DNA of 64,000 nucleotides from Peristeroidobacter agariperforans (GTDB lineage: Bacteria > Pseudomonadota > Gammaproteobacteria > Steroidobacterales > Steroidobacteraceae). The stretch covers positions 372,001-436,000 of the forward strand of contig NZ_RYFW01000001.1 of assembly GCF_004138335.1 (NCBI RefSeq). The letters run 5' to 3'. A model generated the notes under the pieces. The model saw only the letters and a program-made list of their open reading frames with translations. It did not search any database and was not told the origin of the DNA. Positions within the stretch are counted from its first letter, which is position 1; the number at the start of each line of letters is the position of its first letter. The translations under genes were made by a program, and so were the position numbers. This document shows positions 1 to 64,000 of this stretch, piece after piece.

Positions 1-503
1 GGCACATGAAACTGCGGCTGAGCCTTGCGCATGATCGCGTCGACCGCCGTCTGTTTGTGCGGCGGCTGAGGAAACGGCGCCGAGCGCGGCAGGATCTCCC
101 CCATTTCCGGCGAGCCGGCCACCGACATCTTGGTTTCAGCAGCGAAGTAGTAGGGCTCCAGCTCGTCGTAATCGAGCGGCCAGTCCTGCGCCACTCCGTA
201 TTTGCTGCGCATCCGGAAGTCGCTCGGATGAAAGCGCGGTGTCTGCGCGTACCAACAGTTGGTGCCGCCACCGACGCCAATCGTGAAATTCCAGACCTTG
301 TTCGCCGCGTCGGTGCGGAACGTAGAGCTGGGCACGATGGTCGAGTTCTTGTTTTGTTCGAGCTGCCAGGCGTGCGAATTGAACGTGCCGCGCTCGAGCA
401 TCAGGATCTTCGCCGCCGGCCGCCTGCTCAGATATCCCTCGACAAAAAACAGGGAACCGAATCCCGAGCCGACCACGACGACATCGAAATGCTCTTGAAC
501 CAT
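1..503 (-). CDS. GMC-type FAD oxidoreductase, N-terminal part (cut by window edge)
   Basis: The minus strand is open from an ATG at 503 to the left edge, giving about 167 residues of the N-terminus. The protein opens with a hydrophobic beta strand and the dinucleotide-binding loop GSGFGS (residues 12-17), then LMLERG, the usual end of the FAD beta-alpha-beta unit. A Gly-rich segment (IGVGGGTNCWYAQ) and the DWPLDYDELEPYY stretch match glucose-methanol-choline oxidoreductases, where the flavin is held before a substrate domain that lies outside this window. The substrate cannot be told from this part. It is divergent from rluB, with about 145 bp between the starts. Confidence 0.8.
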   Translation of the reverse strand, partial: MVQEHFDVVVVGSGFGSLFFVEGYLSRRPAAKILMLERGTFNSHAWQLEQNKNSTIVPSSTFRTDAANKVWNFTIGVGGGTNCWYAQTPRFHPSDFRMRSKYGVAQDWPLDYDELEPYYFAAETKMSVAGSPEMGEILPRSAPFPQPPHKQTAVDAIMRKAQPQFHV

Positions 504-647
504 CCGTCCTCCGAACGCGCATCGGACTTAAACCGACGCCCAGCCAGTTGGTTCCGTCTACACGTAGATTTTGCGCGCCTGCCTGACAGCGGGCTGCGGG
601 TTTCCGTGTAAGCTTGTCCCCATCGAGCAACACGTTGAAACTATTTC

Positions 648-1508
648 ATGCCCCGAACTTCCGAACCCGCCGCGAAAGGCGTCAGACTGCAAAAAGCCAT
701 GGCCGACGCCGGCCTCGGCGCGCGACGCGATTGCGAAGAAATGATTGTCGCCGGACGCGTACAGGTGAATGGACGCGTCGTGAAGACCCTGCCCTGCTTT
801 GTTGAGCCTGCAACCGACGTGGTCGAGCTCGACGGCGAAGTGATCGAGCTGCCGGTTCCGGAAGACAGCGCGGACGCGGGCGGTACTGGCAAGTCGGGCT
901 CGAAGGCGCGCGCCTTCATCTATGTTTTGCTCAACAAGCCCAAGGGCGTCATCACGACCACGAGCGATCCCGAAGGCCGCCGCAACGTGCTCGACCTGGT
1001 GCCGCAGTCGTTGCGTCGTGACGAGCGCTTGTTTCCTGTCGGCCGGCTGGATGGCGATTCCACCGGTCTGCTGCTGATCACCAACGACGGCGATCTCGCA
1101 TATCAGCTCACGCATCCGAAGTTCGGCATCGCCAAGGAATATCGCGTGCTCACCTCCGGCCTCGCCACCGACGAGCAGCTGCAGAAACTTCGCTCCGGCA
1201 TGTATCTGGTCAATCCGGCGGCCGATGGCACGAAATCATCGAAGAAGGCTTCGATGGAGTCCGTGCGCATCATCAAGCGTTTTGTCGACCGAGCGCGCGG
1301 CGATCGGACGATGCTCAGCGTGACATTGCGCGAAGGTCAGAATCGAGAGATCCGCCGCATGCTCGCGCGCGTCGGCTTGAAAGTGCGCGAGCTGGAGCGA
1401 GTGGCGATCGGGCCGCTGCGCGCAGGCGATCTCAAGCCCGGGCAGGCCAAGCTGCTCGGCAAGAAGGATGTGGAGAAGCTGCGGTCGGCGACGTTGAGCA
1501 GCGACTGA
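648..1508 (+). CDS. rluB: 23S rRNA pseudouridine synthase, RluB type
   Basis: This enzyme isomerises a uridine of 23S rRNA (U2605 in E. coli numbering, by family knowledge). The 286-aa protein has an N-terminal S4 RNA-binding domain (about residues 12-58, with ARRDCEEMIVAGRVQVNG). The RsuA/RluB/E/F catalytic domain follows: KPKG at 97-100 and the GRLD motif at 132-135, whose Asp135 is the expected catalytic base. LREGQNREIRRML near the C-terminus is also typical. The start is the first ATG after a weak ribosome site. RluB is favoured over RluE/RluF by the length and the S4 domain, but the exact paralogue is inferred. Confidence 0.88.
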   Translation: MPRTSEPAAKGVRLQKAMADAGLGARRDCEEMIVAGRVQVNGRVVKTLPCFVEPATDVVELDGEVIELPVPEDSADAGGTGKSGSKARAFIYVLLNKPKGVITTTSDPEGRRNVLDLVPQSLRRDERLFPVGRLDGDSTGLLLITNDGDLAYQLTHPKFGIAKEYRVLTSGLATDEQLQKLRSGMYLVNPAADGTKSSKKASMESVRIIKRFVDRARGDRTMLSVTLREGQNREIRRMLARVGLKVRELERVAIGPLRAGDLKPGQAKLLGKKDVEKLRSATLSSD

Positions 1509-2405
1509 CTAGCGCTGCTGTCTATCCAGCAGTCGAATCAAACCTTCCTGCGCGACCGACGCGACCAGCTTGCGGTCGCGGCTGAACATCTCCGCTCGCG
1601 TCAGCCCCCGGGCGCCGCCGGCAAACGGGCTCACCGCCTCTACCAGAATCCATTCATCCGCTCGCGGCGGACTATGGAACCACATGGCGTGGTCGAGGCT
1701 GGCCATCATCACATCCTTGTTCTGCATCGCTGTCGGATGTTTCAACAAGGCCGTCGAGACCAGGAAGTAATCCGACAGATAGGCCAGGCCCGCCAGCTGC
1801 GTGAGCGGATCGTCCGGCAGCGGCGAGGTGGAGCGAATCCAGTACTGGGCTCGCTGCAGCGACTGCTTGCGGAGCATGAACATCTCCGGATTCACCGGCT
1901 TCAACTCGATGATGCGCTGTTGCGAGAGCAGTGCGACGGCCCCTTGCGGCAGGCGGTCGCCGAACTTCTCCACCAACTGTTGCACGTCCATCAGATCTTC
2001 CGGATCGGGCACATCGCCACTGACCGTCACTTCGTGCTGCAGACCTTCCTCATGCCGATGGAAGGACAGCTCCATATGGAAAATGGGTCGCGATCGCTGC
2101 CGGGCCACGACGCGGCGGGTCGAGAAACTGCCGCCGTCGCGCGTCAATTCGACGTCGTAGATGACGGGGATATCGCTGGCGCCGGCGAGCAGGAAATAGC
2201 CGTGCAGCGAGTGGCAGACACGGTCGGCGGCCACCGTGTGCTGGGCGGCTTTCAGGCCCTGGCCCAGGATCTGCCCGCCGAACAGCGTGCGATTGACGTT
2301 GATCTGGTTGACCTGGCTGCGGAACAGATTGGTGTCGAGCTGCTCGAGCTCGAGCACTTCACGCAGACACTTCGGAGCCGGGGGCGGCGAAATCGGGATG
2401 GCCAT
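1509..2405 (-). CDS. tesB: acyl-CoA thioesterase II
   Basis: A 298-aa double-hotdog thioesterase that hydrolyses acyl-CoA to free acid and CoA in the cytoplasm. FGGQILGQGLKAA, LHGYFLLAG and DGGSFSTRRVVARQ in the first half, and LSDYFLV, SLDHAMWFH and AQEGLIR in the second half, are the conserved TesB blocks. They contain the Asp, Thr/Ser-region and Gln residues used for catalysis in the E. coli enzyme. Length is close to E. coli TesB (286 aa). It is convergent with rluB, and the two stops abut at 1508/1509, so the genes share almost no 3' spacer. Confidence 0.92.
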   Translation of the reverse strand: MAIPISPPPAPKCLREVLELEQLDTNLFRSQVNQINVNRTLFGGQILGQGLKAAQHTVAADRVCHSLHGYFLLAGASDIPVIYDVELTRDGGSFSTRRVVARQRSRPIFHMELSFHRHEEGLQHEVTVSGDVPDPEDLMDVQQLVEKFGDRLPQGAVALLSQQRIIELKPVNPEMFMLRKQSLQRAQYWIRSTSPLPDDPLTQLAGLAYLSDYFLVSTALLKHPTAMQNKDVMMASLDHAMWFHSPPRADEWILVEAVSPFAGGARGLTRAEMFSRDRKLVASVAQEGLIRLLDRQQR

Positions 2406-2566
2406 GCCGGCGAGTGTAGCATCGGGGTGGGCCTCACCGGTGGCGGCGGGCCACTCACCGGCAGTGAGCGGCCGCCGACCCTCGAGCCCTACTCGGAATC
2501 TGCTAATTTGGTTAGGCTTTGCGCAATTTTTACGGCTTTGGCCGGCAATGGAACCTTGGAGGGTGC

Positions 2567-3304
2567 ATGTTCAGCCGTCTTGGTAACCTGATCAAAGGCT
2601 TCTTCTCCCTCTTCATCTCGGGCATCGAGAAGCGCAACCCCGAAGCCCTGCTCGAGCTGGAGCAGGAGAACCTCCGCAAGCAGATCGCCAACTTCAATCA
2701 GGGCCTCGCCACCCACGCTGGCCTGTGCGAACGGATCATGGGCCAGGTGCGTAAGCTCGAAGCGGAACAGAAGGACCTGCGCGCCAAGACAGCCGCACAT
2801 CTGCGCGCCGGCAACAAGTCAGCGGCCGGCCAGTACGCCCTGCGTCTGCAGACCATCGAGTCGCAGCTCGAAGAGAACCGCAAGCAGCTCGAAGCGGCCG
2901 AGGGCACTTACAAGAATCTGGTCAAGGCCCGCGACGTGGCGGTGCAGACCGCGCGCGCCAAGATCGAAAGCTTGAAGGGCGCCATCAACGACATGAAGAT
3001 GAATCAGGCCATGGCCGAGATCCACGAAATGGCCTCGGGCATGATCACCAGCATTGGCGGCTCGGGCGACACGCTCAATCGCCTGCACGAGATGGTCGAA
3101 GAAGAGCGCACCAAGGCTGCCGGCCGCGCCCGCGTCGCCAAGGATTCGATCGACATGACCGACGTCAACGTGCAGGAAGCCGAGATGAATGCGCTGGCCG
3201 ATCAGGCCCTGGCCGACTTCGCCGCGCGCGAAGGCATTTCCATCGAGGGCGGCGCGCCAGCCGCTCCGGCTACGCGCACGATGGGTGCGCAGTCTGAAAC
3301 GTAA
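2567..3304 (+). CDS. PspA/IM30 (ESCRT-III-like) family protein
   Basis: The 245-aa product begins with an amphipathic helix (MFSRLGNLIKGFFSLFI) followed by almost continuous Lys/Glu/Gln/Ala-rich heptads, the pattern of PspA/Vipp1 proteins that polymerise on stressed membranes. I chose ATG 2567 because TTGGAGGG sits 4-11 bases upstream and the amphipathic helix must be N-terminal. The usual PspA partners PspB/C/F are absent. Instead the gene leads a cluster with an AAA ATPase, a membrane coiled coil and an SBP-OmpA protein. The Ala/Pro-rich tail (about 225-245) looks disordered. By context it probably acts at the inner face of the inner membrane. Confidence 0.85.
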   Translation: MFSRLGNLIKGFFSLFISGIEKRNPEALLELEQENLRKQIANFNQGLATHAGLCERIMGQVRKLEAEQKDLRAKTAAHLRAGNKSAAGQYALRLQTIESQLEENRKQLEAAEGTYKNLVKARDVAVQTARAKIESLKGAINDMKMNQAMAEIHEMASGMITSIGGSGDTLNRLHEMVEEERTKAAGRARVAKDSIDMTDVNVQEAEMNALADQALADFAAREGISIEGGAPAAPATRTMGAQSET

Positions 3305-3323
3305 CGAGCGGGCGAGAAAGGCG

Positions 3324-4979
3324 ATGCCTGCACCGCATGGAGCACCGGCCTGGGCCAACGAGCTCGCGCTCGCCTATGAAAGCGGCGCGCACGGGCAATT
3401 CATTCTGTACGGCAACGTGCACGATCGGATTGCCGTCGGCGCGCAGCTGGTCGGCCTGGTCGGTTATCTCGAAAGTCACCTGCTCTCCAGCTTTCAAGTG
3501 GTGCTCTCCTACGATCTGGGCAATGGCATCACCATCGAGCGCGGTGGCGAGCTGGTAGAGAAATGGCCCGGCGCGAATCTGCAGACCATGCCGCGCGAGC
3601 CGCAGCCGGCGCTGCAGTGGATCAGCCGCTATCTGCGCTATCTTGGCAACTTGCGTGCGCTCGGCCGCGAAGTAAAAGAAAACGTCGCAGTCATCCTGCG
3701 AGGCGTCGATCACATCGTGCCCGCCGATGGCGCCGGCTTTGAACACGGCAGTCTCACGAGTGTGTTGCGCGACTGGTCCTCAGAAGCGCCGTTCGCCGAT
3801 CTGCCCTTCACCAGCATTCTGATCGCCGACAATCTCAACGATGTCGAGCCGCTCGTCGCGTTCAGCACGCACGCCTCGCGCATTCGCGTGCCGCTGCCGG
3901 AGGCGGCCGAGATCGAACGCGCGCTGACCCTGCTGCGCACGCATGAACCGAAAGCTTTTGCGCCGGACGCGAATCTCGCCCAGATCGGTGCGGCCTTGGT
4001 TGGTGTGACGATCTCGGCTTTGGAAAGCCTGGTGAAAGTCCGCGACCATTCCGGTCAAGCGCTCAGCAGCGCGGATCTCACTCGCATCAAGAAAGAACTG
4101 GTGGAGCGCGACTCCGCCGGACTGGTCGAGTTCATCGAATCGGCTCGCACCCTCGATGCGTATCACGGCCAGGAAGCGTTGAAGCGCTGGCTGCGCCAGG
4201 ACATCAAGCTGTGGCAGACCGGCGATCTCAAAGCGCTGCCCATGGGTTATCTGCTGTGCGGTCCGGTCGGCACCGGCAAAACGTTTCTAGTGGAATGCCT
4301 CGCCGGCGAGGCCGGCGTGCCGGTCGTCAAGCTCAAGAACTTCCGGGATCGCTGGGTGGGCTCGAGCGAAGGCAACCTGGAGAAGATCTTCCGGCTGATC
4401 CGCGCGCTCGGCCGCTGCATGGTGTTCATCGATGAGGCCGACCAAACGCTCGGCCGTCGCGACTCCGGCAGCGGGGACAGCGGTCTGTCGGGCCGTTTGT
4501 ATTCGATGATCGCGCAGGAGATGTCGGACTCGTCGAATCGCGGCCGCGTGTTGTGGATCCTGGCATCGTCCCGGCCTGACTTGATCGAAGTCGATTTGAA
4601 ACGCCCTGGCCGCGTCGACGTCAAAGTGCCGCTGCTGCCAACCAGCACGCATGCCGAAAGCGCCGCACTGATCGGCGCGCTCGCAAAACGCTACGGGCTG
4701 CAGTTGAATGACGGCGATCTCACTGCGCTTCAACCGCGCATGCCGTTGCTGTTGACGCCGGGTGCGGCCGAAGCGCTCGTCGTGAAAGCTTATCGCCGCG
4801 TTCGCACGGAAAGTTTGGAGCCGCGCGCCGCGTTGGATGCGTGCCTGGTCGGTTATCAAAACCCGGTGCCGGCCGACGTGCTGGAATTCCAGATGCGCAT
4901 CTCGATTCGAGAAGCCACCGATCTCGCCTTTGTGCCGCCGGCGTTCCACAAGTACGCCGAGCCCACTGCGATCCCATGA
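3324..4979 (+). CDS. AAA+ ATPase with a degenerate N-terminal AAA-like module
   Basis: The 551-aa protein starts at ATG 3324, 19 bases after the PspA-family stop. The C-terminal half is a classical AAA module: Walker A GPVGTGKT (313-320), Walker B CMVFIDEAD (365-373), a sensor-1 stretch WILASSRPD (411-419) and an arginine-finger-like RPGR (about 427-430). The N-terminal half (about 20-200) has spaced strands resembling a second AAA fold (VAVILRGVDHI, TSILIADN, SRIRVPLP) but no Walker A, so I read it as a non-hydrolysing module. Placed between a PspA homologue and a membrane coiled coil, it may remodel the PspA polymer much as Vps4 acts on ESCRT-III; that role is inference. Confidence 0.8.
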   Translation: MPAPHGAPAWANELALAYESGAHGQFILYGNVHDRIAVGAQLVGLVGYLESHLLSSFQVVLSYDLGNGITIERGGELVEKWPGANLQTMPREPQPALQWISRYLRYLGNLRALGREVKENVAVILRGVDHIVPADGAGFEHGSLTSVLRDWSSEAPFADLPFTSILIADNLNDVEPLVAFSTHASRIRVPLPEAAEIERALTLLRTHEPKAFAPDANLAQIGAALVGVTISALESLVKVRDHSGQALSSADLTRIKKELVERDSAGLVEFIESARTLDAYHGQEALKRWLRQDIKLWQTGDLKALPMGYLLCGPVGTGKTFLVECLAGEAGVPVVKLKNFRDRWVGSSEGNLEKIFRLIRALGRCMVFIDEADQTLGRRDSGSGDSGLSGRLYSMIAQEMSDSSNRGRVLWILASSRPDLIEVDLKRPGRVDVKVPLLPTSTHAESAALIGALAKRYGLQLNDGDLTALQPRMPLLLTPGAAEALVVKAYRRVRTESLEPRAALDACLVGYQNPVPADVLEFQMRISIREATDLAFVPPAFHKYAEPTAIP

Positions 4980-5827
4980 GCGGCTCACGCTCTTATCTCG
5001 CCGCGGCTTTCAACGCCCGTCCTTTCGGCATGCCCCTGCCGCCGAACTGGTTCGGCATCGCCGCGTTTGCCTTGCTCGGCGCCTTCGTGAATCCCGGGCT
5101 GTGGTTGATTGGCGCCGGCCTGGAAGGTTTGTATCTCTGGGTGGTGTCCCGCAATGAACGCTTCCGTGCCGCCGTCGATGCGGGCGGCAAAGGCGACGAT
5201 TGGGTGGCGCGTTACAACGCGCTCAGCTATCACCTCGACGAAGACGCCCGCCGCCGCCAGGAATCCATCGAGTTCCAGGCGCGAGAGATCGTCGATCTCC
5301 TGTCACGCACTGGCGCGACAGAAATGCAGAAGAGCGATGTGCGCCAGATGGCGTGGCTGCACCTGAAGCTGCTCGCCGCCCGTGCTTCCGTCCTTCAAGT
5401 GATCAATTCGGCAGAGCGTGACAAACGCGCGCTCGAAGAGCAGGAACGTCGGGTGATCGACCGGCTGTCCGAAGACGCCATCGGCGATGAATTGCGGCGC
5501 AGCCTGGAGCAACAGCTCGAAGTCCTCCGCTCGCGTCGCGCCGGACATGCCGACGCCCAGCATCGTCGTGAGCTGATCGAGGCCGAGTTGGAACGGCTCC
5601 GCCAGCAGGTTTCGCTGGTTCGCGAGCAGGCCCTGCTCGCGACGGACGAACATAGCGTCGCGTCGTCACTCGATGCGTTGTCGGCGTCGCTGAATGAAGC
5701 GAATCGTTGGCTCAAAGATCAACGAGAGTTGTTCGCGGGCCTGGACGGGCTCACTGACGAGCCGCCGCCAGCAGATCTGCTTCGGCCGCGAGCGACGAAG
5801 CGTCGCGGTGAACGGATCGCTCAATGA
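4976..5827 (+). CDS. membrane-anchored coiled-coil protein of the PspA/AAA cluster (unknown)
   Basis: The ATG at 4976 overlaps the TGA of the AAA gene (ATGA), so translation is probably coupled. The 283-aa product has hydrophobic segments at about 22-60 (WFGIAAFALLGAFVNPGLWLIGAGLEGLYLWVV), then a long charged helical region (about 75-275) rich in Glu, Arg, Leu and Ala with heptad spacing. This fits a membrane hairpin or anchor with a cytoplasmic coiled coil. I recognise no named family. By position it could connect the PspA-like polymer and ATPase to the membrane or to the downstream periplasmic SBP-OmpA protein. Confidence 0.7.
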   Translation: MSGSRSYLAAAFNARPFGMPLPPNWFGIAAFALLGAFVNPGLWLIGAGLEGLYLWVVSRNERFRAAVDAGGKGDDWVARYNALSYHLDEDARRRQESIEFQAREIVDLLSRTGATEMQKSDVRQMAWLHLKLLAARASVLQVINSAERDKRALEEQERRVIDRLSEDAIGDELRRSLEQQLEVLRSRRAGHADAQHRRELIEAELERLRQQVSLVREQALLATDEHSVASSLDALSASLNEANRWLKDQRELFAGLDGLTDEPPPADLLRPRATKRRGERIAQ

Positions 5828-5952
5828 GCAACGAGGCTCCGGCCGACGCCCGGCGCCGGAAGGAGCTGGAACCCACCAGCCCTCGCGAACCACCGACGTC
5901 CTCTTCGCCTAAGAAACAAACACAGAGCTCTCAGCAAGGACTCACACCATGA
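5824..5952 (+). CDS. 42-aa microprotein, translationally coupled on both sides
   Basis: This small frame starts at ATG 5824, which overlaps the TGA (5825-5827) of the upstream coiled-coil gene. It ends in TGA 5950-5952, which overlaps ATG 5949 of the SBP-OmpA gene. Both joints are exact ATGA overlaps, and the frame fills the whole apparent spacer, which argues that it is translated. The peptide is hydrophilic: a basic segment (RRRKELE, about residues 10-16), then a Pro/Ser/Thr/Gln-rich tail with no hydrophobic stretch and no Cys. It may be a disordered linker peptide or only a coupling leader; no function can be assigned. Confidence 0.5.
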   Translation: MSNEAPADARRRKELEPTSPREPPTSSSPKKQTQSSQQGLTP

Positions 5953-7652
5953 GCAACCTCAAAGCAAGACTGATCCACCGCGGCTCCGCCGCCGGCAACA
6001 TCATCACGCTGCTGTTACTGGTCGGCATCATTGGCCTGGGCGCTTATTTGTGGCTCGGCAAGAAAGGCGGCGACGGCGCGGAGTCCGCAACCGACTCCGG
6101 TACGTCATCGCAAAGCACGGGCAAGGCCGCCAGCGGCGAGGGCGACGCGCCTGCGCCGATTGAACCTGTGACCGGCTCCCCGACCCTGGAAGCTGCAGCC
6201 ACCTACGTCCCCAAAGACAACGTGCTGCAAATCGATATCAGCGAGTACGCCGGCTACGGCGGCCTGATCGTCGCGAACGGCGGCATGGAGCCGAATCCCG
6301 AGTCGTTCTTCGCCAAGGAATACGGCTTCAAGGTGAAGATCACCAAGAGCGAAAGCGAAACCTGGTCGGCGCTCAACAACGGTCGCCTCGCCGCTACTGC
6401 TACAACGACCGACGCACTCGCCGTGCTCGGCCGTCAGTTCGACGCCGTCGTTCCTCTGCAGATCGGCTATTCGCGTGGCGCCGACATGGTCGTCGTCGAT
6501 CGAGGCATCACCTCGGTCAATCAGCTCGCGGGCAAAGTCCTGGCCGCCTCTCAGTTCAACGAGAGCGAATTTTTCATTCGTTATCTTGCCCAGGAAGCCG
6601 GCGTGCCGGTCACGGTCTTGCGCGATCTGGACTCCAAGCCCGCCTCCAGCGAGCTCGGCCTCGTGTTCTATGACGACGCCTCCATCGCCTGCGAAGCCTA
6701 CGCCCATGAGCTCAGTGGTTCGCAGCGCTTGAACGGCTGTGTGGGCTGGACACCGTTCACCGATGAAGTCGTCGAAAAGTCGAATGGCGCCGCGAAGGTG
6801 CTCGTCTCCAACCGCAACCTGCTCGTGATCGCCGACGTGCTCGCCATCAATGGCGGCTTCGCTCGCGCGAATCCGGATATGGTCCGCGGCCTCGTGCACG
6901 GCATTCTCGAAGGCAACCGCCGCTTGCGGGATCAGCAGGCTGCGAACATCGGCATCGTTGCTAAGGCTTTCGGCTGGAGTGACGTGGACGCGCGGGATGA
7001 ATTGTCACGCGTGCATCTCGCGAACCTTCCGGAGAACCGCGCGTTCTTCTCCGGCACGATCGATTCCGCCGGTTCGTTCGGCGGCATCTTCCAATCGTCA
7101 GTGCTGGCCTATGGCAGCGTGATCCGCAATCCCACGGACGCTTCGCGCTTCGCCGATGTCACCGCACTCGATGAGTTGGCGAAGAAGGGGTTGTTCGCCG
7201 ATCAGAAGATCGCCATCGCGCCGATCCGCAGCTCCACGCAGGCCACGCTCGAAGGCGATCCGCTGCTGAGCAAGGACATTCGTTTCTTCTTCGAAGCGAA
7301 CTCCGCCGTGCTCGACAAGAACGCGCCGCAGAACCAGGAGTACCTGGACACCATCAAGCGCTTCCTGCAGGTCAGCCCCGGCTCGACCGTGCTGCTGAAG
7401 GGCCATGTCGATAACGCACGTGTGAGCGAATTCCGCGATCAGGGCGGCGAGCAACTGGTGAAGAGCATGGCGCTCAAAGCGATCGAGCTGTCCCGTCAAC
7501 GCGCGATGGCCGTCAGCGAAGCGCTACGCGCACGTCACAAGGACATCGTTCCATCACGCATCGAAGTCGTCGGCCGCGGCTGGGAAGAGCCCGCCGGTCC
7601 GGATAGCGAGCTGAACCGTCGCGTCGAAGTGCAGTGGTTTACGCTGGAGTAA
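5949..7652 (+). CDS. membrane-anchored solute-binding protein fused to an OmpA peptidoglycan-binding domain
   Basis: The 567-aa protein has one N-terminal membrane helix (about residues 17-36), then a Gly/Ser/Thr linker to about 75. A type-2 periplasmic-binding-like region follows (about 90-420, with blocks such as NNGRLAATATTTDALAVL and KVLAASQFNESEFFIRYLAQEAG seen in ABC-type SBPs). A C-terminal OmpA-like domain (about 440-567) contains FFFEANSAVLDKNA and RAMAVSEALRARH. It should span the periplasm, anchored in the inner membrane and bound to peptidoglycan. No ABC permease or ATPase lies nearby, so it is more likely a sensor or structural partner of the PspA/AAA cluster than a transporter component. 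Confidence 0.78.
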   Translation: MSNLKARLIHRGSAAGNIITLLLLVGIIGLGAYLWLGKKGGDGAESATDSGTSSQSTGKAASGEGDAPAPIEPVTGSPTLEAAATYVPKDNVLQIDISEYAGYGGLIVANGGMEPNPESFFAKEYGFKVKITKSESETWSALNNGRLAATATTTDALAVLGRQFDAVVPLQIGYSRGADMVVVDRGITSVNQLAGKVLAASQFNESEFFIRYLAQEAGVPVTVLRDLDSKPASSELGLVFYDDASIACEAYAHELSGSQRLNGCVGWTPFTDEVVEKSNGAAKVLVSNRNLLVIADVLAINGGFARANPDMVRGLVHGILEGNRRLRDQQAANIGIVAKAFGWSDVDARDELSRVHLANLPENRAFFSGTIDSAGSFGGIFQSSVLAYGSVIRNPTDASRFADVTALDELAKKGLFADQKIAIAPIRSSTQATLEGDPLLSKDIRFFFEANSAVLDKNAPQNQEYLDTIKRFLQVSPGSTVLLKGHVDNARVSEFRDQGGEQLVKSMALKAIELSRQRAMAVSEALRARHKDIVPSRIEVVGRGWEEPAGPDSELNRRVEVQWFTLE

Positions 7653-7656
7653 GCGT

Positions 7657-7676
7657 CGGCCTGAGCAATCAGGCCG
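7657..7676. terminator. hairpin between convergent genes
   Basis: Arms CGGCCTGA and TCAGGCCG (8 bp, perfect) enclose a GCAA tetraloop. It lies 4 bases after the SBP-OmpA stop and overlaps the last codons of the convergent histidine kinase. There is no T run on the plus side. It plausibly serves both directions. Confidence 0.55.
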
Positions 7677-9030
7677 CCACAGTGAAGCCGATAGTGGTGG
7701 CCCCACTCTCGCTCTCTGCGAACACGGTGCCGCCGTGCATGGTGGCCACCGCACGCACGATGGCGAGGCCAAGCCCATGGTTCTCACGGCTGCCGCTGCG
7801 GGAGCTGTCGACGCGATAGAAGCGGTCGAACAGCCTCGAAAGGTGCTCCCGCGCGATACCGGAGCCGGTGTTCTGCACCGAGACGCGAATCGCGCCCGGC
7901 TGCTGCAAAACGAACACGACAATCTCGGCACCGCGCGGGGCGTGCTGGACGGCGTTCTGTAACAGATTGGTCACAGCGCGCCGAAACAGAGATGTCTCGA
8001 TACTGGCCTGCGCATCGCCCTCGATGCGCACCTTCACGCCAGCTTCTTCGAAGATGAACTCCAGGTACTCGACGGCGTGCGACACTTCCTGTGCGATCGA
8101 CACCTCCACCCGGTTCGGCGCGCGTTCGCCGCGATCCGCACGAGCCAGGAACAGCATGTCGTTGACGATGGCGCGCAGCCGTTCGAGATCCTCAAGGTTA
8201 GAGTGCAAAGCTTCTTTTAGTTCCGTGACACTGCGCTCGCGCGACAACGTGACCTGCGTTTGACCGATCAAGTTGCCGAGTGGCGTGCGCAACTCATGCG
8301 CCACGTCAGCGTTGAATGCCTCGAGCTGCTGATACGCAGTCTCGAGCCGCGACAACGCGCCGTTGAAAGAGTCGGCGAGTTCGGAAAGTTCCGGCGCCAG
8401 CGTGTCAGTCTGCAATCGTCGCGACAAATGCCCCGGCGACAGCCCACGCGCTTCGCCTGAAAGCCGGTCGAGCGGACGCATGCCGACGCGCGCAATGTAG
8501 TACCCAAGCCCAGCGGCGCCCAACGCACCCACGACCGTCAATGCAATCAGCCCGACGGTGAACGCGCGCAGCGTTTCGACGAACGGCTTCGAATCGATGC
8601 CCACCGTCAAAAGTACCGCGGGACGCTCGCCGCGAGCTTCGACCTCCGCCGAGTAGGTTTTCAGTGGCGCATCGTGCCCCGGCAGCATGGCTTGCCCGAA
8701 GCCGCGCGTACCGATCATGTGTCGCTGCTCGTCGGTCAGCGACGAGCCATAGAGGAAGCGACTGTCGTTACTTTGCACCCACAGGCTGACGCGATTGTTC
8801 TCGGAGATGGAATTGTCGAACTTGGTACGCACATACTCCCAATGCTCCACGTCGTCGTTGCGCATGATGATGGGCTTGTACATCGTCCAGCGCGCCTGCA
8901 GCTCGTTGCTTTGATGGCGCTCGAGCTCGCGCTTCAACAGCCCGTGCATGGCGACGCTCAGCACCGCGAGCATGACGAAGCTGGCGACGGCGAACATCGC
9001 AGCCAGGCGCTTGCTGATCGACAGCTTCAT
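7669..9030 (-). CDS. sensor histidine kinase (CusS/CzcS-like) of the efflux operon
   Basis: A 453-aa inner-membrane kinase. It has a first membrane helix at about 8-30, a periplasmic loop of about 125 residues, a second helix at about 157-180, and a HAMP region. The H-box [10 protein letters not shown] carries the phosphorylated His245. A HATPase domain follows with [11 protein letters not shown] (N box) and [10 protein letters not shown] (G2 box). The start overlaps the regulator stop by 4 bases (ATGA). It is the last gene of a minus-strand run of adaptor, pump, outer-membrane channel, regulator and kinase, so it most likely controls that pump. Its signal (metal or drug) is not shown by the sequence. 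Confidence 0.88.
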
Positions 9031-9716
9031 GCGTCCTCGCTTTGTTCATCGCGCACTTCCAGCACGTAGCCCATGCCACGCACCGTGTGCAGCAACGTCG
9101 GTTTGAAGGGATCGTCGAGCTTGCTACGCAGCCGTTTCACGGCCACCTCGACGACATTGGTGTCGCTATCGAAATTCACGTCCCACACCAGCTCGGCAAT
9201 GGTCGTCTTGGAAAGAATCTCGCCCTTGCGACGGGCGAGCGCCGCGAGCAACGCAAATTCCTTGGCGGTTAGATCGAGGCGCTGACCGTTGCGCCACGCC
9301 TTGCGCGCCAGCAGATCGATCTGAAGATCGGCGATGCGCAGTTGCATGGCCTCCTGGCCGCGACTGCGGCGAGTCAGTGCTTGCAGACGCGCCACCAGCT
9401 CGAGGAACGAGAACGGCTTGACGAGATAATCGTCCGCCCCTTCGCGCAGGCCACGCACACGATCGTCGACACGATCGCGTGCCGTCAGCATGATCACCGG
9501 CGTCTGGCGACGCTCGCGCAAGGCATGTAAGACGGAAAAGCCGTCGGTGCCAGGCAACATCACATCGAGCACGATCACGTCGTACTCATATTCGAGCGCC
9601 ATGTGTTTGCCATCGAGCCCGTCGCGCGCCACGTCCACGACGTAGCCCTGCTCACGCAGACCTCGCTCGAGATAGTCGGCCGTTTTCGGCTCATCTTCTA
9701 CGATCAGAACTTTCAT
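9027..9716 (-). CDS. OmpR-family response regulator of the efflux operon
   Basis: A 229-aa regulator with a receiver domain (acid pocket E7-D8, phospho-acceptor Asp51 in VIVLDVMLP, conserved Lys in LVKPF) and a C-terminal winged helix ([22 protein letters not shown] to [10 protein letters not shown]). It most resembles the CusR/CzcR/PcoR heavy-metal group. It is followed by its kinase with a 4-base overlap and preceded by the outer-membrane channel gene with a 29-base gap. It should activate the operon that contains it when phosphorylated. Confidence 0.9.
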
Positions 9717-9745
9717 GGCATCGTCGCTATGGCGAGAAGAGATGG

Positions 9746-11158
9746 CTAACCTCCGGTCGGCGGCACCAGGCCCATCGATTCGTAAACGTTCACCAGCCGC
9801 ATGGAAACATCCGCGGTGGCCTGCGCCGCATTCAACTCGACCGCATAGACGCTGCGCTCGGCATCCAACACTTCGAGCAACGAGAGCGCACCGGCAGTGT
9901 ACTGCCGACGGGCGAGCTGGGCGGCGCGTCGTGCCGACTCCGCGGCTTGCGACAGTTCCTGTTGTCGAAGTTTACCCTGTGTGTACAACACCAGCGCCGT
10001 CTGGGTTTCCTGGAGCGCGGTGCGGGCGGTCTGCTCGTACGTCAAGTACGCCTGTTCCTGGACTGCGTCGGCGGCGTCGATGGCGGCGCGAATGCGGCCA
10101 AAATCGATCAATGGCGCCAGCAAGCCACCGCTGACCGACCAGGCGCGCGAGCCATTGTCGAGCAGGTCGCTGACGCGATTGTCCTCCACCCCGATCAAGC
10201 CGGCCAGCGTGATGCGAGGGTAGCGCAAAGCCGCGGCCACGTTCCTCTGCTCCGCCGCTGCGACCAAACGGCGCTCGGCGGCCTGCACATCGGGCCGCCG
10301 GGCGATGACGTCGGTGGGTGTCAGCAACACCCTTTCAGCATCGCTATCAGGCAACGCGCCCGGATCGGTGGTCGAGGCCGGCAGCATCGGGCGCAACGAG
10401 TCCGGCGTCGATGCGGTCAGCAGCACCAGTCTATAGCGCGCCGCCTCGGCCAGCTCGCGGGACTGAGGAATCTGCGATCGCGTAGTGCGCAGCGCCGAGA
10501 CCGTGCGCTCCAGATCGAGCCGACTGGACATGCCTTGGTCGAAGCGGGCCTGCGTAATGCGGACCGTTTCCTCCTGCGCCTGAGCGTTTCGCAGCGACAG
10601 CTCGGTCTGCACTTGATACAGCCGAAACTCGAGATAGCTGCGAATGACTTCGGCAATCAGCGCCAGGCGGACGCCGTCGCGATCGGACTGCACCGCTTGC
10701 AGCTCGGCATTGGCGGCGCGAGCTTCGGCGCGCAAGCGACCAAACAGGTCGATCTCCCAGCTGGCGCTTGCACTGGCCGACGCAGTCTCCTGGATCACCG
10801 AGGTATCGGTCCCGATACGCCGACCCCGCGAACGCTGCGCATCGACCGAGCCATCGATCTGCGGCGCCAGGTTCGCCAGCGCCGCGCGACGCTGAGCACG
10901 CACCTCACGCACTCGCGCCTCCGCAACGCGCAGATCAAGATTGCGCTGCTGAGCGAGATCGACCAGCTGATCGATCGTCGCATCGTCGAACGCTCGCCAC
11001 CACGTCAGCGCCGCGGCATCGGCGATCGTCGTCGGGCGCTGCTCGTCGACCCAGGACGATTGCAAATCATCGGGCAGCTGCTTGACCGGCGCACTGCAGG
11101 CGGTGAGCACGCCGAGTGCAACAGCAGATGTCACTCGAAACAATGCGCGACGGCTCAT
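9746..11158 (-). CDS. outer-membrane efflux lipoprotein, NodT/OprM type
   Basis: A 470-aa TolC-fold channel. The N-terminus is a lipoprotein signal with lipobox LTAC (Cys21). Two OEP repeats follow, with the heptad-rich [18 protein letters not shown] and the repeated [13 protein letters not shown]-type coiled-coil segments. The start overlaps the RND pump stop by 4 bases. It is the exit channel of the tripartite pump made by the two preceding genes. NodT-type channels commonly sit next to two-component systems in metal or drug efflux operons. Confidence 0.9.
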
Positions 11159-14100
11159 CGCGCAGGCTCCGGATGTGGAAGTGCCGGCGTGTCGGGCTGA
11201 GCCTCGCGCTGTTTCCTATGAAACAGTCGATCGAGCGCCAGATAGATCACCGGCGTCGAGAACAGCGTCAGGATCTGGCTGATGACCAGGCCGCCGAAGA
11301 TTGCGACGCCGAGCGGCTGACGCAACTCCGAGCCAGTACCGAAACCGAGCATCAGCGGGATCGCGCCGAGCATGGCGGCCAGTGTGGTCATGATGATGGG
11401 ACGGAAGCGCACCAGACACGCCTCGTGAATCGCATCGAGCGGCGACAAGCCATTCCTGCGCTGACGCTCCAGCGCGAAGTCCACCATCAAGATGCCGTTC
11501 TTCTTCACGATGCCGATCAACAGCACCACGCCGATCAGCGCCATGATGGAAAAGTCGGTCTTCGCCAGCCACAACGCCAGCACCGCGCCGACGCCCGCCG
11601 AGGGCAGCGTCGACAGAATCGTCAGCGGGTGCACGAAGCTTTCGTACAGCACGCCGAGAATGATGTACACGGCGATCAACGCGCCCAGGATCAGCAGCGG
11701 CTGCGTGGCCAGCGACTTCTGAAACTCCTGCGCCGTGCCACGGAAGTTGCCGCTGATGGTGGCCGGCATGCCAAGCTCGGCTTGGGCCTGCGCAATCAGC
11801 GTAACAGCTTCCCCCAGCGCCACCCCTGGCGCGAGATTGAAAGAGAGCGTGACCGAAGGAAACATTCCGTCATGTGTGATCGACAGCGGACCGGTGTCCG
11901 GCGGTTCCATGCGTGCGACGGCCGCCAGCGGCACCATCTGCCCCGTCAACGGCGAGCGCAAATAGAAGTTCTGCAGGCTCTCGGCGCGGCCGCGCTGAGT
12001 CGGATCGATCTCCAGGATGATTCTGTATTGGTTGGTCTCGGTCTGATACTCGCTGATCTGACGCTGCCCGAACGCGTCGTACAACACCTGATCGATATCG
12101 ACCGTGCGCAGCCCAAAGCGAGCAGCCGCTGCGCGATCTATAGTCAGGCGCGTGACCGACGCGCCCAGCTGCAAATCGTCGGAAACGTCACGCAGCTGAT
12201 CGTAGCTCTGTAACTTCTCCGCCAACCGTCGCGCGGACTCGGCGAGCTCGCCACTTTCCGGCCCTCGCAGCACATAAAGATATTGCGCGCGGCCGCCACC
12301 GGCGCCGAGATTGATGTCCTGCGACGTGCGCATGAACATTTGCAGACCGGGGATGCCCATCAACTTCGGCCGCATCCGCCCGATGAATTCTTCGGCGGAG
12401 ACATCGCGAGCGCCTCGATCCTTGAGCACGACGAAGATGCGGCCGCTCGCCATGCTGGAGCTGCCGAGGCCGCCGCCCACGACATGCGCGATCGCTTGCA
12501 CGGCCGGGTCCTGCGCGATGATGCCCGCGGCGACCTGCTGCTTCTGTTTCATGTCTTCGAAGGAGATATCCTCGGCGCCCTGGGTGCTCACGAAGATGAA
12601 GGCCGTGTCCTGCAGCGGGAAGAAGCCTTTGGGAATGAATACGTAGCCCAGCACGGCGACCGCAACTGTCGCGCCGAAACTGATCAGCACGGTGCGCTGG
12701 TGCGCCAGCGCCCACTGCAACGCCCGGTCATATCGTGCGACCAGTCGTTGCGCCACGCCCTGCTCCGCGTGATGTTTCATCGGTCTCATGAAACGCGACG
12801 CCAGCATCGGCGCGAGCGTCAGCGAGGCGACCACGGAGATCAGGATCGCCACCGTCATGGTCACGGCGAACTCACGGAACAAACGTCCAACGACGCCGCC
12901 CATGAACAGCAACGGCACGAATGCCGCGATCAGCGAGAAGCTGATCGACACAACCGTGAAGCCGATCTCGGCGGCTCCCTTACGGGCTGCGTCCAGCATC
13001 GACTCGCCGGCTTCCAGATGTCGATGAATGTTTTCTACGACGACGATAGCGTCATCGACCACGAATCCCACTGCGACGACCAGCGCCACCAACGTAAGAT
13101 TATTGAGACTGAAGCCGAGCAGATACATGGCGCCGACCGTCGTCAGCAACGCCACTGCGAGCACCGCCGCGACGATGGCCGTGGCGGATAGCTGCCGCAG
13201 GAACACTCCCATGATCACGACGACCAGCAACGCCGTCACCACCAGGGTGACTTCGACTTCGTGCAACGACGCGCGGATCGTGCGAGTGCGATCATTGATG
13301 ACCTCCAGCTCCACACTCGCAGGCAGCAGCTTCTGCAACTCGGGCAGCGCCTCGCGGACGCGATCGGCGGTTGCGACGATGTTCGCGCCAGGTTGCCGAC
13401 GGATGATGAAGTGAATGCCGGGCTTGCCGTTCTGCCAGGCCTGGACATATTCGTTTTCTGCTCCGAACGTCACAGTGGCCACATCGCGCAGGAACACCGG
13501 CGCGTTGGCGCGATACGCGACGATCAGATTGCCGTAATCCTGCGGAGTGAAAATCTGATCGTTGGTCTGCAGCGTCGAGATCCGATCGGCGCCGAACAGC
13601 GCGCCTTTGGCCTGGTTGACGCTGGCGGCTTGAGTCGCCTGCCGCAGGTCGGCCAGCGTCAGGCCCAGCGCGGCGAGCTTTTCGGGCGCTGCTTGAATGC
13701 GCATCGCCGGCTTGCGTTGACCGTTGATCGGAGCTTCCGCGACGCCTTCGATCTGGCTCAACTGACGGCCGACGACAGTCTCGGCGATATCGCTCAACTC
13801 GGTGAGCGTCATCAACTCGGACTGCATGCGCACGACCAGGATCGGACCGTCGTTGGGATTGACCTTGCGCCACGTTGGCAGATTCGGCAGGTCCGCCGGC
13901 AGCCGGCCCGAAGCAGCATTGATCGCGGCCTGCACTTCCTGCGCGGCCACGTCGATGTCCTTGTTCAGCACGAATTGCAGCGTGATGCTGGTGCTGCCGA
14001 GCGTGCTGCTCGAAGTCATGTCAGTGATGCCGGGCACCGAGCTGAGCTGCACTTCCAAAGGAGTGGCGACGGCGGACGCCATCGTCTCCGGGCTCGCGCC

Positions 14101-14310
14101 GGGCAGGTTGGCGCTGATCTGCATGGTCGGCAGCTCGGCTTCCGGCATTGGCGCGACGGGCAGCAACGGAAACGCAACGATGCCCAATAGCACGATACCG
14201 ATGGTCAGCAACGTAGTGCCGATGGGATGTTTGATGAACCAGTCGGACAAGCCCGGTCGAGTGAGACTGGCTTGCGCTCGACTGGCCTGCGTCGAGAGGT
14301 TGTCGCTCAT
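11155..14310 (-). CDS. RND efflux transporter, HAE-1 family (MdtC/MuxB-like)
   Basis: A 1051-aa inner-membrane proton antiporter. An N-terminal helix (KHPIGTTLLTIGIVLLGIVAFPLLPVA) is followed by the large periplasmic porter domain, and the pattern repeats in the second half. The proton-relay pair is present in GFVVDDAIVVVEN (TM4), and GIVKKNGILMVDF marks the matching C-terminal helix block. The PEAELPTMQI segment and gapped LPNLPTWRKVNP are typical of MdtB/MdtC-like pumps for drugs and bile-salt-like compounds. Overlaps of 4 bases with both neighbours show tight coupling in the operon. Confidence 0.92.
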   Translation of the reverse strand: MSDNLSTQASRAQASLTRPGLSDWFIKHPIGTTLLTIGIVLLGIVAFPLLPVAPMPEAELPTMQISANLPGASPETMASAVATPLEVQLSSVPGITDMTSSSTLGSTSITLQFVLNKDIDVAAQEVQAAINAASGRLPADLPNLPTWRKVNPNDGPILVVRMQSELMTLTELSDIAETVVGRQLSQIEGVAEAPINGQRKPAMRIQAAPEKLAALGLTLADLRQATQAASVNQAKGALFGADRISTLQTNDQIFTPQDYGNLIVAYRANAPVFLRDVATVTFGAENEYVQAWQNGKPGIHFIIRRQPGANIVATADRVREALPELQKLLPASVELEVINDRTRTIRASLHEVEVTLVVTALLVVVIMGVFLRQLSATAIVAAVLAVALLTTVGAMYLLGFSLNNLTLVALVVAVGFVVDDAIVVVENIHRHLEAGESMLDAARKGAAEIGFTVVSISFSLIAAFVPLLFMGGVVGRLFREFAVTMTVAILISVVASLTLAPMLASRFMRPMKHHAEQGVAQRLVARYDRALQWALAHQRTVLISFGATVAVAVLGYVFIPKGFFPLQDTAFIFVSTQGAEDISFEDMKQKQQVAAGIIAQDPAVQAIAHVVGGGLGSSSMASGRIFVVLKDRGARDVSAEEFIGRMRPKLMGIPGLQMFMRTSQDINLGAGGGRAQYLYVLRGPESGELAESARRLAEKLQSYDQLRDVSDDLQLGASVTRLTIDRAAAARFGLRTVDIDQVLYDAFGQRQISEYQTETNQYRIILEIDPTQRGRAESLQNFYLRSPLTGQMVPLAAVARMEPPDTGPLSITHDGMFPSVTLSFNLAPGVALGEAVTLIAQAQAELGMPATISGNFRGTAQEFQKSLATQPLLILGALIAVYIILGVLYESFVHPLTILSTLPSAGVGAVLALWLAKTDFSIMALIGVVLLIGIVKKNGILMVDFALERQRRNGLSPLDAIHEACLVRFRPIIMTTLAAMLGAIPLMLGFGTGSELRQPLGVAIFGGLVISQILTLFSTPVIYLALDRLFHRKQREAQPDTPALPHPEPAR

Positions 14311-15503
14311 CGGCCTGCACTCCCTCGCAGCCGCGACCTCTGCGCATCGGAAACCAGCGCCGTGGGACTGGCCCCTGCGACCAGCTTCACCGTCGCGTTC
14401 GGCGTGAGACGCGAATGACCGTCGGTGACGACACTGTCGCCCTTCGCGAGGCCCGCAGTAATGACGCTGATCTCATCGTTGCTGTAGCCAACTTGCACCG
14501 GTACGACTTCAGCTTTCTGCTCGCGCACGCGGAACACGAACGGCCCTTCCAAACCCTGTCGCACGCTGCGCGTTGGCACGACCAGCGCGTTGCCGCTCAC
14601 TCCCGTCTGCAAGCGCACGGTCACGAACTGCCCGGGCCAAAGCTTGTCCTGCGTGTTTGTAAACTCGGCGCGCAAACGAATCGTGCCGGTGCTCGCGTCG
14701 ACTTGATTGTCGATCGTGGTGAGCTTGCCTTCGGCGAGCAGCACGCCACCGTCGCGATCGAACGCTCCGACATGGGCGAACGAGTCGCCATGCGTCAGGC
14801 CCTGCAGTCGACCCAGCAGTTCCTGCGGCAACGTGAAAATGACGGAGATGGGATCGACCTGCGTGACGGCCACCAAACCGTCGGCGTCGCCCACCTGCAC
14901 CAGGTTGCCCGGATCGACGCGACGCAGGCCGACGCGTCCGTTCACCGGCGATGTGATCTTGGTGAACGACAGTTGTACTTGTTGAGCCGCAATGGTCGCT
15001 TCGTTGGCGCGAATCGCCGCTTCGAGCTGCTCGACCAGCGCGACCTGCTGCTCGACGGTCTGTCGTGAGATCGCTTCTTCGGCGAGCAGATTGTCGTAAC
15101 GTGACTTGTCGAGCTCGGCGGCTTTCAGCTGAGCTTCGTTGCGCGCCTTTTCCGCTTCGGCCTGTCGCAGATTTGCGAGGATGGTGCGATCGTCGATGCG
15201 CGCCAGCAGCTGGCCGCGCTTCACGTGCTGCCCCTCCTCGAACAGTACCTCGGTGACGATGCCGCTGACCTGCGGACGTAAAATCACATTGTGCAATGAC
15301 TGAACGGTGCCGATGCCCGCAGCCAATTGCGGAACATCCTTTTGCTCGACCGTGACGACCGACACCGGCACGGGTGGTCGTCCCATCGGCGGATCCGCAG
15401 CCAGCGAGCTGGACAACAGCCGATAGGCGATCAGCAAAACGACGGCAGCGGCCACGGCTGCGCCAACGAGGGCGCCGCGAGATTGAGGGAGTCGAATGGA
15501 CAT
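14307..15503 (-). CDS. RND periplasmic adaptor (membrane fusion protein)
   Basis: First gene of the operon; about 398 aa from ATG 15503 (MSIRLPQSRG). An in-frame ATG at 15545 would add 14 residues, but the membrane/signal helix (ALVGAAVAAAVVLLIAYRLL) fits the shorter start better; neither has a strong ribosome site. Typical adaptor layout: lipoyl half-motifs around VLFEEGQHVKRGQLLARID and VNGRVGLRRVDPGNLVQVGD on either side of a helical hairpin (residues about 110-180), then beta-barrel and membrane-proximal domains. It joins the RND pump to the outer-membrane channel in the periplasm. Confidence 0.88.
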   Translation of the reverse strand: MSIRLPQSRGALVGAAVAAAVVLLIAYRLLSSSLAADPPMGRPPVPVSVVTVEQKDVPQLAAGIGTVQSLHNVILRPQVSGIVTEVLFEEGQHVKRGQLLARIDDRTILANLRQAEAEKARNEAQLKAAELDKSRYDNLLAEEAISRQTVEQQVALVEQLEAAIRANEATIAAQQVQLSFTKITSPVNGRVGLRRVDPGNLVQVGDADGLVAVTQVDPISVIFTLPQELLGRLQGLTHGDSFAHVGAFDRDGGVLLAEGKLTTIDNQVDASTGTIRLRAEFTNTQDKLWPGQFVTVRLQTGVSGNALVVPTRSVRQGLEGPFVFRVREQKAEVVPVQVGYSNDEISVITAGLAKGDSVVTDGHSRLTPNATVKLVAGASPTALVSDAQRSRLRGSAGR

Positions 15504-15634
15504 GGCGATGGACGAGCAAGCCTCTAAGGAGGCCCTCAGCAACATAGCCCAGCCGCCGGCACCGGAATATGACGAGCAGCTTACGGAGCTGTCAGGATCG
15601 CCGGGGTGAGAATTGCTGAACGGGCAATAAGTTA

Positions 15635-15667
15635 CACCTTCCCGGGCGAGCCTCGCCCGGGAAGGTG
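15635..15667 (-). terminator. 33-base near-perfect palindrome, likely terminator
   Basis: Arms of 16 bases (CACCTTCCCGGGCGAG and its exact complement) flank a single central base, so the folded form would have about 14 bp and a 5-base loop. It lies 27 bases beyond the minus-strand stop of the serine hydrolase, and on that strand is followed by TAACTTATTG. It also separates this gene from the efflux operon start. Confidence 0.65.
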
Positions 15668-15694
15668 CCTGCCCTGGATAAACGTAGCGCCCGG

Positions 15695-16948
15695 CTACTC
15701 TTCGACAATCGATTGATAGGTCAGAGCACGCGACACGGCACGCAGGTCGGGCATGTCATCGCCGCGCTGCTGGATCATGCCGACCACGATCAACTCATAC
15801 ACCGGATCGATCCAGAACCAGGTGCCCGCGAAACCGCCCCAATAGTAGGTACCTTCACCCTCGTAGCCGCCGGCGGCTGCCGGATTCTCGACCACCGCGA
15901 AATCCAACCCGAAGCCCGTGCCCGGCCCCATGGTGCGCGCCGACTCGGGCAGCATGTTGGTGCGCATGAGCTTCACCGTAAGCGGCGACAGGATGCGCTG
16001 ACCGTCGAGCGCACCGCCATTGAGCAGCATCTGGCAGAAACGCATGTAATCGCTGGCTGTCGACACCAGGCCGCCGCCGCCGGACGGGAACACCGGTGGC
16101 TTGGAATAGTCGGCGACGCCGGGATGCTTGACGCTCTTGTCGTCCTTGCCGCGGTAATAGAACTCGGCGAAGCGGTTCATCTTCGCAGCGGGCACGTAGA
16201 ACGCCGTGTCCACCATCTGCAGCGGTCCAAACACGTGCTGCTGCAAAAAGTCGGGGAACGTCTGGCCGGACAATTTCTCGACCAGATAACCCTGCACATC
16301 CACCGCTACGCTGTAATGCCAGCGCTCGCCGGGCTGGAACAGCAGCGGCGTCTTGCCCAGCCGCTCGATGAAGGTCTGCATCGGCTGGCCCTGGTCGAAC
16401 ACTTTGTTTTCCACGTACTGCTTGTCGACCGCGGTGCCGCCGAAGAAGCCGTAGGTGAGACCGCCCGAATGTGACATCAGCTCGCGCATGGTCATCGGAT
16501 GATTGCTGGGCACGGTCGTGACGGCGCCATTGGCCGGATCGACTTTTGCGACCTTCAGGTCGGCGAACTCGGGAATATATTTGGACACCGGATCGTTCAG
16601 CTGCCACTTGCCCTGCTCGAACAGGATCATCATGGCGACGCCGGTGATGGGCTTGGTCATGGAATAGATGCGGAAGATGCTGTCCTTCTGCATCGGCGTG
16701 CCGTTTTCCAGCTCGCGCTTACCGGCCGCTTCCAGGTGCACGACCTTGCCTTTCCTCGCCACCATGGTCACGACGCCCGACACCTCGCCGCGCTCGGCGA
16801 GCGATTTCATTTCGGCCGTGAGCAGCTTGAGTCGCTGCGACGACATGCCCACGGCTTCGGGGCGCGCAGTGCCGAGATCTGCGGCCCCGGCGCTGCCGAC
16901 GACGAACGCGAGCAGCAACGAACAAAAGAAGCGACGTGCAAGCTTCAT
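15695..16948 (-). CDS. secreted serine hydrolase, class-C beta-lactamase/EstB family
   Basis: A 417-aa product from ATG 16948, preceded by GGGGGA at a normal distance; a further upstream TTG is not needed. The signal peptide is MKLARRFFCSLLLAFVVGSAGA. The SxxK nucleophile motif is SMTK in FRIYSMTKPITGVAMM, and HYSVAVDVQGYLVEKL carries the Tyr equivalent. YYWGGFAGTWFWIDP near the end replaces the KTG motif, as in EstB-like esterases and related penicillin-binding hydrolases. It probably acts in the periplasm or outside as an esterase or peptidase. True beta-lactamase activity is possible but not indicated. Confidence 0.82.
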   Translation of the reverse strand: MKLARRFFCSLLLAFVVGSAGAADLGTARPEAVGMSSQRLKLLTAEMKSLAERGEVSGVVTMVARKGKVVHLEAAGKRELENGTPMQKDSIFRIYSMTKPITGVAMMILFEQGKWQLNDPVSKYIPEFADLKVAKVDPANGAVTTVPSNHPMTMRELMSHSGGLTYGFFGGTAVDKQYVENKVFDQGQPMQTFIERLGKTPLLFQPGERWHYSVAVDVQGYLVEKLSGQTFPDFLQQHVFGPLQMVDTAFYVPAAKMNRFAEFYYRGKDDKSVKHPGVADYSKPPVFPSGGGGLVSTASDYMRFCQMLLNGGALDGQRILSPLTVKLMRTNMLPESARTMGPGTGFGLDFAVVENPAAAGGYEGEGTYYWGGFAGTWFWIDPVYELIVVGMIQQRGDDMPDLRAVSRALTYQSIVEE

Positions 16949-17133
16949 GAGTCCCCCAAACAAGATCGAGGTAGTGTTCCGGCGCGCCGCTTCCAGAAGC
17001 TGCGACCACCGCCGTATGAGTTCGAGTTGGCATCGAGAGTGTAGTCATACGCAGCGGTCGAAAGAAACCGCGCACTGCCGGGCGTGCTGCCAGTTTCGCT
17101 GTACGAGCCGGCCTCTCGTGATTGCCCCGTGCG

Positions 17134-19695
17134 ATGGTCGATAATGGCCGCGTGAACCGATCAGCTGCTCTACCCATCGAAGCCGCGCTGCCCGACCTGA
17201 GGCGCGCCCTGGCCGAACATCGCAACGTCGTCCTGCAGGCCCCGCCTGGCGCGGGCAAATCGACCGGCGTGCCGCTGGCGCTGCTGCCCGAACGATGGCG
17301 CGGCGATGCTCGCATCGTGATGCTCGAGCCTCGACGGCTCGCGGCCCGGGCCGTCGCCACTCGCATGGCGCAGACGCTGGGTGAGCCGGTCGGGCGCACC
17401 GTCGGCTTTCGCACCCGGCTGGAAACCAAGGTGACCAAAGACACGCGCATCGAGGTCGTCACCGAAGGCATTCTGACTCGCTGGCTGCAACGCGACCCGA
17501 CGCTGGAAGACGTCGCGCTGGTGATCTTCGACGAGTTCCACGAGCGCAGCTTGAATGCCGACCTTGGCCTCGCGCTTTGCCTCGATGCTCAGGAAACAGT
17601 GCGTGAGGATCTGCGTTTGTTGGTGATGTCGGCCACGCTCGACGGTGCGGCGGTTGCGAAGTTACTTGGCGCTGCCCCTATCGTTACAGCCGAAGGCCGC
17701 GCGTTTCCGGTAACGACACACTATCGAGAACGCCTGGATGTGCGCAGCTCTCGGCCGCAGTACGAAGACATGGCGCAAATCGTTGCCCGCACCATCGCAC
17801 GCGCCATCGAAGATGAGCCGGGAGATGTCCTGGCCTTCCTTCCCGGCCAGGGAGAGATACGCCGTGCGCAGCGCTTCCTGGAAGAAACATCGCTGCCGCC
17901 GGGCGTGAGAGTGTTACCGCTGTTCGGCGAGCTTGCGGCGCAGGAACAGGATGCCGCGATCCAGCCCAGCCGTAGCGGCGAACGCAAGATCGTGCTGGCC
18001 ACCAACATTGCCGAAACGAGCCTCACGATCGAAGGGGTGCGCATCGTGGTCGACAGCGGCCAGGAGCGGCGCTCGCGTTTCGATCCTGTGACCGGCATGA
18101 GCCGCCTGGAGCTCGGCAGCATTTCCCGCGCTTCCGCCGATCAGCGCCGGGGCCGAGCCGGCCGCATTCAAGCAGGCGTGTGCTACCGGCTCTGGAGCGA
18201 AGTCGAACATTCGGCGCTCCCTGCGCAAACGGCGCCGGAGATCGTCGGCGCCGATCTCGCGCCGTTGGCGTTGGAGCTGGCCAATTGGGGAATTGCCGAC
18301 CCGGGCGCGCTGCGTTGGCTCGATCCGCCACCATCGGCGACCTTCGCGCAAGCGCGCGATCTGCTTCGTTCTCTCGATGCGATCGCGGCTGACGGTCGCG
18401 TGACCGACCACGGTCGCACGTTGGCACGGATGTCCACTCATCCTCGCCTTGCGCACATGGTCGTGCGCGGGACAGAGATGGGATTGCGAACCACATCGCT
18501 GCAGATCGCGGCCGTGCTCGGCGAGCGCGACCTGCTGCGCACTCAAGGCCAGGATAGAAACGTCGACCTGCGTTTTCGCGTCGAGGCATTGCGTGGCGAG
18601 CGCAGCCTGCCCGCCGGCGTCTCCATCGACCAGGGCGCAAAGCAACGAGCGCTGCGGAGTATCGATCTGCTTGCCAGGCAGTTGGAACAGCCGCGCAACG
18701 ACAATACGAAACTCGGCGACCTGGACGTCGGCCGTCTGCTCGCGCTCGCCTACCCGGATCGCATCGCGCAGTCTCGCGGCGCGGGCGGACGATATTTGTT
18801 ATCGAACGGTCGTGGCGCGCAGTTGCCGCCGGCGCAAAGCCTGTCGCAGGCGGAATTCCTCGTGGTCGCCGATCTCGATGCGGGCGATCGCGAGGCCCTG
18901 ATCCGGCTCGCCGCGCCCCTTACTCGCGACCAGCTCGAGGCTGACTTCGCGTCGCACATCGAACACCGCGAGCGTTTCGAGTGGGACTCACGCGAGCAGA
19001 GTGTGGCGGCTCAGGATGAGCGCTGGCTCGGCGCATTGAAATTATACGAACGTCGAATCGACAAGCCCGATCCTGCACGGATGCTTGACGCCATGCTGGC
19101 AGGCGTGCGCGAGCTGGGGCTCGCCGCCCTGCCGTGGACCAAGCCGGCCCGCGCGCTGCAGACTCGATTGGTTTTCGCGAAGCGCTTCGACGAGCGTGCG
19201 CCCGCACCCTGGCCCGATGTGAGCGATAACGCTTTGATGGAACATCTCGATGACTGGCTGGCGCCGTGGCTCACCGACATGAGCCGGCGCGATCATCTGA
19301 CACGCCTGGATCTGCACGGCATCCTCATGTCATTGCTCGACTGGAATGCGCAGCAGCGCCTGGAAATGTTTGCGCCGACGCATCTAGCGGTACCGAGTGG
19401 CTCGCGCATCCCCATCGATTACACCGAAGAGTCACCGACTGTCGCCGTACGCCTGCAAGAGGTTTTCGGCATGCACGAAACGCCGTCCGTCGCCGAAGGC
19501 CGCGTGCCCCTGACGCTGCAATTGCTCTCGCCGGCCCATCGCCCGGTTCAGGTCACGCGCGACCTGGTGAGCTTCTGGGCCCGCGGCTACCTGGATGTAA
19601 AAAAGGAGCTGAAGGGGCGTTATCCAAAGCATTACTGGCCCGACGATCCCCTCACCGCCCAGGCCACCGCACGGGCCAAGCCCCGGCCGCGCTAA
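17134..19695 (+). CDS. hrpB: ATP-dependent DEAH-box helicase HrpB
   Basis: About 853 aa. The helicase core has Walker A APPGAGKST, the Walker B variant DEFHERSLN, SAT in VMSATLDG, and motif VI QRRGRAGRIQAG. This is followed by the HA2-like region and the HrpB-specific C-terminal domain. The reading frame is open further upstream to a TTG at 17122; ATG 17134 and GTG 17152 are both possible starts, and no ribosome site decides between them. HrpB is common in proteobacteria and its RNA substrate is unsettled. The stop is followed by the first copy of a palindromic repeat. Confidence 0.92.
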   Translation: MVDNGRVNRSAALPIEAALPDLRRALAEHRNVVLQAPPGAGKSTGVPLALLPERWRGDARIVMLEPRRLAARAVATRMAQTLGEPVGRTVGFRTRLETKVTKDTRIEVVTEGILTRWLQRDPTLEDVALVIFDEFHERSLNADLGLALCLDAQETVREDLRLLVMSATLDGAAVAKLLGAAPIVTAEGRAFPVTTHYRERLDVRSSRPQYEDMAQIVARTIARAIEDEPGDVLAFLPGQGEIRRAQRFLEETSLPPGVRVLPLFGELAAQEQDAAIQPSRSGERKIVLATNIAETSLTIEGVRIVVDSGQERRSRFDPVTGMSRLELGSISRASADQRRGRAGRIQAGVCYRLWSEVEHSALPAQTAPEIVGADLAPLALELANWGIADPGALRWLDPPPSATFAQARDLLRSLDAIAADGRVTDHGRTLARMSTHPRLAHMVVRGTEMGLRTTSLQIAAVLGERDLLRTQGQDRNVDLRFRVEALRGERSLPAGVSIDQGAKQRALRSIDLLARQLEQPRNDNTKLGDLDVGRLLALAYPDRIAQSRGAGGRYLLSNGRGAQLPPAQSLSQAEFLVVADLDAGDREALIRLAAPLTRDQLEADFASHIEHRERFEWDSREQSVAAQDERWLGALKLYERRIDKPDPARMLDAMLAGVRELGLAALPWTKPARALQTRLVFAKRFDERAPAPWPDVSDNALMEHLDDWLAPWLTDMSRRDHLTRLDLHGILMSLLDWNAQQRLEMFAPTHLAVPSGSRIPIDYTEESPTVAVRLQEVFGMHETPSVAEGRVPLTLQLLSPAHRPVQVTRDLVSFWARGYLDVKKELKGRYPKHYWPDDPLTAQATARAKPRPR

Positions 19696-19730
19696 AGCGG
19701 GTAGAATCGGTGCGCGCCTAAATTATCAGT

Positions 19731-19765
19731 GGGTACATGGATGTACCCCGCCGCCTCGGGCGGCG
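19731..19765. repeat. dispersed palindromic repeat, copy 1
   Basis: GGGTACATGGATGTACCC forms 8-base arms around GG and is directly followed by a second GC hairpin (CGCCGCC, loop TCG, GGCGGCG). It sits between hrpB and the DUF4404 gene, with a second copy after acsA. The tandem-hairpin form and intergenic 3' position suggest a REP-like element or terminator. Confidence 0.6.
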
Positions 19766-19859
19766 AGCGTGCAGCAAAAGTCGCGCCTTTTGATGCTCGC
19801 GCGAGGGTCGTGGCAGGATGCCCGATCCCGAGCTTCGGTATGTAGCAATGGAGAGATCA

Positions 19860-20129
19860 GTGAGCCAAGACATTCAACAGCACATCCTTGCCCTGCACGC
19901 GAGGCTCGAGGGTCTCGATCGGGACGCGGTCGACTCGGACACGCGCGAATCGCTCATGCTGCTGCTCAGCGACCTGACGCGCCTGCTCGGTGCGGCGTCG
20001 CTGGACAATGACGATCACCCGCTCACCGAACGCCTCGAGCAACTGGCGGTGAGTTTCGAAGCCGAGCATCCGGCCGTCGGCACGGCCGTGCGCCAGTTGA
20101 TCGACGCGCTCGCGAAGGCTGGCATTTAG
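19860..20129 (+). CDS. DUF4404 family small protein
   Basis: An 89-aa acidic helical protein (QQHILALHARLEGL, then LTRLLGA, LEQLAVSFEAEHP, IDALAKAGI) with the size and leucine pattern of DUF4404 proteins, which have no known function. I chose GTG 19860 because GGAGAG lies just upstream; ATG 19848 would add four residues but has no ribosome site. The gene ends 8 bases before the HIT-family gene and the two are probably co-transcribed. Confidence 0.7.
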   Translation: MSQDIQQHILALHARLEGLDRDAVDSDTRESLMLLLSDLTRLLGAASLDNDDHPLTERLEQLAVSFEAEHPAVGTAVRQLIDALAKAGI

Positions 20130-20137
20130 GAGGCGCG

Positions 20138-20572
20138 ATGTACGACCAGAGCAATGTGTTCGCGAAAATCCTGCGCGGGGAGATCCCCGCGTTCAAGGTG
20201 TACGAAGACGACCGGGCGTTGTCCTTCATGGACGCGATGCCCCAGTCGGACGGCCACACGCTGGTGATTCCCAAAGTCGAAGCGCGCAATTTCTTCGACA
20301 TCGACCCGGCCGCGCTCGCCGACCTGATCAAGGCGACACAACACGTCGCCCGCGGCGTGCAACAAGCATTCGCTCCCGACGGCATGCGCATCATTCAATT
20401 CAACGAGCCGGCCGCCGGCCAGACCGTGTTCCACATCCATTTCCACATCGTCCCCTGCTACGAAGGCGCGAAGCTACGCGGCCACGGCCGCGACTGGGCG
20501 GACAAGGAAGTGCTGGCACAGCACGCCGAAAAAATTCGCGCCGCATTAGCCGGCTTGCCACCACGCCAATAA
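20138..20572 (+). CDS. HIT family nucleotide hydrolase/transferase
   Basis: A 144-aa cytoplasmic protein with the histidine triad HIHFHIVP near residue 100 ([13 protein letters not shown]). The first part ([41 protein letters not shown]) is the canonical Hint/HIT core. These enzymes hydrolyse nucleoside phosphoramidates or similar nucleotides. It lies between the DUF4404 gene (8-base gap) and acsA (13-base gap), which suggests one transcript with acsA. Confidence 0.9.
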
Positions 20573-20585
20573 GACGGCAGTTCAC

Positions 20586-22604
20586 ATGAGCCAGAAGATC
20601 TATAAAGTTCCTGAGGACTTCGCTGCACTCGCGCACTTGCGGCTGGCGGACTATCAGCGGTTGTATCAGGAGTCGGTGCGCGATCCGAACAGCTTCTGGT
20701 CGCGCATCGGCCGCCGCCTCGACTGGATCCAGCCGTTCGCGAAAGTGAAAGACACCAGCTTCGAGGAGCACGACTTCCGGATTCGCTGGTACTACGACGG
20801 CAAGCTCAACGTCTCCGCCAACTGCCTCGACCGTCATCTCACCAAGCGCGGCGACAAGACCGCGATCATTTGGGAAGGCGACGATCCGAAGCTGTCCGAA
20901 CGCATTACGTATCGTCAGCTGTACGAGCGCGTGTGTCAGTGCGCGAACGCGCTGAAGTCGCTCGGCGTGAAGAAGGGTGATCGCGTCACCATCTACATGC
21001 CGATGATCCCCGAAGCTGCTGTCGCGATGCTCGCTTGCACGCGCATCGGTGCGGTTCACTCCGTAGTGTTCGGCGGCTTCTCTGCCGATTCGCTCGCCGG
21101 CCGCATCGCCGACTGCGAATCCAGCGTCGTGATCACGGCGGACGAAGGTCTTCGCGGCGGCAAGCGCGTGCCGTTGAAGACGAACGTCGATCTCGCCTTG
21201 ACGATGCCAAAGACCGACTGCGTCAAGCACGTGCTGGTCGTGCGACGCACGGGCATTCGCGTGCCGATGTATGGGCCGCGCGATCAGTGGTTCGACGACG
21301 TCGTCAATGCGCAGCCGAAGGAATGCGCCCCGGAAGTGATGGACGCGGAAGATCCGATGTTCATTCTTTACACTTCCGGCTCGACGGGCAAACCCAAGGG
21401 TGTCCTGCACACCAGCGGCGGCTATCTCGTGTACGTGTCGATGACGCACGAACTGGTCTTCGATCTGCGCGAGGACGACATTTTCTGGTGTACCGCCGAC
21501 GTGGGCTGGGTCACCGGCCACAGCTATGTGGTGTACGGCCCGCTCGCGAACGGCGCGACCACGGTGATGTTCGAAGGCGTACCGAACTATCCGGACAGCG
21601 GCCGCTTCTGGCAGGCCGTCGACAAACACAAAGTCACATTGTTCTACACGGCGCCGACCGCAATTCGCGCGTTGATGCGTGAAGGCGAAGAGCCGGTGAA
21701 GGCCTGGTCGCGCAGCTCGATTCGTTTGCTCGGCACGGTGGGCGAGCCGATCAATCCGGAAGCGTGGGAGTGGTATCACCGCGTCGTCGGCGATGGCCGT
21801 TGCCCGGTGGTAGACACATGGTGGCAAACGGAAACCGGCGGCGTGTTGATTTCGCCGCTGCCCGGCGCGATCGATCAGAAGCCCGGCTCGGCAACGCTGC
21901 CGTTCTTCGGCGTGAAGCCGGCCATCGTCGACAACGAGGGCAACACGCTGGCAGGCGCGTGCGAAGGCAATCTCATCCTCACCGACAGCTGGCCCGGGCA
22001 GATGCGCACCGTGTTCGGCGATCACCAGCGTTTCATCGACACGTATTTCAAAACATTCCCCGGCCGCTACTTCACCGGCGACGGGGCGCGACGCGATGAA
22101 GACGGTTACTACTGGATCACGGGCCGCGTCGATGACGTGTTGAATGTCGCCGGCCATCGTTTGGGCACGGCGGAGATCGAAAGCGCGATGGTCGCGCATC
22201 CCAGCGTCGCCGAAGCGGCGGCAGTGGGCTATCCGCATGACATCAAGGGCCAGGGCATCTATGTGTATGTGACTTTGATTGCCGATGCCCAGCCCAGCGA
22301 GGCATTGCGCACCGAGTTGCGCGATTGGGTGCGCAAAGAGATCAGCCCGATCGCGACGCCCGACCTGATTCAGTGGGCGCCCAGCCTGCCGAAGACCCGC
22401 TCGGGTAAGATCATGCGCCGGATCCTGCGCAAGATCGCAGCGAACGAGCACGATCAGTTGGGCGATATCTCCACGCTGGCCGATCCGAGCGTCGTCGAGA
22501 ACCTGGTTCGCGAGCGCATGAACCGCCCCGCCGCGGAAATTGCCGCTGCTCAGCAAGCCGAAGCCAAAGCGCCGGCCAAGAAAAAGAAGAAGAAGACCGG
22601 GTAA
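20586..22604 (+). CDS. acsA: acetyl-CoA synthetase
   Basis: A 672-aa AMP-forming ligase that activates acetate to acetyl-CoA. Landmarks: phosphate loop [15 protein letters not shown], adenine/acyl motif [39 protein letters not shown], and the C-terminal [17 protein letters not shown] with the lysine that is acetylated for control in Salmonella Acs. It is about 20 residues longer than E. coli Acs because of a Lys-rich tail ([10 protein letters not shown]). Trp in the acyl pocket region (TWWQTETG) favours acetate over propionate. Palindromic repeat copy 2 follows the stop. Confidence 0.93.
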
Positions 22605-22610
22605 TCCACC

Positions 22611-22643
22611 CGGGTACATGGATGTACCCGCCGCCAAGGGCGG
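22611..22643. repeat. dispersed palindromic repeat, copy 2
   Basis: The same 18-base palindrome as at 19731 (here with one more paired base on each side), followed by a GC hairpin (CCGCC, loop, GGCGG). It lies between the convergent acsA and NlpC/P60 genes and may act as their shared terminator. Confidence 0.6.
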
Positions 22644-22664
22644 GGCAGGAGCCCCGATCCGTCG

Positions 22665-23171
22665 TCAGAAAAGCCGCCCCGCGCCGGCCAGGCGCGGGCG
22701 GTAGAAGTCATCGTCGAGCATTCGCAGCTCGACCGGGCGTCCGGTCTGTGGCGCGTGCACGAACCGCCCCTCGCCCGTGTAGATCGCGACGTGCGAAATG
22801 CGGCCTTTGATTCGAAAGAACAGCAGATCTCCGGGCTCGAGATCGTTCAAGGGAACCGGCGTCGCAGCGGAGTATTGTTCCGCCGCCGTGCGCGGCGCGA
22901 ATATTCCCAATTGGTCGTGAATGAAGCGCACCAGCCCGCTGCAATCGAACGTGGTCGGCCCATTGCCGCCCCACTCGTAGGGCGCACCCAGCAGAGAGAT
23001 CGCACGAATCGCAACTTCATTGCCGACGGTGGTCGCGGGCGCGACTGGCGGCCGGACGGTGCTACCCGTCGGCGTCGGCGCCACATAGGGCTGCGGCACA
23101 GCGCATCCCTGCAGCGTCAGGGTTGCTACGGCCAGCGCGAGACCAAGAGTAGATGCTAAGCAGCGGTTCAT
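22665..23171 (-). CDS. NlpC/P60 lipoprotein peptidase (C40 family)
   Basis: A 168-aa product from ATG 23171 (MNRCLAST). The signal ends in lipobox LQGC. A Pro/Thr linker leads to an NlpC/P60 domain with catalytic Cys in TTFDCSGLVRFIHDQLG and His in RISHVAIYTGEGRFVHAP. These enzymes cut peptidoglycan stem peptides, usually the gamma-D-Glu-DAP bond, so this is a cell-wall hydrolase at the outer or inner membrane face. It is divergent from the M28 peptidase gene with a spacer of about 145 bp. Confidence 0.87.
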   Translation of the reverse strand: MNRCLASTLGLALAVATLTLQGCAVPQPYVAPTPTGSTVRPPVAPATTVGNEVAIRAISLLGAPYEWGGNGPTTFDCSGLVRFIHDQLGIFAPRTAAEQYSAATPVPLNDLEPGDLLFFRIKGRISHVAIYTGEGRFVHAPQTGRPVELRMLDDDFYRPRLAGAGRLF

Positions 23172-23316
23172 GGCGACACCGTTTCCAAGCATGCCGGACT
23201 CTGAAGCTAAGTGCCAAGCACTGAACAATGGATGAACTCTTATGTGCTGTGAGTGCTCAGCGAAACGCCTGCGTCAGTGATACTGTTGCGCCCGTTCGCC
23301 CCTCACCCGAGACAAC

Positions 23317-24948
23317 ATGCGCGGATTGCCTGCTTTTCTGCTGCCTTTGATCGCCGCCGGCTCGCTGCAAGCAGCCGAGCGCGGCCCGTGGAGCGAGGTC
23401 CAGCCTGACGCCATCCGCAGTCATGTTGAATTTCTTGCAGCCGATTTGCTGGAAGGCCGCGCTACCGCTTCGCGTGGCCATGACATCGCCGCCGCGTATG
23501 TAGCGTCGCAATTCCGCCAGGCCGGCCTGCAGCCCGGCGGCGACGACAAGAGCTATCTGCAAAGGGTGCCTTTGCTGGAGGCCACGCCGGTGCTGCCCGG
23601 CTCCTCGGCCGAGCTGGTGCGTGACGACGATACATATACGTTCGAATACGGCACTCACTACCTGCCGAACGCCGATTTCTTTTCGGCCAGTTCCACACTG
23701 AGTGCGCCGATGATGTTCGCCGGCTTCGGCATCGATGCTCCCGAGCTCGGTTACAACGACTTCGAAACCATCGACGTGAAAGGTCGCATCGCGGTGATCT
23801 TCAGCGGCGCGCCCGCGAAGTTTTCCAACGAGAAGCGCGCCTACTACTCGTGGGAGGAGCGCAAGCTGTCGACACTGGTCGATCGTGGCGCCGTCGGCGT
23901 GATCACCATCGACTCGAACGCGGACACCAAGCGCACGCCTTGGGAACGTCGCGTTGCCATGAGCTGGATCCCGCAGATGCGCTGGCTCGATGAATCGGGC
24001 CAACCGCACCACGCCTTCCCCGCTTTGAAGCTGCGCTTTCGTTTCAATCACGACGCCGCCGCACAGCTGTTCGAGAAGGCGCAAAGCAACTTCCACATGG
24101 CGCTTGCCGCTTCCGAGGAAGGCACGCCGCAAGGCTTCGAGTTGCCCGGCATGATGACCTTGTCGGCGACCACCGGCCTGCGTAAGACCGAGAGCGCGAA
24201 CGTCGTTGGAGTGCTGCCAGGTACGGATTCGCAATTGAAGAACGAATACATCGTTATTTCCGCGCACCTCGATCATCTCGGCCGCGGCACGGCGGTGAAT
24301 GGTGATGCCGTCTATAACGGCGCGCACGACAATGCCGTTGGCGTCGGCGTCATGCTGGAGATAGCTCGGGCATTTCACGCATCGAATGCGAAGCCGCGGC
24401 GCTCGATAATGTTCATCGCCGTGACCGCTGAGGAAAAAGGTCTGCTCGGCTCCGACTTTTTCGCGCGGCAGACCGAGCATCAGGAAAAGAAAGTGGTCGC
24501 CAACATCAACGTCGACATGCCGCTGACGTTCGCGCCGGTGTTCGATTTCGTGGCGCTCGGCGCTCAGCACTCGACGTTGGGAACAGCGGCACGTCAGGCC
24601 GTCGCGGCGCAGGGCTATCGGCTCAGCGCCGACGCCGCACCGGAGCAGGTCAAATTCATCCGCAGCGATCAGTTCTCTTTCATCCGCCGCGGCATTCCGG
24701 CGCTGGTGCTGAGCGCGGGCTATCAACCGAGAAATCCCAGCGTCGACCTGGAAGAGCTGCGCCGGCAGTTTCTTTCGACGCATTATCATCAGCCCAGCGA
24801 CGATCTGATGTTACCGATCGATTACGCCACCGCTGCCGACCTGGCGCGCATCGACTTGCGCATCGCCCTCAGCGTGGCGAATGCGCCGGCCGCTCCCCGT
24901 TGGGTGAATGGCGATTTCTTTGCGGAGAAATTTTACACGGTGCAGTAA
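23317..24948 (+). CDS. secreted M28 family zinc aminopeptidase
   Basis: A 543-aa protein with a short signal peptide (MRGLPAFLLPLIAAGSLQAA). A PA-like insert domain (about 120-230) precedes the M28 catalytic core. Zinc ligands and the catalytic Glu are visible in ISAHLDHLG, YNGAHDNAVGVG, VTAEEKGLLGS, INVDMPL and the C-terminal THYHQPSDD. It removes N-terminal residues from peptides in the periplasm or outside the cell. It stands alone, 56 bases upstream of the EF-hand gene. Confidence 0.88.
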   Translation: MRGLPAFLLPLIAAGSLQAAERGPWSEVQPDAIRSHVEFLAADLLEGRATASRGHDIAAAYVASQFRQAGLQPGGDDKSYLQRVPLLEATPVLPGSSAELVRDDDTYTFEYGTHYLPNADFFSASSTLSAPMMFAGFGIDAPELGYNDFETIDVKGRIAVIFSGAPAKFSNEKRAYYSWEERKLSTLVDRGAVGVITIDSNADTKRTPWERRVAMSWIPQMRWLDESGQPHHAFPALKLRFRFNHDAAAQLFEKAQSNFHMALAASEEGTPQGFELPGMMTLSATTGLRKTESANVVGVLPGTDSQLKNEYIVISAHLDHLGRGTAVNGDAVYNGAHDNAVGVGVMLEIARAFHASNAKPRRSIMFIAVTAEEKGLLGSDFFARQTEHQEKKVVANINVDMPLTFAPVFDFVALGAQHSTLGTAARQAVAAQGYRLSADAAPEQVKFIRSDQFSFIRRGIPALVLSAGYQPRNPSVDLEELRRQFLSTHYHQPSDDLMLPIDYATAADLARIDLRIALSVANAPAAPRWVNGDFFAEKFYTVQ

Positions 24949-25004
24949 GATGCGCGCCGCGGCCGCTCTTGGCCGCAGTGCCCGCAACTAAGGATGAACG
25001 CGCC

Positions 25005-25259
25005 ATGGCAGATCTGGATGTAGTCAAGGACGTGGATGTGGACGCGGACGACCTGCCCGATCTGAAACAAAGCTTCGACGCCTGCGACAGCAATGGCGAC
25101 GGCTGGATCGTGAATCAGGAATTCAGCGCCTTGTTGCACTCCCTGGATCAGGACCTGTCCGAGGATGAATGCCTGCTGGCGTTCGAGCTCACCGACGCCG
25201 ACGGCGACGGCTCGATCAGCTTCGAGGAATTCATGGGCTGGTGGACCGACGCGCGCTGA
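25005..25259 (+). CDS. small EF-hand calcium-binding protein
   Basis: An 84-aa, very acidic protein with two EF-hand loops: DSNGDGWIVNQE (about 30-41) and DADGDGSISFEE (about 65-76), both with the expected Asp/Asn/Asp/Gly/hydrophobic/Glu pattern. No signal peptide is present, so it should be cytoplasmic. I chose ATG 25005 because the upstream codons code for an unrelated stretch. Function is unknown; calmodulin-like buffering or sensing of calcium is the family expectation. Confidence 0.82.
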   Translation: MADLDVVKDVDVDADDLPDLKQSFDACDSNGDGWIVNQEFSALLHSLDQDLSEDECLLAFELTDADGDGSISFEEFMGWWTDAR

Positions 25260-25301
25260 TGCGCGACAACGAATTTAGTTAAAACGCCCCGCGTCGCAAT
25301 C

Positions 25302-25317
25302 TGTGACTTCGCTCACA
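25302..25317. promoter_or_regulatory. CRP/Clp/Vfr-like operator
   Basis: TGTGACTTCGCTCACA is an exact TGTGA-N6-TCACA palindrome, the CRP-family consensus. It lies about 143 bases before the next start (25460) and 43 bases after the EF-hand stop. Confidence 0.5.
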
Positions 25318-25459
25318 CGCGACATGCGGCCGCCACGTGACGTAATGCTCAGTCCCCGAAGAAACCGGGCGCTTGCTGCTTTCCCCTAGTCGAACATCCA
25401 TATCGATGCCCCTAACCTACTGCACTGCTCGTGCCGATAGCGGTGGGTAAGGAGACATC

Positions 25460-25702
25460 ATGAGCAGAGAGATGAGCGAATCGATGCGCAGTAGCCTGCG
25501 TATCGGCGATCCGGTCCGACTCAAAGACAGCGACGTGGATTTGCGTGGCGACGTGTGGCAATTGCGCACCGGCCGCTATGTCGTCGTGCGTTGGCAGGAC
25601 GAATGTCGCAGCACCCATTCAGAGTCAGCCGTCGAATACGATTCCTCCCGCAGCCGTGCGGAGTGGAGCCGTAACATCAGCCACGAAGACCGCGACCGTT
25701 AA
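25460..25702 (+). CDS. 80-aa hypothetical protein
   Basis: AAGGAG lies 7 bases before ATG 25460. The protein has an N-terminal Ser/Met/Glu stretch, then a beta-rich core (LRIGDPVRLKDSDVDLRGDVWQLRTGRYVVVRW) resembling a small SH3/KOW-like barrel, and a charged C-terminus. I do not recognise a family. It is followed by a hairpin terminator and preceded at a distance by a CRP-like palindrome. Confidence 0.65.
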   Translation: MSREMSESMRSSLRIGDPVRLKDSDVDLRGDVWQLRTGRYVVVRWQDECRSTHSESAVEYDSSRSRAEWSRNISHEDRDR

Positions 25703-25715
25703 CCTGGAATAAAAG

Positions 25716-25746
25716 AAGGCCGCGCTTCACGAAGAGGCGCGGCCTT
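25716..25746. terminator. bidirectional terminator hairpin
   Basis: Arms AAGGCCGCGC and GCGCGGCCTT are a perfect 10 bp with an 11-base loop. On the minus strand it is followed by TTCTTTTATT, a usable U tract for the response-regulator operon coming from the right. On the plus side it closes the 80-aa gene. Confidence 0.75.
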
Positions 25747-25935
25747 TGAAGTGCGCAGCCGTCAGCATGGTGTCCGATGGGTTCTCAGCGGGTGCCCCCA
25801 TCGTCCTGGGGAGGTCCATGTAACGAGTTGCGCAGGGTTCGAATTCAGTTGCGTCAGAACGCACGACCAGACGCGCAGGATCCTGAGTATGTTCCGTGAT
25901 TCAGCTGCGTTTTGTTTCGGCGATTACGGATTTTC

Positions 25936-26319
25936 TCAGGCAGCGTCGATCTGCAGTAGCACCTCCCTGACTTTGTGAAACTCCGAAGCTTTGTCGAAGA
26001 AATGGTCCGCGCCGCACTCACGGCTCGCAATCCGGTAATCATCGGATGGATGATTCGTAACTACGATGACTGCTTCGGGCCGGCTCGCGCTCGCGCGCAA
26101 TTGTTTCAGTACCTGAAAGCCGCTGCCGCCGCGTAACTGGATATCCAGAATGAGCACGCGAGGCTGCGAGACGCGCATGCCTTCGAGCGCGGCAGCAACC
26201 GCATCGGCGCTGCCGACCACTTTGGCGTTGGGAATGTCGCCCACGGCTTCCACCAGGCGCTCCATAACAGCCGGCGAATCCTCGACGATGTAGATCGTCA
26301 GTTCGGATCCAGCACCCAT
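25936..26319 (-). CDS. stand-alone receiver-domain response regulator
   Basis: 127 aa, only a CheY-like receiver: acidic pair VED (residues 12-14), phospho-Asp in VLILDIQLRGGSGF, Thr/Ser in VVTNHP and the conserved Lys in FFDKASEF. No output domain. It is the last gene of a minus-strand group with a CHASE3 kinase, a Fis-like protein and a LuxR-type regulator, and may take or drain phosphate from that kinase. Confidence 0.85.
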   Translation of the reverse strand: MGAGSELTIYIVEDSPAVMERLVEAVGDIPNAKVVGSADAVAAALEGMRVSQPRVLILDIQLRGGSGFQVLKQLRASASRPEAVIVVTNHPSDDYRIASRECGADHFFDKASEFHKVREVLLQIDAA

Positions 26320-26356
26320 CGGCGCATTCCCGTCCGTCTCCAGCGGCTCCCGCTGC

Positions 26357-27061
26357 TCACTCCACCAGCTGGTTGCGTACCGCGTAGGCCGCGATCTCGG
26401 CGTTACTGCGCATGCCCATCTTCTCGAGGATGCGCGCCCGATACGTGCTTACAGTCTTCACGCTCAGGCCGAGCTCGTTCGCCATTACAGCCGGGGAAAC
26501 GCCACGCGCGATGCGCGTGAACACTTGCAGCTCGCGTTCCGACAGCCGGTTGTGCATCGGGCCTTCTTCGTCCGCCGCGCACTCCGAAGCCAGCAGCTCG
26601 GCCACCAGCGGAGTGATGTAACGGCGCCCGGTGCCGACCGCACGCACGGCCTTCACCAACTCTTCGGGCACGATCATCTTCGGCACATAGCCGTTCGCGC
26701 CGGCACGCATCAAGCGGACCGCGAAGCTGCGCTCCGGGTGCATGCTCAGCACCAGGATCGCCAGTTCCGGCTGATCGCGCTTCAACTGTTTCAGCAAATC
26801 GATGCCGCTCTGGCCCGGCAGTGTGATGTCGAGCACGACGACGTCGACTTGCAAGCCGTTGCGCAGCTGTTGAAGGGCGTCCTCGGCGGAGCCCGCTTCG
26901 GCGACGACCTGCAGATCCTGTTCTTCCGCCAGCATCTCGCGCACACCGGCGCGGAGGATGGCGTGGTCGTCGACGATCAACACGCGAATCGGCGTATGTG
27001 TGGCCTGAAACGCGTCCCTGGCCTCATTCTCGCGAGAGCCTAGTTCGGTTGGATTCAACAT
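26357..27061 (-). CDS. NarL/LuxR-family response regulator
   Basis: 234 aa. The receiver domain has DD at the acid pocket (LIVDDHAILRAG), phospho-Asp in VVLDITLPGQSG and Lys in YVPKMIV. The C-terminal LuxR helix-turn-helix is LSERELQVFTRIARGVSPAVMANELGLSVKTVSTYRARILEKMGM. The start overlaps the Fis-like stop by 7 bases. Together with the CHASE3/HisKA_3 kinase upstream it forms a NarX/NarL-type pair. Confidence 0.9.
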   Translation of the reverse strand: MLNPTELGSRENEARDAFQATHTPIRVLIVDDHAILRAGVREMLAEEQDLQVVAEAGSAEDALQQLRNGLQVDVVVLDITLPGQSGIDLLKQLKRDQPELAILVLSMHPERSFAVRLMRAGANGYVPKMIVPEELVKAVRAVGTGRRYITPLVAELLASECAADEEGPMHNRLSERELQVFTRIARGVSPAVMANELGLSVKTVSTYRARILEKMGMRSNAEIAAYAVRNQLVE

Positions 27062-27441
27062 CGCTGTGGTACCTCGGTCATTGCTTCACGGAGGTCGCCC
27101 CCCTGCAGGGTGGTAATGGCCACGTTCCCACCGTCATTGAGGCCATAGTCCATGGCCACCCCCTGCGCACGGTATGCGTTGAGGCGGTTGTAGAGAGTCT
27201 TCAGACTCACCCCCAGCAACGCCGCCGCGCGGGTCTTGTTTCCCCCGCACTTCTGCAGCGTTGCGAAGATCATCCAACGCTCCACGTCGGCCAGATTGGT
27301 GCCGACCGGGATGCGTAACGCCACAGGCGCCGGCGCTAGGTTGCGTTCGCCCCCCACCGTCGATTCCTCGCCCGAATCCTGGTCATCGCCCGAATAGGCC
27401 CGATGATCGTTGTGGGTTGCTCTCTCGACGTGATTCTCCAT
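27055..27441 (-). CDS. Fis-type helix-turn-helix DNA-binding protein
   Basis: 128 aa. A polar N-terminal half (about 1-45) precedes a C-terminal Fis/NtrC-type helix-turn-helix: DVERWMIFATLQKCGGNKTRAAALLGVSLKTLYNRLNAYRAQG. It resembles the DNA-binding end of sigma-54 activators but carries no AAA domain and no receiver. It sits between the CHASE3 kinase gene (162-base gap) and the LuxR-type regulator (7-base overlap). It may modulate the same regulon; the target is unknown. Confidence 0.8.
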   Translation of the reverse strand: MENHVERATHNDHRAYSGDDQDSGEESTVGGERNLAPAPVALRIPVGTNLADVERWMIFATLQKCGGNKTRAAALLGVSLKTLYNRLNAYRAQGVAMDYGLNDGGNVAITTLQGGDLREAMTEVPQRC

Positions 27442-27603
27442 GCGCTCGCTCCTGACGGTCAGCTTTACACTTAGTGGCCCGATGGATCACAACGGCGTCA
27501 GGGCGAGGAAAAGTTCCCCACAAAGTGAAGTTCGTACCGTCAGACGTTTCCTACGTATTGACCCCGCCACCGAAACGGCACTGCTTTAGGGCAAAAGCGC
27601 TTC

Positions 27604-29034
27604 TCATGCCGACAGGGCCGCCGCACTGGAGGCTGGAATGAAGGCCTCGACGACAGTGCCGGCGCCTTCCTCCGGTTTACGGATCTGGAAGCGGCCTCCC
27701 ATCTGACGCATTCGTTCGCGCATGCCGACGACGCCGTGCGACTTCGGCTTGCTCAGCGACTCCTCCGCGACGCCGACGCCGTCATCGATGATTCGCAGCC
27801 GGATTCCGCCGTCTTCGCGAGCCAGGATGACGCGCACTTTGCTCGCCTGCGCGTGCTTGGCGATGTTGGTCAACGACTCTTGCGCGATTCGATAGAACGC
27901 GATGGACCAGGCGGGATCGAGATCGTCGAAGTCCTCCTGCACGTCCAGCTCGCAAGGCAAGCCGGTGCGACGCGTGAATTCGCGGCAATGCGAGCGCATG
28001 GCGAACGCCAGTCCCAGATTGTCCAGGTGACTGGGCCGCAGTCCTTCGATCACCTCGTGCTTCAGCTCGACCGTTTCGCCCAGCATCTTCAGGGCCCGCT
28101 GCAGCCGTTCCTTCACCTCGCGAGCGCCTTCGGGCAGGCGGCGTTGAATCCAGTTCAAGTCCATGTTGATTGCGGTGAGATTGCTGCCCAGCGTGTCGTG
28201 CAGCTCGCGCGCGAGCTTGGCCTTCTCCTCCTCGGAGACGCGAATCAAATGTTGCGAGAGCTCGGTCAGCTCGGCCGTGCGCTGCTCGACTTGCTCGTTC
28301 AGCGCCTGATTGGCCTGGAGTATCGCGTTTTCGGCCTTCTCACGATCGCGCACGTATTTGCGCAGCAGCTTGTTCAGGCCGATCAGCACGGCGACCGTCA
28401 CGACGGTGGTGAGCAGGGCCAGCCCGCCGGCAACCAGCAAGTCCCGCAATACCTCGCGACGCTGCGCTTCGATGCGGGCATCTTCCTCCGCCATCATCCG
28501 ATCGACGATGCCTCGCACCCGATCCATGGTGGCCGTGGCCTGCTCGGTGCCAGCCACGTCGGCGGTGCCGTTCGGTCCAGGCTGCGGGCTGCGACTGATC
28601 GTCGCCTTCAAGCGACTGATCGCTGCTGCGGTGAAGCTCTCCAGGTCGGCAATCTCTTTTTGTCGCGAGGCGTTGTCAGCGGTCAGAGTGCGCAGCCGCT
28701 CCAGCTCGCTGCGCCAGCTGCGCATCGCCACGTAATACGGCTCGAGATATCCGGTCTGACCGGTGAGCAAATAACCGCGCTGGCCGGACTCGGCCGCCGT
28801 GATCACCGATTGAAACGTGCTGAGCGAACGCTTGATCTCGTAGGAGCGCGCGTATTGAGCGTGCGAATCGATGGTCGCGCCGACGTTGATGATCAGCAAC
28901 GTGGCGTTGACCATGAGCAGCGCGATCGAAATCACGATCACGATGCGCACGTGCAACGGCACACCGCCCGACGCTGCCGGGGGTGTGTTCGAGGCTGCAT
29001 TCGCTGAATGCACGGTGTGAGGAGCTTCGCCCAT
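27604..29034 (-). CDS. CHASE3-domain histidine kinase (HisKA_3/NarX class)
   Basis: About 476 aa from ATG 29034, next to AGGAGG (only 2 bases apart). The frame is open to an ATG at 29229, but the extra residues look non-coding, so the start is uncertain. Order: membrane helix (about 28-50), CHASE3 sensor (SGQRGYLLTGQTGYLEPYY), a second helix (LLVAGGLALLTTVVTVAVLIGL), a short coiled coil, the HisKA_3 dimerisation box with ELHDTLGSNLTAINMDL, and a HATPase with NIAKHA and DDGVGV. It should phosphorylate the LuxR-type regulator encoded downstream; the signal is unknown. Confidence 0.85.
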   Translation of the reverse strand: MGEAPHTVHSANAASNTPPAASGGVPLHVRIVIVISIALLMVNATLLIINVGATIDSHAQYARSYEIKRSLSTFQSVITAAESGQRGYLLTGQTGYLEPYYVAMRSWRSELERLRTLTADNASRQKEIADLESFTAAAISRLKATISRSPQPGPNGTADVAGTEQATATMDRVRGIVDRMMAEEDARIEAQRREVLRDLLVAGGLALLTTVVTVAVLIGLNKLLRKYVRDREKAENAILQANQALNEQVEQRTAELTELSQHLIRVSEEEKAKLARELHDTLGSNLTAINMDLNWIQRRLPEGAREVKERLQRALKMLGETVELKHEVIEGLRPSHLDNLGLAFAMRSHCREFTRRTGLPCELDVQEDFDDLDPAWSIAFYRIAQESLTNIAKHAQASKVRVILAREDGGIRLRIIDDGVGVAEESLSKPKSHGVVGMRERMRQMGGRFQIRKPEEGAGTVVEAFIPASSAAALSA

Positions 29035-29377
29035 GGCCTCCTGAACGAGCTCCGGAATGGGTAGCTCCGGGGCCGTGTTCAGCAACGACTGTGTACATTT
29101 CTTGGTTCCTTCGTCAGCCGTGGCCGACGTACATCGTCGCTGCCCTTGCTCACATTGCCGCTCGCGAAGCGTGCACGTGTAGAAATGTCCGCTGTTGCGG
29201 GCGTGCAAGTTGTACGAGGAACCTTGCATAACATCGGCACGTTATCGACGCGAATTCCACACGCTTCCTGGCGGGTTGCACACCGATAGGAACCGGCCGT
29301 TCCGCAGGAGGATTCAGTCGGCGAGCGAGTGGTTACTTAGTCAACAGGCCGTACAGGTCACAGACGAGGGTACTGCA

Positions 29378-29806
29378 ATGACGAAGACCAATATCTATCT
29401 GATTCTCGCCGCCGCCGGACTGGCGCTGGCGGGCTGCAACAAGGCCGAGTCGCCGGCCGATGTTCAGCACGACGTGAGCAACGCGCAAGCCGAAGCCCAG
29501 AGAGACGTAACTGACGCTCAGGCCGATGCTCAGGAGTCGATGGCAGATGCACAGAAGGACGTGGCTGAGGCGCAGGCCGACAACGACGCGGACGACGTGG
29601 CCGATCAGGCCCGTGACGCGAGCGAGACGGCTGCTCAGGGTGACTTCAAAGTCGCGGTAGCCCGCGCGGAAGCCACGCATAAGATCGCTGTCGAGAAGTG
29701 CGAAGCGCTGCAAGACAATGCCCAGGAAGACTGCAAGGCCCGCGCCGATGCAGACCTGGAAAATGCCAAGCGCGCAGCTGAAGCCCGTCGCGACGGCGCG
29801 GGTTAA
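29378..29806 (+). CDS. alanine/aspartate-rich coiled-coil lipoprotein
   Basis: 142 aa from ATG 29378. The signal peptide ends in lipobox LAGC. The mature part has an imperfect 7-10 residue repeat (VSNAQAEAQRDV, VTDAQADAQESM, MADAQKDV, VAEAQADND), then a helical tail with two Cys residues (KCEAL, DCKAR) that could pair in the periplasm. The repeats predict a long helix lying in the periplasm, somewhat like Lpp or Alr-type stress lipoproteins. It is probably co-transcribed with the BON-domain lipoprotein 48 bases downstream and divergent from the CHASE3 kinase. Confidence 0.75.
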   Translation: MTKTNIYLILAAAGLALAGCNKAESPADVQHDVSNAQAEAQRDVTDAQADAQESMADAQKDVAEAQADNDADDVADQARDASETAAQGDFKVAVARAEATHKIAVEKCEALQDNAQEDCKARADADLENAKRAAEARRDGAG

Positions 29807-29854
29807 GGGATAGAGTTCATCAACTCGAACTTCAGTAGTTCAGGAGCGAGGGAT

Positions 29855-30175
29855 ATGGCACGGCAAAACGCGGCGGCATTGTTGTTGGCCGCAATCATGG
29901 CCTCGACCGTGGTCGCCTGCTCGTCGACCCCGACGCAGCAATCGACCGGCCAGGCAATCGACGACGGCGTCGTCACTGCGAAGGTGAAGGCCAAGCTCAT
30001 CGAGGATCCGGTGACCAAAGCGCATCAGATCAACGTCGAGACCTTCAAGGGCGCGGTGCAGCTGAGCGGCTTCGTGGAGACAGATCAGGCCCGCACCCGG
30101 GCACTGCAGCTGGCCCGCGACGTCGACGGCGTCAAGAGCGTCAAGGACGCGCTGGAGATCCGCAAGGGCGGCTAA
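29855..30175 (+). CDS. BON-domain lipoprotein (OsmY-like)
   Basis: 106 aa. The signal peptide has lipobox VVAC. One BON domain (about 35-103) contains the typical IDDGVVTAKVKAKLIED, GAVQLSGFVETDQARTRALQLARDVDGVKSVKDAL. BON proteins bind phospholipid and are often induced by osmotic or envelope stress. A strong rho-independent terminator follows at 30202. Confidence 0.88.
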   Translation: MARQNAAALLLAAIMASTVVACSSTPTQQSTGQAIDDGVVTAKVKAKLIEDPVTKAHQINVETFKGAVQLSGFVETDQARTRALQLARDVDGVKSVKDALEIRKGG

Positions 30176-30201
30176 CAGCCAGTCCGCGTGGCGGAAAAGA
30201 G

Positions 30202-30232
30202 GGGCGGGTGAGTTCATCACCCGCCCTTTTTT
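30202..30232 (+). terminator. rho-independent terminator
   Basis: Perfect 10-bp stem (GGGCGGGTGA / TCACCCGCCC) with loop GTTCA followed by TTTTTT. It lies 27 bases after the BON lipoprotein stop and separates it from the bufferin operon. Confidence 0.9.
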
Positions 30233-30259
30233 ATTGCCGGTTGGTGGCAGCCGGCCGTG

Positions 30260-30288
30260 TGAATCCGATTCATTCCAGGCTGCGTATA
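30260..30288 (+). promoter_or_regulatory. candidate promoter of the bufferin operon
   Basis: TGAATCC and CGTATA are 16 bases apart, which fits an ECF-type sigma promoter. The same place also gives TATACT (30285-30290) as a sigma-70 -10 box without a good -35. It lies 49-77 bases before the precursor start and just after the terminator. No ECF sigma gene is in the window. Confidence 0.35.
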
Positions 30289-30336
30289 CTCCTGCGCTTC
30301 GCCTTCGAAGCGCACTTTCCATGAGGAATGGCATCG

Positions 30337-30594
30337 ATGACCCACGGCAAGAAACTTTCCACGCTCGCTCTGGCCACCGCGGCCGCGGTGATGTTCAGCA
30401 GCGCGCCGCTGACCGCTGCCAATGCGGCCGATGAAGCCAAGGTGAAATGCGAAGGCGTGAACGCGTGCAAAGGCACCAGCGCCTGCGGCACGGCGGCCAA
30501 TGCCTGCGCCGGCAAGAACGCCTGCAAAGGTCAGGGCTTCCTGATGCTGAGCAAGGCTGAATGCGACGCCGCCAAGGCCAAGCTGAAGAAATAA
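30337..30594 (+). CDS. bufA: bufferin-like RiPP precursor (Cys-rich exported peptide)
   Basis: 85 aa from ATG 30337, with GAGGA 9 bases upstream (ATG 30328 is too close to it). The first 30 residues or so are a Sec signal peptide ending SSAPLTAANAADEA. The mature part carries six Cys in a recurrent N/S-A-C-K/A/G-G pattern: KCEGVNACKG, SACG, NACAG, NACKG, AECDA. This matches precursors that accompany DUF692/MNIO enzymes, of the type I associate with BufA2. By family knowledge the Cys residues are modified to copper-binding heterocycles and the peptide works as a periplasmic copper sponge. The next two genes are the expected enzyme pair. Confidence 0.82.
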   Translation: MTHGKKLSTLALATAAAVMFSSAPLTAANAADEAKVKCEGVNACKGTSACGTAANACAGKNACKGQGFLMLSKAECDAAKAKLKK

Positions 30595-30627
30595 TTCAGC
30601 TCCAGGCCCGGTCTGATAGGGTCAGGG

Positions 30628-30657
30628 CGGCGCGGTCTTCCGTCAGCGGCCGCGCCG
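30628..30657 (+). terminator. stem-loop between precursor and enzyme genes
   Basis: CGGCGCGG and CCGCGCCG (8 bp) enclose a 14-base loop and are followed by TTTCC. It lies 34 bases after the precursor stop and 27 before the MNIO start. It could be a leaky terminator that keeps precursor mRNA more abundant than enzyme mRNA. Confidence 0.45.
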
Positions 30658-30683
30658 TTTCCTGATCAGTCCACGAGTGTTCA

Positions 30684-31535
30684 GTGTCCCAATCGTCCCC
30701 TCATCCCTCACTAGGCTTCGGGCTCGGCGTCCGACCCACTCATTACGACGCACTGCTCGGCGAGCGCCGGGGCAGCGTCAGCTGGCTGGAAGCGCTGACC
30801 GAGAACTACCTGCTCCCTGGCGGCAAGCCGCTGCACTATCTGGAACGGCTGCGCGCCGATTATCCGATCGTGCTGCACGGAGTGTCGCTGTCCATCGGCA
30901 GCACCGACCCGCTGAATGAAACGTATCTGCGCGAGGTGAAAGCGCTCGCGGACCGAGTCGAGCCGGCGTGGGTCTCGGATCATCTGTGCTGGACTGGCGT
31001 CGATGGCGTGAACCTGCACGATCTGATGCCGATGCCCTTTACCGAAACCGCGCTGAGACATGTCGTGTCGCGCATCGCGGCCGTTCAGGAGCGGCTCGGC
31101 CGTCGGCTGGTGCTGGAAAACGTATCGAGCTATGTGAGCTTCACCCGCTGCGACATGACGGAATGGGAGTTCCTGCGCGAGATCGCCGAGCGCGCCGACT
31201 GTCACTTACTGCTCGACGTGAACAACGTGTACGTGAGCAGTGTGAATCATGGTTTCGATCCGCTGGCCTACCTGCGAGGCATCCCAGCGGAGCGGGTTCA
31301 ACAGTTCCATCTCGCCGGCCATCGGAACATGGGCAACTATCTCATCGACACGCACGACGAGCCGGTCTGCGAATCGGTGTGGCGCCTGTTTCATGCGGCG
31401 GTCGAGCGCTTCGGCGCGCTCTCGACCATGATCGAGCGCGACGACAACATTCCCGAGCTCGATGTGCTGCTAGCGGAACTGGACCGCGCGCGCGATATCA
31501 CTACGTCGGCGCAACGAGCGAAGTCCGCGGCATGA
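30684..31535 (+). CDS. bufB: MNIO-family (DUF692) peptide-modifying enzyme
   Basis: 283 aa, start GTG 30684. A TIM-barrel iron enzyme of the multinuclear non-haem iron oxidative family. Likely metal ligands are in ALTENY, VLHGVSLSIGS, VSDHLCW, LENVSSY, LLLDVNNVYV, HLAGH and IERDDNIP, all conserved blocks of DUF692. Family members oxidise Cys residues of bufferin precursors. It sits between the precursor and the DUF2063 partner; its stop overlaps the partner start (ATGA at 31532). This is the catalytic gene of the operon. Confidence 0.9.
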   Translation: MSQSSPHPSLGFGLGVRPTHYDALLGERRGSVSWLEALTENYLLPGGKPLHYLERLRADYPIVLHGVSLSIGSTDPLNETYLREVKALADRVEPAWVSDHLCWTGVDGVNLHDLMPMPFTETALRHVVSRIAAVQERLGRRLVLENVSSYVSFTRCDMTEWEFLREIAERADCHLLLDVNNVYVSSVNHGFDPLAYLRGIPAERVQQFHLAGHRNMGNYLIDTHDEPVCESVWRLFHAAVERFGALSTMIERDDNIPELDVLLAELDRARDITTSAQRAKSAA

Positions 31536-32320
31536 GCGCCCAACTCGACACGACCGAGCTGGCTGAGTTGCAGCGGGACTTTCAACGGCTCGTCATGCAC
31601 GGCCACGAGCGCATCGTCACTGCGGTCGAGGGCTCGCCAGAGGTCCCTGCGACCTTGCGACTGGCAATTTATTCCGAAGCGTATCGGCTGCGTTTGACCG
31701 AAGCGCTCGCCAGCACGCTGCCTCGCCTGCAAGCGTTGCTGGGCAAAGAACAATTCGCCGAACTCGCGCGCGAATACATCGACCTGTCCCCGTCGCGCTA
31801 TCCGTCGATCCGCTGGTTCGGCGATCGCATGCCGGGGCTTTTGTGCAAGTCGTTCCCCGACCAACCGTGGCTCGCCGAGCTGGCGACATGGGAATGGTCG
31901 GTCGCGACCGCCTTCGACGGCGCCGATGCCGAACCGGTCGGCATCGATGCCTTGGCTGCGATCGCGCCCGAGCAATGGCCGACTCTGACGTTTCAATTTC
32001 ATCCGACGGTGCAGGTGCTGGCGATGCGCACCAATGCGCCGGTGATATTCAAGGCGCTGTCGGCAGATGACTCGCCGCCCGAGTGCGTCGAGCTGAGTGA
32101 AGCGCAGTCCTGGCTGATCTGGCGCGAGGGACTGAAAACTCAGTACCGCTCGCTCGGCCCCGATGAGGTCGCGGCACTGGCAGTCATGCGCGACGGCGGC
32201 TCCTTCGAAATGCTCTGCGACGCGCTGTGTGGCTGGCATGACGCCGATGCCGTGCCGGTACAGGCGGCGGGCTTGCTCAAGCGCTGGGTGGTGGAGCAAA
32301 TGATCGTCGGAGTATCCTAG
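31532..32320 (+). CDS. bufC: DUF2063 partner protein of the MNIO enzyme
   Basis: 262 aa from ATG 31532, overlapping the DUF692 stop by 4 bases. The N-terminal DUF2063 domain is clear (LQRDFQRLVMH, LRLAIYSEAYRLRLTEALASTLPRLQALLG, SPSRYPSIRWFGDRMP). It is followed by a wHTH-like C-terminal region (about 130-262). In bufferin systems this protein brings the precursor to the MNIO enzyme. The long open frame upstream of 31532 is an out-of-phase shadow of bufB. Confidence 0.87.
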   Translation: MSAQLDTTELAELQRDFQRLVMHGHERIVTAVEGSPEVPATLRLAIYSEAYRLRLTEALASTLPRLQALLGKEQFAELAREYIDLSPSRYPSIRWFGDRMPGLLCKSFPDQPWLAELATWEWSVATAFDGADAEPVGIDALAAIAPEQWPTLTFQFHPTVQVLAMRTNAPVIFKALSADDSPPECVELSEAQSWLIWREGLKTQYRSLGPDEVAALAVMRDGGSFEMLCDALCGWHDADAVPVQAAGLLKRWVVEQMIVGVS

Positions 32321-32348
32321 CGGCCCGAAACTTTTCGGCTGCCAGCCT

Positions 32349-33032
32349 ATGTCCTTCGTCTTCCCGCCGCCGGCGCCCCCCGCCGTCGCCATCGTCGGGC
32401 GCACCGAGCGCTTTCCCGTCCATCGAATCTACTGCGTCGGCCGCAACTACGCGGCGCACGCGCGTGAAATGGGCAAAGATCCCGAGCGCGAAGCACCGTT
32501 CTTTTTCAGCAAGCCCGCCGACGCCATCGTTGCCAACGGCGCGCAGCTGCCGTTTCCATCGCGCACGTCCGACTTGCACCACGAAATCGAACTGGTGGTC
32601 GCGATCGGCACCGGCGGTGCAAACATCGGCATCTCCGAAGCGCCTTCCCATGTATTCGGCTACGCCGTCGGCATCGACCTGACGCGGCGGGATCTGCAGG
32701 CGGAGGCAAAGGACAAAGGCCGCCCCTGGGATACCGCCAAGGGCTTCGACCGCTCGGCGCCGATCAGCGCCATCACGCCCGCTGCGGCCGCCCGGCTCGA
32801 TGACAGCAAGATCTGGCTCAAGGTCAACGGCGCGTTGCGCCAGCAAGGCGCCCTCGCCGACATGATCTGGAGCGTGCCGGAAATCATTGCCGAGCTGTCC
32901 ACGCTGTTCGAGCTGGCGCCCGGCGATCTCATCTATACCGGCACGCCCGCCGGAGTCGCGGCGATCAAGTCGAACGACGTGCTGGAAGGCGGCGTCGACG
33001 GGCTGGAAGCTCTGCAAGTGACGTTGGTATGA
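32349..33032 (+). CDS. fumarylacetoacetate/fumarylpyruvate hydrolase family protein
   Basis: 227 aa, the length of the short FAH family (YcgM, NagK) rather than full FAH. RIYCVGRNYAAHAREMG opens the domain; metal ligands are in HHEIELVVAIG (Glu-x-Glu) and the VGIDLTRRDLQ Asp. GDLIYTGTPAGV is the conserved C-terminal block. It cleaves a C-C bond in fumarylpyruvate-like acids. The stop overlaps the next gene by 4 bases; that gene is a zeta-class isomerase, and the pair fits the last steps of gentisate or tyrosine/homogentisate breakdown, although no ring-cleaving dioxygenase is nearby. Confidence 0.85.
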   Translation: MSFVFPPPAPPAVAIVGRTERFPVHRIYCVGRNYAAHAREMGKDPEREAPFFFSKPADAIVANGAQLPFPSRTSDLHHEIELVVAIGTGGANIGISEAPSHVFGYAVGIDLTRRDLQAEAKDKGRPWDTAKGFDRSAPISAITPAAAARLDDSKIWLKVNGALRQQGALADMIWSVPEIIAELSTLFELAPGDLIYTGTPAGVAAIKSNDVLEGGVDGLEALQVTLV

Positions 33033-33667
33033 AGCTGTACAACTATTTTCGCAGCTCGGCCGCGTTTCGCGTGCGCATTGCTCTGAACTTGAAGGGCCTG
33101 CAGTACGAGTACGTTTCGAAGTCCCTGCTCAAGAACGAGCAGCGCGCCGCCGACTATCTCGCACTCAATCCGCAAGGGCTCATCCCGGCCATCGAAGTCG
33201 ATGGCGGCGTGCTCACCCAATCGCTCGCCATCATTGAATATCTCAATGATCTGCACCCGCAGCCACCGCTGCTGCCCGCCGACCCGCTGGCGCGCGCCCA
33301 GGTCCGATCCATGGCGCTCGCGATTGCTTGTGACATTCATCCCTTGAACAATCTGCGGGTGCTGAACTATGTCCGTCAGGATCTCGGCCAGAACGACGAT
33401 GGCGTGAACACCTGGTATCTGCACTGGGTCGCCGAAGGTTTCCGGGGACTGGAGCAGCAGGTCGCAAAACATTCCAGCTCGCGCCGCTATTGCTTCGGCG
33501 ACAGCCTGACGCTGGCCGACGTGTGCCTGGCGCCGCAGATGTACAACGCGCGCCGCTTCAAATGCGATCTCACGCCGTTCCCGACGCTGGTCGCTATCAG
33601 CACGCATCTGGAAACATTGCCGGCCTTCGATGCGGCACGACCGGAAGTCCAGCCCGACGCCCGATAA
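33029..33667 (+). CDS. maiA: maleylacetoacetate/maleylpyruvate isomerase (zeta-class GST)
   Basis: 212 aa. The active-site segment YFRSSAAFRVRIALNLKGL is the zeta-class signature. QGLIPAIEVDGGVLTQSLAIIEYL is the glutathione site, and DIHPLNNLRVLNY is a zeta-specific block in the helical domain. It isomerises cis to trans C=C in maleylacetoacetate or maleylpyruvate, giving the substrate for the FAH-family hydrolase encoded just before it. The borosin-type methyltransferase gene begins 20 bases later on the same strand. Confidence 0.9.
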   Translation: MKLYNYFRSSAAFRVRIALNLKGLQYEYVSKSLLKNEQRAADYLALNPQGLIPAIEVDGGVLTQSLAIIEYLNDLHPQPPLLPADPLARAQVRSMALAIACDIHPLNNLRVLNYVRQDLGQNDDGVNTWYLHWVAEGFRGLEQQVAKHSSSRRYCFGDSLTLADVCLAPQMYNARRFKCDLTPFPTLVAISTHLETLPAFDAARPEVQPDAR

Positions 33668-33686
33668 ACAAGACAAGCGAGCCAAC

Positions 33687-34487
33687 ATGAAACCAGCGGG
33701 AAGTTTGGTGTGCGTCGGGATCGGGATGACCCTGGGAGCGCACCTCACGCCGTTGGCGCGCGATTACATCCACAACGCCGATGTGGTGTTCACCGGGCTG
33801 TCGGACGGCATCGTCGAAATGTGGGTGGCCCGAATGAACCGCGACGTGCGCAGCCTGCAGTCGTTGTATCAGGAGGGGAAGTCACGCATGCAGACCTACC
33901 GCGAAATGGTGGAAACCATGCTGACCGAGGTGCGTGCAGGCAAACGCGTCTGTGCCGCCTTCTACGGCCACCCCGGCGTATTCGCCTGGCCCACCCACAA
34001 AGCCATCGAGACCGCGCGTAGCGAAGGTTATGAAGCGCACATGGAGCCGGGCGTCTCGGCGGCGGATTGTATGTATGCCGACCTGGGCTTCGATCCCGGC
34101 AAATATGGCTGCCAGCACTACGAAGCCAGCCAGTTCATGTTCAACCGGCGTCGCCTGGACACGGCCGCCTACCTGATCCTGTGGCAGGTGGGGCTGTCGG
34201 GCGACCAGTCGTTCGCACGCTTTGCCACCGGCGCCGCTTACCGGCAGGTGCTGGTCGATGTGTTGAGCCGCGACTATCCGCTCGATCATGAAGTGATCTT
34301 GTATCGAGCAGCGACGCTGCCCACCTTTCGCCCCAAGATCATTCGCGTGCCGCTGGCCCAGCTGCCCACTGCCGAGGCGGACATGCACTTCACGCTGGTG
34401 GTTCCACCGGCGCAACCGCTGCAACCCGATCATCACATCCGTGAGCGCCTGTCCGCGCTCGATCGCGAACTGACGCCCCAAGGCTGA
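33687..34487 (+). CDS. borosin-type peptide alpha-N-methyltransferase (SonM-like, tetrapyrrole methylase fold)
   Basis: 266 aa. It opens GSLVCVGIGMTLGAHLTPLARDY and has the SAM-binding FYGHPGVFAWP (92-102) and EPGVSAADCMYADLG of the tetrapyrrole-methylase fold, but none of the genes around make corrins or haem. Length and blocks (RSLQSLYQEGKSRMQTYREMV, GCQHYEASQFMF, LILWQVGLSGDQSF, YPLDHEVILY) match what I remember of SonM from Shewanella, the stand-alone enzyme that methylates backbone amides of a separate precursor. Tyr61, Arg67, Tyr71 and Tyr93 fall at or near the positions reported as important there. A GNAT gene starts 7 bases later and a SonA-like peptide gene lies 0.8 kb downstream. 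Confidence 0.8.
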   Translation: MKPAGSLVCVGIGMTLGAHLTPLARDYIHNADVVFTGLSDGIVEMWVARMNRDVRSLQSLYQEGKSRMQTYREMVETMLTEVRAGKRVCAAFYGHPGVFAWPTHKAIETARSEGYEAHMEPGVSAADCMYADLGFDPGKYGCQHYEASQFMFNRRRLDTAAYLILWQVGLSGDQSFARFATGAAYRQVLVDVLSRDYPLDHEVILYRAATLPTFRPKIIRVPLAQLPTAEADMHFTLVVPPAQPLQPDHHIRERLSALDRELTPQG

Positions 34488-34493
34488 GCACCG

Positions 34494-35072
34494 GTGCACG
34501 TGTTTCCAGTCGAGACGGAACGGCTGCGCATGCGCCCATTGGCCGCTGCCGACGCGGCGCTCTATGAACATCTGTATACGGACGCGGAGACCATGCGCTT
34601 CATTGGCGCGCCCCTCGCCCCCGAGCGCGCCGCCAAGAGCTTTCGAATCGCGCTCGACGGCATGCAGCGCCGGCCCATCGAACGGCTGTTCCTAACCGTG
34701 CAGGAGAAGTCGTCGCACAGCGATGTAGGCATCTGCAGCCTGCAGAACTTCGACGCCGTGAACCGCAGCGTTCAGGCCGGTGTGATGTTCATCGAGTCGG
34801 CGCGCGCCAAAGGTTATGCCAAGGAAGCTTTTATCGGGCTCATCCAGCAAGTGTTCGCACATCTGCCGGTGGATGAGCTGTGGGTGGAGTTCGCCGTGGA
34901 CCATGTAGCTGTGCAGCGGGGTGTGCTTAGCGTAGGCTTTGCACGCCGCGGCAGTGCCGCTGCGGCGGACGGAGCTTGTCAAAGGAATGACCAAGACGAT
35001 GGGCAAGGAAATGCCTGGTCGGTGCGTCGTGACTCATGGTCGCCGCCATCCACCTTCCGCAACGTGCGCTAG
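34494..35072 (+). CDS. GNAT-family N-acetyltransferase
   Basis: 192 aa from GTG 34494, 7 bases after the methyltransferase stop. The GNAT fold begins ETERLRMRPLAAADAALYEHL; the acetyl-CoA region is around MFIESARAKGYAKEAFIGLIQQVF, where the usual Q/RxxGxG/A loop is reduced to ARAKGYA. The C-terminal part (after about 145) is polar and less typical, but the frame ends WSVRRDSW, a common GNAT ending, so I do not call a frameshift. The tight spacing suggests it could act with the methyltransferase, for example on the precursor N-terminus or a lysine; that is only inference. Confidence 0.75.
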   Translation: MHVFPVETERLRMRPLAAADAALYEHLYTDAETMRFIGAPLAPERAAKSFRIALDGMQRRPIERLFLTVQEKSSHSDVGICSLQNFDAVNRSVQAGVMFIESARAKGYAKEAFIGLIQQVFAHLPVDELWVEFAVDHVAVQRGVLSVGFARRGSAAAADGACQRNDQDDGQGNAWSVRRDSWSPPSTFRNVR

Positions 35073-35320
35073 GCACGCCCGGCGAATCCCGACTCGCCCC
35101 TCGCCGTCGGCTTCCGGCCATTCTTGTACCGTCTGTTGGCTTGGAAACAGGCATAATTCATTCTGTTAAGTCGGGGCCTCGTGGCCTGCCGGCGCCGTTA
35201 ATTTTTTCTGTGGAGCGTTCGAGAGCCGGCCGGCCGCGATTGTCCTAGGCTTGTCACAACCCAAGCTGCACGAGGCAGCACGTCGTTCAACAACAATTTG
35301 GGGGATAGGAGGAGCGCATC

Positions 35321-35590
35321 GTGTCGAATGTCGTGGATCTGTTGGAAAGAATTGGTCGTAGCTCGCGGCTGCAGTCGCTGACCGGCGAGCAACTGGCGCA
35401 GGAGCTGGCGCAGGCGGGCTTCGAGCCGGCCGTGCAGGCAGCCATCGTGCAGCAGCGCCCGGGTCAGCTCGAGGAGCTGATGGGCGCCAGCAAGAACGTC
35501 TGCTGTATGGTCCACGCGCCGCAAGACGAAGAGCCCGAAGAGCAGCAGCCCAAAGACGGTGGCGAGCGCCGTGTCGCCCGCGCCAGCTGA
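35321..35590 (+). CDS. candidate split-borosin precursor peptide (SonA-like)
   Basis: 89 aa from GTG 35321, preceded by AGGAGG at 8 bases. Residues 4-55 form a helical domain (VVDLLERIGRSSRLQSL, then EQLAQELAQAG, PAVQAAIVQQ, LEELMG) with the order and spacing of the SonA binding domain as I remember it. A short non-helical stretch follows, ASKNVCCMVHAPQDE (56-70), where SonA has its methylated segment, and then an acidic and basic tail to 89. The core is unusual in holding a Cys-Cys pair. The gene lies 0.8 kb after the SonM-like enzyme and its 3' end overlaps the diguanylate cyclase gene. Confidence 0.7.
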   Translation: MSNVVDLLERIGRSSRLQSLTGEQLAQELAQAGFEPAVQAAIVQQRPGQLEELMGASKNVCCMVHAPQDEEPEEQQPKDGGERRVARAS

Positions 35591-37415
35591 GCAAGCACCT
35601 ATTCGCAACGATTCCGTCCGGCACTGGCTGCTGGGCGGAATCGCCTGCCTGTGCCTGTTCGCTGGCGGGCCGTTGCTGGCGGCGGACGGCGAGGACTTCG
35701 CCGCCATGTTGCAACGGGCTGACGCGGTCAAAACCGTCGACCCCGCCGAGTTCACCCGGCTGATCGATCAACTGCACGCCCAGCTCGACAATCTCTCCGG
35801 CCAGCAACGCGAGCATCTCCAATATCTGCAGGGCTGGCGTCTGGCATACGCCGGCGAGTACGCAGCCGCGATTCCCATGCTGGAGTCGCTGGCCGACAAG
35901 GCGAGCGACCCGACGATCCAGTTCCGCGCCAGCGTGACCGCCACGAACGTGCAAATGCTGGCGACGCGCTACGAAGGGGCGTTCCTGCAACTCAACAAAC
36001 TGTTGAACAAACTGCCCGAGGTCACCGACAAGGACGCCCGGCTGCAGGGCATGTCGGTCGCGGCCGATCTCTACGTCCTGGTCGGCGAATACGACCTGGG
36101 CATTCACTACGCCGAACGGGTTGCCGAAGAGAACGCCCGTGGCCGTGGCATCTGCCGAGGCGAGCAGATCCGCCTCGATGCCCTGTGCAAGACCAAGCGG
36201 ATCACGGCCGACGATCCCGCCCTGCCCGCCGCCATCGACGCCTGCCTGCGGCAGGGTGAATCGATGGCCGCGAACGGCATCCGCTCCACCCAAGCTCGTT
36301 TGTTTTTACGCGAGAATCGCGTCGACGAGGCCATCAACCTGCTCGAGCGGTACTATAGCGAGGTGGAGCAAACGCGCTATCCACGCGGCATCTCGGAGTG
36401 GGAATCGTTGATGGCGCAGGCTTATCAGCGGCGCGGCGCCGGGGTGAACGCTCAGCGCATGGCGTTGCGCGCCGCCGAGCACAGCGTGAAGAATCAATTT
36501 ACCCTGCCGCTGGTCGGCGCCTACCGCGTGCTCTACGAAGAGACCGAGAAACAAGGCGACATCAGCAGCGCCATCGCCTACCTGAAGAAATCCGCCGCCG
36601 CCGACAAGGCTTATCTCGATGACGTAACCGCTCGCCAGCTGGCCTACGAGCGCGTCAAATCGAACACCCTGTCCACCAAATCGCAGCTGGAAGCGCTCAA
36701 CCAGGAGAACAAACTGCTGCAGCTCCAGCGCGAGCTGGACGGCAAGGCTGCCGAGACCAGCCGCCTGTACATCGCGCTGTTGCTGCTGGTGCTGGTGTTC
36801 ATCGCACTGTGGGCCTATCGGACCAAGCGCTCACAGCTGCATTTCATGAAACTGTCACAGGTGGACAGCCTGACCGGGATCGCCAACCGTCCGCGCTTCA
36901 TTCAACTTGCCGAAGCCGTGCTCGAAGCGGCGCGCAAATCGCAACAGCAGGCCAGCGTCGTCCTGTGCGACCTGGATCATTTCAAATCCATCAACGATCG
37001 CTTCGGCCACGCCGCGGGCGATCATGTTCTGCGCCAGGCTGTCCTCGCCTGCCAGGGTCATCTGCGGGTCAGTGACATTTTCGGACGCGTCGGCGGCGAA
37101 GAGTTTGGCATCGTGCTGCCGGGCTGCGGCCTGGAGGACGCGATACAACGCGCCGAGCGCCTGCGAATCGCGCTGAACGCCATCGAGCCCCAATACGACG
37201 GCGAGCGTTGCCTGGTGTCCGGCAGCTTCGGTGTCACATCGACCGAACAGTCCGGCTACGAGCTGCGTCAGCTGCTGGCGCACGCGGACGCGGCGCTGTA
37301 TCGAGCCAAAGACGCCGGTCGCGATCGCGTCATGCCCTACGACGGCAAAACGGTCGACGCAGCGCGCCCCGATCCGGTCGACGACAACGAGCTGCGTAAC
37401 GTCGGCCACGCCTAG
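35559..37415 (+). CDS. TPR-sensor diguanylate cyclase (GGDEF)
   Basis: Up to 618 aa; GTG 35559 lies inside the 3' end of the peptide gene, and GTG 35571 is an equally weak alternative. Order: signal segment (HWLLGGIACLCLFAGGPLLAA), a periplasmic helical region of TPR type (about 45-395), a membrane helix (RLYIALLLLVLVFIALWAY), and a GGDEF domain. The active site is GGEEF, and RVSD five residues before it is the RxxD inhibitory site. It should make c-di-GMP with product feedback. The overlap with the borosin-like peptide gene suggests coupled expression. Confidence 0.85.
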   Translation: MASAVSPAPAEQAPIRNDSVRHWLLGGIACLCLFAGGPLLAADGEDFAAMLQRADAVKTVDPAEFTRLIDQLHAQLDNLSGQQREHLQYLQGWRLAYAGEYAAAIPMLESLADKASDPTIQFRASVTATNVQMLATRYEGAFLQLNKLLNKLPEVTDKDARLQGMSVAADLYVLVGEYDLGIHYAERVAEENARGRGICRGEQIRLDALCKTKRITADDPALPAAIDACLRQGESMAANGIRSTQARLFLRENRVDEAINLLERYYSEVEQTRYPRGISEWESLMAQAYQRRGAGVNAQRMALRAAEHSVKNQFTLPLVGAYRVLYEETEKQGDISSAIAYLKKSAAADKAYLDDVTARQLAYERVKSNTLSTKSQLEALNQENKLLQLQRELDGKAAETSRLYIALLLLVLVFIALWAYRTKRSQLHFMKLSQVDSLTGIANRPRFIQLAEAVLEAARKSQQQASVVLCDLDHFKSINDRFGHAAGDHVLRQAVLACQGHLRVSDIFGRVGGEEFGIVLPGCGLEDAIQRAERLRIALNAIEPQYDGERCLVSGSFGVTSTEQSGYELRQLLAHADAALYRAKDAGRDRVMPYDGKTVDAARPDPVDDNELRNVGHA

Positions 37416-37427
37416 GAATCGTTACTC

Positions 37428-37456
37428 AGTGTTGCTGCTCGCGCGGCGGCAACACT
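37428..37456 (+). terminator. hairpin after the diguanylate cyclase gene
   Basis: AGTGTTGC and GCAACACT pair perfectly (8 bp) around a 13-base GC-rich loop, 12 bases after the cyclase stop. There is no T run, so it may be a weak terminator or an mRNA-end stabiliser. Confidence 0.4.
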
Positions 37457-37526
37457 TGGTTACAATGTCAGCGGGCACGCTTCGCCGTCATTGGTCATGA
37501 TGCGAACGGGCCCCTGACGTGATCCC

Positions 37527-38246
37527 ATGACCGACTCTCGCCACATCCTGATCGTCGACGACGATCGCGAAATTCGCACGCTGCTGGGCGATTACCTGCA
37601 GAAGAACGGTTATCGCGCCACCGCGGTCGCCGATGGCAAAGCCATGCGACGCGCGCTCGAACAATCGCATGTCGACTTGATCGTGCTCGATCTGATGCTG
37701 CCCGGCGAAGACGGCCTGAAACTCACGCGCGAGCTGCGCGCTCACTCGCAGATTCCGATCCTCATGCTGACTGCACTGGGCGAAGAGATCGACCGGGTCG
37801 TCGGGTTGGAAGTCGGCGCCGACGACTATCTGTCCAAGCCATTCAGCCCGCGCGAGCTGGTGGGAAGAATCAAAGCGATCCTGCGGCGGACCGCACATAT
37901 GCCGCGCGATCCGGCACAGACCGCCGTGAACATCTATCGCTTCGGCGATTGGCAGCTCAATGTCACCGCCCGCTCGCTCACCCACGCCGACGGCTCCCAA
38001 CATGCGCTCAGCGGCGCTGAGTTTCGCCTGCTCTCCATCCTGCTGGCGCATCCGACCCGAGTGTTGTCGCGCTCGCAGTTGATGGAGCTACTGCGCGGTC
38101 GTGACATCGATCCCTTCGACCGCAGCGTCGATGTTCGCATCAGCCGATTGCGCCAGGTCCTGCGCGACGACGCGCGCTCCCCGAAAATTATCAAGACGAT
38201 TTACGGCGAAGGCTATGTGATGGGCGTGCCCGTCGAGCAGGAATAA
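37527..38246 (+). CDS. OmpR-type response regulator
   Basis: 239 aa. The receiver domain has VDDD near the start, phospho-Asp in LIVLDLMLPGEDGL and Lys in LSKPFSP; the winged-helix output ends DARSPKIIKTIYGEGYVMG. It resembles OmpR more than PhoB or CusR (LRAHSQIPILMLTALGEEIDRVVGLEVGADDYLSKPF). The stop overlaps the kinase start (TAATG). The TTGGTTACAATG element about 60 bases before its start also occurs before the Spy-like gene downstream of the kinase. Confidence 0.92.
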   Translation: MTDSRHILIVDDDREIRTLLGDYLQKNGYRATAVADGKAMRRALEQSHVDLIVLDLMLPGEDGLKLTRELRAHSQIPILMLTALGEEIDRVVGLEVGADDYLSKPFSPRELVGRIKAILRRTAHMPRDPAQTAVNIYRFGDWQLNVTARSLTHADGSQHALSGAEFRLLSILLAHPTRVLSRSQLMELLRGRDIDPFDRSVDVRISRLRQVLRDDARSPKIIKTIYGEGYVMGVPVEQE

Positions 38247-39655
38247 TGGACCGCCGCTTGCTGCCGGACACGTTGTTCGGACGCCTGTTCGTCGCAACCG
38301 TGGGCGTGATCGGCGCCATGCTGCTGGTGTTTATTCTGTTGATCGTGCGCGAGCGTCGCGAGCTGGCGCTGCTCGACAGCGGCGCCGGCAGCTCGGCGAA
38401 TACCATCGCCGAAACGAGCCAGTATCTTGCGGGATTGTCGCGGGAACAGCGTGACGATGCGCGCCTCAAACTGCGCGAGCAACGCCTCACACCGGACGAC
38501 GTTCGGCCGCCGCCACCCCGCATTCAAGACGAAGAACGAGCTGCATTGGAGCGCGCGTTCGCCGCTCATCTGCAACGCCATCTCGGCTCGGAGTACAAGG
38601 TTGCAACAGGGCCGCCGCGGGCACGGCGCTCCGAAGTCATTCCTCTGCACGTCTTGCGTCGGGATCTGCCGCCGCCCGATGGCGCTCCTCCGCCGGGATT
38701 GATCCGGCGCGACCGGGTATTCGATGTCACAGTGACATTCCCAGACGGCGACAAGGCCGTCTTTCGCACGTTCGCGCCCCGCTCCGGCCCGCGCCTGCCA
38801 AAGCAGATCTTCTTGGAGCTGGGTCTCCTCGCGATCGCCTTGGGCGTCGTCCTCTATGCAATGACCCGTACCATCACGCGTCCGTTGGGCGATCTCGCAC
38901 GCGCCGCCGACGCAGTGGGTCGCGGCGCGACGGGTACGCCATTGAAAGAAACCGGCGGGCGAGAAATTCGTCGCGCGACGCGGGCATTCAACTCCATGCA
39001 GGAACGTTTGCGACGCTATCTCGACAGCCGCACTCAAGTGCTGGCGGCGATGTCGCACGATCTGCGCACGCCGCTGACCCGATTGCGATTGCGAGTCGAA
39101 TCGGTCGACGACGATCAACTGCGTCAGCGCCTGGTTGAAGACCTGGATGAGATGTCGAGCATGATTCGCGGCGCGCTCGGCGTATTCCGTGGCCTGAACG
39201 ATGATGAAACGGCTGTGCCCGTCGACATCAACGCGCTCGCGCTGGAGCTGCAACGACAGCACGCCGAGATGGGCGGTGAAGTGAGCATCAGCGGCTCGGC
39301 TCGAGCTCCTTACGTTGCGAAACCTCTCGCACTGAAACGCTGCCTCGGCAACCTGGTTCAGAATGCGATCCGCCACGGCGTCAGCGCCACGATCCAGATC
39401 GACGACGGCCTGCAATTGATCGTGCGCGTCTTGGACGAAGGCCCGGGAATCCCCGAGGACATGCTGGAAAAAGTATTTGAGCCGTTCTTCCGCCTCGAGC
39501 ACTCCCGTAACCGCGACACCGGCGGCACCGGCCTCGGCTTGAGCATCGCGCGGGACATCGCGCAGGCCCATGGAGGTTCACTGTCTCTCCACAATCGTCA
39601 GAACGGCGGGCTGGAAGCCCGGCTGGTACTACCGCGAGAAGCTACAAGTCACTGA
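38246..39655 (+). CDS. EnvZ/CpxA-like sensor histidine kinase
   Basis: 469 aa. First membrane helix at about 9-36 (GRLFVATVGVIGAMLLVFILLIV), a periplasmic part of about 150 residues rich in Arg and Pro, second helix FLELGLLAIALGVVLYAM, HAMP, then the H-box AAMSHDLRTPLTRLRLR and a HATPase with NLVQNAIRHG and GGTGLGLSIARDIA. It is coupled to the regulator gene by a one-base overlap. With the Spy/CpxP-like protein encoded 132 bases downstream, the unit looks like an envelope-stress system of the CpxAR/P style. Confidence 0.9.
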   Translation: MDRRLLPDTLFGRLFVATVGVIGAMLLVFILLIVRERRELALLDSGAGSSANTIAETSQYLAGLSREQRDDARLKLREQRLTPDDVRPPPPRIQDEERAALERAFAAHLQRHLGSEYKVATGPPRARRSEVIPLHVLRRDLPPPDGAPPPGLIRRDRVFDVTVTFPDGDKAVFRTFAPRSGPRLPKQIFLELGLLAIALGVVLYAMTRTITRPLGDLARAADAVGRGATGTPLKETGGREIRRATRAFNSMQERLRRYLDSRTQVLAAMSHDLRTPLTRLRLRVESVDDDQLRQRLVEDLDEMSSMIRGALGVFRGLNDDETAVPVDINALALELQRQHAEMGGEVSISGSARAPYVAKPLALKRCLGNLVQNAIRHGVSATIQIDDGLQLIVRVLDEGPGIPEDMLEKVFEPFFRLEHSRNRDTGGTGLGLSIARDIAQAHGGSLSLHNRQNGGLEARLVLPREATSH

Positions 39656-39681
39656 ATTAACAGTGATTTCAGACGATGCAG

Positions 39682-39700
39682 TTGGTAACAATTGATTACC
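39682..39700. promoter_or_regulatory. candidate regulator-binding element before the Spy-like gene
   Basis: GGTAACAATTGATTACC has inverted ends (GGTAA and TTACC). Its left part, TTGGTAACAAT, differs in one base from TTGGTTACAAT at 37456, upstream of the OmpR-type gene. The pair suggests a shared operator of that regulator. Confidence 0.3.
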
Positions 39701-39787
39701 GCACCGGCGTCCGCGAGTGCCTATTCTGCAAGCGTGTTCTCAGGTCTCGACCGCAAGGACACACCTTCACCCAACGGAGAGATTGTG

Positions 39788-40216
39788 ATGAAAACCAAAG
39801 TCACCCTGCTTGCGCTTGCCTGGCTTGCCAGCGGCGTGGCCTTTGCCGCCGATACCACGACGGCCACCACCACCCCGCCCGCACGGGTTGCGCCGGGTCC
39901 AGACATGGACCGCCTGGCGTTGCTGCTCGACCTGGATGCGTATCAGAAGACCGAAGTCGAGAAGATCCTGAAGGAACAGCACGAACAAATGCGCGCTGAT
40001 TTCGAAGCCGCTCGCGCCGCGGGTACTCGCCCATCGCGCGATGAGATGAAAGCCAAGCGCGAGCAGTCCAAACAGGAGCTGCAAACCAAGCTGAGCTCGG
40101 TGCTGAACGAGACCCAGCTGAAGAAGTTCGAAGCGCTGCGCGAGCACGGCCGGGGCCCTGGCCGCGGTTTCGGCAAGCGCGGCTGGGACGGCAAGGACAG
40201 CTCGTCAAACAACTAG
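39788..40216 (+). CDS. Spy/CpxP-like periplasmic protein
   Basis: 142 aa from ATG 39788. Signal peptide MKTKVTLLALAWLASGVAFAA. The mature protein is helical and basic, with LDLDAYQKTEVEKILKEQHEQMRADF and LSSVLNETQLKKFEALREHGRG, the second being the LTxxQ-like motif of Spy and CpxP chaperones. The C-terminus is Gly/Arg-rich. These proteins hold misfolded periplasmic proteins and dampen the sensor kinase, which fits its place right after the EnvZ/CpxA-like gene. Confidence 0.8.
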   Translation: MKTKVTLLALAWLASGVAFAADTTTATTTPPARVAPGPDMDRLALLLDLDAYQKTEVEKILKEQHEQMRADFEAARAAGTRPSRDEMKAKREQSKQELQTKLSSVLNETQLKKFEALREHGRGPGRGFGKRGWDGKDSSSNN

Positions 40217-40268
40217 CGCATAAAACCTAACGTGTCAGGATGCCCGAGTCGCTGTTTCTACTAGCGAT

Positions 40269-40297
40269 GCGACGGCGGTGCCAGTCACCGCCGTCGC
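40269..40297. terminator. 12-bp hairpin between convergent genes
   Basis: GCGACGGCGGTG and its exact complement enclose loop CCAGT. It lies between the Spy-like gene (plus) and the DUF4394 gene (minus), so it probably ends transcription from both sides. Confidence 0.7.
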
Positions 40298-40314
40298 TGT
40301 TGGAAGTTATAACT

Positions 40315-42348
40315 TTACTTCACGCCGATCTGGCCAACGGCGAGCCCACTCACACCGGCAGGCAGTGCGCCCAGATCCGTCGCGCGGCCATTGCTCAGAT
40401 CGATCGAATACAGGCGCGTCGTCGTGCCTACTGTCAGTGCCGCGAAGCCCGAGCCCGTCGCCGGCGTCGCTGACGTCGTCACTCTTACGTTCGCGGGAAT
40501 GTCGAAGCCATTTGCTTCGGTGAAGTCCAGCGTGGCGCCATTCAACGTGATGGGCTGCGGCGCCGTCAGCGTGCCGTTGTTGGGCGGGTTCTGGATGAAG
40601 AGCGTATTGCTGACCGGATCGATCACGTACTGCGTGGTCACGCCGCCCATGAGCGGTTGACCGAAGCTGTTCGTATACGCGGCCGCGGTCACGCCCGTGG
40701 AGCCCGCCGGCTGACCGTTGATCGAGCCATCGGGCGTGTTGCCGTCGGCATCGTTCGCATTGTTGTCGACGGGTGCGCCGGTGTTTTGATTGAGCCGGAA
40801 GTTCAAGCCCGTACCGGTGGTGACGCGAATGCGATCGACCGTGGGATTGAAATCGAAGCCGTACCCCGCGCTGACCGGCGGGAAGTCGACGACCGCGCCC
40901 GCGGTAGTCCTGAACGAAACCATGCCGGTCGTGCCAACGGGCATGGCCATACCGTTTTGCGGATCGATGACGTAGATGGTGCCAGTGTCGGCCGCCGCAT
41001 TCACACCGAACGAAAACAGCTGACCGGTTTGCGGGCGAAAGTCGATGCCCACCAATGTTTCTCCGGGATCCACACCGGCGATGTTCACCGTCGCCGGCGT
41101 GCTCAACGCCGTGCTCAGGATGCGAAACAGCTGAGTGCCATCCGCAGACAGTGCGAACAGCGTCGGAGTCGTCGCCGGTGACTGCAGAGCGACGCCGATG
41201 ATGCCGGTGGGATTGACCGGTCCCAGCGTCGTCACATTGCCTGAAGCGAGATTGATGTTGACCAGCTCATCCTGGGTCCGACCCGAAGCGCGTACGACTG
41301 CCGTGCCCAGCCCCGTGGCCACCGCGTTCGATGCGGCCACTGTGACTGACGACGGAATATCGAAGCCCTGAATCGTCTCTACCGGCACCGACAGCGGCAT
41401 GCACATCGTCTGCGTGCCGTTGTTGGGCGGATTCTGAATACAGACCGAGTCGATCGTTTGATCGACCGTGTACTGCGTCGTCACGGCGACGTTGGGAGAG
41501 CTGTTGGTATACGCCGTTTCCTGCACCGACGTCGTCGCTCCGTTGATGCCGCCGTCCATCTGGACGCCCGGCGAAGCGGCGGTGGCGTCGAAATCCACGA
41601 GCGCGCCGTTGTTGGGATTCATGCGGAAGTTCTGACCGGCGCTGTTCACTACGCGCACGCGATCGACGGTCGGATTGAAGTCCATGCCGAAGACCGTGCT
41701 CGCATCCACACCGATGCGCACCGGTGTCGTACCGTCAGCTGCGACGAACTGGCCGACCGCTCCGATCGGCGTCGCCACGGCGGTCTGCGAAGAAATGCCG
41801 TAAAGCTGGACGGTGCCGTTGGCCGCGTTGTAACCCAGGCCGTACAAGTAGCCGTTCTGTGGCCGTCGATCGATGCTGACCAGCGTGTCGCCCGTCAGCA
41901 GGCCAGTAATGGCCACTGGCGTATCGAACCCCGCTGCAAGCACGGATGGAAAGGCCACCAGCGAGTTGTTCGACAGCAGCGCATTGCTGTCGAATGGCGG
42001 CGCCGTGACGGTCTGTGCATACGCGCGGCTGGCCATGCCAAAGTTGTTGGTGGCGGCGATGGTGAATGTGTAATCACCCGCCGCCGTCGGTGTGCCCGTG
42101 TACATGCCGGTCGTAGCGTTCAGCGTCAGGCCGGGCGGCAATGTGCCCGAGGCAACACTCCACATCACGGTGTCGCCGGACGCAAGGAAGGTGGCGCTGA
42201 AGGCAGTTCCCAGAGCTGCGGAAGGCAGCGGCGAATCCGGCGCGGTGATTGCCGGCTGACGCCGTTCGTCGTCGCCGTTGTCGCTGCAGGCGGTCAGCAA
42301 GGACGCACTGATCAAGATCGCGACCGAACCCAACTTCATCAATCTCAT
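40315..42348 (-). CDS. DUF4394 repeat lipoprotein with an Ig-like domain
   Basis: 677 aa from ATG 42348 (AGGG 8 bases upstream). The signal has lipobox LLTAC. A putative-Ig (He_PIG) domain lies at about 30-115 (GTLPPGLTLNATTGMYTGTPTAAGDYTFTIAA). Two DUF4394 domains follow, each with GDTLVSIDRRPQNGYLYGLG or GETLVGIDFRPQTGQLFSFG, then FDFNPTVDRIRV and NFRLNQNTG. These beta-propeller-like domains occur in surface proteins of unknown role. A surface location is expected. Confidence 0.82.
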   Translation of the reverse strand: MRLMKLGSVAILISASLLTACSDNGDDERRQPAITAPDSPLPSAALGTAFSATFLASGDTVMWSVASGTLPPGLTLNATTGMYTGTPTAAGDYTFTIAATNNFGMASRAYAQTVTAPPFDSNALLSNNSLVAFPSVLAAGFDTPVAITGLLTGDTLVSIDRRPQNGYLYGLGYNAANGTVQLYGISSQTAVATPIGAVGQFVAADGTTPVRIGVDASTVFGMDFNPTVDRVRVVNSAGQNFRMNPNNGALVDFDATAASPGVQMDGGINGATTSVQETAYTNSSPNVAVTTQYTVDQTIDSVCIQNPPNNGTQTMCMPLSVPVETIQGFDIPSSVTVAASNAVATGLGTAVVRASGRTQDELVNINLASGNVTTLGPVNPTGIIGVALQSPATTPTLFALSADGTQLFRILSTALSTPATVNIAGVDPGETLVGIDFRPQTGQLFSFGVNAAADTGTIYVIDPQNGMAMPVGTTGMVSFRTTAGAVVDFPPVSAGYGFDFNPTVDRIRVTTGTGLNFRLNQNTGAPVDNNANDADGNTPDGSINGQPAGSTGVTAAAYTNSFGQPLMGGVTTQYVIDPVSNTLFIQNPPNNGTLTAPQPITLNGATLDFTEANGFDIPANVRVTTSATPATGSGFAALTVGTTTRLYSIDLSNGRATDLGALPAGVSGLAVGQIGVK

Positions 42349-42570
42349 GGGAGCATCCCTTTGGTTTTGACATCGCACGCACTGCGATGGAGCGCAGATG
42401 ACCGGCCCGTGACGTTCAGCTCACGGTGCAATCTGCAGCGTTTATTCGGGAAACGCCGATGCGCGGATGCAGAATTGTCGCGGATTACAGTGTCTGAGGT
42501 GGGCGACATGCGCCTCGACGGGTCGACATCTCTAGGCTAAATTGCCGGAATCGATTGGAAGGACTGTTCT

Positions 42571-43158
42571 TTGAATTGGCTCGCCCACGTGTTCCTGTCC
42601 GAGCCGGACGTCGAATTCCGTCTCGGTAATCTGCTGGCCGACATCGTCAGAGGAGAAGAGTTGCGCGGCATGAGCGCGGCCTTCCAACGCGGCGTGCAGA
42701 AACATAAGCAAATCGATGCATTCACCGATTCGCACCCGCTGGTGAAGCGTAGTCGCTCGCGCGTGGGCGCCGACTTCCGTCGCTTCAGCGGCGTGCTCGT
42801 GGATGTCTTCTACGATCACCTGCTGGCGACCAGCTGGGATCGCTACTCGCCCATCGTGCTCGATGCGTTCACCGCGAAGTTCTATGCCGACATCGAGTCG
42901 AGCAAGATCGAGCTGCCGGCGTCGGCGCGCGTGACGCTGGATCGAATCATTCGTCACGATCTGCTCGGTTCGTATCGACGCATCGAAGGCGTGGAGCGCT
43001 CGCTGCGTCGCCTGTCGGCGTATCTTTCGTCGCGCTGGAATCGCGAGTTCGCCCTGGAGAAAGGCGTCGCCGATTTGATTGCCGAGCGCGCCGGCTTCGA
43101 CGCCGACTTCGCCGAGTTCTTTCCCCAGCTGCAAGCGGCGGCGGCTGGCCGAACCTAG
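42571..43158 (+). CDS. acpH: acyl carrier protein phosphodiesterase
   Basis: 195 aa, start TTG 42571, chosen because GGAAGGA lies 7 bases upstream and the protein then begins MNWLAHVFLSEPDVEFRLGNLLADIVRG, the canonical AcpH opening. Conserved His/Asp residues for metal are in IDAFTDSHPLV and DVFYDHLLA. The enzyme removes the 4'-phosphopantetheine arm from ACP. It is alone between two genes of unrelated function. Confidence 0.9.
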   Translation: MNWLAHVFLSEPDVEFRLGNLLADIVRGEELRGMSAAFQRGVQKHKQIDAFTDSHPLVKRSRSRVGADFRRFSGVLVDVFYDHLLATSWDRYSPIVLDAFTAKFYADIESSKIELPASARVTLDRIIRHDLLGSYRRIEGVERSLRRLSAYLSSRWNREFALEKGVADLIAERAGFDADFAEFFPQLQAAAAGRT

Positions 43159-43330
43159 CCGGCCTTTTGCCGACGTCGAAAAAACCAACACTCGCCGCCT
43201 TCAGCTCGGATGTCTCGTACATTAGGACTTCCGACCACTGACATCATATTTGGGTTGGATTAGCGTGGCCTGCAGAGCGAATCCGCTGGCGCCGTGACGC
43301 AGCAGGATTCCCACCATGGGGAGCAAGCGC

Positions 43331-44521
43331 ATGGCCACCGATACTGCGCGCGTACAACTCGAACCGGCGTCGGGCCGAAACGAAAGCACCGCGCCGTTCT
43401 ATCAGACCGCCCAACGCAGGCGGCGCCAACAACAAGAACCAGACGCAGCATCGGTGGATGCGCCGGCTGCCATCGCTCCGACCAGGATCGCTGTGCCGCT
43501 CGCCCCTGCACAGTCGTCGGCGCGAGCGCCTGTTGCCGATCCAGAAGTCAGTCGCGAACAGGGAGGCCGCACTCCTTGGGTCGCATTCGCCATCGCCCTC
43601 CTCTCGGTGGGCTTCGCGGTGTGGTGGGTGATGGCTCAGCGCATGCCGGACATCGATCCACGAGAGGTCATCGCTCGCAATCTCAACGATGCCCGAGCCG
43701 CGATGGCCGACGGCCGATACACCGATCCACCGGAGCGCAGTGCTTTTCACTACTTCAGCACGGTGCTCGCGCTCGATCCCGCCAACACCGATGCGATCGC
43801 CGGCATCGATGCCATTGCCGATCGTCATCTGACTAATGCACGGCTATTGCTGTCTCAGAAGCGAATCGCCGAAGCAGGCGTTGCGCTGGAGAAAGCGCGG
43901 CGTGTGCGGCCCGATCACGACGGTTTGATCGTATTGGATAGGCAGTGGCGAGCGGAGTTGCGAACGCTCCTTGCCAGCGCGACCGCGACTGCCAAACCAG
44001 CCGCCCCGGCAATCGAAAATCCCGCGGCCACGAAGGATCGGGAGACGCGTGCTTCACATCCCGCCTCAGCTCCAATTGCAATGCCGGCGAAGGCTGAGTC
44101 AGCGCCGCTGCAAAAGGTCGCCGATGTGGCGGCTGTCGCAGCCACCCTGGCGGCTGAGAGAGTAGCGCCGGCGATTGCGGAGTCAGCTCCGGAGATTGAA
44201 GCAAACGTCGCCGCAGACAACGTCATTGTTCCTGTAGCAACGCCCGCCGCTCCGGCACAGGAGCCCAAACTCATCACGATGGTTCAGCCTCAGTATCCCC
44301 AAGAAGCGATCATGCGTGGTATTGAGGGCTGGGTCGACGTGAGCCTGCAGGTCACCGCTTCGGGCGATGTGATCGAGCCCCGAGTCGAGGACAGCAGTCG
44401 CGGCCGGTTGTTCAACAAAGCGGCGCTCGCCGCTGTCGAACAGTGGAAATACGAACCGCGTAGCGATGGGGCTAACAGCGAGCGCCTGCGCGTCCGCCTG
44501 AAATTCCAGCGCAAGAACTGA
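43331..44521 (+). CDS. TonB-like energy transducer with a helical insert
   Basis: 396 aa from ATG 43331 (GGGGAG upstream; ATG 43316 has none). Order: a polar cytoplasmic N-terminus (about 1-80, with RRRRQQQE), one membrane helix (WVAFAIALLSVGFAVWWVMA), a TPR-like segment (about 115-200), an Ala/Pro linker, and a C-terminal TonB domain (about 320-396: PQYPQEAIMRGIEGWVDVSLQVTASGDV to VEQWKYEP). The long N-terminus and helical insert are unlike classical TonB. No exbB/exbD lie nearby. The propeller gene follows after 54 bases. Confidence 0.82.
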   Translation: MATDTARVQLEPASGRNESTAPFYQTAQRRRRQQQEPDAASVDAPAAIAPTRIAVPLAPAQSSARAPVADPEVSREQGGRTPWVAFAIALLSVGFAVWWVMAQRMPDIDPREVIARNLNDARAAMADGRYTDPPERSAFHYFSTVLALDPANTDAIAGIDAIADRHLTNARLLLSQKRIAEAGVALEKARRVRPDHDGLIVLDRQWRAELRTLLASATATAKPAAPAIENPAATKDRETRASHPASAPIAMPAKAESAPLQKVADVAAVAATLAAERVAPAIAESAPEIEANVAADNVIVPVATPAAPAQEPKLITMVQPQYPQEAIMRGIEGWVDVSLQVTASGDVIEPRVEDSSRGRLFNKAALAAVEQWKYEPRSDGANSERLRVRLKFQRKN

Positions 44522-44575
44522 TCTCACTTGCGACTCACGCCCAGGATGGGCAGCATGCGGATCGGAGGGATTCGC

Positions 44576-46726
44576 ATGAGATCAATGGAACTGCTCGCTT
44601 GCGCCCGCACGCTGTTATTCATCGCCATGGGTTGCGGCGCCGTGTCCGCTTCGGCGGATGATCGCCCCGCTTCCATCACTTACTCGGCGCGCATCATCAA
44701 TCCCAAGCTGACGGGCTCGCTGTACGAATCGAGCTCGGGCACGCTGCTGCTCTGGGGCACCGACGGCACCATCCTATATTCGACAGACACGACCCGCTGG
44801 CAATACGCCGAGACCTCCGCGGATGCGGATCTCACGCGTGTGGCTTCCGATGCAGCGGGAAAGGTTCTGATCGCCGTCGGGGAGCGCGGCACGATGCTTC
44901 GCTCGCAAGATGCCGGTCGGCGATGGCAATCCATCTCTCTCGGAGCTTCTGATTTCGATCTGCGGGCGGTGATTCACCATGCGCCAAGCGGCGCCTGGAT
45001 AGCGGCCGGCACACGCGGAACCATTCTTCGCTCAGTGGACGGCGGCAAGACCTGGTCGTCGCTGCCGAACGAGCTCGATCTCACCTTGGAAACATTGTTC
45101 GTCGAGCCCAGTAGCGGCGCCCTTCTGATCGGCGGTGAAGCCGGCCTGATCGGACGATCCACGGATGCGGGCGTCAGTTGGCATCTGACCCGCGTGAAGA
45201 TGCAGGACCCGGTCACTCCCGTGACTGCAATCCACGCGCTGGAAAACGAGCTGATTGCGACGAGTGCGCTGGGGCGCTTCCTGGTCTCCACGGATCGGGG
45301 CGAAACCTGGCGCCTGATGAGCATGGGTGGCAATGCCTATATTACGGACGCTGCGCGCGATCCGAAATTCGACGCATTACTGCTTGCGAGCCACACGGGC
45401 GACTTGTTTCGTCGTGGGCGCGGCGAGGATTCCTGGGAAAAGATCGAGCTGCTGATCGACGGACAGAAGCGCTTCATCAGCGCCCTTCGCTATGACGCGC
45501 CCAGCCAGTCGTTGATTGCGGTCGGCCATCACGGACTCGCGGCTCGATCCACCGACGGCGGCCAGCAGTGGCAGAAGATCACGACTGGCTTCGACAGCAG
45601 CATGGAATCGCTGGCGCAGACCGGTGATGGACGTTTCGTCGGCCATGGCGAAGGCGGCTATATCGCAACCTCGGCCGATTCCGGCAAGAGCTGGCGCCGC
45701 GTGTCGCCCGAGCTGAGCCTGAACTTGCGGGAGATCCTCGCTCTGCCCGACAGCGATGCCATGATCGCGAGCGGCGAGCTGGGCAGCATCCTGCGATCCG
45801 GGGACAGCGGGCTGACGTGGAAAAGTATCGACGTGAGATATCCCAATATGAACACGCCACCGAACCTGCGATCGCTGGTGATCGATTCCTCCAACAAGGT
45901 GCTGATTGCGGCTGGCGCGCCGGGAACCATCATTCGTTCCGAGGATGGCGGAAACAAATGGCAGATCGCGCATTGGACGCCGCTGGAGAAGGAAGAAGCG
46001 TTTCCGTGGATTCTCAGCGACCCGCGCCAGCAGTCGCTGGCCGTCGTCGAAGCACGTGGCTCGATGTATTCGTCGCAGGATGCCGGGCGGACCTGGCAAC
46101 GGTCGAAGCTGGAAACCGATCGTGAGCTGTGGCAAGGAACAGTGGCAGCAAACAAATCCACCCTGCTGATTGCCGGTCAGCGCGGCGTCGCTGCGCGCAG
46201 CACCGATGGGGGGCGCGAATGGCAACTTGTCGAGACCGGTACGGATGAAGATTTGTTTGGCAGCTACGCGGACGAACGCTCGAATACGATGTTCTTGTTG
46301 GGAGGCAAAGGCACTCTGCTACGCTCGATCGATGCCGGACTGCAATGGCGTCGCGTGCCCTCGGGCACCGAGCGCTCACTCCGCCGCATGCTTCACGACC
46401 CGAAGAGCAATACGCTCGTGGCATTCGGCGAATACGGCAGCATCGTCCGCTCCAGCGACGCTGGCGCATCCTGGCAAGCCATCGACAGTGGCACCGACGC
46501 GGAGCTGCGCAGAGGCTTGCTCGAGCCGGGCAGCGGAGCTTTGGTCATCGTCGGTCAGCAAGGAATAATCCTGCGCTCGGCCGATGCGGGCAGAACCTGG
46601 CAGCGAATTCCGAGCCACACGCGCCGCCACTTTCGCAGCGCCGTCTTCAATTCACGCAATGGCGATCTGGTCCTGGTGGGCGAGCGCGTCGTGCGGCTGG
46701 CTCGCGCGGCTGCTACTTTGCATTGA
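44576..46726 (+). CDS. Ycf48/BNR-repeat beta-propeller protein
   Basis: 716 aa from ATG 44576 (GGAGGG 6 bases upstream; earlier in-frame starts lack it). A signal peptide (LLACARTLLFIAMGCGAVSASA) is followed by about 15 copies of a 40-50 residue unit with the signature G..G.I.RS.DAG..W, for example GERGTMLRSQDAGRRW and GQQGIILRSADAGRTW. This is the Ycf48-like/sialidase Asp-box pattern. Fifteen units exceed one ordinary propeller, so two stacked propellers or one large ring are likely. The role is unknown; the upstream TonB-like gene suggests an envelope process. Confidence 0.8.
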   Translation: MRSMELLACARTLLFIAMGCGAVSASADDRPASITYSARIINPKLTGSLYESSSGTLLLWGTDGTILYSTDTTRWQYAETSADADLTRVASDAAGKVLIAVGERGTMLRSQDAGRRWQSISLGASDFDLRAVIHHAPSGAWIAAGTRGTILRSVDGGKTWSSLPNELDLTLETLFVEPSSGALLIGGEAGLIGRSTDAGVSWHLTRVKMQDPVTPVTAIHALENELIATSALGRFLVSTDRGETWRLMSMGGNAYITDAARDPKFDALLLASHTGDLFRRGRGEDSWEKIELLIDGQKRFISALRYDAPSQSLIAVGHHGLAARSTDGGQQWQKITTGFDSSMESLAQTGDGRFVGHGEGGYIATSADSGKSWRRVSPELSLNLREILALPDSDAMIASGELGSILRSGDSGLTWKSIDVRYPNMNTPPNLRSLVIDSSNKVLIAAGAPGTIIRSEDGGNKWQIAHWTPLEKEEAFPWILSDPRQQSLAVVEARGSMYSSQDAGRTWQRSKLETDRELWQGTVAANKSTLLIAGQRGVAARSTDGGREWQLVETGTDEDLFGSYADERSNTMFLLGGKGTLLRSIDAGLQWRRVPSGTERSLRRMLHDPKSNTLVAFGEYGSIVRSSDAGASWQAIDSGTDAELRRGLLEPGSGALVIVGQQGIILRSADAGRTWQRIPSHTRRHFRSAVFNSRNGDLVLVGERVVRLARAAATLH

Positions 46727-47480
46727 TCCGTTGCTGCAATCGGCTCAGCTCGCGGGCGAACTCCGTCGTTTCGTAGTTCTTGAGCTGCACGTATTGCTCC
46801 TGCGAAAGTGCCGGCGCCACCTCCGCCAGGAAATCGTCCATGTACTGCTTGAGCGCTTCCGCCGTACCTGCGTGGGCGTAAGCGCGCTCCTCCTTCGACA
46901 AGCTGTCTCGATCGAGTCCGACATCTCGCATGACCGTGGCATAGCGTTGCTTTTGGCGCAGCTTCGCGTTCAGCACGATCCGTTCCTGTCGCTCGTCCAG
47001 CGGCGCGACATTGCTGATGCCGCCCGTGTATTCGGCCAGGTGATGCTGTTCCAGATCCGAATCCTTCAGCGCTTGATAGTAAGCGAAGCTTTCCGCCGGC
47101 AAGAGCTTGCCGATGCCCGCATCGATGCGGCTGCGCGAACCGACATCTATTTGCGACTCGCGCTCCAGCAACCGACGGCGCAACTCATCGACATGGGCTT
47201 CCTCGACATCGGCAATCAGAAATCGATACTTGTGCTCGACCTGAGCCAGAAATGCGGCATCGGCTGGGTCCTCCGCTGTTGCCAGAGAGCGCTGCTGCTC
47301 GGGCACCAATGGTGAAACGAGCGGGCGTGTCAAACGCTCTGCAGCTGGCGCGTCTGTTGGCTCGGCTGCAGCCGCGATCTCCCGGGCCTCGTGGTTCTTC
47401 ACGATGACCGTAACAGCAGTCGCGAGCGCGGCCATCATGACCACGCTCGAGACCACCCGCCGATCCATGAGTCTGATCAT
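46713..47480 (-). CDS. membrane-anchored helical protein of unknown function
   Basis: 255 aa from ATG 47480, with AGGG 7 bases upstream. A membrane helix or signal (VVSSVVMMAALATAVTVIV, about 9-27) is followed by an Ala/Pro stretch and a helical periplasmic region (about 75-250) rich in Glu, Arg, Leu and Gln. I do not recognise the family; the layout recalls lipase chaperones (membrane anchor, Ala/Pro linker, helices), but no lipase is nearby. Its end overlaps the convergent propeller gene by 14 bases. Confidence 0.65.
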   Translation of the reverse strand: MIRLMDRRVVSSVVMMAALATAVTVIVKNHEAREIAAAAEPTDAPAAERLTRPLVSPLVPEQQRSLATAEDPADAAFLAQVEHKYRFLIADVEEAHVDELRRRLLERESQIDVGSRSRIDAGIGKLLPAESFAYYQALKDSDLEQHHLAEYTGGISNVAPLDERQERIVLNAKLRQKQRYATVMRDVGLDRDSLSKEERAYAHAGTAEALKQYMDDFLAEVAPALSQEQYVQLKNYETTEFARELSRLQQRINAK

Positions 47481-47557
47481 CTTGCATCCCTGTTCATCTG
47501 CGGAATGGCCGGGAGCAGCGTCGCTCCCGGCCAACCGTCCATCCCGTGAGCCTCGAC

Positions 47558-48760
47558 TCAGTAGCTGCTGTTACCCGATTGTGTGCAGCTCGCCCATGAG
47601 CCGATACAAACCGTGCCCGCATCGTGCAGCCGGCTATTGGTCAGCGTGGCCCTGCTGCTGGAGCTGTCGGTGCGGAACACACCCTCTTTCATGGTGTTGA
47701 TGTCGCAGCGATTGAAGCTCACATTGATCTGGAACGTCGTGCCACCATTCTGGCGCAGTGCCTTGCCGGCCCGATGAATGATGCAATTGGTGACGTTCAA
47801 AGTCGACGCGGCGTTGACCTGGAAGAACTTGTCGTCGGCATCGTAGCCTTCGATGTTGCTCACCGTGGTCGTGCCGGAAGACTTGATGGTCATCGCATCC
47901 TCACCGACGTTCATCCAGTAGATATTATCGAGATTCGCGCCGTTGTACGTGTGTATACCGTCGGCGCCGTTGTTGCCGATGACGACGTTACGCAGCGTCG
48001 CGCCGTTCTCCACGCGGAACACCGGATCCTGGCCTTCCGACTGACTGCCGTCGCCCAGGCCCGAGCCCGCATTGAAGCGCTGACAGCCACCGTCATAAGT
48101 GCCGCTGGTGACGCGGATCGTTTCGTTCACGGTCGTTTGCGCGCCGCTGGTCGAACACGAGGAGCCCGTGATCGAACCTGTCGGCGGCGGTGTCGTGCCA
48201 CCGCCCGACGGCGTGGCTGATGCGACGTTGGAGTTTGTTGCTACTCCGCTGGCCGTGTTCTTGATCGTGTAGTAGTACGTCGTGCCATTGGTCAAACCGC
48301 TGTCGGTGTAGCTGCGCGTGCTGGAGCTGACGCTGGCAATGCGCACCCGACCGTTCGGATCGGCGTCGAGATCTCGATAAACTTCCTGCGTTGCGCCCGA
48401 ACCGCTCGAGTACGACCAGCTCAGCGATACGGTTCCGTTACCCGCGGACGCGCTGAGGCTGATTGTCGATCCCGTCGGAGGCGGCGTAGTGCCACCGCCC
48501 GATGGCACCGAACACTCCTTGACCGACTTTTCAGGAATCGGATCGGAGCCGAACGTGGCCACGGTGCAAGTGAACGTGCCATTCAAGACTTTATAAACAA
48601 ACTGACCGGAAGCGCCGAACGCCACGTTGGTGCTGGCGCTCACCGAGCAGGTCTCGGGAGTCCGGCAGATGGTCACGTAGCCTTCAGGTCGATTGGTCGC
48701 GCTCCACGCGGAGGCGGCCGAGGCCAGCAATAATCCCCCTACCAACAATTTGCGAAGCAT
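47558..48760 (-). CDS. secreted pectate lyase, PL3 type, with a fibronectin-III domain
   Basis: 400 aa. Signal peptide MLRKLLVGGLLLASAASAWS. An N-terminal Cys-containing domain (about 25-88) is followed by a Gly/Pro/Thr linker, one FN3 domain (about 97-185), a second identical-type linker and the lyase (about 195-400). Lyase blocks: GADGIHTYNGANLDNIYWMNVGEDAMTIKSSG, YDADDKFFQVNAAST, HRAGKALRQNGGTTF. These carry the Asp residues for Ca2+ and Lys/Arg for beta-elimination in PL3. It cleaves pectate outside the cell. A twin palindrome lies 73-116 bases upstream. Confidence 0.87.
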   Translation of the reverse strand: MLRKLLVGGLLLASAASAWSATNRPEGYVTICRTPETCSVSASTNVAFGASGQFVYKVLNGTFTCTVATFGSDPIPEKSVKECSVPSGGGTTPPPTGSTISLSASAGNGTVSLSWSYSSGSGATQEVYRDLDADPNGRVRIASVSSSTRSYTDSGLTNGTTYYYTIKNTASGVATNSNVASATPSGGGTTPPPTGSITGSSCSTSGAQTTVNETIRVTSGTYDGGCQRFNAGSGLGDGSQSEGQDPVFRVENGATLRNVVIGNNGADGIHTYNGANLDNIYWMNVGEDAMTIKSSGTTTVSNIEGYDADDKFFQVNAASTLNVTNCIIHRAGKALRQNGGTTFQINVSFNRCDINTMKEGVFRTDSSSSRATLTNSRLHDAGTVCIGSWASCTQSGNSSY

Positions 48761-48832
48761 AGTTATCTCCTGTCCGTTGGATCTTTCCTATGATTTCGAG
48801 TGCTCTGTTTCGAGCTGATGATCGCGAGAGAA

Positions 48833-48876
48833 TGACACCGGTGGCAAAATACGCCCGCTTCGTGACACCGGTGTCA
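48833..48876 (-). promoter_or_regulatory. twin palindromic operator upstream of the pectate lyase
   Basis: TGACACCGGTGTCA at 48863-48876 is a perfect 14-base palindrome. A second copy at 48833-48846 has one changed base. The centres are 30 bases apart, about three helical turns. The CCGG centre is typical of LacI-family sugar repressors. No such regulator gene is in the window. Confidence 0.6.
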
Positions 48877-48985
48877 GCGGACCCTACAAGCAGCGTCGGT
48901 CCAGCGCCTATACGTACAAGGGGAAGAACGCCAAACTGCTGATTGGCTTAGCCTTTTATCTTCTACCGAGGGCCGTGACAGGTAA

Positions 48986-50305
48986 TTACGCCGGCCGGCG
49001 GCGGTCGCTGACCCGTTTTGCCTTGCCCATCGAGCGTTCCAGCGAGCTCGACGGATGCACGATCACACTGGTCGTGAGGCCGATATAAGACTTGATCGAC
49101 CGGACCAGCTCGCCGGCCACGCCGTCACGCCGCGCTTGATGATCTTCCACGCCCGACTGCAGCTCGACGTTGACGGTCAGCGAGTCGAGATGACCGTCGC
49201 GGAATATCTCCAAATGATAGTTAGGCGCGAGCAACGATTGTTTCAGGATCAGCTCTTCGATCTGAGTGGGAAACACATTCACGCCGCGGATGATCATCAT
49301 GTCGTCGGTGCGGCCGGAGATGCGCGCCATGCGTCGCATCGTGCGCGCCGTCGGCGGCAGCAGCCGAGTTCGATCGCGCGTGCGATAACGGATCACCGGC
49401 AGCGCTTCCTTGGTGAGCGAAGTCAGCACCAGCTCGCCTTCTTCTCCGTCGGGCAGCACGCGACCGGTGTCGGGATCGATGATCTCGGGATAAAAATGAT
49501 CTTCCCAGATCACCGGGCCGTCCTTGGTGGAGACGCATTCCATCGCGACGCCCGGCCCCATCACTTCTGACAAGCCATAGATATCGACGGCATCGATGCC
49601 CATGCGCGACTCGATCTCGGTGCGCATGGCGTTGGTCCACGGCTCGGCGCCAAAGATTCCAATGCGCAACGCGCACGAGGTCGGATCGAGGCCCTGACGC
49701 GCAAACTCTTCGGCGATCGCCAGCATGTACGACGGCGTCACCATGATGACGCGCGGCTCGAGATCGCAAATCAGCTGCACTTGTCTCTCGGTCTGCCCGC
49801 CTGACATCGGCACGACGGTGCAACCCAATCTTTCAGCGCCGTAGTGCGCGCCGAGTCCGCCGGTGAACAAGCCATAGCCATAGGCGATGTGAACGAGATC
49901 TCCGGGCCGGGCGCCGCCCGCAAAGATCGATCGCGCCATCAACTCCGCCCACATATCGATGTCGCTGCGCGTGTACGCAACGACGGTAGGTTTGCCGGTC
50001 GTGCCGCTCGACGCGTGCAAGCGAACCGCCTGCTCCCGAGGCACTGCCAGCAGTCCGAAGGGATATTGATCGCGAAAGTCCTGCTTCACCAGGAACGGGA
50101 AGCGGCTCAGATCTTCGAGATCGCGCAAATCGTTCGGATGCGCGCCGACGGCATCGAAGGCCTTCTTGTAATGAGGCACGTTGGTGTAGGCGTGCCGGAG
50201 CGACCACTGCAACCGCCGCAGTTGCAGAGCCTTGAGCTCATCGGCACTGGTGCGCTCGATGGCTTCGTAGGTTTCTTTGTCTAGCGACATGCTCTCCTCC
50301 TGCAA
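48986..50305 (-). CDS. paaK: phenylacetate-CoA ligase
   Basis: 439 aa. It makes phenylacetyl-CoA from phenylacetate, CoA and ATP. Motifs: HASSGTTGKPTVVAYT (phosphate loop), YGAERLGCTVVPMSGGQTERQ, DIYGLSEVMGPGVAMEC, and GRTDDMMIIRGVNVFPTQIEEL. Length is normal for PaaK (about 440). It is the second gene of a paaI-paaK pair (27-base gap). The ring epoxidase genes paaABCDE are not in the window, so the rest of the pathway must lie elsewhere or be absent. Confidence 0.92.
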   Translation of the reverse strand: MQEESMSLDKETYEAIERTSADELKALQLRRLQWSLRHAYTNVPHYKKAFDAVGAHPNDLRDLEDLSRFPFLVKQDFRDQYPFGLLAVPREQAVRLHASSGTTGKPTVVAYTRSDIDMWAELMARSIFAGGARPGDLVHIAYGYGLFTGGLGAHYGAERLGCTVVPMSGGQTERQVQLICDLEPRVIMVTPSYMLAIAEEFARQGLDPTSCALRIGIFGAEPWTNAMRTEIESRMGIDAVDIYGLSEVMGPGVAMECVSTKDGPVIWEDHFYPEIIDPDTGRVLPDGEEGELVLTSLTKEALPVIRYRTRDRTRLLPPTARTMRRMARISGRTDDMMIIRGVNVFPTQIEELILKQSLLAPNYHLEIFRDGHLDSLTVNVELQSGVEDHQARRDGVAGELVRSIKSYIGLTTSVIVHPSSSLERSMGKAKRVSDRRRPA

Positions 50306-50332
50306 CGCTGCATTCGAGAGTGTGCTGCGGAG

Positions 50333-50794
50333 TTACGGCTCGCGAACCTGGTGCGAGCGGCCGCGGAACAGCGCGATCGTGTCGCCACGCTGATTGGCGA
50401 CCGTCACTTCATATACACCGTTGCGCCTGGATCGCCAACGCTCGACTGCAACAGCTGTCAGCTCATCGCCGGCCTGCGCAGGCGCAAGAAAGTCGATCGA
50501 TGCGGCAGCTGCGACGACGGTGCCGCCGTGGGAATTGCAGGAGAAAGCGAACGCACTGTCCGCCAATGAAAAAATCAGGCCGCCATGGCAGGCGGCCTGG
50601 CCATTCAGCATGTCGTCGCGCACCAGCATCGTGGCCTTCGCAAAGCCGGGCCGGACTTCGACGACGCGAATACCCAGGCTTTGCGAAGCACGATCGTCGG
50701 CATACATCGCCGTAGCGGAACGCTCGGCAAGCGATTGAGCGGCATCAGAGGACACGCGCGACTCCGCGACAAAAGGGGCGTCGTAAAATGACAC
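50333..50794 (-). CDS. paaI: PaaI-type hotdog thioesterase
   Basis: 153 aa. Hotdog fold with LNGQAACHGGLIFSLADSAFAFSCNSHG, the PaaI signature, and VEVRPGFAKATMLV before it. The enzyme hydrolyses ring-hydroxylated phenylacetyl-CoA that cannot be processed further, freeing CoA. It lies directly upstream of paaK in the same direction, which supports the pathway assignment. Confidence 0.9.
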   Translation of the reverse strand: MSFYDAPFVAESRVSSDAAQSLAERSATAMYADDRASQSLGIRVVEVRPGFAKATMLVRDDMLNGQAACHGGLIFSLADSAFAFSCNSHGGTVVAAAASIDFLAPAQAGDELTAVAVERWRSRRNGVYEVTVANQRGDTIALFRGRSHQVREP

Positions 50795-50856
50795 ACCATT
50801 TTGCGCAGCTCAACCTTTGACGTGTCAGCTGGGGTGAGCGCGGATGTGCTGGCTGG

Positions 50857-53800
50857 CTAAGGCTCCAGGGATGGCTGCTTGAGATGTGGCTGCTCTAACT
50901 GAGGGTCAGGAGGCAGCTGATCGTGCGCATGACTGCGACGCCAGTGCGCTTTGACGCGCTCGGTGAAGCCGTAGATGTAGGTGTAGAGCACCGGCACGAT
51001 CAGCAGCGTCAGCAACGTGGAAGTGATCACGCCACCGATGACGGCCCGACCCATCGGGGCGAGCAGCTCGCCACCGGCGCCCACGCCAATCGCCATGGGC
51101 AGCATGCCGAAGATCATCGCCAGCGTCGTCATCAAGATCGGACGCAAGCGCACCTGACCGGCTTCGAAGATGGCCTCGCGCAGCGGCACGCCGTTGCGAA
51201 TGGCCTGATTGGTGAAGTCCACCAGCAGAATCGCGTTCTTGGTCACCAGGCCCATCAACATGATGAAGCCGATGATGGAGAAGATGTTGAGCGTCGTGCC
51301 CGTGAACAGCAGCGCCAGCAGCACGCCGATCAGCGACAGCGGCAATGACGCCATGATCGCCACCGGTTGCAGGAAGCTGCCGAACTGCGATGCCAGCACC
51401 AGGTAGATGAAGATGACCGCCAGGCCGAGGGCGGCGCCTGCTGCAGCAGAAGTCTCATTCATTTCCTGCTGAGCGCCGCTCACGTCGAAGCGATAGCCCG
51501 GCGGCAGTTGCATGGCCTTGACGATCTTTTCCGCGTCGGTGCCCACGTCGCCCGACGGGCGACCCTGCGCGTTGCCGTAAATCGTGATGCGCCGTTGCAG
51601 GTTGAGCCGCTTGATCTGCTGCGGACTGGTGGTCTCGACGAAGTCCGCGATCTGACGGATCGGCACCAGCATCGGATTGCCGTTAGCGTCGGTGCGCGTG
51701 CTGCTCACATACAGATCGCCCAGGTCCGAAACGATTTCGCGGCGCTGCTTCGGCAGTTGCACGATGACGTCGTAGTCCTGGCCGTCGGGCCCGAGCCAGG
51801 TGCTGATCTGATCGCCCGCGATCAACGGACGCAGCGCATTGCCGATGCTCGCCGTCGTCAGGCCGAGATCGCTTGCCAGCTCATTCTTGATGCGCACGGC
51901 AACGGTCGGATTGGCGCCGCGCTCGCTGCTTTCCAGGTCGGCGATGCCGGGAATCGTCGACAGTCGCTTCATCAGCTCTTGCGACAGCTCGGTCAGCTTG
52001 CTGTTTTCGGGGCCGAGGATCGAGATCACGACGGGCTGGTTCTGGCCCTGCACCGTCAGGCTCAGGCCGGCCATGTTCGACAGACGCTTACGGATCTCCT
52101 CTTCGATCTGCTTCTGCGGCGGACGATCGAACAGCGTCTTGTCCTTCAGCAGAATTCGCACGCGCGCATAGTTGCGGCCTTCATCGGTGCCGACGGTCGT
52201 GAGGATGCTGTCGACGCCATCGATCTCGCGAATCGCGTCTTCGGCGTCGCGAATCTTCGCATCGGTGTACTCGAGGCTGGAGCCGATGGGCGTATTCATG
52301 CGCATGAACATGATGCCCTCGTCCTGCTGCGGCACGAACTCCGTGCCGACCTTTGGCACGAGCAAGAAACTGCCGAAGAACGAGAAGGCAGCAATCAACA
52401 ACAGCAACGAGCGCGGGCTGAGGCTCACCCGGCGCGAGAGCCCGTAACGGCGACCGCTCAACGCCCATCGGAGCAACTTGTCATAGACACGATGGGCATA
52501 TTCGATGACCGACTCGACGCGCTCCATCAGCTTGCCCAGCCAGGGCACGCGGCGGAATCGGCCCTGGCTCGGATCCGGCCACACCGAGGACAGCATGGGA
52601 TCGAGCGTGAAGCTCACGAACAGCGACACCATCACCGCGACCGCGACCGTAATGCCGAACGGCAGGAAGAACTTGCCGATGACACCGCTCATGAACGCGA
52701 CCGGAATGAACACGGCGAGGATCGCGAACGTCGTCGCCATCACGGCCAGGCCGATTTCGCTGGTGCCTTCGAGCGCGGCGGCCCGATGGCTCTTGCCCAT
52801 ATCGGCGTGACGAACGATGTTCTCGCGCACCACGATCGCGTCGTCGATCAGCAGACCGATGCACAACGACAGCGCCATCAAGGTCATGAAGTTGAGCGTG
52901 AATCCGAAGGCGTGCAGCGCCGTGAAACTGGCGATCACGGAAATCGGCAGCGTCAGGCCGGTGATCACCGTGGAGCGCCACGAGTGCAGGAACAGGAACA
53001 CGATCAGGATCGTGAGCAGCGCGCCCTCGATGATGGTTTCTTTCACCCGGTCCAGCGAGCCTTCGATGAACTTGGCGTCGGACCACAGCGTGCGAATGAC
53101 GATGTCCGCCGGCAGGCGCGAGGTGAGATCGGCGACCGCTTCATCGACGCCTTTGCCGACTTCGACCATGTTGGCCGCCTGGACTTTATATACGTCCAAC
53201 GATACTGAGCGCAGGCCGTTCATGCGCGAGATGGACTGCTCTTCCGCCTCGCCGTCGACGATGTCGGCGACCTGGTGCAAGTACACCGGCGCACCACCCT
53301 GGTTGGCAACGATGATGCGCTCGAAGTCGCGCGGGTTCTTCATCTTGCCTTCGACGCGCACCAGCTGCTCCGTCGGGCCACGAGAGATCATGCCAGCCGG
53401 CAAGTCTTGATTCGCCGCGCGGACCGCTTCGATGACTTGATCGACGCCGACGCGGAAGCTCTGCAGCTGCTCGGGGCGAAGGAAGATCTGTACCTGCCGC
53501 TCGATGGCGCCGCCGGTGGAAACATTGCCGACGCCGTACGAATTCTGCAGCCGCTTGACGATCTGCTGATCCACGATCGTGGACACTTCACGCAGGCTGC
53601 GGGTCTTGGAATAAACGACCAGGCTGACGACGGGCTCGGTGGAGCTGTCGTTGGTGGCCCGCGAAATCGTGGGTTCGCGAACCTCGCGTGGCAGCGACGA
53701 GCGGATCTGAGCCACCTTGTCGCGCACTTCCTGAGTTGCCGCGACGCTGTCGACTTCCATGCGGAAGTCGATCATCAGGAAGGCGTTACCTTCGCGCGCC

Positions 53801-54048
53801 GTACCGTAGATGTTCTTGACGCCCTCGACGCTGTTGATGACGTTCTCGAGCGGCTTGATAACGTCGTTCTCGATCGCCTCGGGCGATGCGCCGGGATAGG
53901 AGACCGTGACATAGGCCTGCGGGACGTTGATCTCGGGCATCTGCTCGACCGGCAGCAGACGGTACGAGTAGCCGCCCAGCACGACCAGGGCCAGCATGAC
54001 CATGGTCGCGAACACGGGCTGATTGATGCTGGTCTTGGTGATCCACAT
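50857..54048 (-). CDS. RND efflux transporter, HAE-1 family (second pump)
   Basis: 1063 aa. N-terminal helix NQPVFATMVMLALVVLGGYSYRLLPVEQMPEINVP; duplicated porter and membrane domains; the TM4 proton-relay pair in GLLIDDAIVVREN; and GLVTKNAILLVDF in TM10. It differs from the first pump (MdtC-like) and is closer to MexB/MexF or the TtgB type of multidrug pumps. Its adaptor gene is 17 bases upstream on the same strand. No outer-membrane channel gene follows, so it must borrow one, possibly the NodT-like channel at 9.7-11.2 kb. Confidence 0.92.
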   Translation of the reverse strand: MWITKTSINQPVFATMVMLALVVLGGYSYRLLPVEQMPEINVPQAYVTVSYPGASPEAIENDVIKPLENVINSVEGVKNIYGTAREGNAFLMIDFRMEVDSVAATQEVRDKVAQIRSSLPREVREPTISRATNDSSTEPVVSLVVYSKTRSLREVSTIVDQQIVKRLQNSYGVGNVSTGGAIERQVQIFLRPEQLQSFRVGVDQVIEAVRAANQDLPAGMISRGPTEQLVRVEGKMKNPRDFERIIVANQGGAPVYLHQVADIVDGEAEEQSISRMNGLRSVSLDVYKVQAANMVEVGKGVDEAVADLTSRLPADIVIRTLWSDAKFIEGSLDRVKETIIEGALLTILIVFLFLHSWRSTVITGLTLPISVIASFTALHAFGFTLNFMTLMALSLCIGLLIDDAIVVRENIVRHADMGKSHRAAALEGTSEIGLAVMATTFAILAVFIPVAFMSGVIGKFFLPFGITVAVAVMVSLFVSFTLDPMLSSVWPDPSQGRFRRVPWLGKLMERVESVIEYAHRVYDKLLRWALSGRRYGLSRRVSLSPRSLLLLIAAFSFFGSFLLVPKVGTEFVPQQDEGIMFMRMNTPIGSSLEYTDAKIRDAEDAIREIDGVDSILTTVGTDEGRNYARVRILLKDKTLFDRPPQKQIEEEIRKRLSNMAGLSLTVQGQNQPVVISILGPENSKLTELSQELMKRLSTIPGIADLESSERGANPTVAVRIKNELASDLGLTTASIGNALRPLIAGDQISTWLGPDGQDYDVIVQLPKQRREIVSDLGDLYVSSTRTDANGNPMLVPIRQIADFVETTSPQQIKRLNLQRRITIYGNAQGRPSGDVGTDAEKIVKAMQLPPGYRFDVSGAQQEMNETSAAAGAALGLAVIFIYLVLASQFGSFLQPVAIMASLPLSLIGVLLALLFTGTTLNIFSIIGFIMLMGLVTKNAILLVDFTNQAIRNGVPLREAIFEAGQVRLRPILMTTLAMIFGMLPMAIGVGAGGELLAPMGRAVIGGVITSTLLTLLIVPVLYTYIYGFTERVKAHWRRSHAHDQLPPDPQLEQPHLKQPSLEP

Positions 54049-54065
54049 GTGAGCCAGCCAGCCGC

Positions 54066-55391
54066 TTAGTTGCGGGCGATTTCAGTCTTGGCAGCAGCGG
54101 TCGTTTCGGTCTTGCGTACGCGGGCGACGGCGCCGGCCTTGTCATCGCCGATGTCGGCGACGATGACTCGATCGCCGGCGCTCAAGCCGTCGCGAACTTC
54201 GACGAAAGCTTCACCTTCGCTGCGCGGTCCCACCTTCACGGGCGTGCGCACGATCTTCTCGTCGCGCAGGACGTAAACATATGAAACGCCAGCCTCATCG
54301 CGAACGGCGCGCTGCGATACCGCGAGCACCGGCTGCATCGAGCTCAGCATCAGCGAGCCCTGCGCGAACATGCCGCCCTTGAGCGCGCTGTCCGGATTCG
54401 GCACAGCGATGTAAATCATGATGGCGCGCGAGTTGTCAGCCGTCACCGGGTTGATCCGCTGCACTTCGCCTTCGAACGTGCGGTCGCCGAAGCCGCCGAC
54501 GCGGAAGCGCACCTTCTGACCGACGCGCACCGACGGAATCTCGGCGGAGGGCACGGCCGCTTCCAGCACCATCTGTTTCAGATCGACAAGCGTGACGATC
54601 TCGGAATCGGGCGACACCTTCTCGCCCGGCTGCACCAGGCGTTTCGCGATCGTGCCGGAGAACGGCGCGCGAATCACGGCATCCTCGAGATTGATCTGCG
54701 CGACCCGGGCTTGCGCTTCGGCGAGCTTGAAGCTCGCGACGCTGCCGGCGTAGGCGCTCTCGGTCTGCTCGAACGTGTTTTGCGAAATGAACTTCTGTTC
54801 GAGCAGCTGACGATTCTTGTCGCGATTGAGCCGCGCGAGATCGAGATCGGCGCGCGCCTTCTCCACCGCCGCCGCTTCACGATCGTATTGAGCCTGCAGG
54901 TTGCGAGTATCGACGCGCGCGATCACGTCGCCTTCGCGAACGTCCTGGCCTTCGCGCAGCTTCAACTGCTCGACTTCGCCGCCGACTTTGGATTTCAGCG
55001 TGGCTTGCACGAACGGCGCGATGCTGCCGGACAACGGCAGGGCACGCGAAATGACACGCGATTCGACGGTTGCAATATCCACCGCCGCCAGCTCGACCGG
55101 GGCCACGGCGGCCGTAGGAGCCGCTACTGCCGGTGTCGACGGATTGCGCGTCAAAGCCCAGGTGCCGAGGCCGAGGGCTGCGATCACCGCAACCGCAATC
55201 AAGGCCTTCATTGGATCGATCCGTGTGAACGAGCCGCCGCCCTGATGTTCATCAGCCGCCCCCTCCGTCACAGCGGGCATCGCTTCATGGACCGACGCCG
55301 TCTGCCGGGATTCCGCAGGACGCGCGGGGAAGGGAGTTACGGCTGCCCCCGCTTCGTAGCGCATCGAAGACTGATTTGCACTGCTGTTCAT
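54066..55391 (-). CDS. RND periplasmic adaptor (second pump)
   Basis: About 441 aa from ATG 55391; an in-frame GTG at 55436 would add 15 residues. The long cytoplasmic N-terminus (about 60 residues) precedes a membrane helix (MKALIAVAVIAALGLGTWAL). Lipoyl half-motifs are in LKLREGQDVREGDVIARVDTRNL and APFSGTIAKRLVQPGEKVSPDSE; a helical hairpin lies between. It couples the RND pump encoded 17 bases downstream to an outer-membrane channel. Confidence 0.87.
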   Translation of the reverse strand: MNSSANQSSMRYEAGAAVTPFPARPAESRQTASVHEAMPAVTEGAADEHQGGGSFTRIDPMKALIAVAVIAALGLGTWALTRNPSTPAVAAPTAAVAPVELAAVDIATVESRVISRALPLSGSIAPFVQATLKSKVGGEVEQLKLREGQDVREGDVIARVDTRNLQAQYDREAAAVEKARADLDLARLNRDKNRQLLEQKFISQNTFEQTESAYAGSVASFKLAEAQARVAQINLEDAVIRAPFSGTIAKRLVQPGEKVSPDSEIVTLVDLKQMVLEAAVPSAEIPSVRVGQKVRFRVGGFGDRTFEGEVQRINPVTADNSRAIMIYIAVPNPDSALKGGMFAQGSLMLSSMQPVLAVSQRAVRDEAGVSYVYVLRDEKIVRTPVKVGPRSEGEAFVEVRDGLSAGDRVIVADIGDDKAGAVARVRKTETTAAAKTEIARN

Positions 55392-55581
55392 TGCTGGTTC
55401 CACGACCGGGGTCCCCGGGATTCCTTGGGTCGGCACGAAGTCAGGCTTAGAACCCCGATCTTCGCCCTAAGTTGCACCCTTAAGCCCAGCGTCGGGCCGG
55501 TGGCGCGATTCCTGATTGGACGGGGCTAAATCCCAAAAGGTTACAGGGTGCGCAAAATTCTTTCTGCGACTGGAGTCCCCA

Positions 55582-57030
55582 TCACACCCGCTGCTGTTTC
55601 CAGCGTCCTCGCCTGAACAGCGCCAGGCTCCACAGCGCCAGTGCCGAGAAGCCGATGGGCACCGCAATGAATACACCGAGCGGCCCCATGGCGAAGAAAT
55701 CCGCCAGCAGCCACGCGAGTGGAATCTGTCCAAGCCAGAAACAAAAGAAATTCAGCCGCGTCGGCGTCCAGGTGTCGCCGGCGCCGTTGAACGCCGCCTC
55801 CAGGCACATGCCGGCTGCATACAACGGGAACGCCAGGCTGATGATCCACAAGGCGCGGATGCCATGCTCGAGCACCGGCGGATCGTCGGTAAACAACCGA
55901 ACCAGCGGCCCGGATCCGAGCACGAAGGCCAGGCCGACGATGCCCAGGAAAACTGCATTGAAGCGCGTCGCTATCCAGACCGCCTGCTCGGCCCGATCCG
56001 GTTTGCCGGCCCCGAGGTTCTGTCCCACCAGGGTTGCACCGGCATTCGCCAGGCCCCACGCAGGCATCAGAGCGAACATCACGATGCGCATGGCGATCGT
56101 ATAGCCCGCCAGTGCCGCACTCCCGAACGCCGCGAGAATCTTGAACAGACCGACCCAGCTGGTGGTGCCGATCAACAACTGCGCGATGCCCGTGCTCGCG
56201 GTGCCCAGGATGGCCTGCAGGTCGATCCACACCGGCCGCAGATGCCGCAAACGAACCTGCACGCGGCTGTGGAATCCTGCCAGGTGCCACAACTGATAGA
56301 GCACGCCGACGCCGCGGCCGATGTTGGTCGCGACCGCCGCGCCGGTGACGCCCAGTTCGGGAAACGGTCCCCAGCCGAAAATGAAAAGCGGACCGAGCAC
56401 AATATTCAGAGCATTCGCCAGCCACAGCGTGCGCATGGCCAACACCGCGTCGCCCGCGCCGCGGAAGATGGCGTTGATCACAAAGATCATGAACACGGTC
56501 ACATTGCAGCCGAGCATGATCCGAGCGAAGTCCGTGCCCAGCGATACGACGCTGTCGCTGGCGCCCATGAGGCGGAGAATGTCCGAGGCGAAATAGCTCA
56601 GCAGCAGGCCAATCGCCGCCGACAGCGTGACTCCGAGCAGGACAATTTGGCCTGCGGCCTGCGCAGCGCGCTCCGCATCTTTTTCGCCAATGCGTCGGGC
56701 GACGATTGCCGTGGCGGCAATGGAAATGCCGATCGCGGCGGCATAGATCAGCGTCATGATCGACTCGGTCAAACCGACGACCGCGATGGCGTCCGAGCCG
56801 AGCCGCGACACCCAGAAAACGTCGACGACGGCAAACAGCGACTCCATGATCATTTCCAGCACCATGGGCACGGCCAGCAGCAGCACGGCGCGATTCAACG
56901 GCACCGTCGTGTAATCGAGGTGCTGACCTTGCAACGACAGGCGCACGACCTGCCAGAACGAAAGGTTGGGCTGCGCGGCGGAGGAGTCGGCCGCGTGCCC
57001 GAGTTCCTGCTCGGGAGTGGAGGTAGACAT
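55582..57030 (-). CDS. MATE family multidrug efflux transporter
   Basis: About 482 aa from ATG 57030, with 12 hydrophobic segments in two halves. VPMVLEMIMESLFAVVDVFWVSRLG and IAATAIVARRIGEKD at the start and GLANAGATLVGQNLGAGKPDRAE in the second half are the MATE repeats. It exports cationic drugs using Na+ or H+. It is divergent from pbpG with a 146-base spacer. No ribosome site is obvious at the chosen start. Confidence 0.9.
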   Translation of the reverse strand: MSTSTPEQELGHAADSSAAQPNLSFWQVVRLSLQGQHLDYTTVPLNRAVLLLAVPMVLEMIMESLFAVVDVFWVSRLGSDAIAVVGLTESIMTLIYAAAIGISIAATAIVARRIGEKDAERAAQAAGQIVLLGVTLSAAIGLLLSYFASDILRLMGASDSVVSLGTDFARIMLGCNVTVFMIFVINAIFRGAGDAVLAMRTLWLANALNIVLGPLFIFGWGPFPELGVTGAAVATNIGRGVGVLYQLWHLAGFHSRVQVRLRHLRPVWIDLQAILGTASTGIAQLLIGTTSWVGLFKILAAFGSAALAGYTIAMRIVMFALMPAWGLANAGATLVGQNLGAGKPDRAEQAVWIATRFNAVFLGIVGLAFVLGSGPLVRLFTDDPPVLEHGIRALWIISLAFPLYAAGMCLEAAFNGAGDTWTPTRLNFFCFWLGQIPLAWLLADFFAMGPLGVFIAVPIGFSALALWSLALFRRGRWKQQRV

Positions 57031-57176
57031 GGGGGGCGGGATTGTACCGATCCTGTTGTCTTTTGCCGCCCGCGACCACCGGCTCAACCAGGGAAAAACT
57101 CACATTCGCAAGCGCTGCAAATCGGTTACCTTTGCGCTCATCGAATCAACATGAACTAAAGGCACGATCTAGAGCG

Positions 57177-58043
57177 ATGCGAACCTCTTTCCGCTTCCGC
57201 CCATGGCTGTTCGCCGCTACCACCGTCCTGCTCGCTTCGTTCTCCTCGCACTCCTGGTCCCAGCCGGTCCCCTCCGGCAAGCTGCAGATCAAATCCGCGT
57301 CCGTGCTGATCTTGGACGAGGGTGACGAAACGGTGCTGTATTCCAAGCAGGCGCAGAAGGTGATGCCGATTGCATCGATCACCAAGTTGATGACCGCGCT
57401 GGTGGTGCTCGAAGGCGAGCAGCCGCTGGAGGAGACCGTGACCATCCTGCAGGTCGACCGGGACAAGACCAAGGGCAACGCTTCCCGCCTGGCGGTGGGC
57501 ACCAAGCTCACCCGCAGTGAATTGCTCCATCTGGCCCTGATGTCATCCGAGAATCGCGCCGCCCAGGCGGTGTGTCGTGCTTACACCGGCGGCGTCCCGG
57601 CCTGCTTGAAAGCCATGAACGCCAAAGCGCGCCAGCTCGGCATGAAGAACTCCCGCTTCGCGGATCCCACCGGACTGTCGAGCAGCAACGTCGCCACCGC
57701 CTCGGACCTGGTCAAGCTTGTCATCGCAGCGTCACGTCAGCCGTTGATTCAGGAGTACTCGACCAGCGAAAAGCTGACCGTGAAGGTGGGGCGTCAATTG
57801 CTCGAATTCCGCAATACCAACTCGCTCACGTCCAAAGACGACTGGGACATTTCCATCCAGAAGACCGGCTTCACCCAGGACGCAGGTCAATGTCTGGTCA
57901 TGCGGACCAAAATTCAGGATCGTCCTACGGTGATCGTGCTGCTCAACTCGTTCGGCAAGCTCACTCGGGTTGCCGATGCCCGTCGCGTCCGCAAATGGAT
58001 CGAAGGCAGCGTCGGCACGCAGATGGCTCGCGCCGGCAAATAA
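57177..58043 (+). CDS. pbpG: D-alanyl-D-alanine endopeptidase (PBP7/8 type)
   Basis: 288 aa from ATG 57177. Signal peptide to about residue 28 (SSHSWSQ). Active-site motifs of S11 peptidases: SxxK is SITK (67-70), SxN is SEN (124-126), and KTG is in IQKTGFTQDAGQC. It lacks the long C-terminal domain of DacA and matches PbpG in length. It cleaves cross-links between stem peptides in the periplasm. Confidence 0.9.
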   Translation: MRTSFRFRPWLFAATTVLLASFSSHSWSQPVPSGKLQIKSASVLILDEGDETVLYSKQAQKVMPIASITKLMTALVVLEGEQPLEETVTILQVDRDKTKGNASRLAVGTKLTRSELLHLALMSSENRAAQAVCRAYTGGVPACLKAMNAKARQLGMKNSRFADPTGLSSSNVATASDLVKLVIAASRQPLIQEYSTSEKLTVKVGRQLLEFRNTNSLTSKDDWDISIQKTGFTQDAGQCLVMRTKIQDRPTVIVLLNSFGKLTRVADARRVRKWIEGSVGTQMARAGK

Positions 58044-58308
58044 TAAGTACGGCCTTTACTGAATCCGCGGTGTAAGGCCCGGATCCATTCTCAACTGTAC
58101 TGGTGCCCGCTCCCCTCGCGTCCGAATAAAGGCGCGAGGCGCATCGCTTCTCCCCTGCTTCACCGCTTTCACCGGTAACCAGCTGTGGTTCGCCGGCAGG
58201 TCGAATTTTTCGCATCTGCCGCTGCAACCCTTTGAGAAGTGCTCGCGTCAGAAGCTACGAACACCGCAATAACGCGGGTTTAGAAAGCAACCAAACAGGA
58301 GAAATCTC

Positions 58309-58464
58309 ATGTACGCCGTCACTAAAGCCACTCAGTCCACCCAGCGCGCCGTTTGCATGCTGTTGTCGGTCGCCATCGTCACCTTGTCGCTCACCTTCGG
58401 CGCCTTCGGTGTCCAGTCGATGGAACACGTTGGTTACAGCGTGACTGTGACTCAGCTGCAGTAA
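58309..58464 (+). CDS. 51-aa single-helix membrane peptide
   Basis: This small gene starts at ATG 58309 with AGGAGA 6 bases upstream and ends at TAA 58462. Residues 1-14 are polar with two basic residues; 15-38 form a hydrophobic helix (VCMLLSVAIVTLSLTFGAFGV); and the tail (QSMEHVGYSVTVTQLQ) is polar. A long stem-loop lies 33 bases after the stop. No family is recognised. The strong ribosome site, single membrane span and terminator-like hairpin make expression likely. Confidence 0.65.
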   Translation: MYAVTKATQSTQRAVCMLLSVAIVTLSLTFGAFGVQSMEHVGYSVTVTQLQ

Positions 58465-58497
58465 TGGGAGCGCTGGTCATGCGCTCTACAAGCTCGA

Positions 58498-58536
58498 CTC
58501 CGCGGCGTGTCCGCCTCATCGGCGGCAGCCGCGGAG
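58498..58536 (+). terminator. long stem-loop after the 51-aa gene
   Basis: Outer arms CTCCGCGGC and GCCGCGGAG (9 bp) and inner arms CCGCC and GGCGG close on loop TCATC. There is no T run, so it is a terminator or an mRNA stabiliser. Confidence 0.45.
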
Positions 58537-58712
58537 CCAGCCGGACCCACGTTTGTATGATTCGTCTGCCTCTCGCCTGAATCCCGCCACCCTTGCAGGA
58601 TCGGGCTAGAAGCTGCCCGGATCTTGCTACCGCCGCTCCGGCCCCCATTTCTACACTGCTCCCGTGTCGATTGCGCTCTCGCTGGCGCACTAGCAAACAT
58701 TGGAGCGGTCAC

Positions 58713-59555
58713 ATGTCACAACAGAAAGTCTGGTTCATTACAGGCGCTTCGCGCGGCATCGGCGCGGAGATCGTCAAAGCAGCGCTCGCAGCCGGCGACA
58801 ACGTCGTCGCCACCGGGCGCAATCGAGATCAGATCGCGGCCACGTTCAAACAGCATGGCGATCGAGTCCTCGCGGTCGAGCTCGACGTGAGCAAGGAACT
58901 GCACGCCTTCGCTGCGGTGGAAGCTGCCGTTGCGCGCTTCGGGCGCGTCGACGTTCTGGTGAACAACGCGGGCTATGGCCAACTCGGCTTGTTCGAGGAA
59001 ATCACCGCGACCGAGATTCAGCAGCAGTACGAGACGAATGTGTTCGGCGCGTTCAACGTGACCCGGGCCGTGCTGCCGGTCATGCGCGAGCAGCGCAGCG
59101 GACACATCTTCAATATTTCTTCCATGGGCGGCGCAATCGGCTTTCCTTACGCAAGCATTTATTGCTCGACCAAGTTCGCCCTCGAAGGTTTCTCGGAATC
59201 GCTCGCGCTGGATGTGGCGGAGCTCGGCATCCACGTGACGATCGTCGAGCCGGGCTTCATCCGCACCGACTTTCTCGATAGCACGTCGGTGCGATATGGC
59301 TCCCGCCGGATTGCGCAGTACGAGCAGATCTCATCGAGGCTGAAAGCCGAGTACGATAGCTATAACCACCAGCAAGCCGGCGATCCGACAAAACTCGCGG
59401 CAGCGTTACTTACGCTGGCCGATAGCGAACAACCGCCGATGCGTTGGGCATCGGGCTCGGATGCGTTCGAGCGAGTGACCAGCAAGCTCGCCGGCGTGCA
59501 GGCCGAGCTGCATCGGTATCAGAAACTCTCGGCATCAGTGGACGGTGCGCGCTGA
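58713..59555 (+). CDS. short-chain dehydrogenase/reductase
   Basis: 280 aa from ATG 58713 (GGAG 7 bases upstream). Classical SDR: TGASRGIG (cofactor loop, residues 10-17), LDVS, LVNNAGYG, Ser in NISSMGG, and the YxxxK pair in YCSTKFALEGF. An Arg (RNRD) after the second strand favours NADP(H). PGFIRTDFLD follows. The substrate is unknown. It stands alone. Confidence 0.9.
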   Translation: MSQQKVWFITGASRGIGAEIVKAALAAGDNVVATGRNRDQIAATFKQHGDRVLAVELDVSKELHAFAAVEAAVARFGRVDVLVNNAGYGQLGLFEEITATEIQQQYETNVFGAFNVTRAVLPVMREQRSGHIFNISSMGGAIGFPYASIYCSTKFALEGFSESLALDVAELGIHVTIVEPGFIRTDFLDSTSVRYGSRRIAQYEQISSRLKAEYDSYNHQQAGDPTKLAAALLTLADSEQPPMRWASGSDAFERVTSKLAGVQAELHRYQKLSASVDGAR

Positions 59556-59609
59556 CAGCGTCGCGCCTGGCCGGCGGGAGGCTGAACCTCCGCCGGCCAC
59601 ACGCTCGAA

Positions 59610-59966
59610 TCAAAGGTCGACGAGCAGACTGAAGCCGCCGTAGCTCATGCGCTTCATATCGAAAGGCATGCTGTCTTTGTCCATGTCCAGGCGCGGGTCC
59701 TTCATCACCTTTGCGTTGACCTTGTCGCGGTGGGCCTTGGACTTGTAGACGATCCAGGAAAACACGACCGCTTCGTTGGCCTTCGGCTTGCACAGTTTCG
59801 GAAACGGCAGGCCGAACTTCACCTTCAAGTCATCGCCGACCGACTCGCAATATTCCAGCGCACCGTACTCTTTCCAGATCTTGCCGGCCTTCTTGGAGAT
59901 GGCTTCATAGGCCTTCAGGTTTTTCTTCGGGACAACGATGACGAATCCGTCGGCGTAGCGAGGCAT
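59610..59966 (-). CDS. DUF1428 family protein
   Basis: 118 aa, cytoplasmic. YADGFVIVVPKKNLKAYEAISKKAGKIWKEYGALEYCESVGDD, then FSWIVYKSKAHRDKVNAKVMKDPR and MPFDMKRMSYGGF, match DUF1428, a ferredoxin-like dimeric alpha-beta barrel of unknown role often found with stress or ArsR-regulated genes. It is 24 bases downstream of the SRPBCC gene on the same strand and probably in the ArsR operon. Confidence 0.88.
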   Translation of the reverse strand: MPRYADGFVIVVPKKNLKAYEAISKKAGKIWKEYGALEYCESVGDDLKVKFGLPFPKLCKPKANEAVVFSWIVYKSKAHRDKVNAKVMKDPRLDMDKDSMPFDMKRMSYGGFSLLVDL

Positions 59967-59990
59967 GTCTTTCTCCTTCGGTGGATGGTC

Positions 59991-60431
59991 TCAAGGACCA
60001 ACGATCTCAGCAGCACAGTCAAGAATAGCCGCCCACCCCGCCGCAATGCGCTGCGAATGCTCGACAAATTGCTTGGACACGCTCTGCGTGAGGACCAATT
60101 CGCAACCTGAGCCTCGTGGGGTGATCTCGATGCTCACCACGCTCTGATCCTTCGAATACTTTTCGACGCGCAACGTAAAGACCAGCCGACGGGGGCGAGT
60201 TATCTCCAGGTACTCGCCGACGTGCTCGACATCCTCTCCGACCCGTCGATCCACGAACGCATACGCACCACCGACGCGAGCGTCGATCTCTACTCGCACC
60301 ATCGTTCCAGTGGCCGTGGCAAACATGAATCGTCCGGCCTTGCTCGGGTCGAGAAATGCATCGAACACTCGCTCCGCCGAAGCCGTGAACTGACGCTTGA
60401 CCGACAGCTGCCAATCATCGGTTTGTTTCAT
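59991..60431 (-). CDS. SRPBCC/AHSA1 domain protein
   Basis: 146 aa. ERVFDAFLDPSKAGRFMFATA, VGGAYAFVDRRVGEDVEHVGEYLEITRPRRLVFTL, and a C-terminal helix with a Trp (IAAGWAAILDCAAEI) are the Bet v1-like AHSA1 fold, a hydrophobic-ligand-binding domain. Its start overlaps the ArsR stop by 4 bases (ATGA), the common ArsR-SRPBCC pairing. The ligand is unknown. Confidence 0.88.
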   Translation of the reverse strand: MKQTDDWQLSVKRQFTASAERVFDAFLDPSKAGRFMFATATGTMVRVEIDARVGGAYAFVDRRVGEDVEHVGEYLEITRPRRLVFTLRVEKYSKDQSVVSIEITPRGSGCELVLTQSVSKQFVEHSQRIAAGWAAILDCAAEIVGP

Positions 60432-60787
60432 CGTGCACCTCGCTTCTTGCGGCGCTTCGGCACTGGTGCAGCCATGCGGTCTTCAGCGCGCAGCATCGCG
60501 TCCAGTGCATCCAACCGATTCATCCACAGCGTGCGTTGTGTGGTCATCCATTCGGCGAGTTCATCGAAGGGCCCGGTGTTGAATGTCAGAAGATGCTCGC
60601 GACCTACGCGGCGACGGCGGACCAGATCCGCGCGCTCCAGAATGCGGATGTGCTTGGAAACGGAGTTCAGCGAAATATCGAACGGCTCCGCCAGCTCCGT
60701 CACTCGCGCCTCGCCCCGCGACAGACGCTGCAAGATCGCCCGTCGCGTCGGGTCGGCCAATGCCAGCAAGGTGTCATCCAGCGTCAT
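60428..60787 (-). CDS. ArsR-family transcriptional repressor
   Basis: About 119 aa from ATG 60787 (MTLDDTLLALADPTRRAILQRL); an ATG 9 bases further upstream lies inside the palindromic operator. The winged helix is seen in ARVTELAEPFDISLNSVSKHIRILERADLVRRRRVGREHLL. No Cys pair typical of metal sensors is present, so it is of the non-metal, SRPBCC-associated kind. It overlaps the SRPBCC gene by 4 bases. The operator at 60795 suggests self-repression and control of the divergent GST gene. Confidence 0.88.
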   Translation of the reverse strand: MTLDDTLLALADPTRRAILQRLSRGEARVTELAEPFDISLNSVSKHIRILERADLVRRRRVGREHLLTFNTGPFDELAEWMTTQRTLWMNRLDALDAMLRAEDRMAAPVPKRRKKRGAR

Positions 60788-60794
60788 GATTTTC

Positions 60795-60814
60795 ATTCAC
60801 CCAATGAGGTGAAT
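60795..60814. promoter_or_regulatory. ArsR operator palindrome
   Basis: ATTCACC-CAATGA-GGTGAAT: two perfect 7-base arms with a 6-base centre. It covers the ribosome-site region of arsR and lies 79 bases before the divergent GST gene, the normal position for ArsR self-repression. Confidence 0.65.
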
Positions 60815-60892
60815 ATTGATCAAACGAAACTCCGCCGTCAACTGGCACGTTAAACTCCGAACAGCGAGACCAACGTAACAAAGGAGGCAGCC

Positions 60893-61516
60893 ATGGCCGA
60901 CATTACCTTCTTTCACAACCCACAGAGCCGCGGCCGCATCGCGCATTGGATGCTCGAGGAAGTGGGCGTTCCGTACAAAACGCAACTGCTGCGATTCGAT
61001 CGCGGTGAGCACAAGACGCCGGAATATCTGGCGGTGAACCCGATGGGAAAAATCCCGGCGATCAAACACGGCGACCTCGTCGTAACCGAGGCCGCCGCGA
61101 TCTGCGCCTATCTCGCCGATGCATTTCCTGCTGCGAACCTCGCTCCGCCGGCTGATTCACCGGAGCGCGGGACCTACTATCGCTGGATGTTTTTCGGCGC
61201 CGGCTGCGTTGAGCCCGCGATTGTCGATCACATGTTCAAGCGGCCGCCGGTAGATCGCCCGGGCGCACTGGGTTACGGCAGCTACGCCGACACTTTGAAT
61301 GCACTCGAGCAAGCCGTGTCTGCAGGGCAGTTCATCCTCGGCGATCGCTTCAGCGCCGCCGACGTCTATGTCGGTTCGGAAATCGGCTGGGGTTTGATGG
61401 CGAAGGCGCTCGAGCCTCGCAAGGCCTTCCAGGAATATCTGGCTCGCTGCGCGGAGCGGCCGGCGTTCAAACGCGCGGCCGCGCAGGATGAGAAATATAT
61501 GAAGGCGTGGACGTAA
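60893..61516 (+). CDS. glutathione S-transferase
   Basis: 207 aa with a perfect AAAGGAGG 6 bases before ATG 60893. The thioredoxin-like domain has SRGRIAHWMLEEVGVPY and NPMGKIPAIKHGDLVVTEAAAICAYL (cis-Pro and the Glu-Ala GSH contact). The helical domain ends DRFSAADVYVG. It conjugates or reduces substrates with glutathione. It is divergent from the ArsR operon and may share its operator. Confidence 0.9.
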   Translation: MADITFFHNPQSRGRIAHWMLEEVGVPYKTQLLRFDRGEHKTPEYLAVNPMGKIPAIKHGDLVVTEAAAICAYLADAFPAANLAPPADSPERGTYYRWMFFGAGCVEPAIVDHMFKRPPVDRPGALGYGSYADTLNALEQAVSAGQFILGDRFSAADVYVGSEIGWGLMAKALEPRKAFQEYLARCAERPAFKRAAAQDEKYMKAWT

Positions 61517-61520
61517 CTCC

Positions 61521-63455
61521 TCAGCGCGCCCTCAACACGGGCAAGTCGATCTGACTCGACTTGCCCGGCGCGCGCCAGATGCGTTGCGTCGCTTTCACGT
61601 AGTTCTCCGGCTTCGCGAACATGATGTTCGGCACGAAGGTTTGCGGATTGCGGTCGTATAGCGGGAACCAGCTCGACTGGATCTGCACCATGATGCGATG
61701 GCCGGGCCGGAACGTGTGATTGACCTGCGGCAGCGGAATCTCGTAGTGCAGTGCCTCGTTCGGCGTTAGCGGCTGCGGGTTCGAAAGACTCGCGCGATAA
61801 CGGCCGCGGAAAATATCGGCCGACAACATCTGCTGATACCCGCCCATGGTCGGCCTGGAGGGCACTTCGTCGGGCCACACGTCGATGATCTTGACGACCC
61901 AATCCGAATCGGTGCCGCTGCTGGAAGCAAACAACCGCGCGATCGGCTGACCGGCGACACGCAGCGGCTCGGTCAGCGGCTCGGTTTCGTACACCAGCAC
62001 GTCGGGGCGCGTGCCCGCATGTCGCTGGTCATCGACCAACCATTCGCCCCAGCCCGAGTCAGGCGCACTCATCGGCAGGTTCGGTCGCGGCCGGTACGGC
62101 ACGGGCTTGGCCGGATCGGAAACATACTCGTCGAAGCCGCCGGAGGGCGCTTCGAATCCCAGGCGTCCGCCCGACAACAGATACAACGATCGCGACTTCT
62201 CCACGCACGCAACGGCGCAAGAGCGCGGCCAGTGATCGTACTGACGCCACTCGTCGGCGCCCGTTTCGTACACCAGCACTCTTGGCGTCGCCGGCTTCGG
62301 CGCGTCTTTCAAATAATGATCGAGGAACGGCTGCATCACCTTGCTGCGGAACCAGCCGGCGGTGTCGCCGCTGAATTCGAGCGCACCGAGCGAGCGACCT
62401 TCGCGGCGTCCCTGGCCATGATTCCACGGGCCCATCACGAGGTGCACGAACTGGCCGGTCGGATCTTTCGGCGCGAGCGCCTTGTAGAGCGCCGGACTGC
62501 CGTAGATGTCTTCCTGATCGAACAGACCACCGACGATCATCATCGGCACTTTGATCGGCAGCTGGGCCAGCAGCTTGTCGACCGCCTGCTCCTGCCACCA
62601 CGTGTCGTAGCTCGTGTGGTCGGCGAGCGCGCGCCAGAATCCAAGCTGGTCCAAACCGCGCGACTTCGCCAGCGCGCCCGCCGAGCCGGCCCGCAGGAAG
62701 GTGTCGTAGATGTCGTACTCGCCCCACCAGAATTTGAACGCGCCGCTGCGCGTGGACTGCTGGCCATAGACGAATTCGAGCGCGGCGCCCTGACGGAACG
62801 CACCGTTGTGAAACCAGTCATCGCCCATCCAGCCATCGATCATGGGCGCGAACGGCACCACCACCTTCAACGCCGGATGCGGATTCACCGTGGCCATCAA
62901 AGTGGTGTAGCCCTCGTACGAGCCACCCATCGCGCCGACGCGGCCGTTGCTCTCGGGGACGTTCTTCACCAGCCAATCGATGGTGTCGTAGGTGTCGGTG
63001 GCGTGATCGACCTTGGTGGGATTCACCGGACCGCGCAGCGGACGCGTCATCACATAATCGCCCTCGGAGCCGAATTTTCCGCGCACGTCCTGGTAGACGA
63101 CGATGTAACCGGCTTCGACAGTGGTGTCATTCATCTGCGGCACAGCCGCGAGCAGTCGCGGACTGTTGAAGCGCGTGACCCGCCCGCTCGCGTTGTACGG
63201 CGTGCGGGTCATGATGATGGGCGCCTTGGCATCCTTGGTGACGCGCTTGGGAATCAGGATGAAGGTCTTGAGCTTCACGCCGTCGCGCATCGGGATCATC
63301 ACTTCCCGCTTGGTGTAGTCGAAGCTTTCGAGGCTGGGCGTGAACTTCTCCGGCGTCTCGCTCGGCAGCGCCTTGACCAGTTGCGACGCGACCGCCGGCA
63401 AGCCGAGGCTCAAAGCGAGCACGCACGCCAGGCTACGGATGAGTTGCTGGGACAC
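61521..63455 (-). CDS. secreted CocE/NonD (S15-type) serine hydrolase
   Basis: 644 aa. A signal peptide (LIRSLACVLALSLGLPAVASQ) precedes an alpha/beta-hydrolase with YDTIDWLVKNVPESNGRVGAMGGSYEGYTTLMA (nucleophile Ser in GGSYEG), a helical cap, and a C-terminal jelly-roll domain (PRPNLPMSAPDSGWGEWLVDDQRH to the end). Asp in MIVGGLFDQEDIY and His in MGPWNHGQ would complete the triad. Relatives include X-prolyl dipeptidyl peptidases, cocaine esterase and glutaryl acylases. The substrate is unknown. Confidence 0.9.
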   Translation of the reverse strand: MSQQLIRSLACVLALSLGLPAVASQLVKALPSETPEKFTPSLESFDYTKREVMIPMRDGVKLKTFILIPKRVTKDAKAPIIMTRTPYNASGRVTRFNSPRLLAAVPQMNDTTVEAGYIVVYQDVRGKFGSEGDYVMTRPLRGPVNPTKVDHATDTYDTIDWLVKNVPESNGRVGAMGGSYEGYTTLMATVNPHPALKVVVPFAPMIDGWMGDDWFHNGAFRQGAALEFVYGQQSTRSGAFKFWWGEYDIYDTFLRAGSAGALAKSRGLDQLGFWRALADHTSYDTWWQEQAVDKLLAQLPIKVPMMIVGGLFDQEDIYGSPALYKALAPKDPTGQFVHLVMGPWNHGQGRREGRSLGALEFSGDTAGWFRSKVMQPFLDHYLKDAPKPATPRVLVYETGADEWRQYDHWPRSCAVACVEKSRSLYLLSGGRLGFEAPSGGFDEYVSDPAKPVPYRPRPNLPMSAPDSGWGEWLVDDQRHAGTRPDVLVYETEPLTEPLRVAGQPIARLFASSSGTDSDWVVKIIDVWPDEVPSRPTMGGYQQMLSADIFRGRYRASLSNPQPLTPNEALHYEIPLPQVNHTFRPGHRIMVQIQSSWFPLYDRNPQTFVPNIMFAKPENYVKATQRIWRAPGKSSQIDLPVLRAR

Positions 63456-63609
63456 CTTGTCTCTCCCTATGCACGAAAACGATGCAGCGCGTGAGCTTAG
63501 TGGTTCGTGTCATACGGGGGCAATGCATGACTGCGCGCGCATGTCGAGGTGGATGCAAATCGCGACACTCGCTATCATCGGAGCGTCTCCCCCCGTACGC
63601 CTAGCCCGG

Positions 63610-63975
63610 ATGCCGCACATCGAACTGCCGCGCGCGCTCGAGGATTACTTTGCGTTCGCTGAAACCGAGCCGACTCGCAACGGCCGTCGGTTCTCGATCA
63701 CGTTGCCGTACATGGATGGCGAACGGCTGGATCGTCTGCAATGGTGGTATCACGTCTCGCCCGCGCAGGAGCAGATGTACGAAGGCACGGGGCTGGTCTT
63801 CCACCGCACCCGCGCCATCGAGCGGTTCTGCCGGCACATCGAGCGCTGGCTGGAGATCACCGCTCAACGCTTTCATGGCGAAGAGCCTATCCCACGCGTT
63901 GGTCAACGAGTTTCCAGCGTCGCGGCGCCGGCGGCGGTGGAGCTCACCGCTGTCGACAAAGTCGTGAACGGCTGA
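63610..63975 (+). CDS. small hypothetical protein
   Basis: 121 aa from ATG 63610; the frame is open further upstream (ATG 63523) and no clear ribosome site decides. The protein is aromatic-rich (ALEDYFAFAE, FSITLPYMDG, LDRLQWWYHVSPAQEQMYEG, FCRHIERWLEITAQRFHG) with a helical middle and a Val/Ala-rich tail. I do not recognise a family. It is divergent from the S15-type hydrolase. Confidence 0.5.
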   Translation: MPHIELPRALEDYFAFAETEPTRNGRRFSITLPYMDGERLDRLQWWYHVSPAQEQMYEGTGLVFHRTRAIERFCRHIERWLEITAQRFHGEEPIPRVGQRVSSVAAPAAVELTAVDKVVNG

Positions 63976-64000
63976 GCGCGCGGCTCACGCCGAATACACC

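Follow-up and report, generated by a model that had tools for sequence, protein, structure and literature searches.

The window, that is, the whole stretch of 64,000 nucleotides of Peristeroidobacter agariperforans DNA analysed here, carries a locus that we place among the split borosins as a new member; its precursor has a Cys-Cys core and an acidic tail, and a GNAT acetyltransferase accompanies it. We regard the assignment as a split borosin as nearly certain. Further, we found that the SonM branch of these systems, including close relatives of SonM/SonA, has a near-exclusive presumed TPR receptor, and that a pepsin-type protease accompanies the GNAT subclass. The methylated core may be the ligand of the neighbouring TPR receptor in a form of peptide signalling, a reading to which we give a probability of roughly 0.5 to 0.6. 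Papers are cited below for the parts of their text that were available.

Organization of the locus

Four genes on the + strand, encoding a methyltransferase, a GNAT protein, an 89-aa peptide and a TPR-membrane-GGDEF protein, form one unit (nine neighbour proteins were scanned around the locus). The features, in positions of the window, are as follows.

33687..34487, +, SonM-like backbone alpha-N-methyltransferase, 266 aa (ATG start; phmmer match to SonM and residues)
34494..35072, +, GNAT acetyltransferase, 192 aa, accessory gene of this core class (GTG start; Acetyltransf_3, E 1.6e-19)
35307..35312, +, AGGAGG ribosome-binding site of the precursor gene (read directly; 8 bases before the start)
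35321..35590, +, SonA-like borosin precursor, 89 aa (GTG start; family profile, relatives beside the enzyme)
35321..35485, +, borosin binding domain (leader), residues 1-55 (five predicted helices; Foldseek matches to SonA chains with weak E)
35486..35536, +, presumed core, residues 56-72, with NVCCMVHAPQD at 59-69 (SonA register; strongest purifying selection of the gene)
35559..37415, +, TPR-membrane-GGDEF protein, 618 aa, presumed receptor (GGDEF, E 4.2e-42; model pLDDT 90.9; sensor family)
35685..36758, +, predicted periplasmic TPR sensor, residues 43-400, with invariant Cys199 and Cys229 (hydrophobic segments; alignment)
36858..37328, +, GGDEF domain, residues 434-590, with the active motif GGEEF and RVSD (RxxD) before it (domain match, motif)

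The preliminary description of this DNA had named a 266-aa enzyme and, downstream, an 89-aa gene with a strong ribosome site and NVCCMVHAPQD in its C-terminal segment, all of which we recovered: 834 bases lie between the enzyme and the 89-aa gene, AGGAGG precedes the GTG start of the latter, and the motif corresponds to residues 59-69 of the peptide. It had missed the next gene, that of the TPR-membrane-GGDEF protein, which belongs to the system and overlaps the precursor gene by 32 bases. A frameshift behind the odd C-terminus of the GNAT protein was rejected, as the protein aligns in frame with relatives sharing that C-terminus. Just upstream, at 30328-32320, lies a second RiPP-like unit with an 88-aa Cys-containing peptide that has a signal-like start, an MbnB/TglH/ChrH-type enzyme (E 6.3e-110) and a DUF2063 protein; the same unit is present in four related loci (L016-L019) and presumably resembles bufferin clusters.

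Related loci were compared in three sets, and since loci share ancestry, all locus counts below are to be read with that in mind. Set A comprises the window and 80 of 85 confirmed related loci. Set B comprises 90 loci, among the matches listed, from 247 genomes of the order of genome G404 and 19 of the order of genome G344; it leaves out G404 and G344 themselves, which are both in set C, and close neighbours share one locus. Set C comprises 14 loci, nine from a class-wide sample, in which the enzyme was matched in 10 of 369 genomes (the window's genome included), and five from close relatives.

Identity of the methyltransferase

When the enzyme was searched against solved structures with phmmer, its best match was SonM (7ltc_A, E 8.6e-74, 251.8 bits, residues 5-255), followed by the fungal borosin enzymes dbOphM, OphM and MroM at 1e-46 to 1e-50, and not by proteins of the CobA, CysG or RsmI type. 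The SonM residues Y58, R67, Y71, Y93, F99, W166 and Q167, which are discussed in PMC8429565, correspond to Y61, R67, Y71, Y93, F99, W166 and Q167 of the enzyme, and each of the seven is conserved in 194-197 of the 197 enzymes aligned. A precursor gene was found by profile in 78/81 loci of set A, 83/90 of set B and 6/14 of set C, and by eye a short ORF occupies the precursor slot in L086, L203, L205, L207 and L246. The fold is shared with corrin and sirohaem methylases, so that the enzyme might be one of these and the peptide gene unrelated to it; a TP_methylase Pfam match and weak CobJ, CysG, CobI, CobM and CbiE matches would agree with such an identity. The NCBIfam corrin and sirohaem models, however, gave only 14-22 bits against cut-offs of 93-400 (best 22.1 against 246) and the YabN model 48.6 bits against 525, compared with 251.8 bits for SonM, and the precursor neighbours are conserved. 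Therefore, the corrin or sirohaem methylase was rejected and has practically no chance of being right. The borosin pathway proposed in the preliminary description is thus supported by a SonM-like enzyme with its catalytic residues and a precursor with the leader domain of SonA.

The window's own genus also has two divergent, long-branched enzyme relatives, L109 and L118, near which neither a precursor nor a receptor was found (the L118 contig is short). On a Bradyrhizobium plasmid (L097), two borosin-like enzymes, a TauD dioxygenase, a leader-bearing peptide and a prolyl oligopeptidase lie together.

Precursor peptide, leader and core

The 89-aa gene is kept beside the enzyme in four close relatives (L016-L019) with 76-91% identity, and its dN/dS against these is about 0.15-0.28 over the whole gene, indicating purifying selection; therefore, it is not a chance ORF. 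In the same comparisons, the core (56-72) had a dN of 0-0.09 against a dS of 0.42-1.6, while dN was 0.056-0.153 in the leader and 0.053-0.24 in the tail.

As a single query against solved structures, the precursor gave nothing significant, and SonA was absent from its matches up to E 5. When 35 precursors of Steroidobacter- and Rhodanobacteraceae-type loci were combined into a profile that contained no Ferrimonas, Burkholderiales or SonA-like row, it matched SonA at E 1.8e-6 (next match 0.51), ungapped over residues 1-59 and with Gly55 of the precursor on Gly55 of SonA. The preliminary description had stated that the distance from the last leader helix to the core is equal in SonA, and this register agrees with it. 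Backbone methylation of SonA occurs at L63 and I65 (PMC8429565); because the alignment is ungapped over 1-59 and Gly55 matches Gly55, these positions correspond to M63 and H65 here, and methylation would be expected in a zone of about residues 60-66 (NVCCMVH). The helical leader described earlier is likewise predicted, with five helices within 2-54 (2-13, 15-19, 22-31, 36-43 and 47-54; mean pLDDT 63.4, moderate confidence). Among ten Foldseek matches of the precursor model, SonA chains ranked 1, 2, 5 and 8, all at E of at least 3.2, and one OphA was present at E 3.2 or weaker.

Some precursors have unusual forms: L119:8417-8848 and L120:5883-6314 encode 143-aa precursors with long lysine- and alanine-rich, histone-like C-terminal tails, and those at L029:9384-9701, L021:8944-9210 and L025:8947-9213 apparently have two core copies (two CC or CLLVP stretches).

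The presumed TPR receptor and its linkage to the borosin enzyme

The presumed receptor of the window has hydrophobic segments at 24-42 and 401-419, and its AlphaFold model consists of helical repeats at 47-331, a long helix at 335-433 and the GGDEF domain. Cys199 and Cys229 are invariant in 71/71 aligned GGDEF-type receptors, as would be expected for a disulphide outside the cytoplasm; by eye, the pair is missing in the kinase L108 and the TPR-only protein L268. The window protein has the GG(D/E)EF motif of active diguanylate cyclases as GGEEF, the positions of which read G 69, G 70, E 68, E 71 and F 70 in the 71-row receptor alignment. In a simple scan, 55/161 GGDEF-type receptors were without an N-terminal hydrophobic segment, and over-long ORF starts may be part of the reason. 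The best 50 matches listed in a fold search of the receptor were of GGDEF type only, with none on the TPR part, and by sequence there was no solved TPR relative at E below 0.33.

Within 3.5 kb of the enzyme and on its strand, a gene of the TPR sensor family was present in 77/81 loci of set A (it was missing from L077 and from three loci at contig ends, L036, L065 and L081), in 87/90 of set B (85 by profile and two by Pfam, the TPR kinases L255 and L269; it was missing from L196, which has two precursors, from L264, and from L199, where the sensor is on the other strand) and in 5/14 of set C. The nine set C loci without the sensor have enzymes 29-49% identical to that of the window, and they include L118 on a 4.1-kb contig and L117 with a GGDEF protein bearing another sensor; G404 (enzyme 47% identical) and G344 (44%) do carry it. 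In 132 cassettes from 127 loci, the precursor either overlapped a following sensor-GGDEF gene or was at most 250 bases away from it. The gene order varies, with the enzyme first or as precursor-receptor-enzyme, and the precursor-then-receptor order is kept in most loci; some loci of family f201 (L232, L239, L241) have the order precursor, enzyme, TPR protein. In this branch, the gene immediately after the peptide gene thus almost always encodes a membrane signalling protein, which suggests that the peptide serves as a signal and not as a free-standing product.

The output domain is replaced while the TPR part is kept. In set A the outputs were GGDEF (74), GGDEF and TPR-only (2) and TPR-only (1), and in set B they were GGDEF (56), histidine kinase (13, plus L255 and L269) and TPR-only (16), the last including L234, where the GGDEF gene is split in two, and L259, where a contig end truncates the kinase. 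The receptor kinases of the relatives are hybrid or plain histidine kinases, and L110 has a TPR kinase plus a TPR-GGDEF protein. In one family (L214, L217, L218, L232, L239, L241 and L253), the place of a cyclase or kinase beside the enzyme is taken by tandem arrays of two to four TPR-only proteins with signal-like starts.

The co-occurrence of sensor and enzyme is near-exclusive. The window's genome has 39 GGDEF genes; among the 30 examined, the borosin-linked one matched the sensor profile at 9e-140, another at 3.5e-7, and 28 had no sensor match. The sensor was found in 11/60 relatives (the window's genome included): 9/9 relatives with an enzyme at least 65% identical have it, five with a distant enzyme are without it, and in two sensor-only genomes the end of the contig is no more than about 1.0 and 0.4 kb away from it. 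A query with the L221 sensor, which misses most distant sensors and for which up to 8 first-look candidates per genome were scored, found the sensor in 26/61 genomes with the enzyme and 0/186 without it among the 247 genomes of G404's order, and, among the same candidates, 26/27 sensor places were within 2.2 kb of the enzyme (exception: G465 contig 17).

The GNAT subclass and its pepsin-type protease

A gene of the window's GNAT family within 4.5 kb of the enzyme, on either side, was present in 15/81 loci of set A and 26/90 of set B. Among the 161 loci with a precursor, a core of the hydrophobic-P-A-E type was found in 33/38 with GNAT within 2.5 kb and in 10/123 without, for which a Fisher value is not a fair test because the core pattern was written after the precursors had been seen.

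Eleven set B loci, all with GNAT, carry an aspartyl protease gene on the same strand in the order protease-GNAT-enzyme (L184, L185, L187, L189, L191, L192, L194, L195, L196, L204 and L246). The L246 protease matches PF00026 at E 3.1e-20, and its best PDB matches are pepsins (1.4e-8); both D-T/S-G motifs are kept in 9/11 proteases, L196 being a fragment and L204 being without the second motif. Among the 247 genomes of G404's order, the protease was present in 21/26 genomes with GNAT beside the borosin enzyme, at the borosin locus in 10 and elsewhere in 11, and in 0/221 other genomes (0/35 with the enzyme, 0/186 without). Therefore, we infer that the pepsin-type protease of the GNAT-bearing relatives is likely to be their leader peptidase.

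According to the available text of PMC4814920, pepsins are rare in bacteria and cytoplasmic in Shewanella, and their in vivo function was left open there. The shewasins of that paper are A1-type like the L246 protease, which has no evident signal peptide and has the DTGA second motif given for marine bacterial pepsins in the same source (PMC4814920, available in part). The likeness to shewasins A and D is by description, and the protease had no match in the window's genome and none in the set A loci.

Proposed function and alternatives

Further, we propose that the SonM-like enzyme would bind the five-helix leader and methylate backbone amides of the core at about residues 60-66, and that the GNAT protein probably acetylates the product. 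A protease would then remove the leader, probably a pepsin-type one in many GNAT-bearing relatives and another in the window's genome. The methylated core would reach the periplasm, where backbone methylation may help it to cross the membrane, and would bind the TPR domain of the downstream diguanylate cyclase, which would change the cyclic-di-GMP output. Extended to the whole SonM branch, so that its bacterial split borosins would be RiPP signals of Gram-negative bacteria, each bound by a dedicated periplasmic TPR receptor whose output (cyclic-di-GMP or histidine kinase) is exchangeable, and pepsins would be the leader peptidases of the GNAT subclass, the proposal is tentative, and we hold it at slightly under even odds.

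The borosin might instead be a cofactor or a metal or redox ligand, held by a periplasmic TPR partner that senses metal or redox state. The Cys-Cys cores with acidic tails in the window's genus would fit such a role, and the tandem TPR-only proteins of one family resemble binding proteins more than signal receptors; however, SonA-type and PGHEEDE-type cores without Cys-Cys share the same sensor family, and we consider this explanation unlikely. The pairing of receptor and precursor gene by gene, as immunity genes often are, together with the several precursors of some loci, could also point to an exported antimicrobial or similar product that the TPR protein reports or protects against (feedback or immunity). 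The output domains are regulatory rather than protective, and the 28 commonest neighbour families, some of them annotated, showed no exporter; we consider the antimicrobial very unlikely.

The covariation of cores with sensors bears on a further alternative, in which the split borosin is right but peptide and receptor make no direct contact, and the cyclase linkage reflects a common habit of operon structure. Among the 132 cassettes, the linear partial correlation of core and sensor was 0.258 against 0.17 for the GGDEF control, and within-cluster permutation reached 0.258 in 0/999; by rank the values were 0.105 against 0.131, and the control was higher in 2/4 distance bins. For the precursor in full, the correlation was 0.415 with the sensor and 0.09 with the GGDEF domain, a difference that the finer core test did not bear out. 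Core covariation thus did not set the sensor apart from the GGDEF control, and we do not count it as support for binding; this, and the nine of 14 mostly distant enzymes without a sensor, would be in keeping with an operon habit. Against it stand the near-exclusive co-occurrence of sensor and enzyme, and the linkage across several families and gene orders with outputs swapped while the TPR part is kept, and we judge it quite unlikely. We therefore prefer the methylated core as ligand of the TPR receptor.

A receptor beside the precursor offers a direct and simple test of borosin function, which covers the founding SonM/SonA type too. If true, the receptor reading links a RiPP class to cyclic-di-GMP and two-component signalling. 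The co-occurrence of pepsins with the GNAT subclass would give bacterial pepsins a testable role, their in vivo function being left open in the available part of PMC4814920.

Comparison with known systems

Type IV borosin clusters are widespread in bacteria (PMC11285071, available in part). A link to GGDEF has already been drawn in print, since GGDEF is named in the legend of the borosin-types figure of PMC11395268, as far as its text was available. In the open literature searched, we found no statement of a receptor role for a borosin, and none of borosins together with c-di-GMP or tetratricopeptide.

The nearest described system is SonM/SonA of Shewanella oneidensis, a type IV split borosin with the same enzyme fold, length and checked residues (PMC8429565, in its available part). 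Like it, the window has a separate precursor with a five-helix leader and the Gly55 register; unlike it, the window has a GNAT gene between enzyme and precursor and the core NVCCMVHAPQD with an acidic, longer tail. The preliminary description had expected core, GNAT partner and cyclase linkage all to differ from the described case, and the first two do. The cyclase linkage is no departure, because close relatives of SonM/SonA also adjoin a TPR-GGDEF gene: the L221 precursor has 8 differences from residues 1-63 of SonA as printed (87% identical over 63 residues), and a TPR-GGDEF gene lies directly after its stop. In the enzyme tree (93 of 188 enzymes, near-copies dropped), SonM groups with seven enzymes from a single genus, each of which is accompanied by the sensor.

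As to the receptor, RcbB of Vibrio vulnificus has a TPR domain followed by a GGDEF domain, like the window protein, to which we liken it by description; its TPR domain represses the cyclase and a partner relieves the repression (PMC12282931). That partner, RcbA, is a TPR protein, unlike the peptide of the window, and the word methyltransferase is absent from the available text of PMC12282931, which also cites V. parahaemolyticus cyclases with predicted periplasmic TPR domains and unknown targets. Among borosins, the fungal OphMA and dbOphMA have a homologous methyltransferase domain with core and leader fused to the enzyme, whereas the precursor of the window is separate. The RRNPP receptors of Gram-positive bacteria have TPR domains that bind small peptides. 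The likeness of the window's receptor to them is by description, and RRNPP receptors are cytoplasmic, unlike its predicted periplasmic TPR domain.
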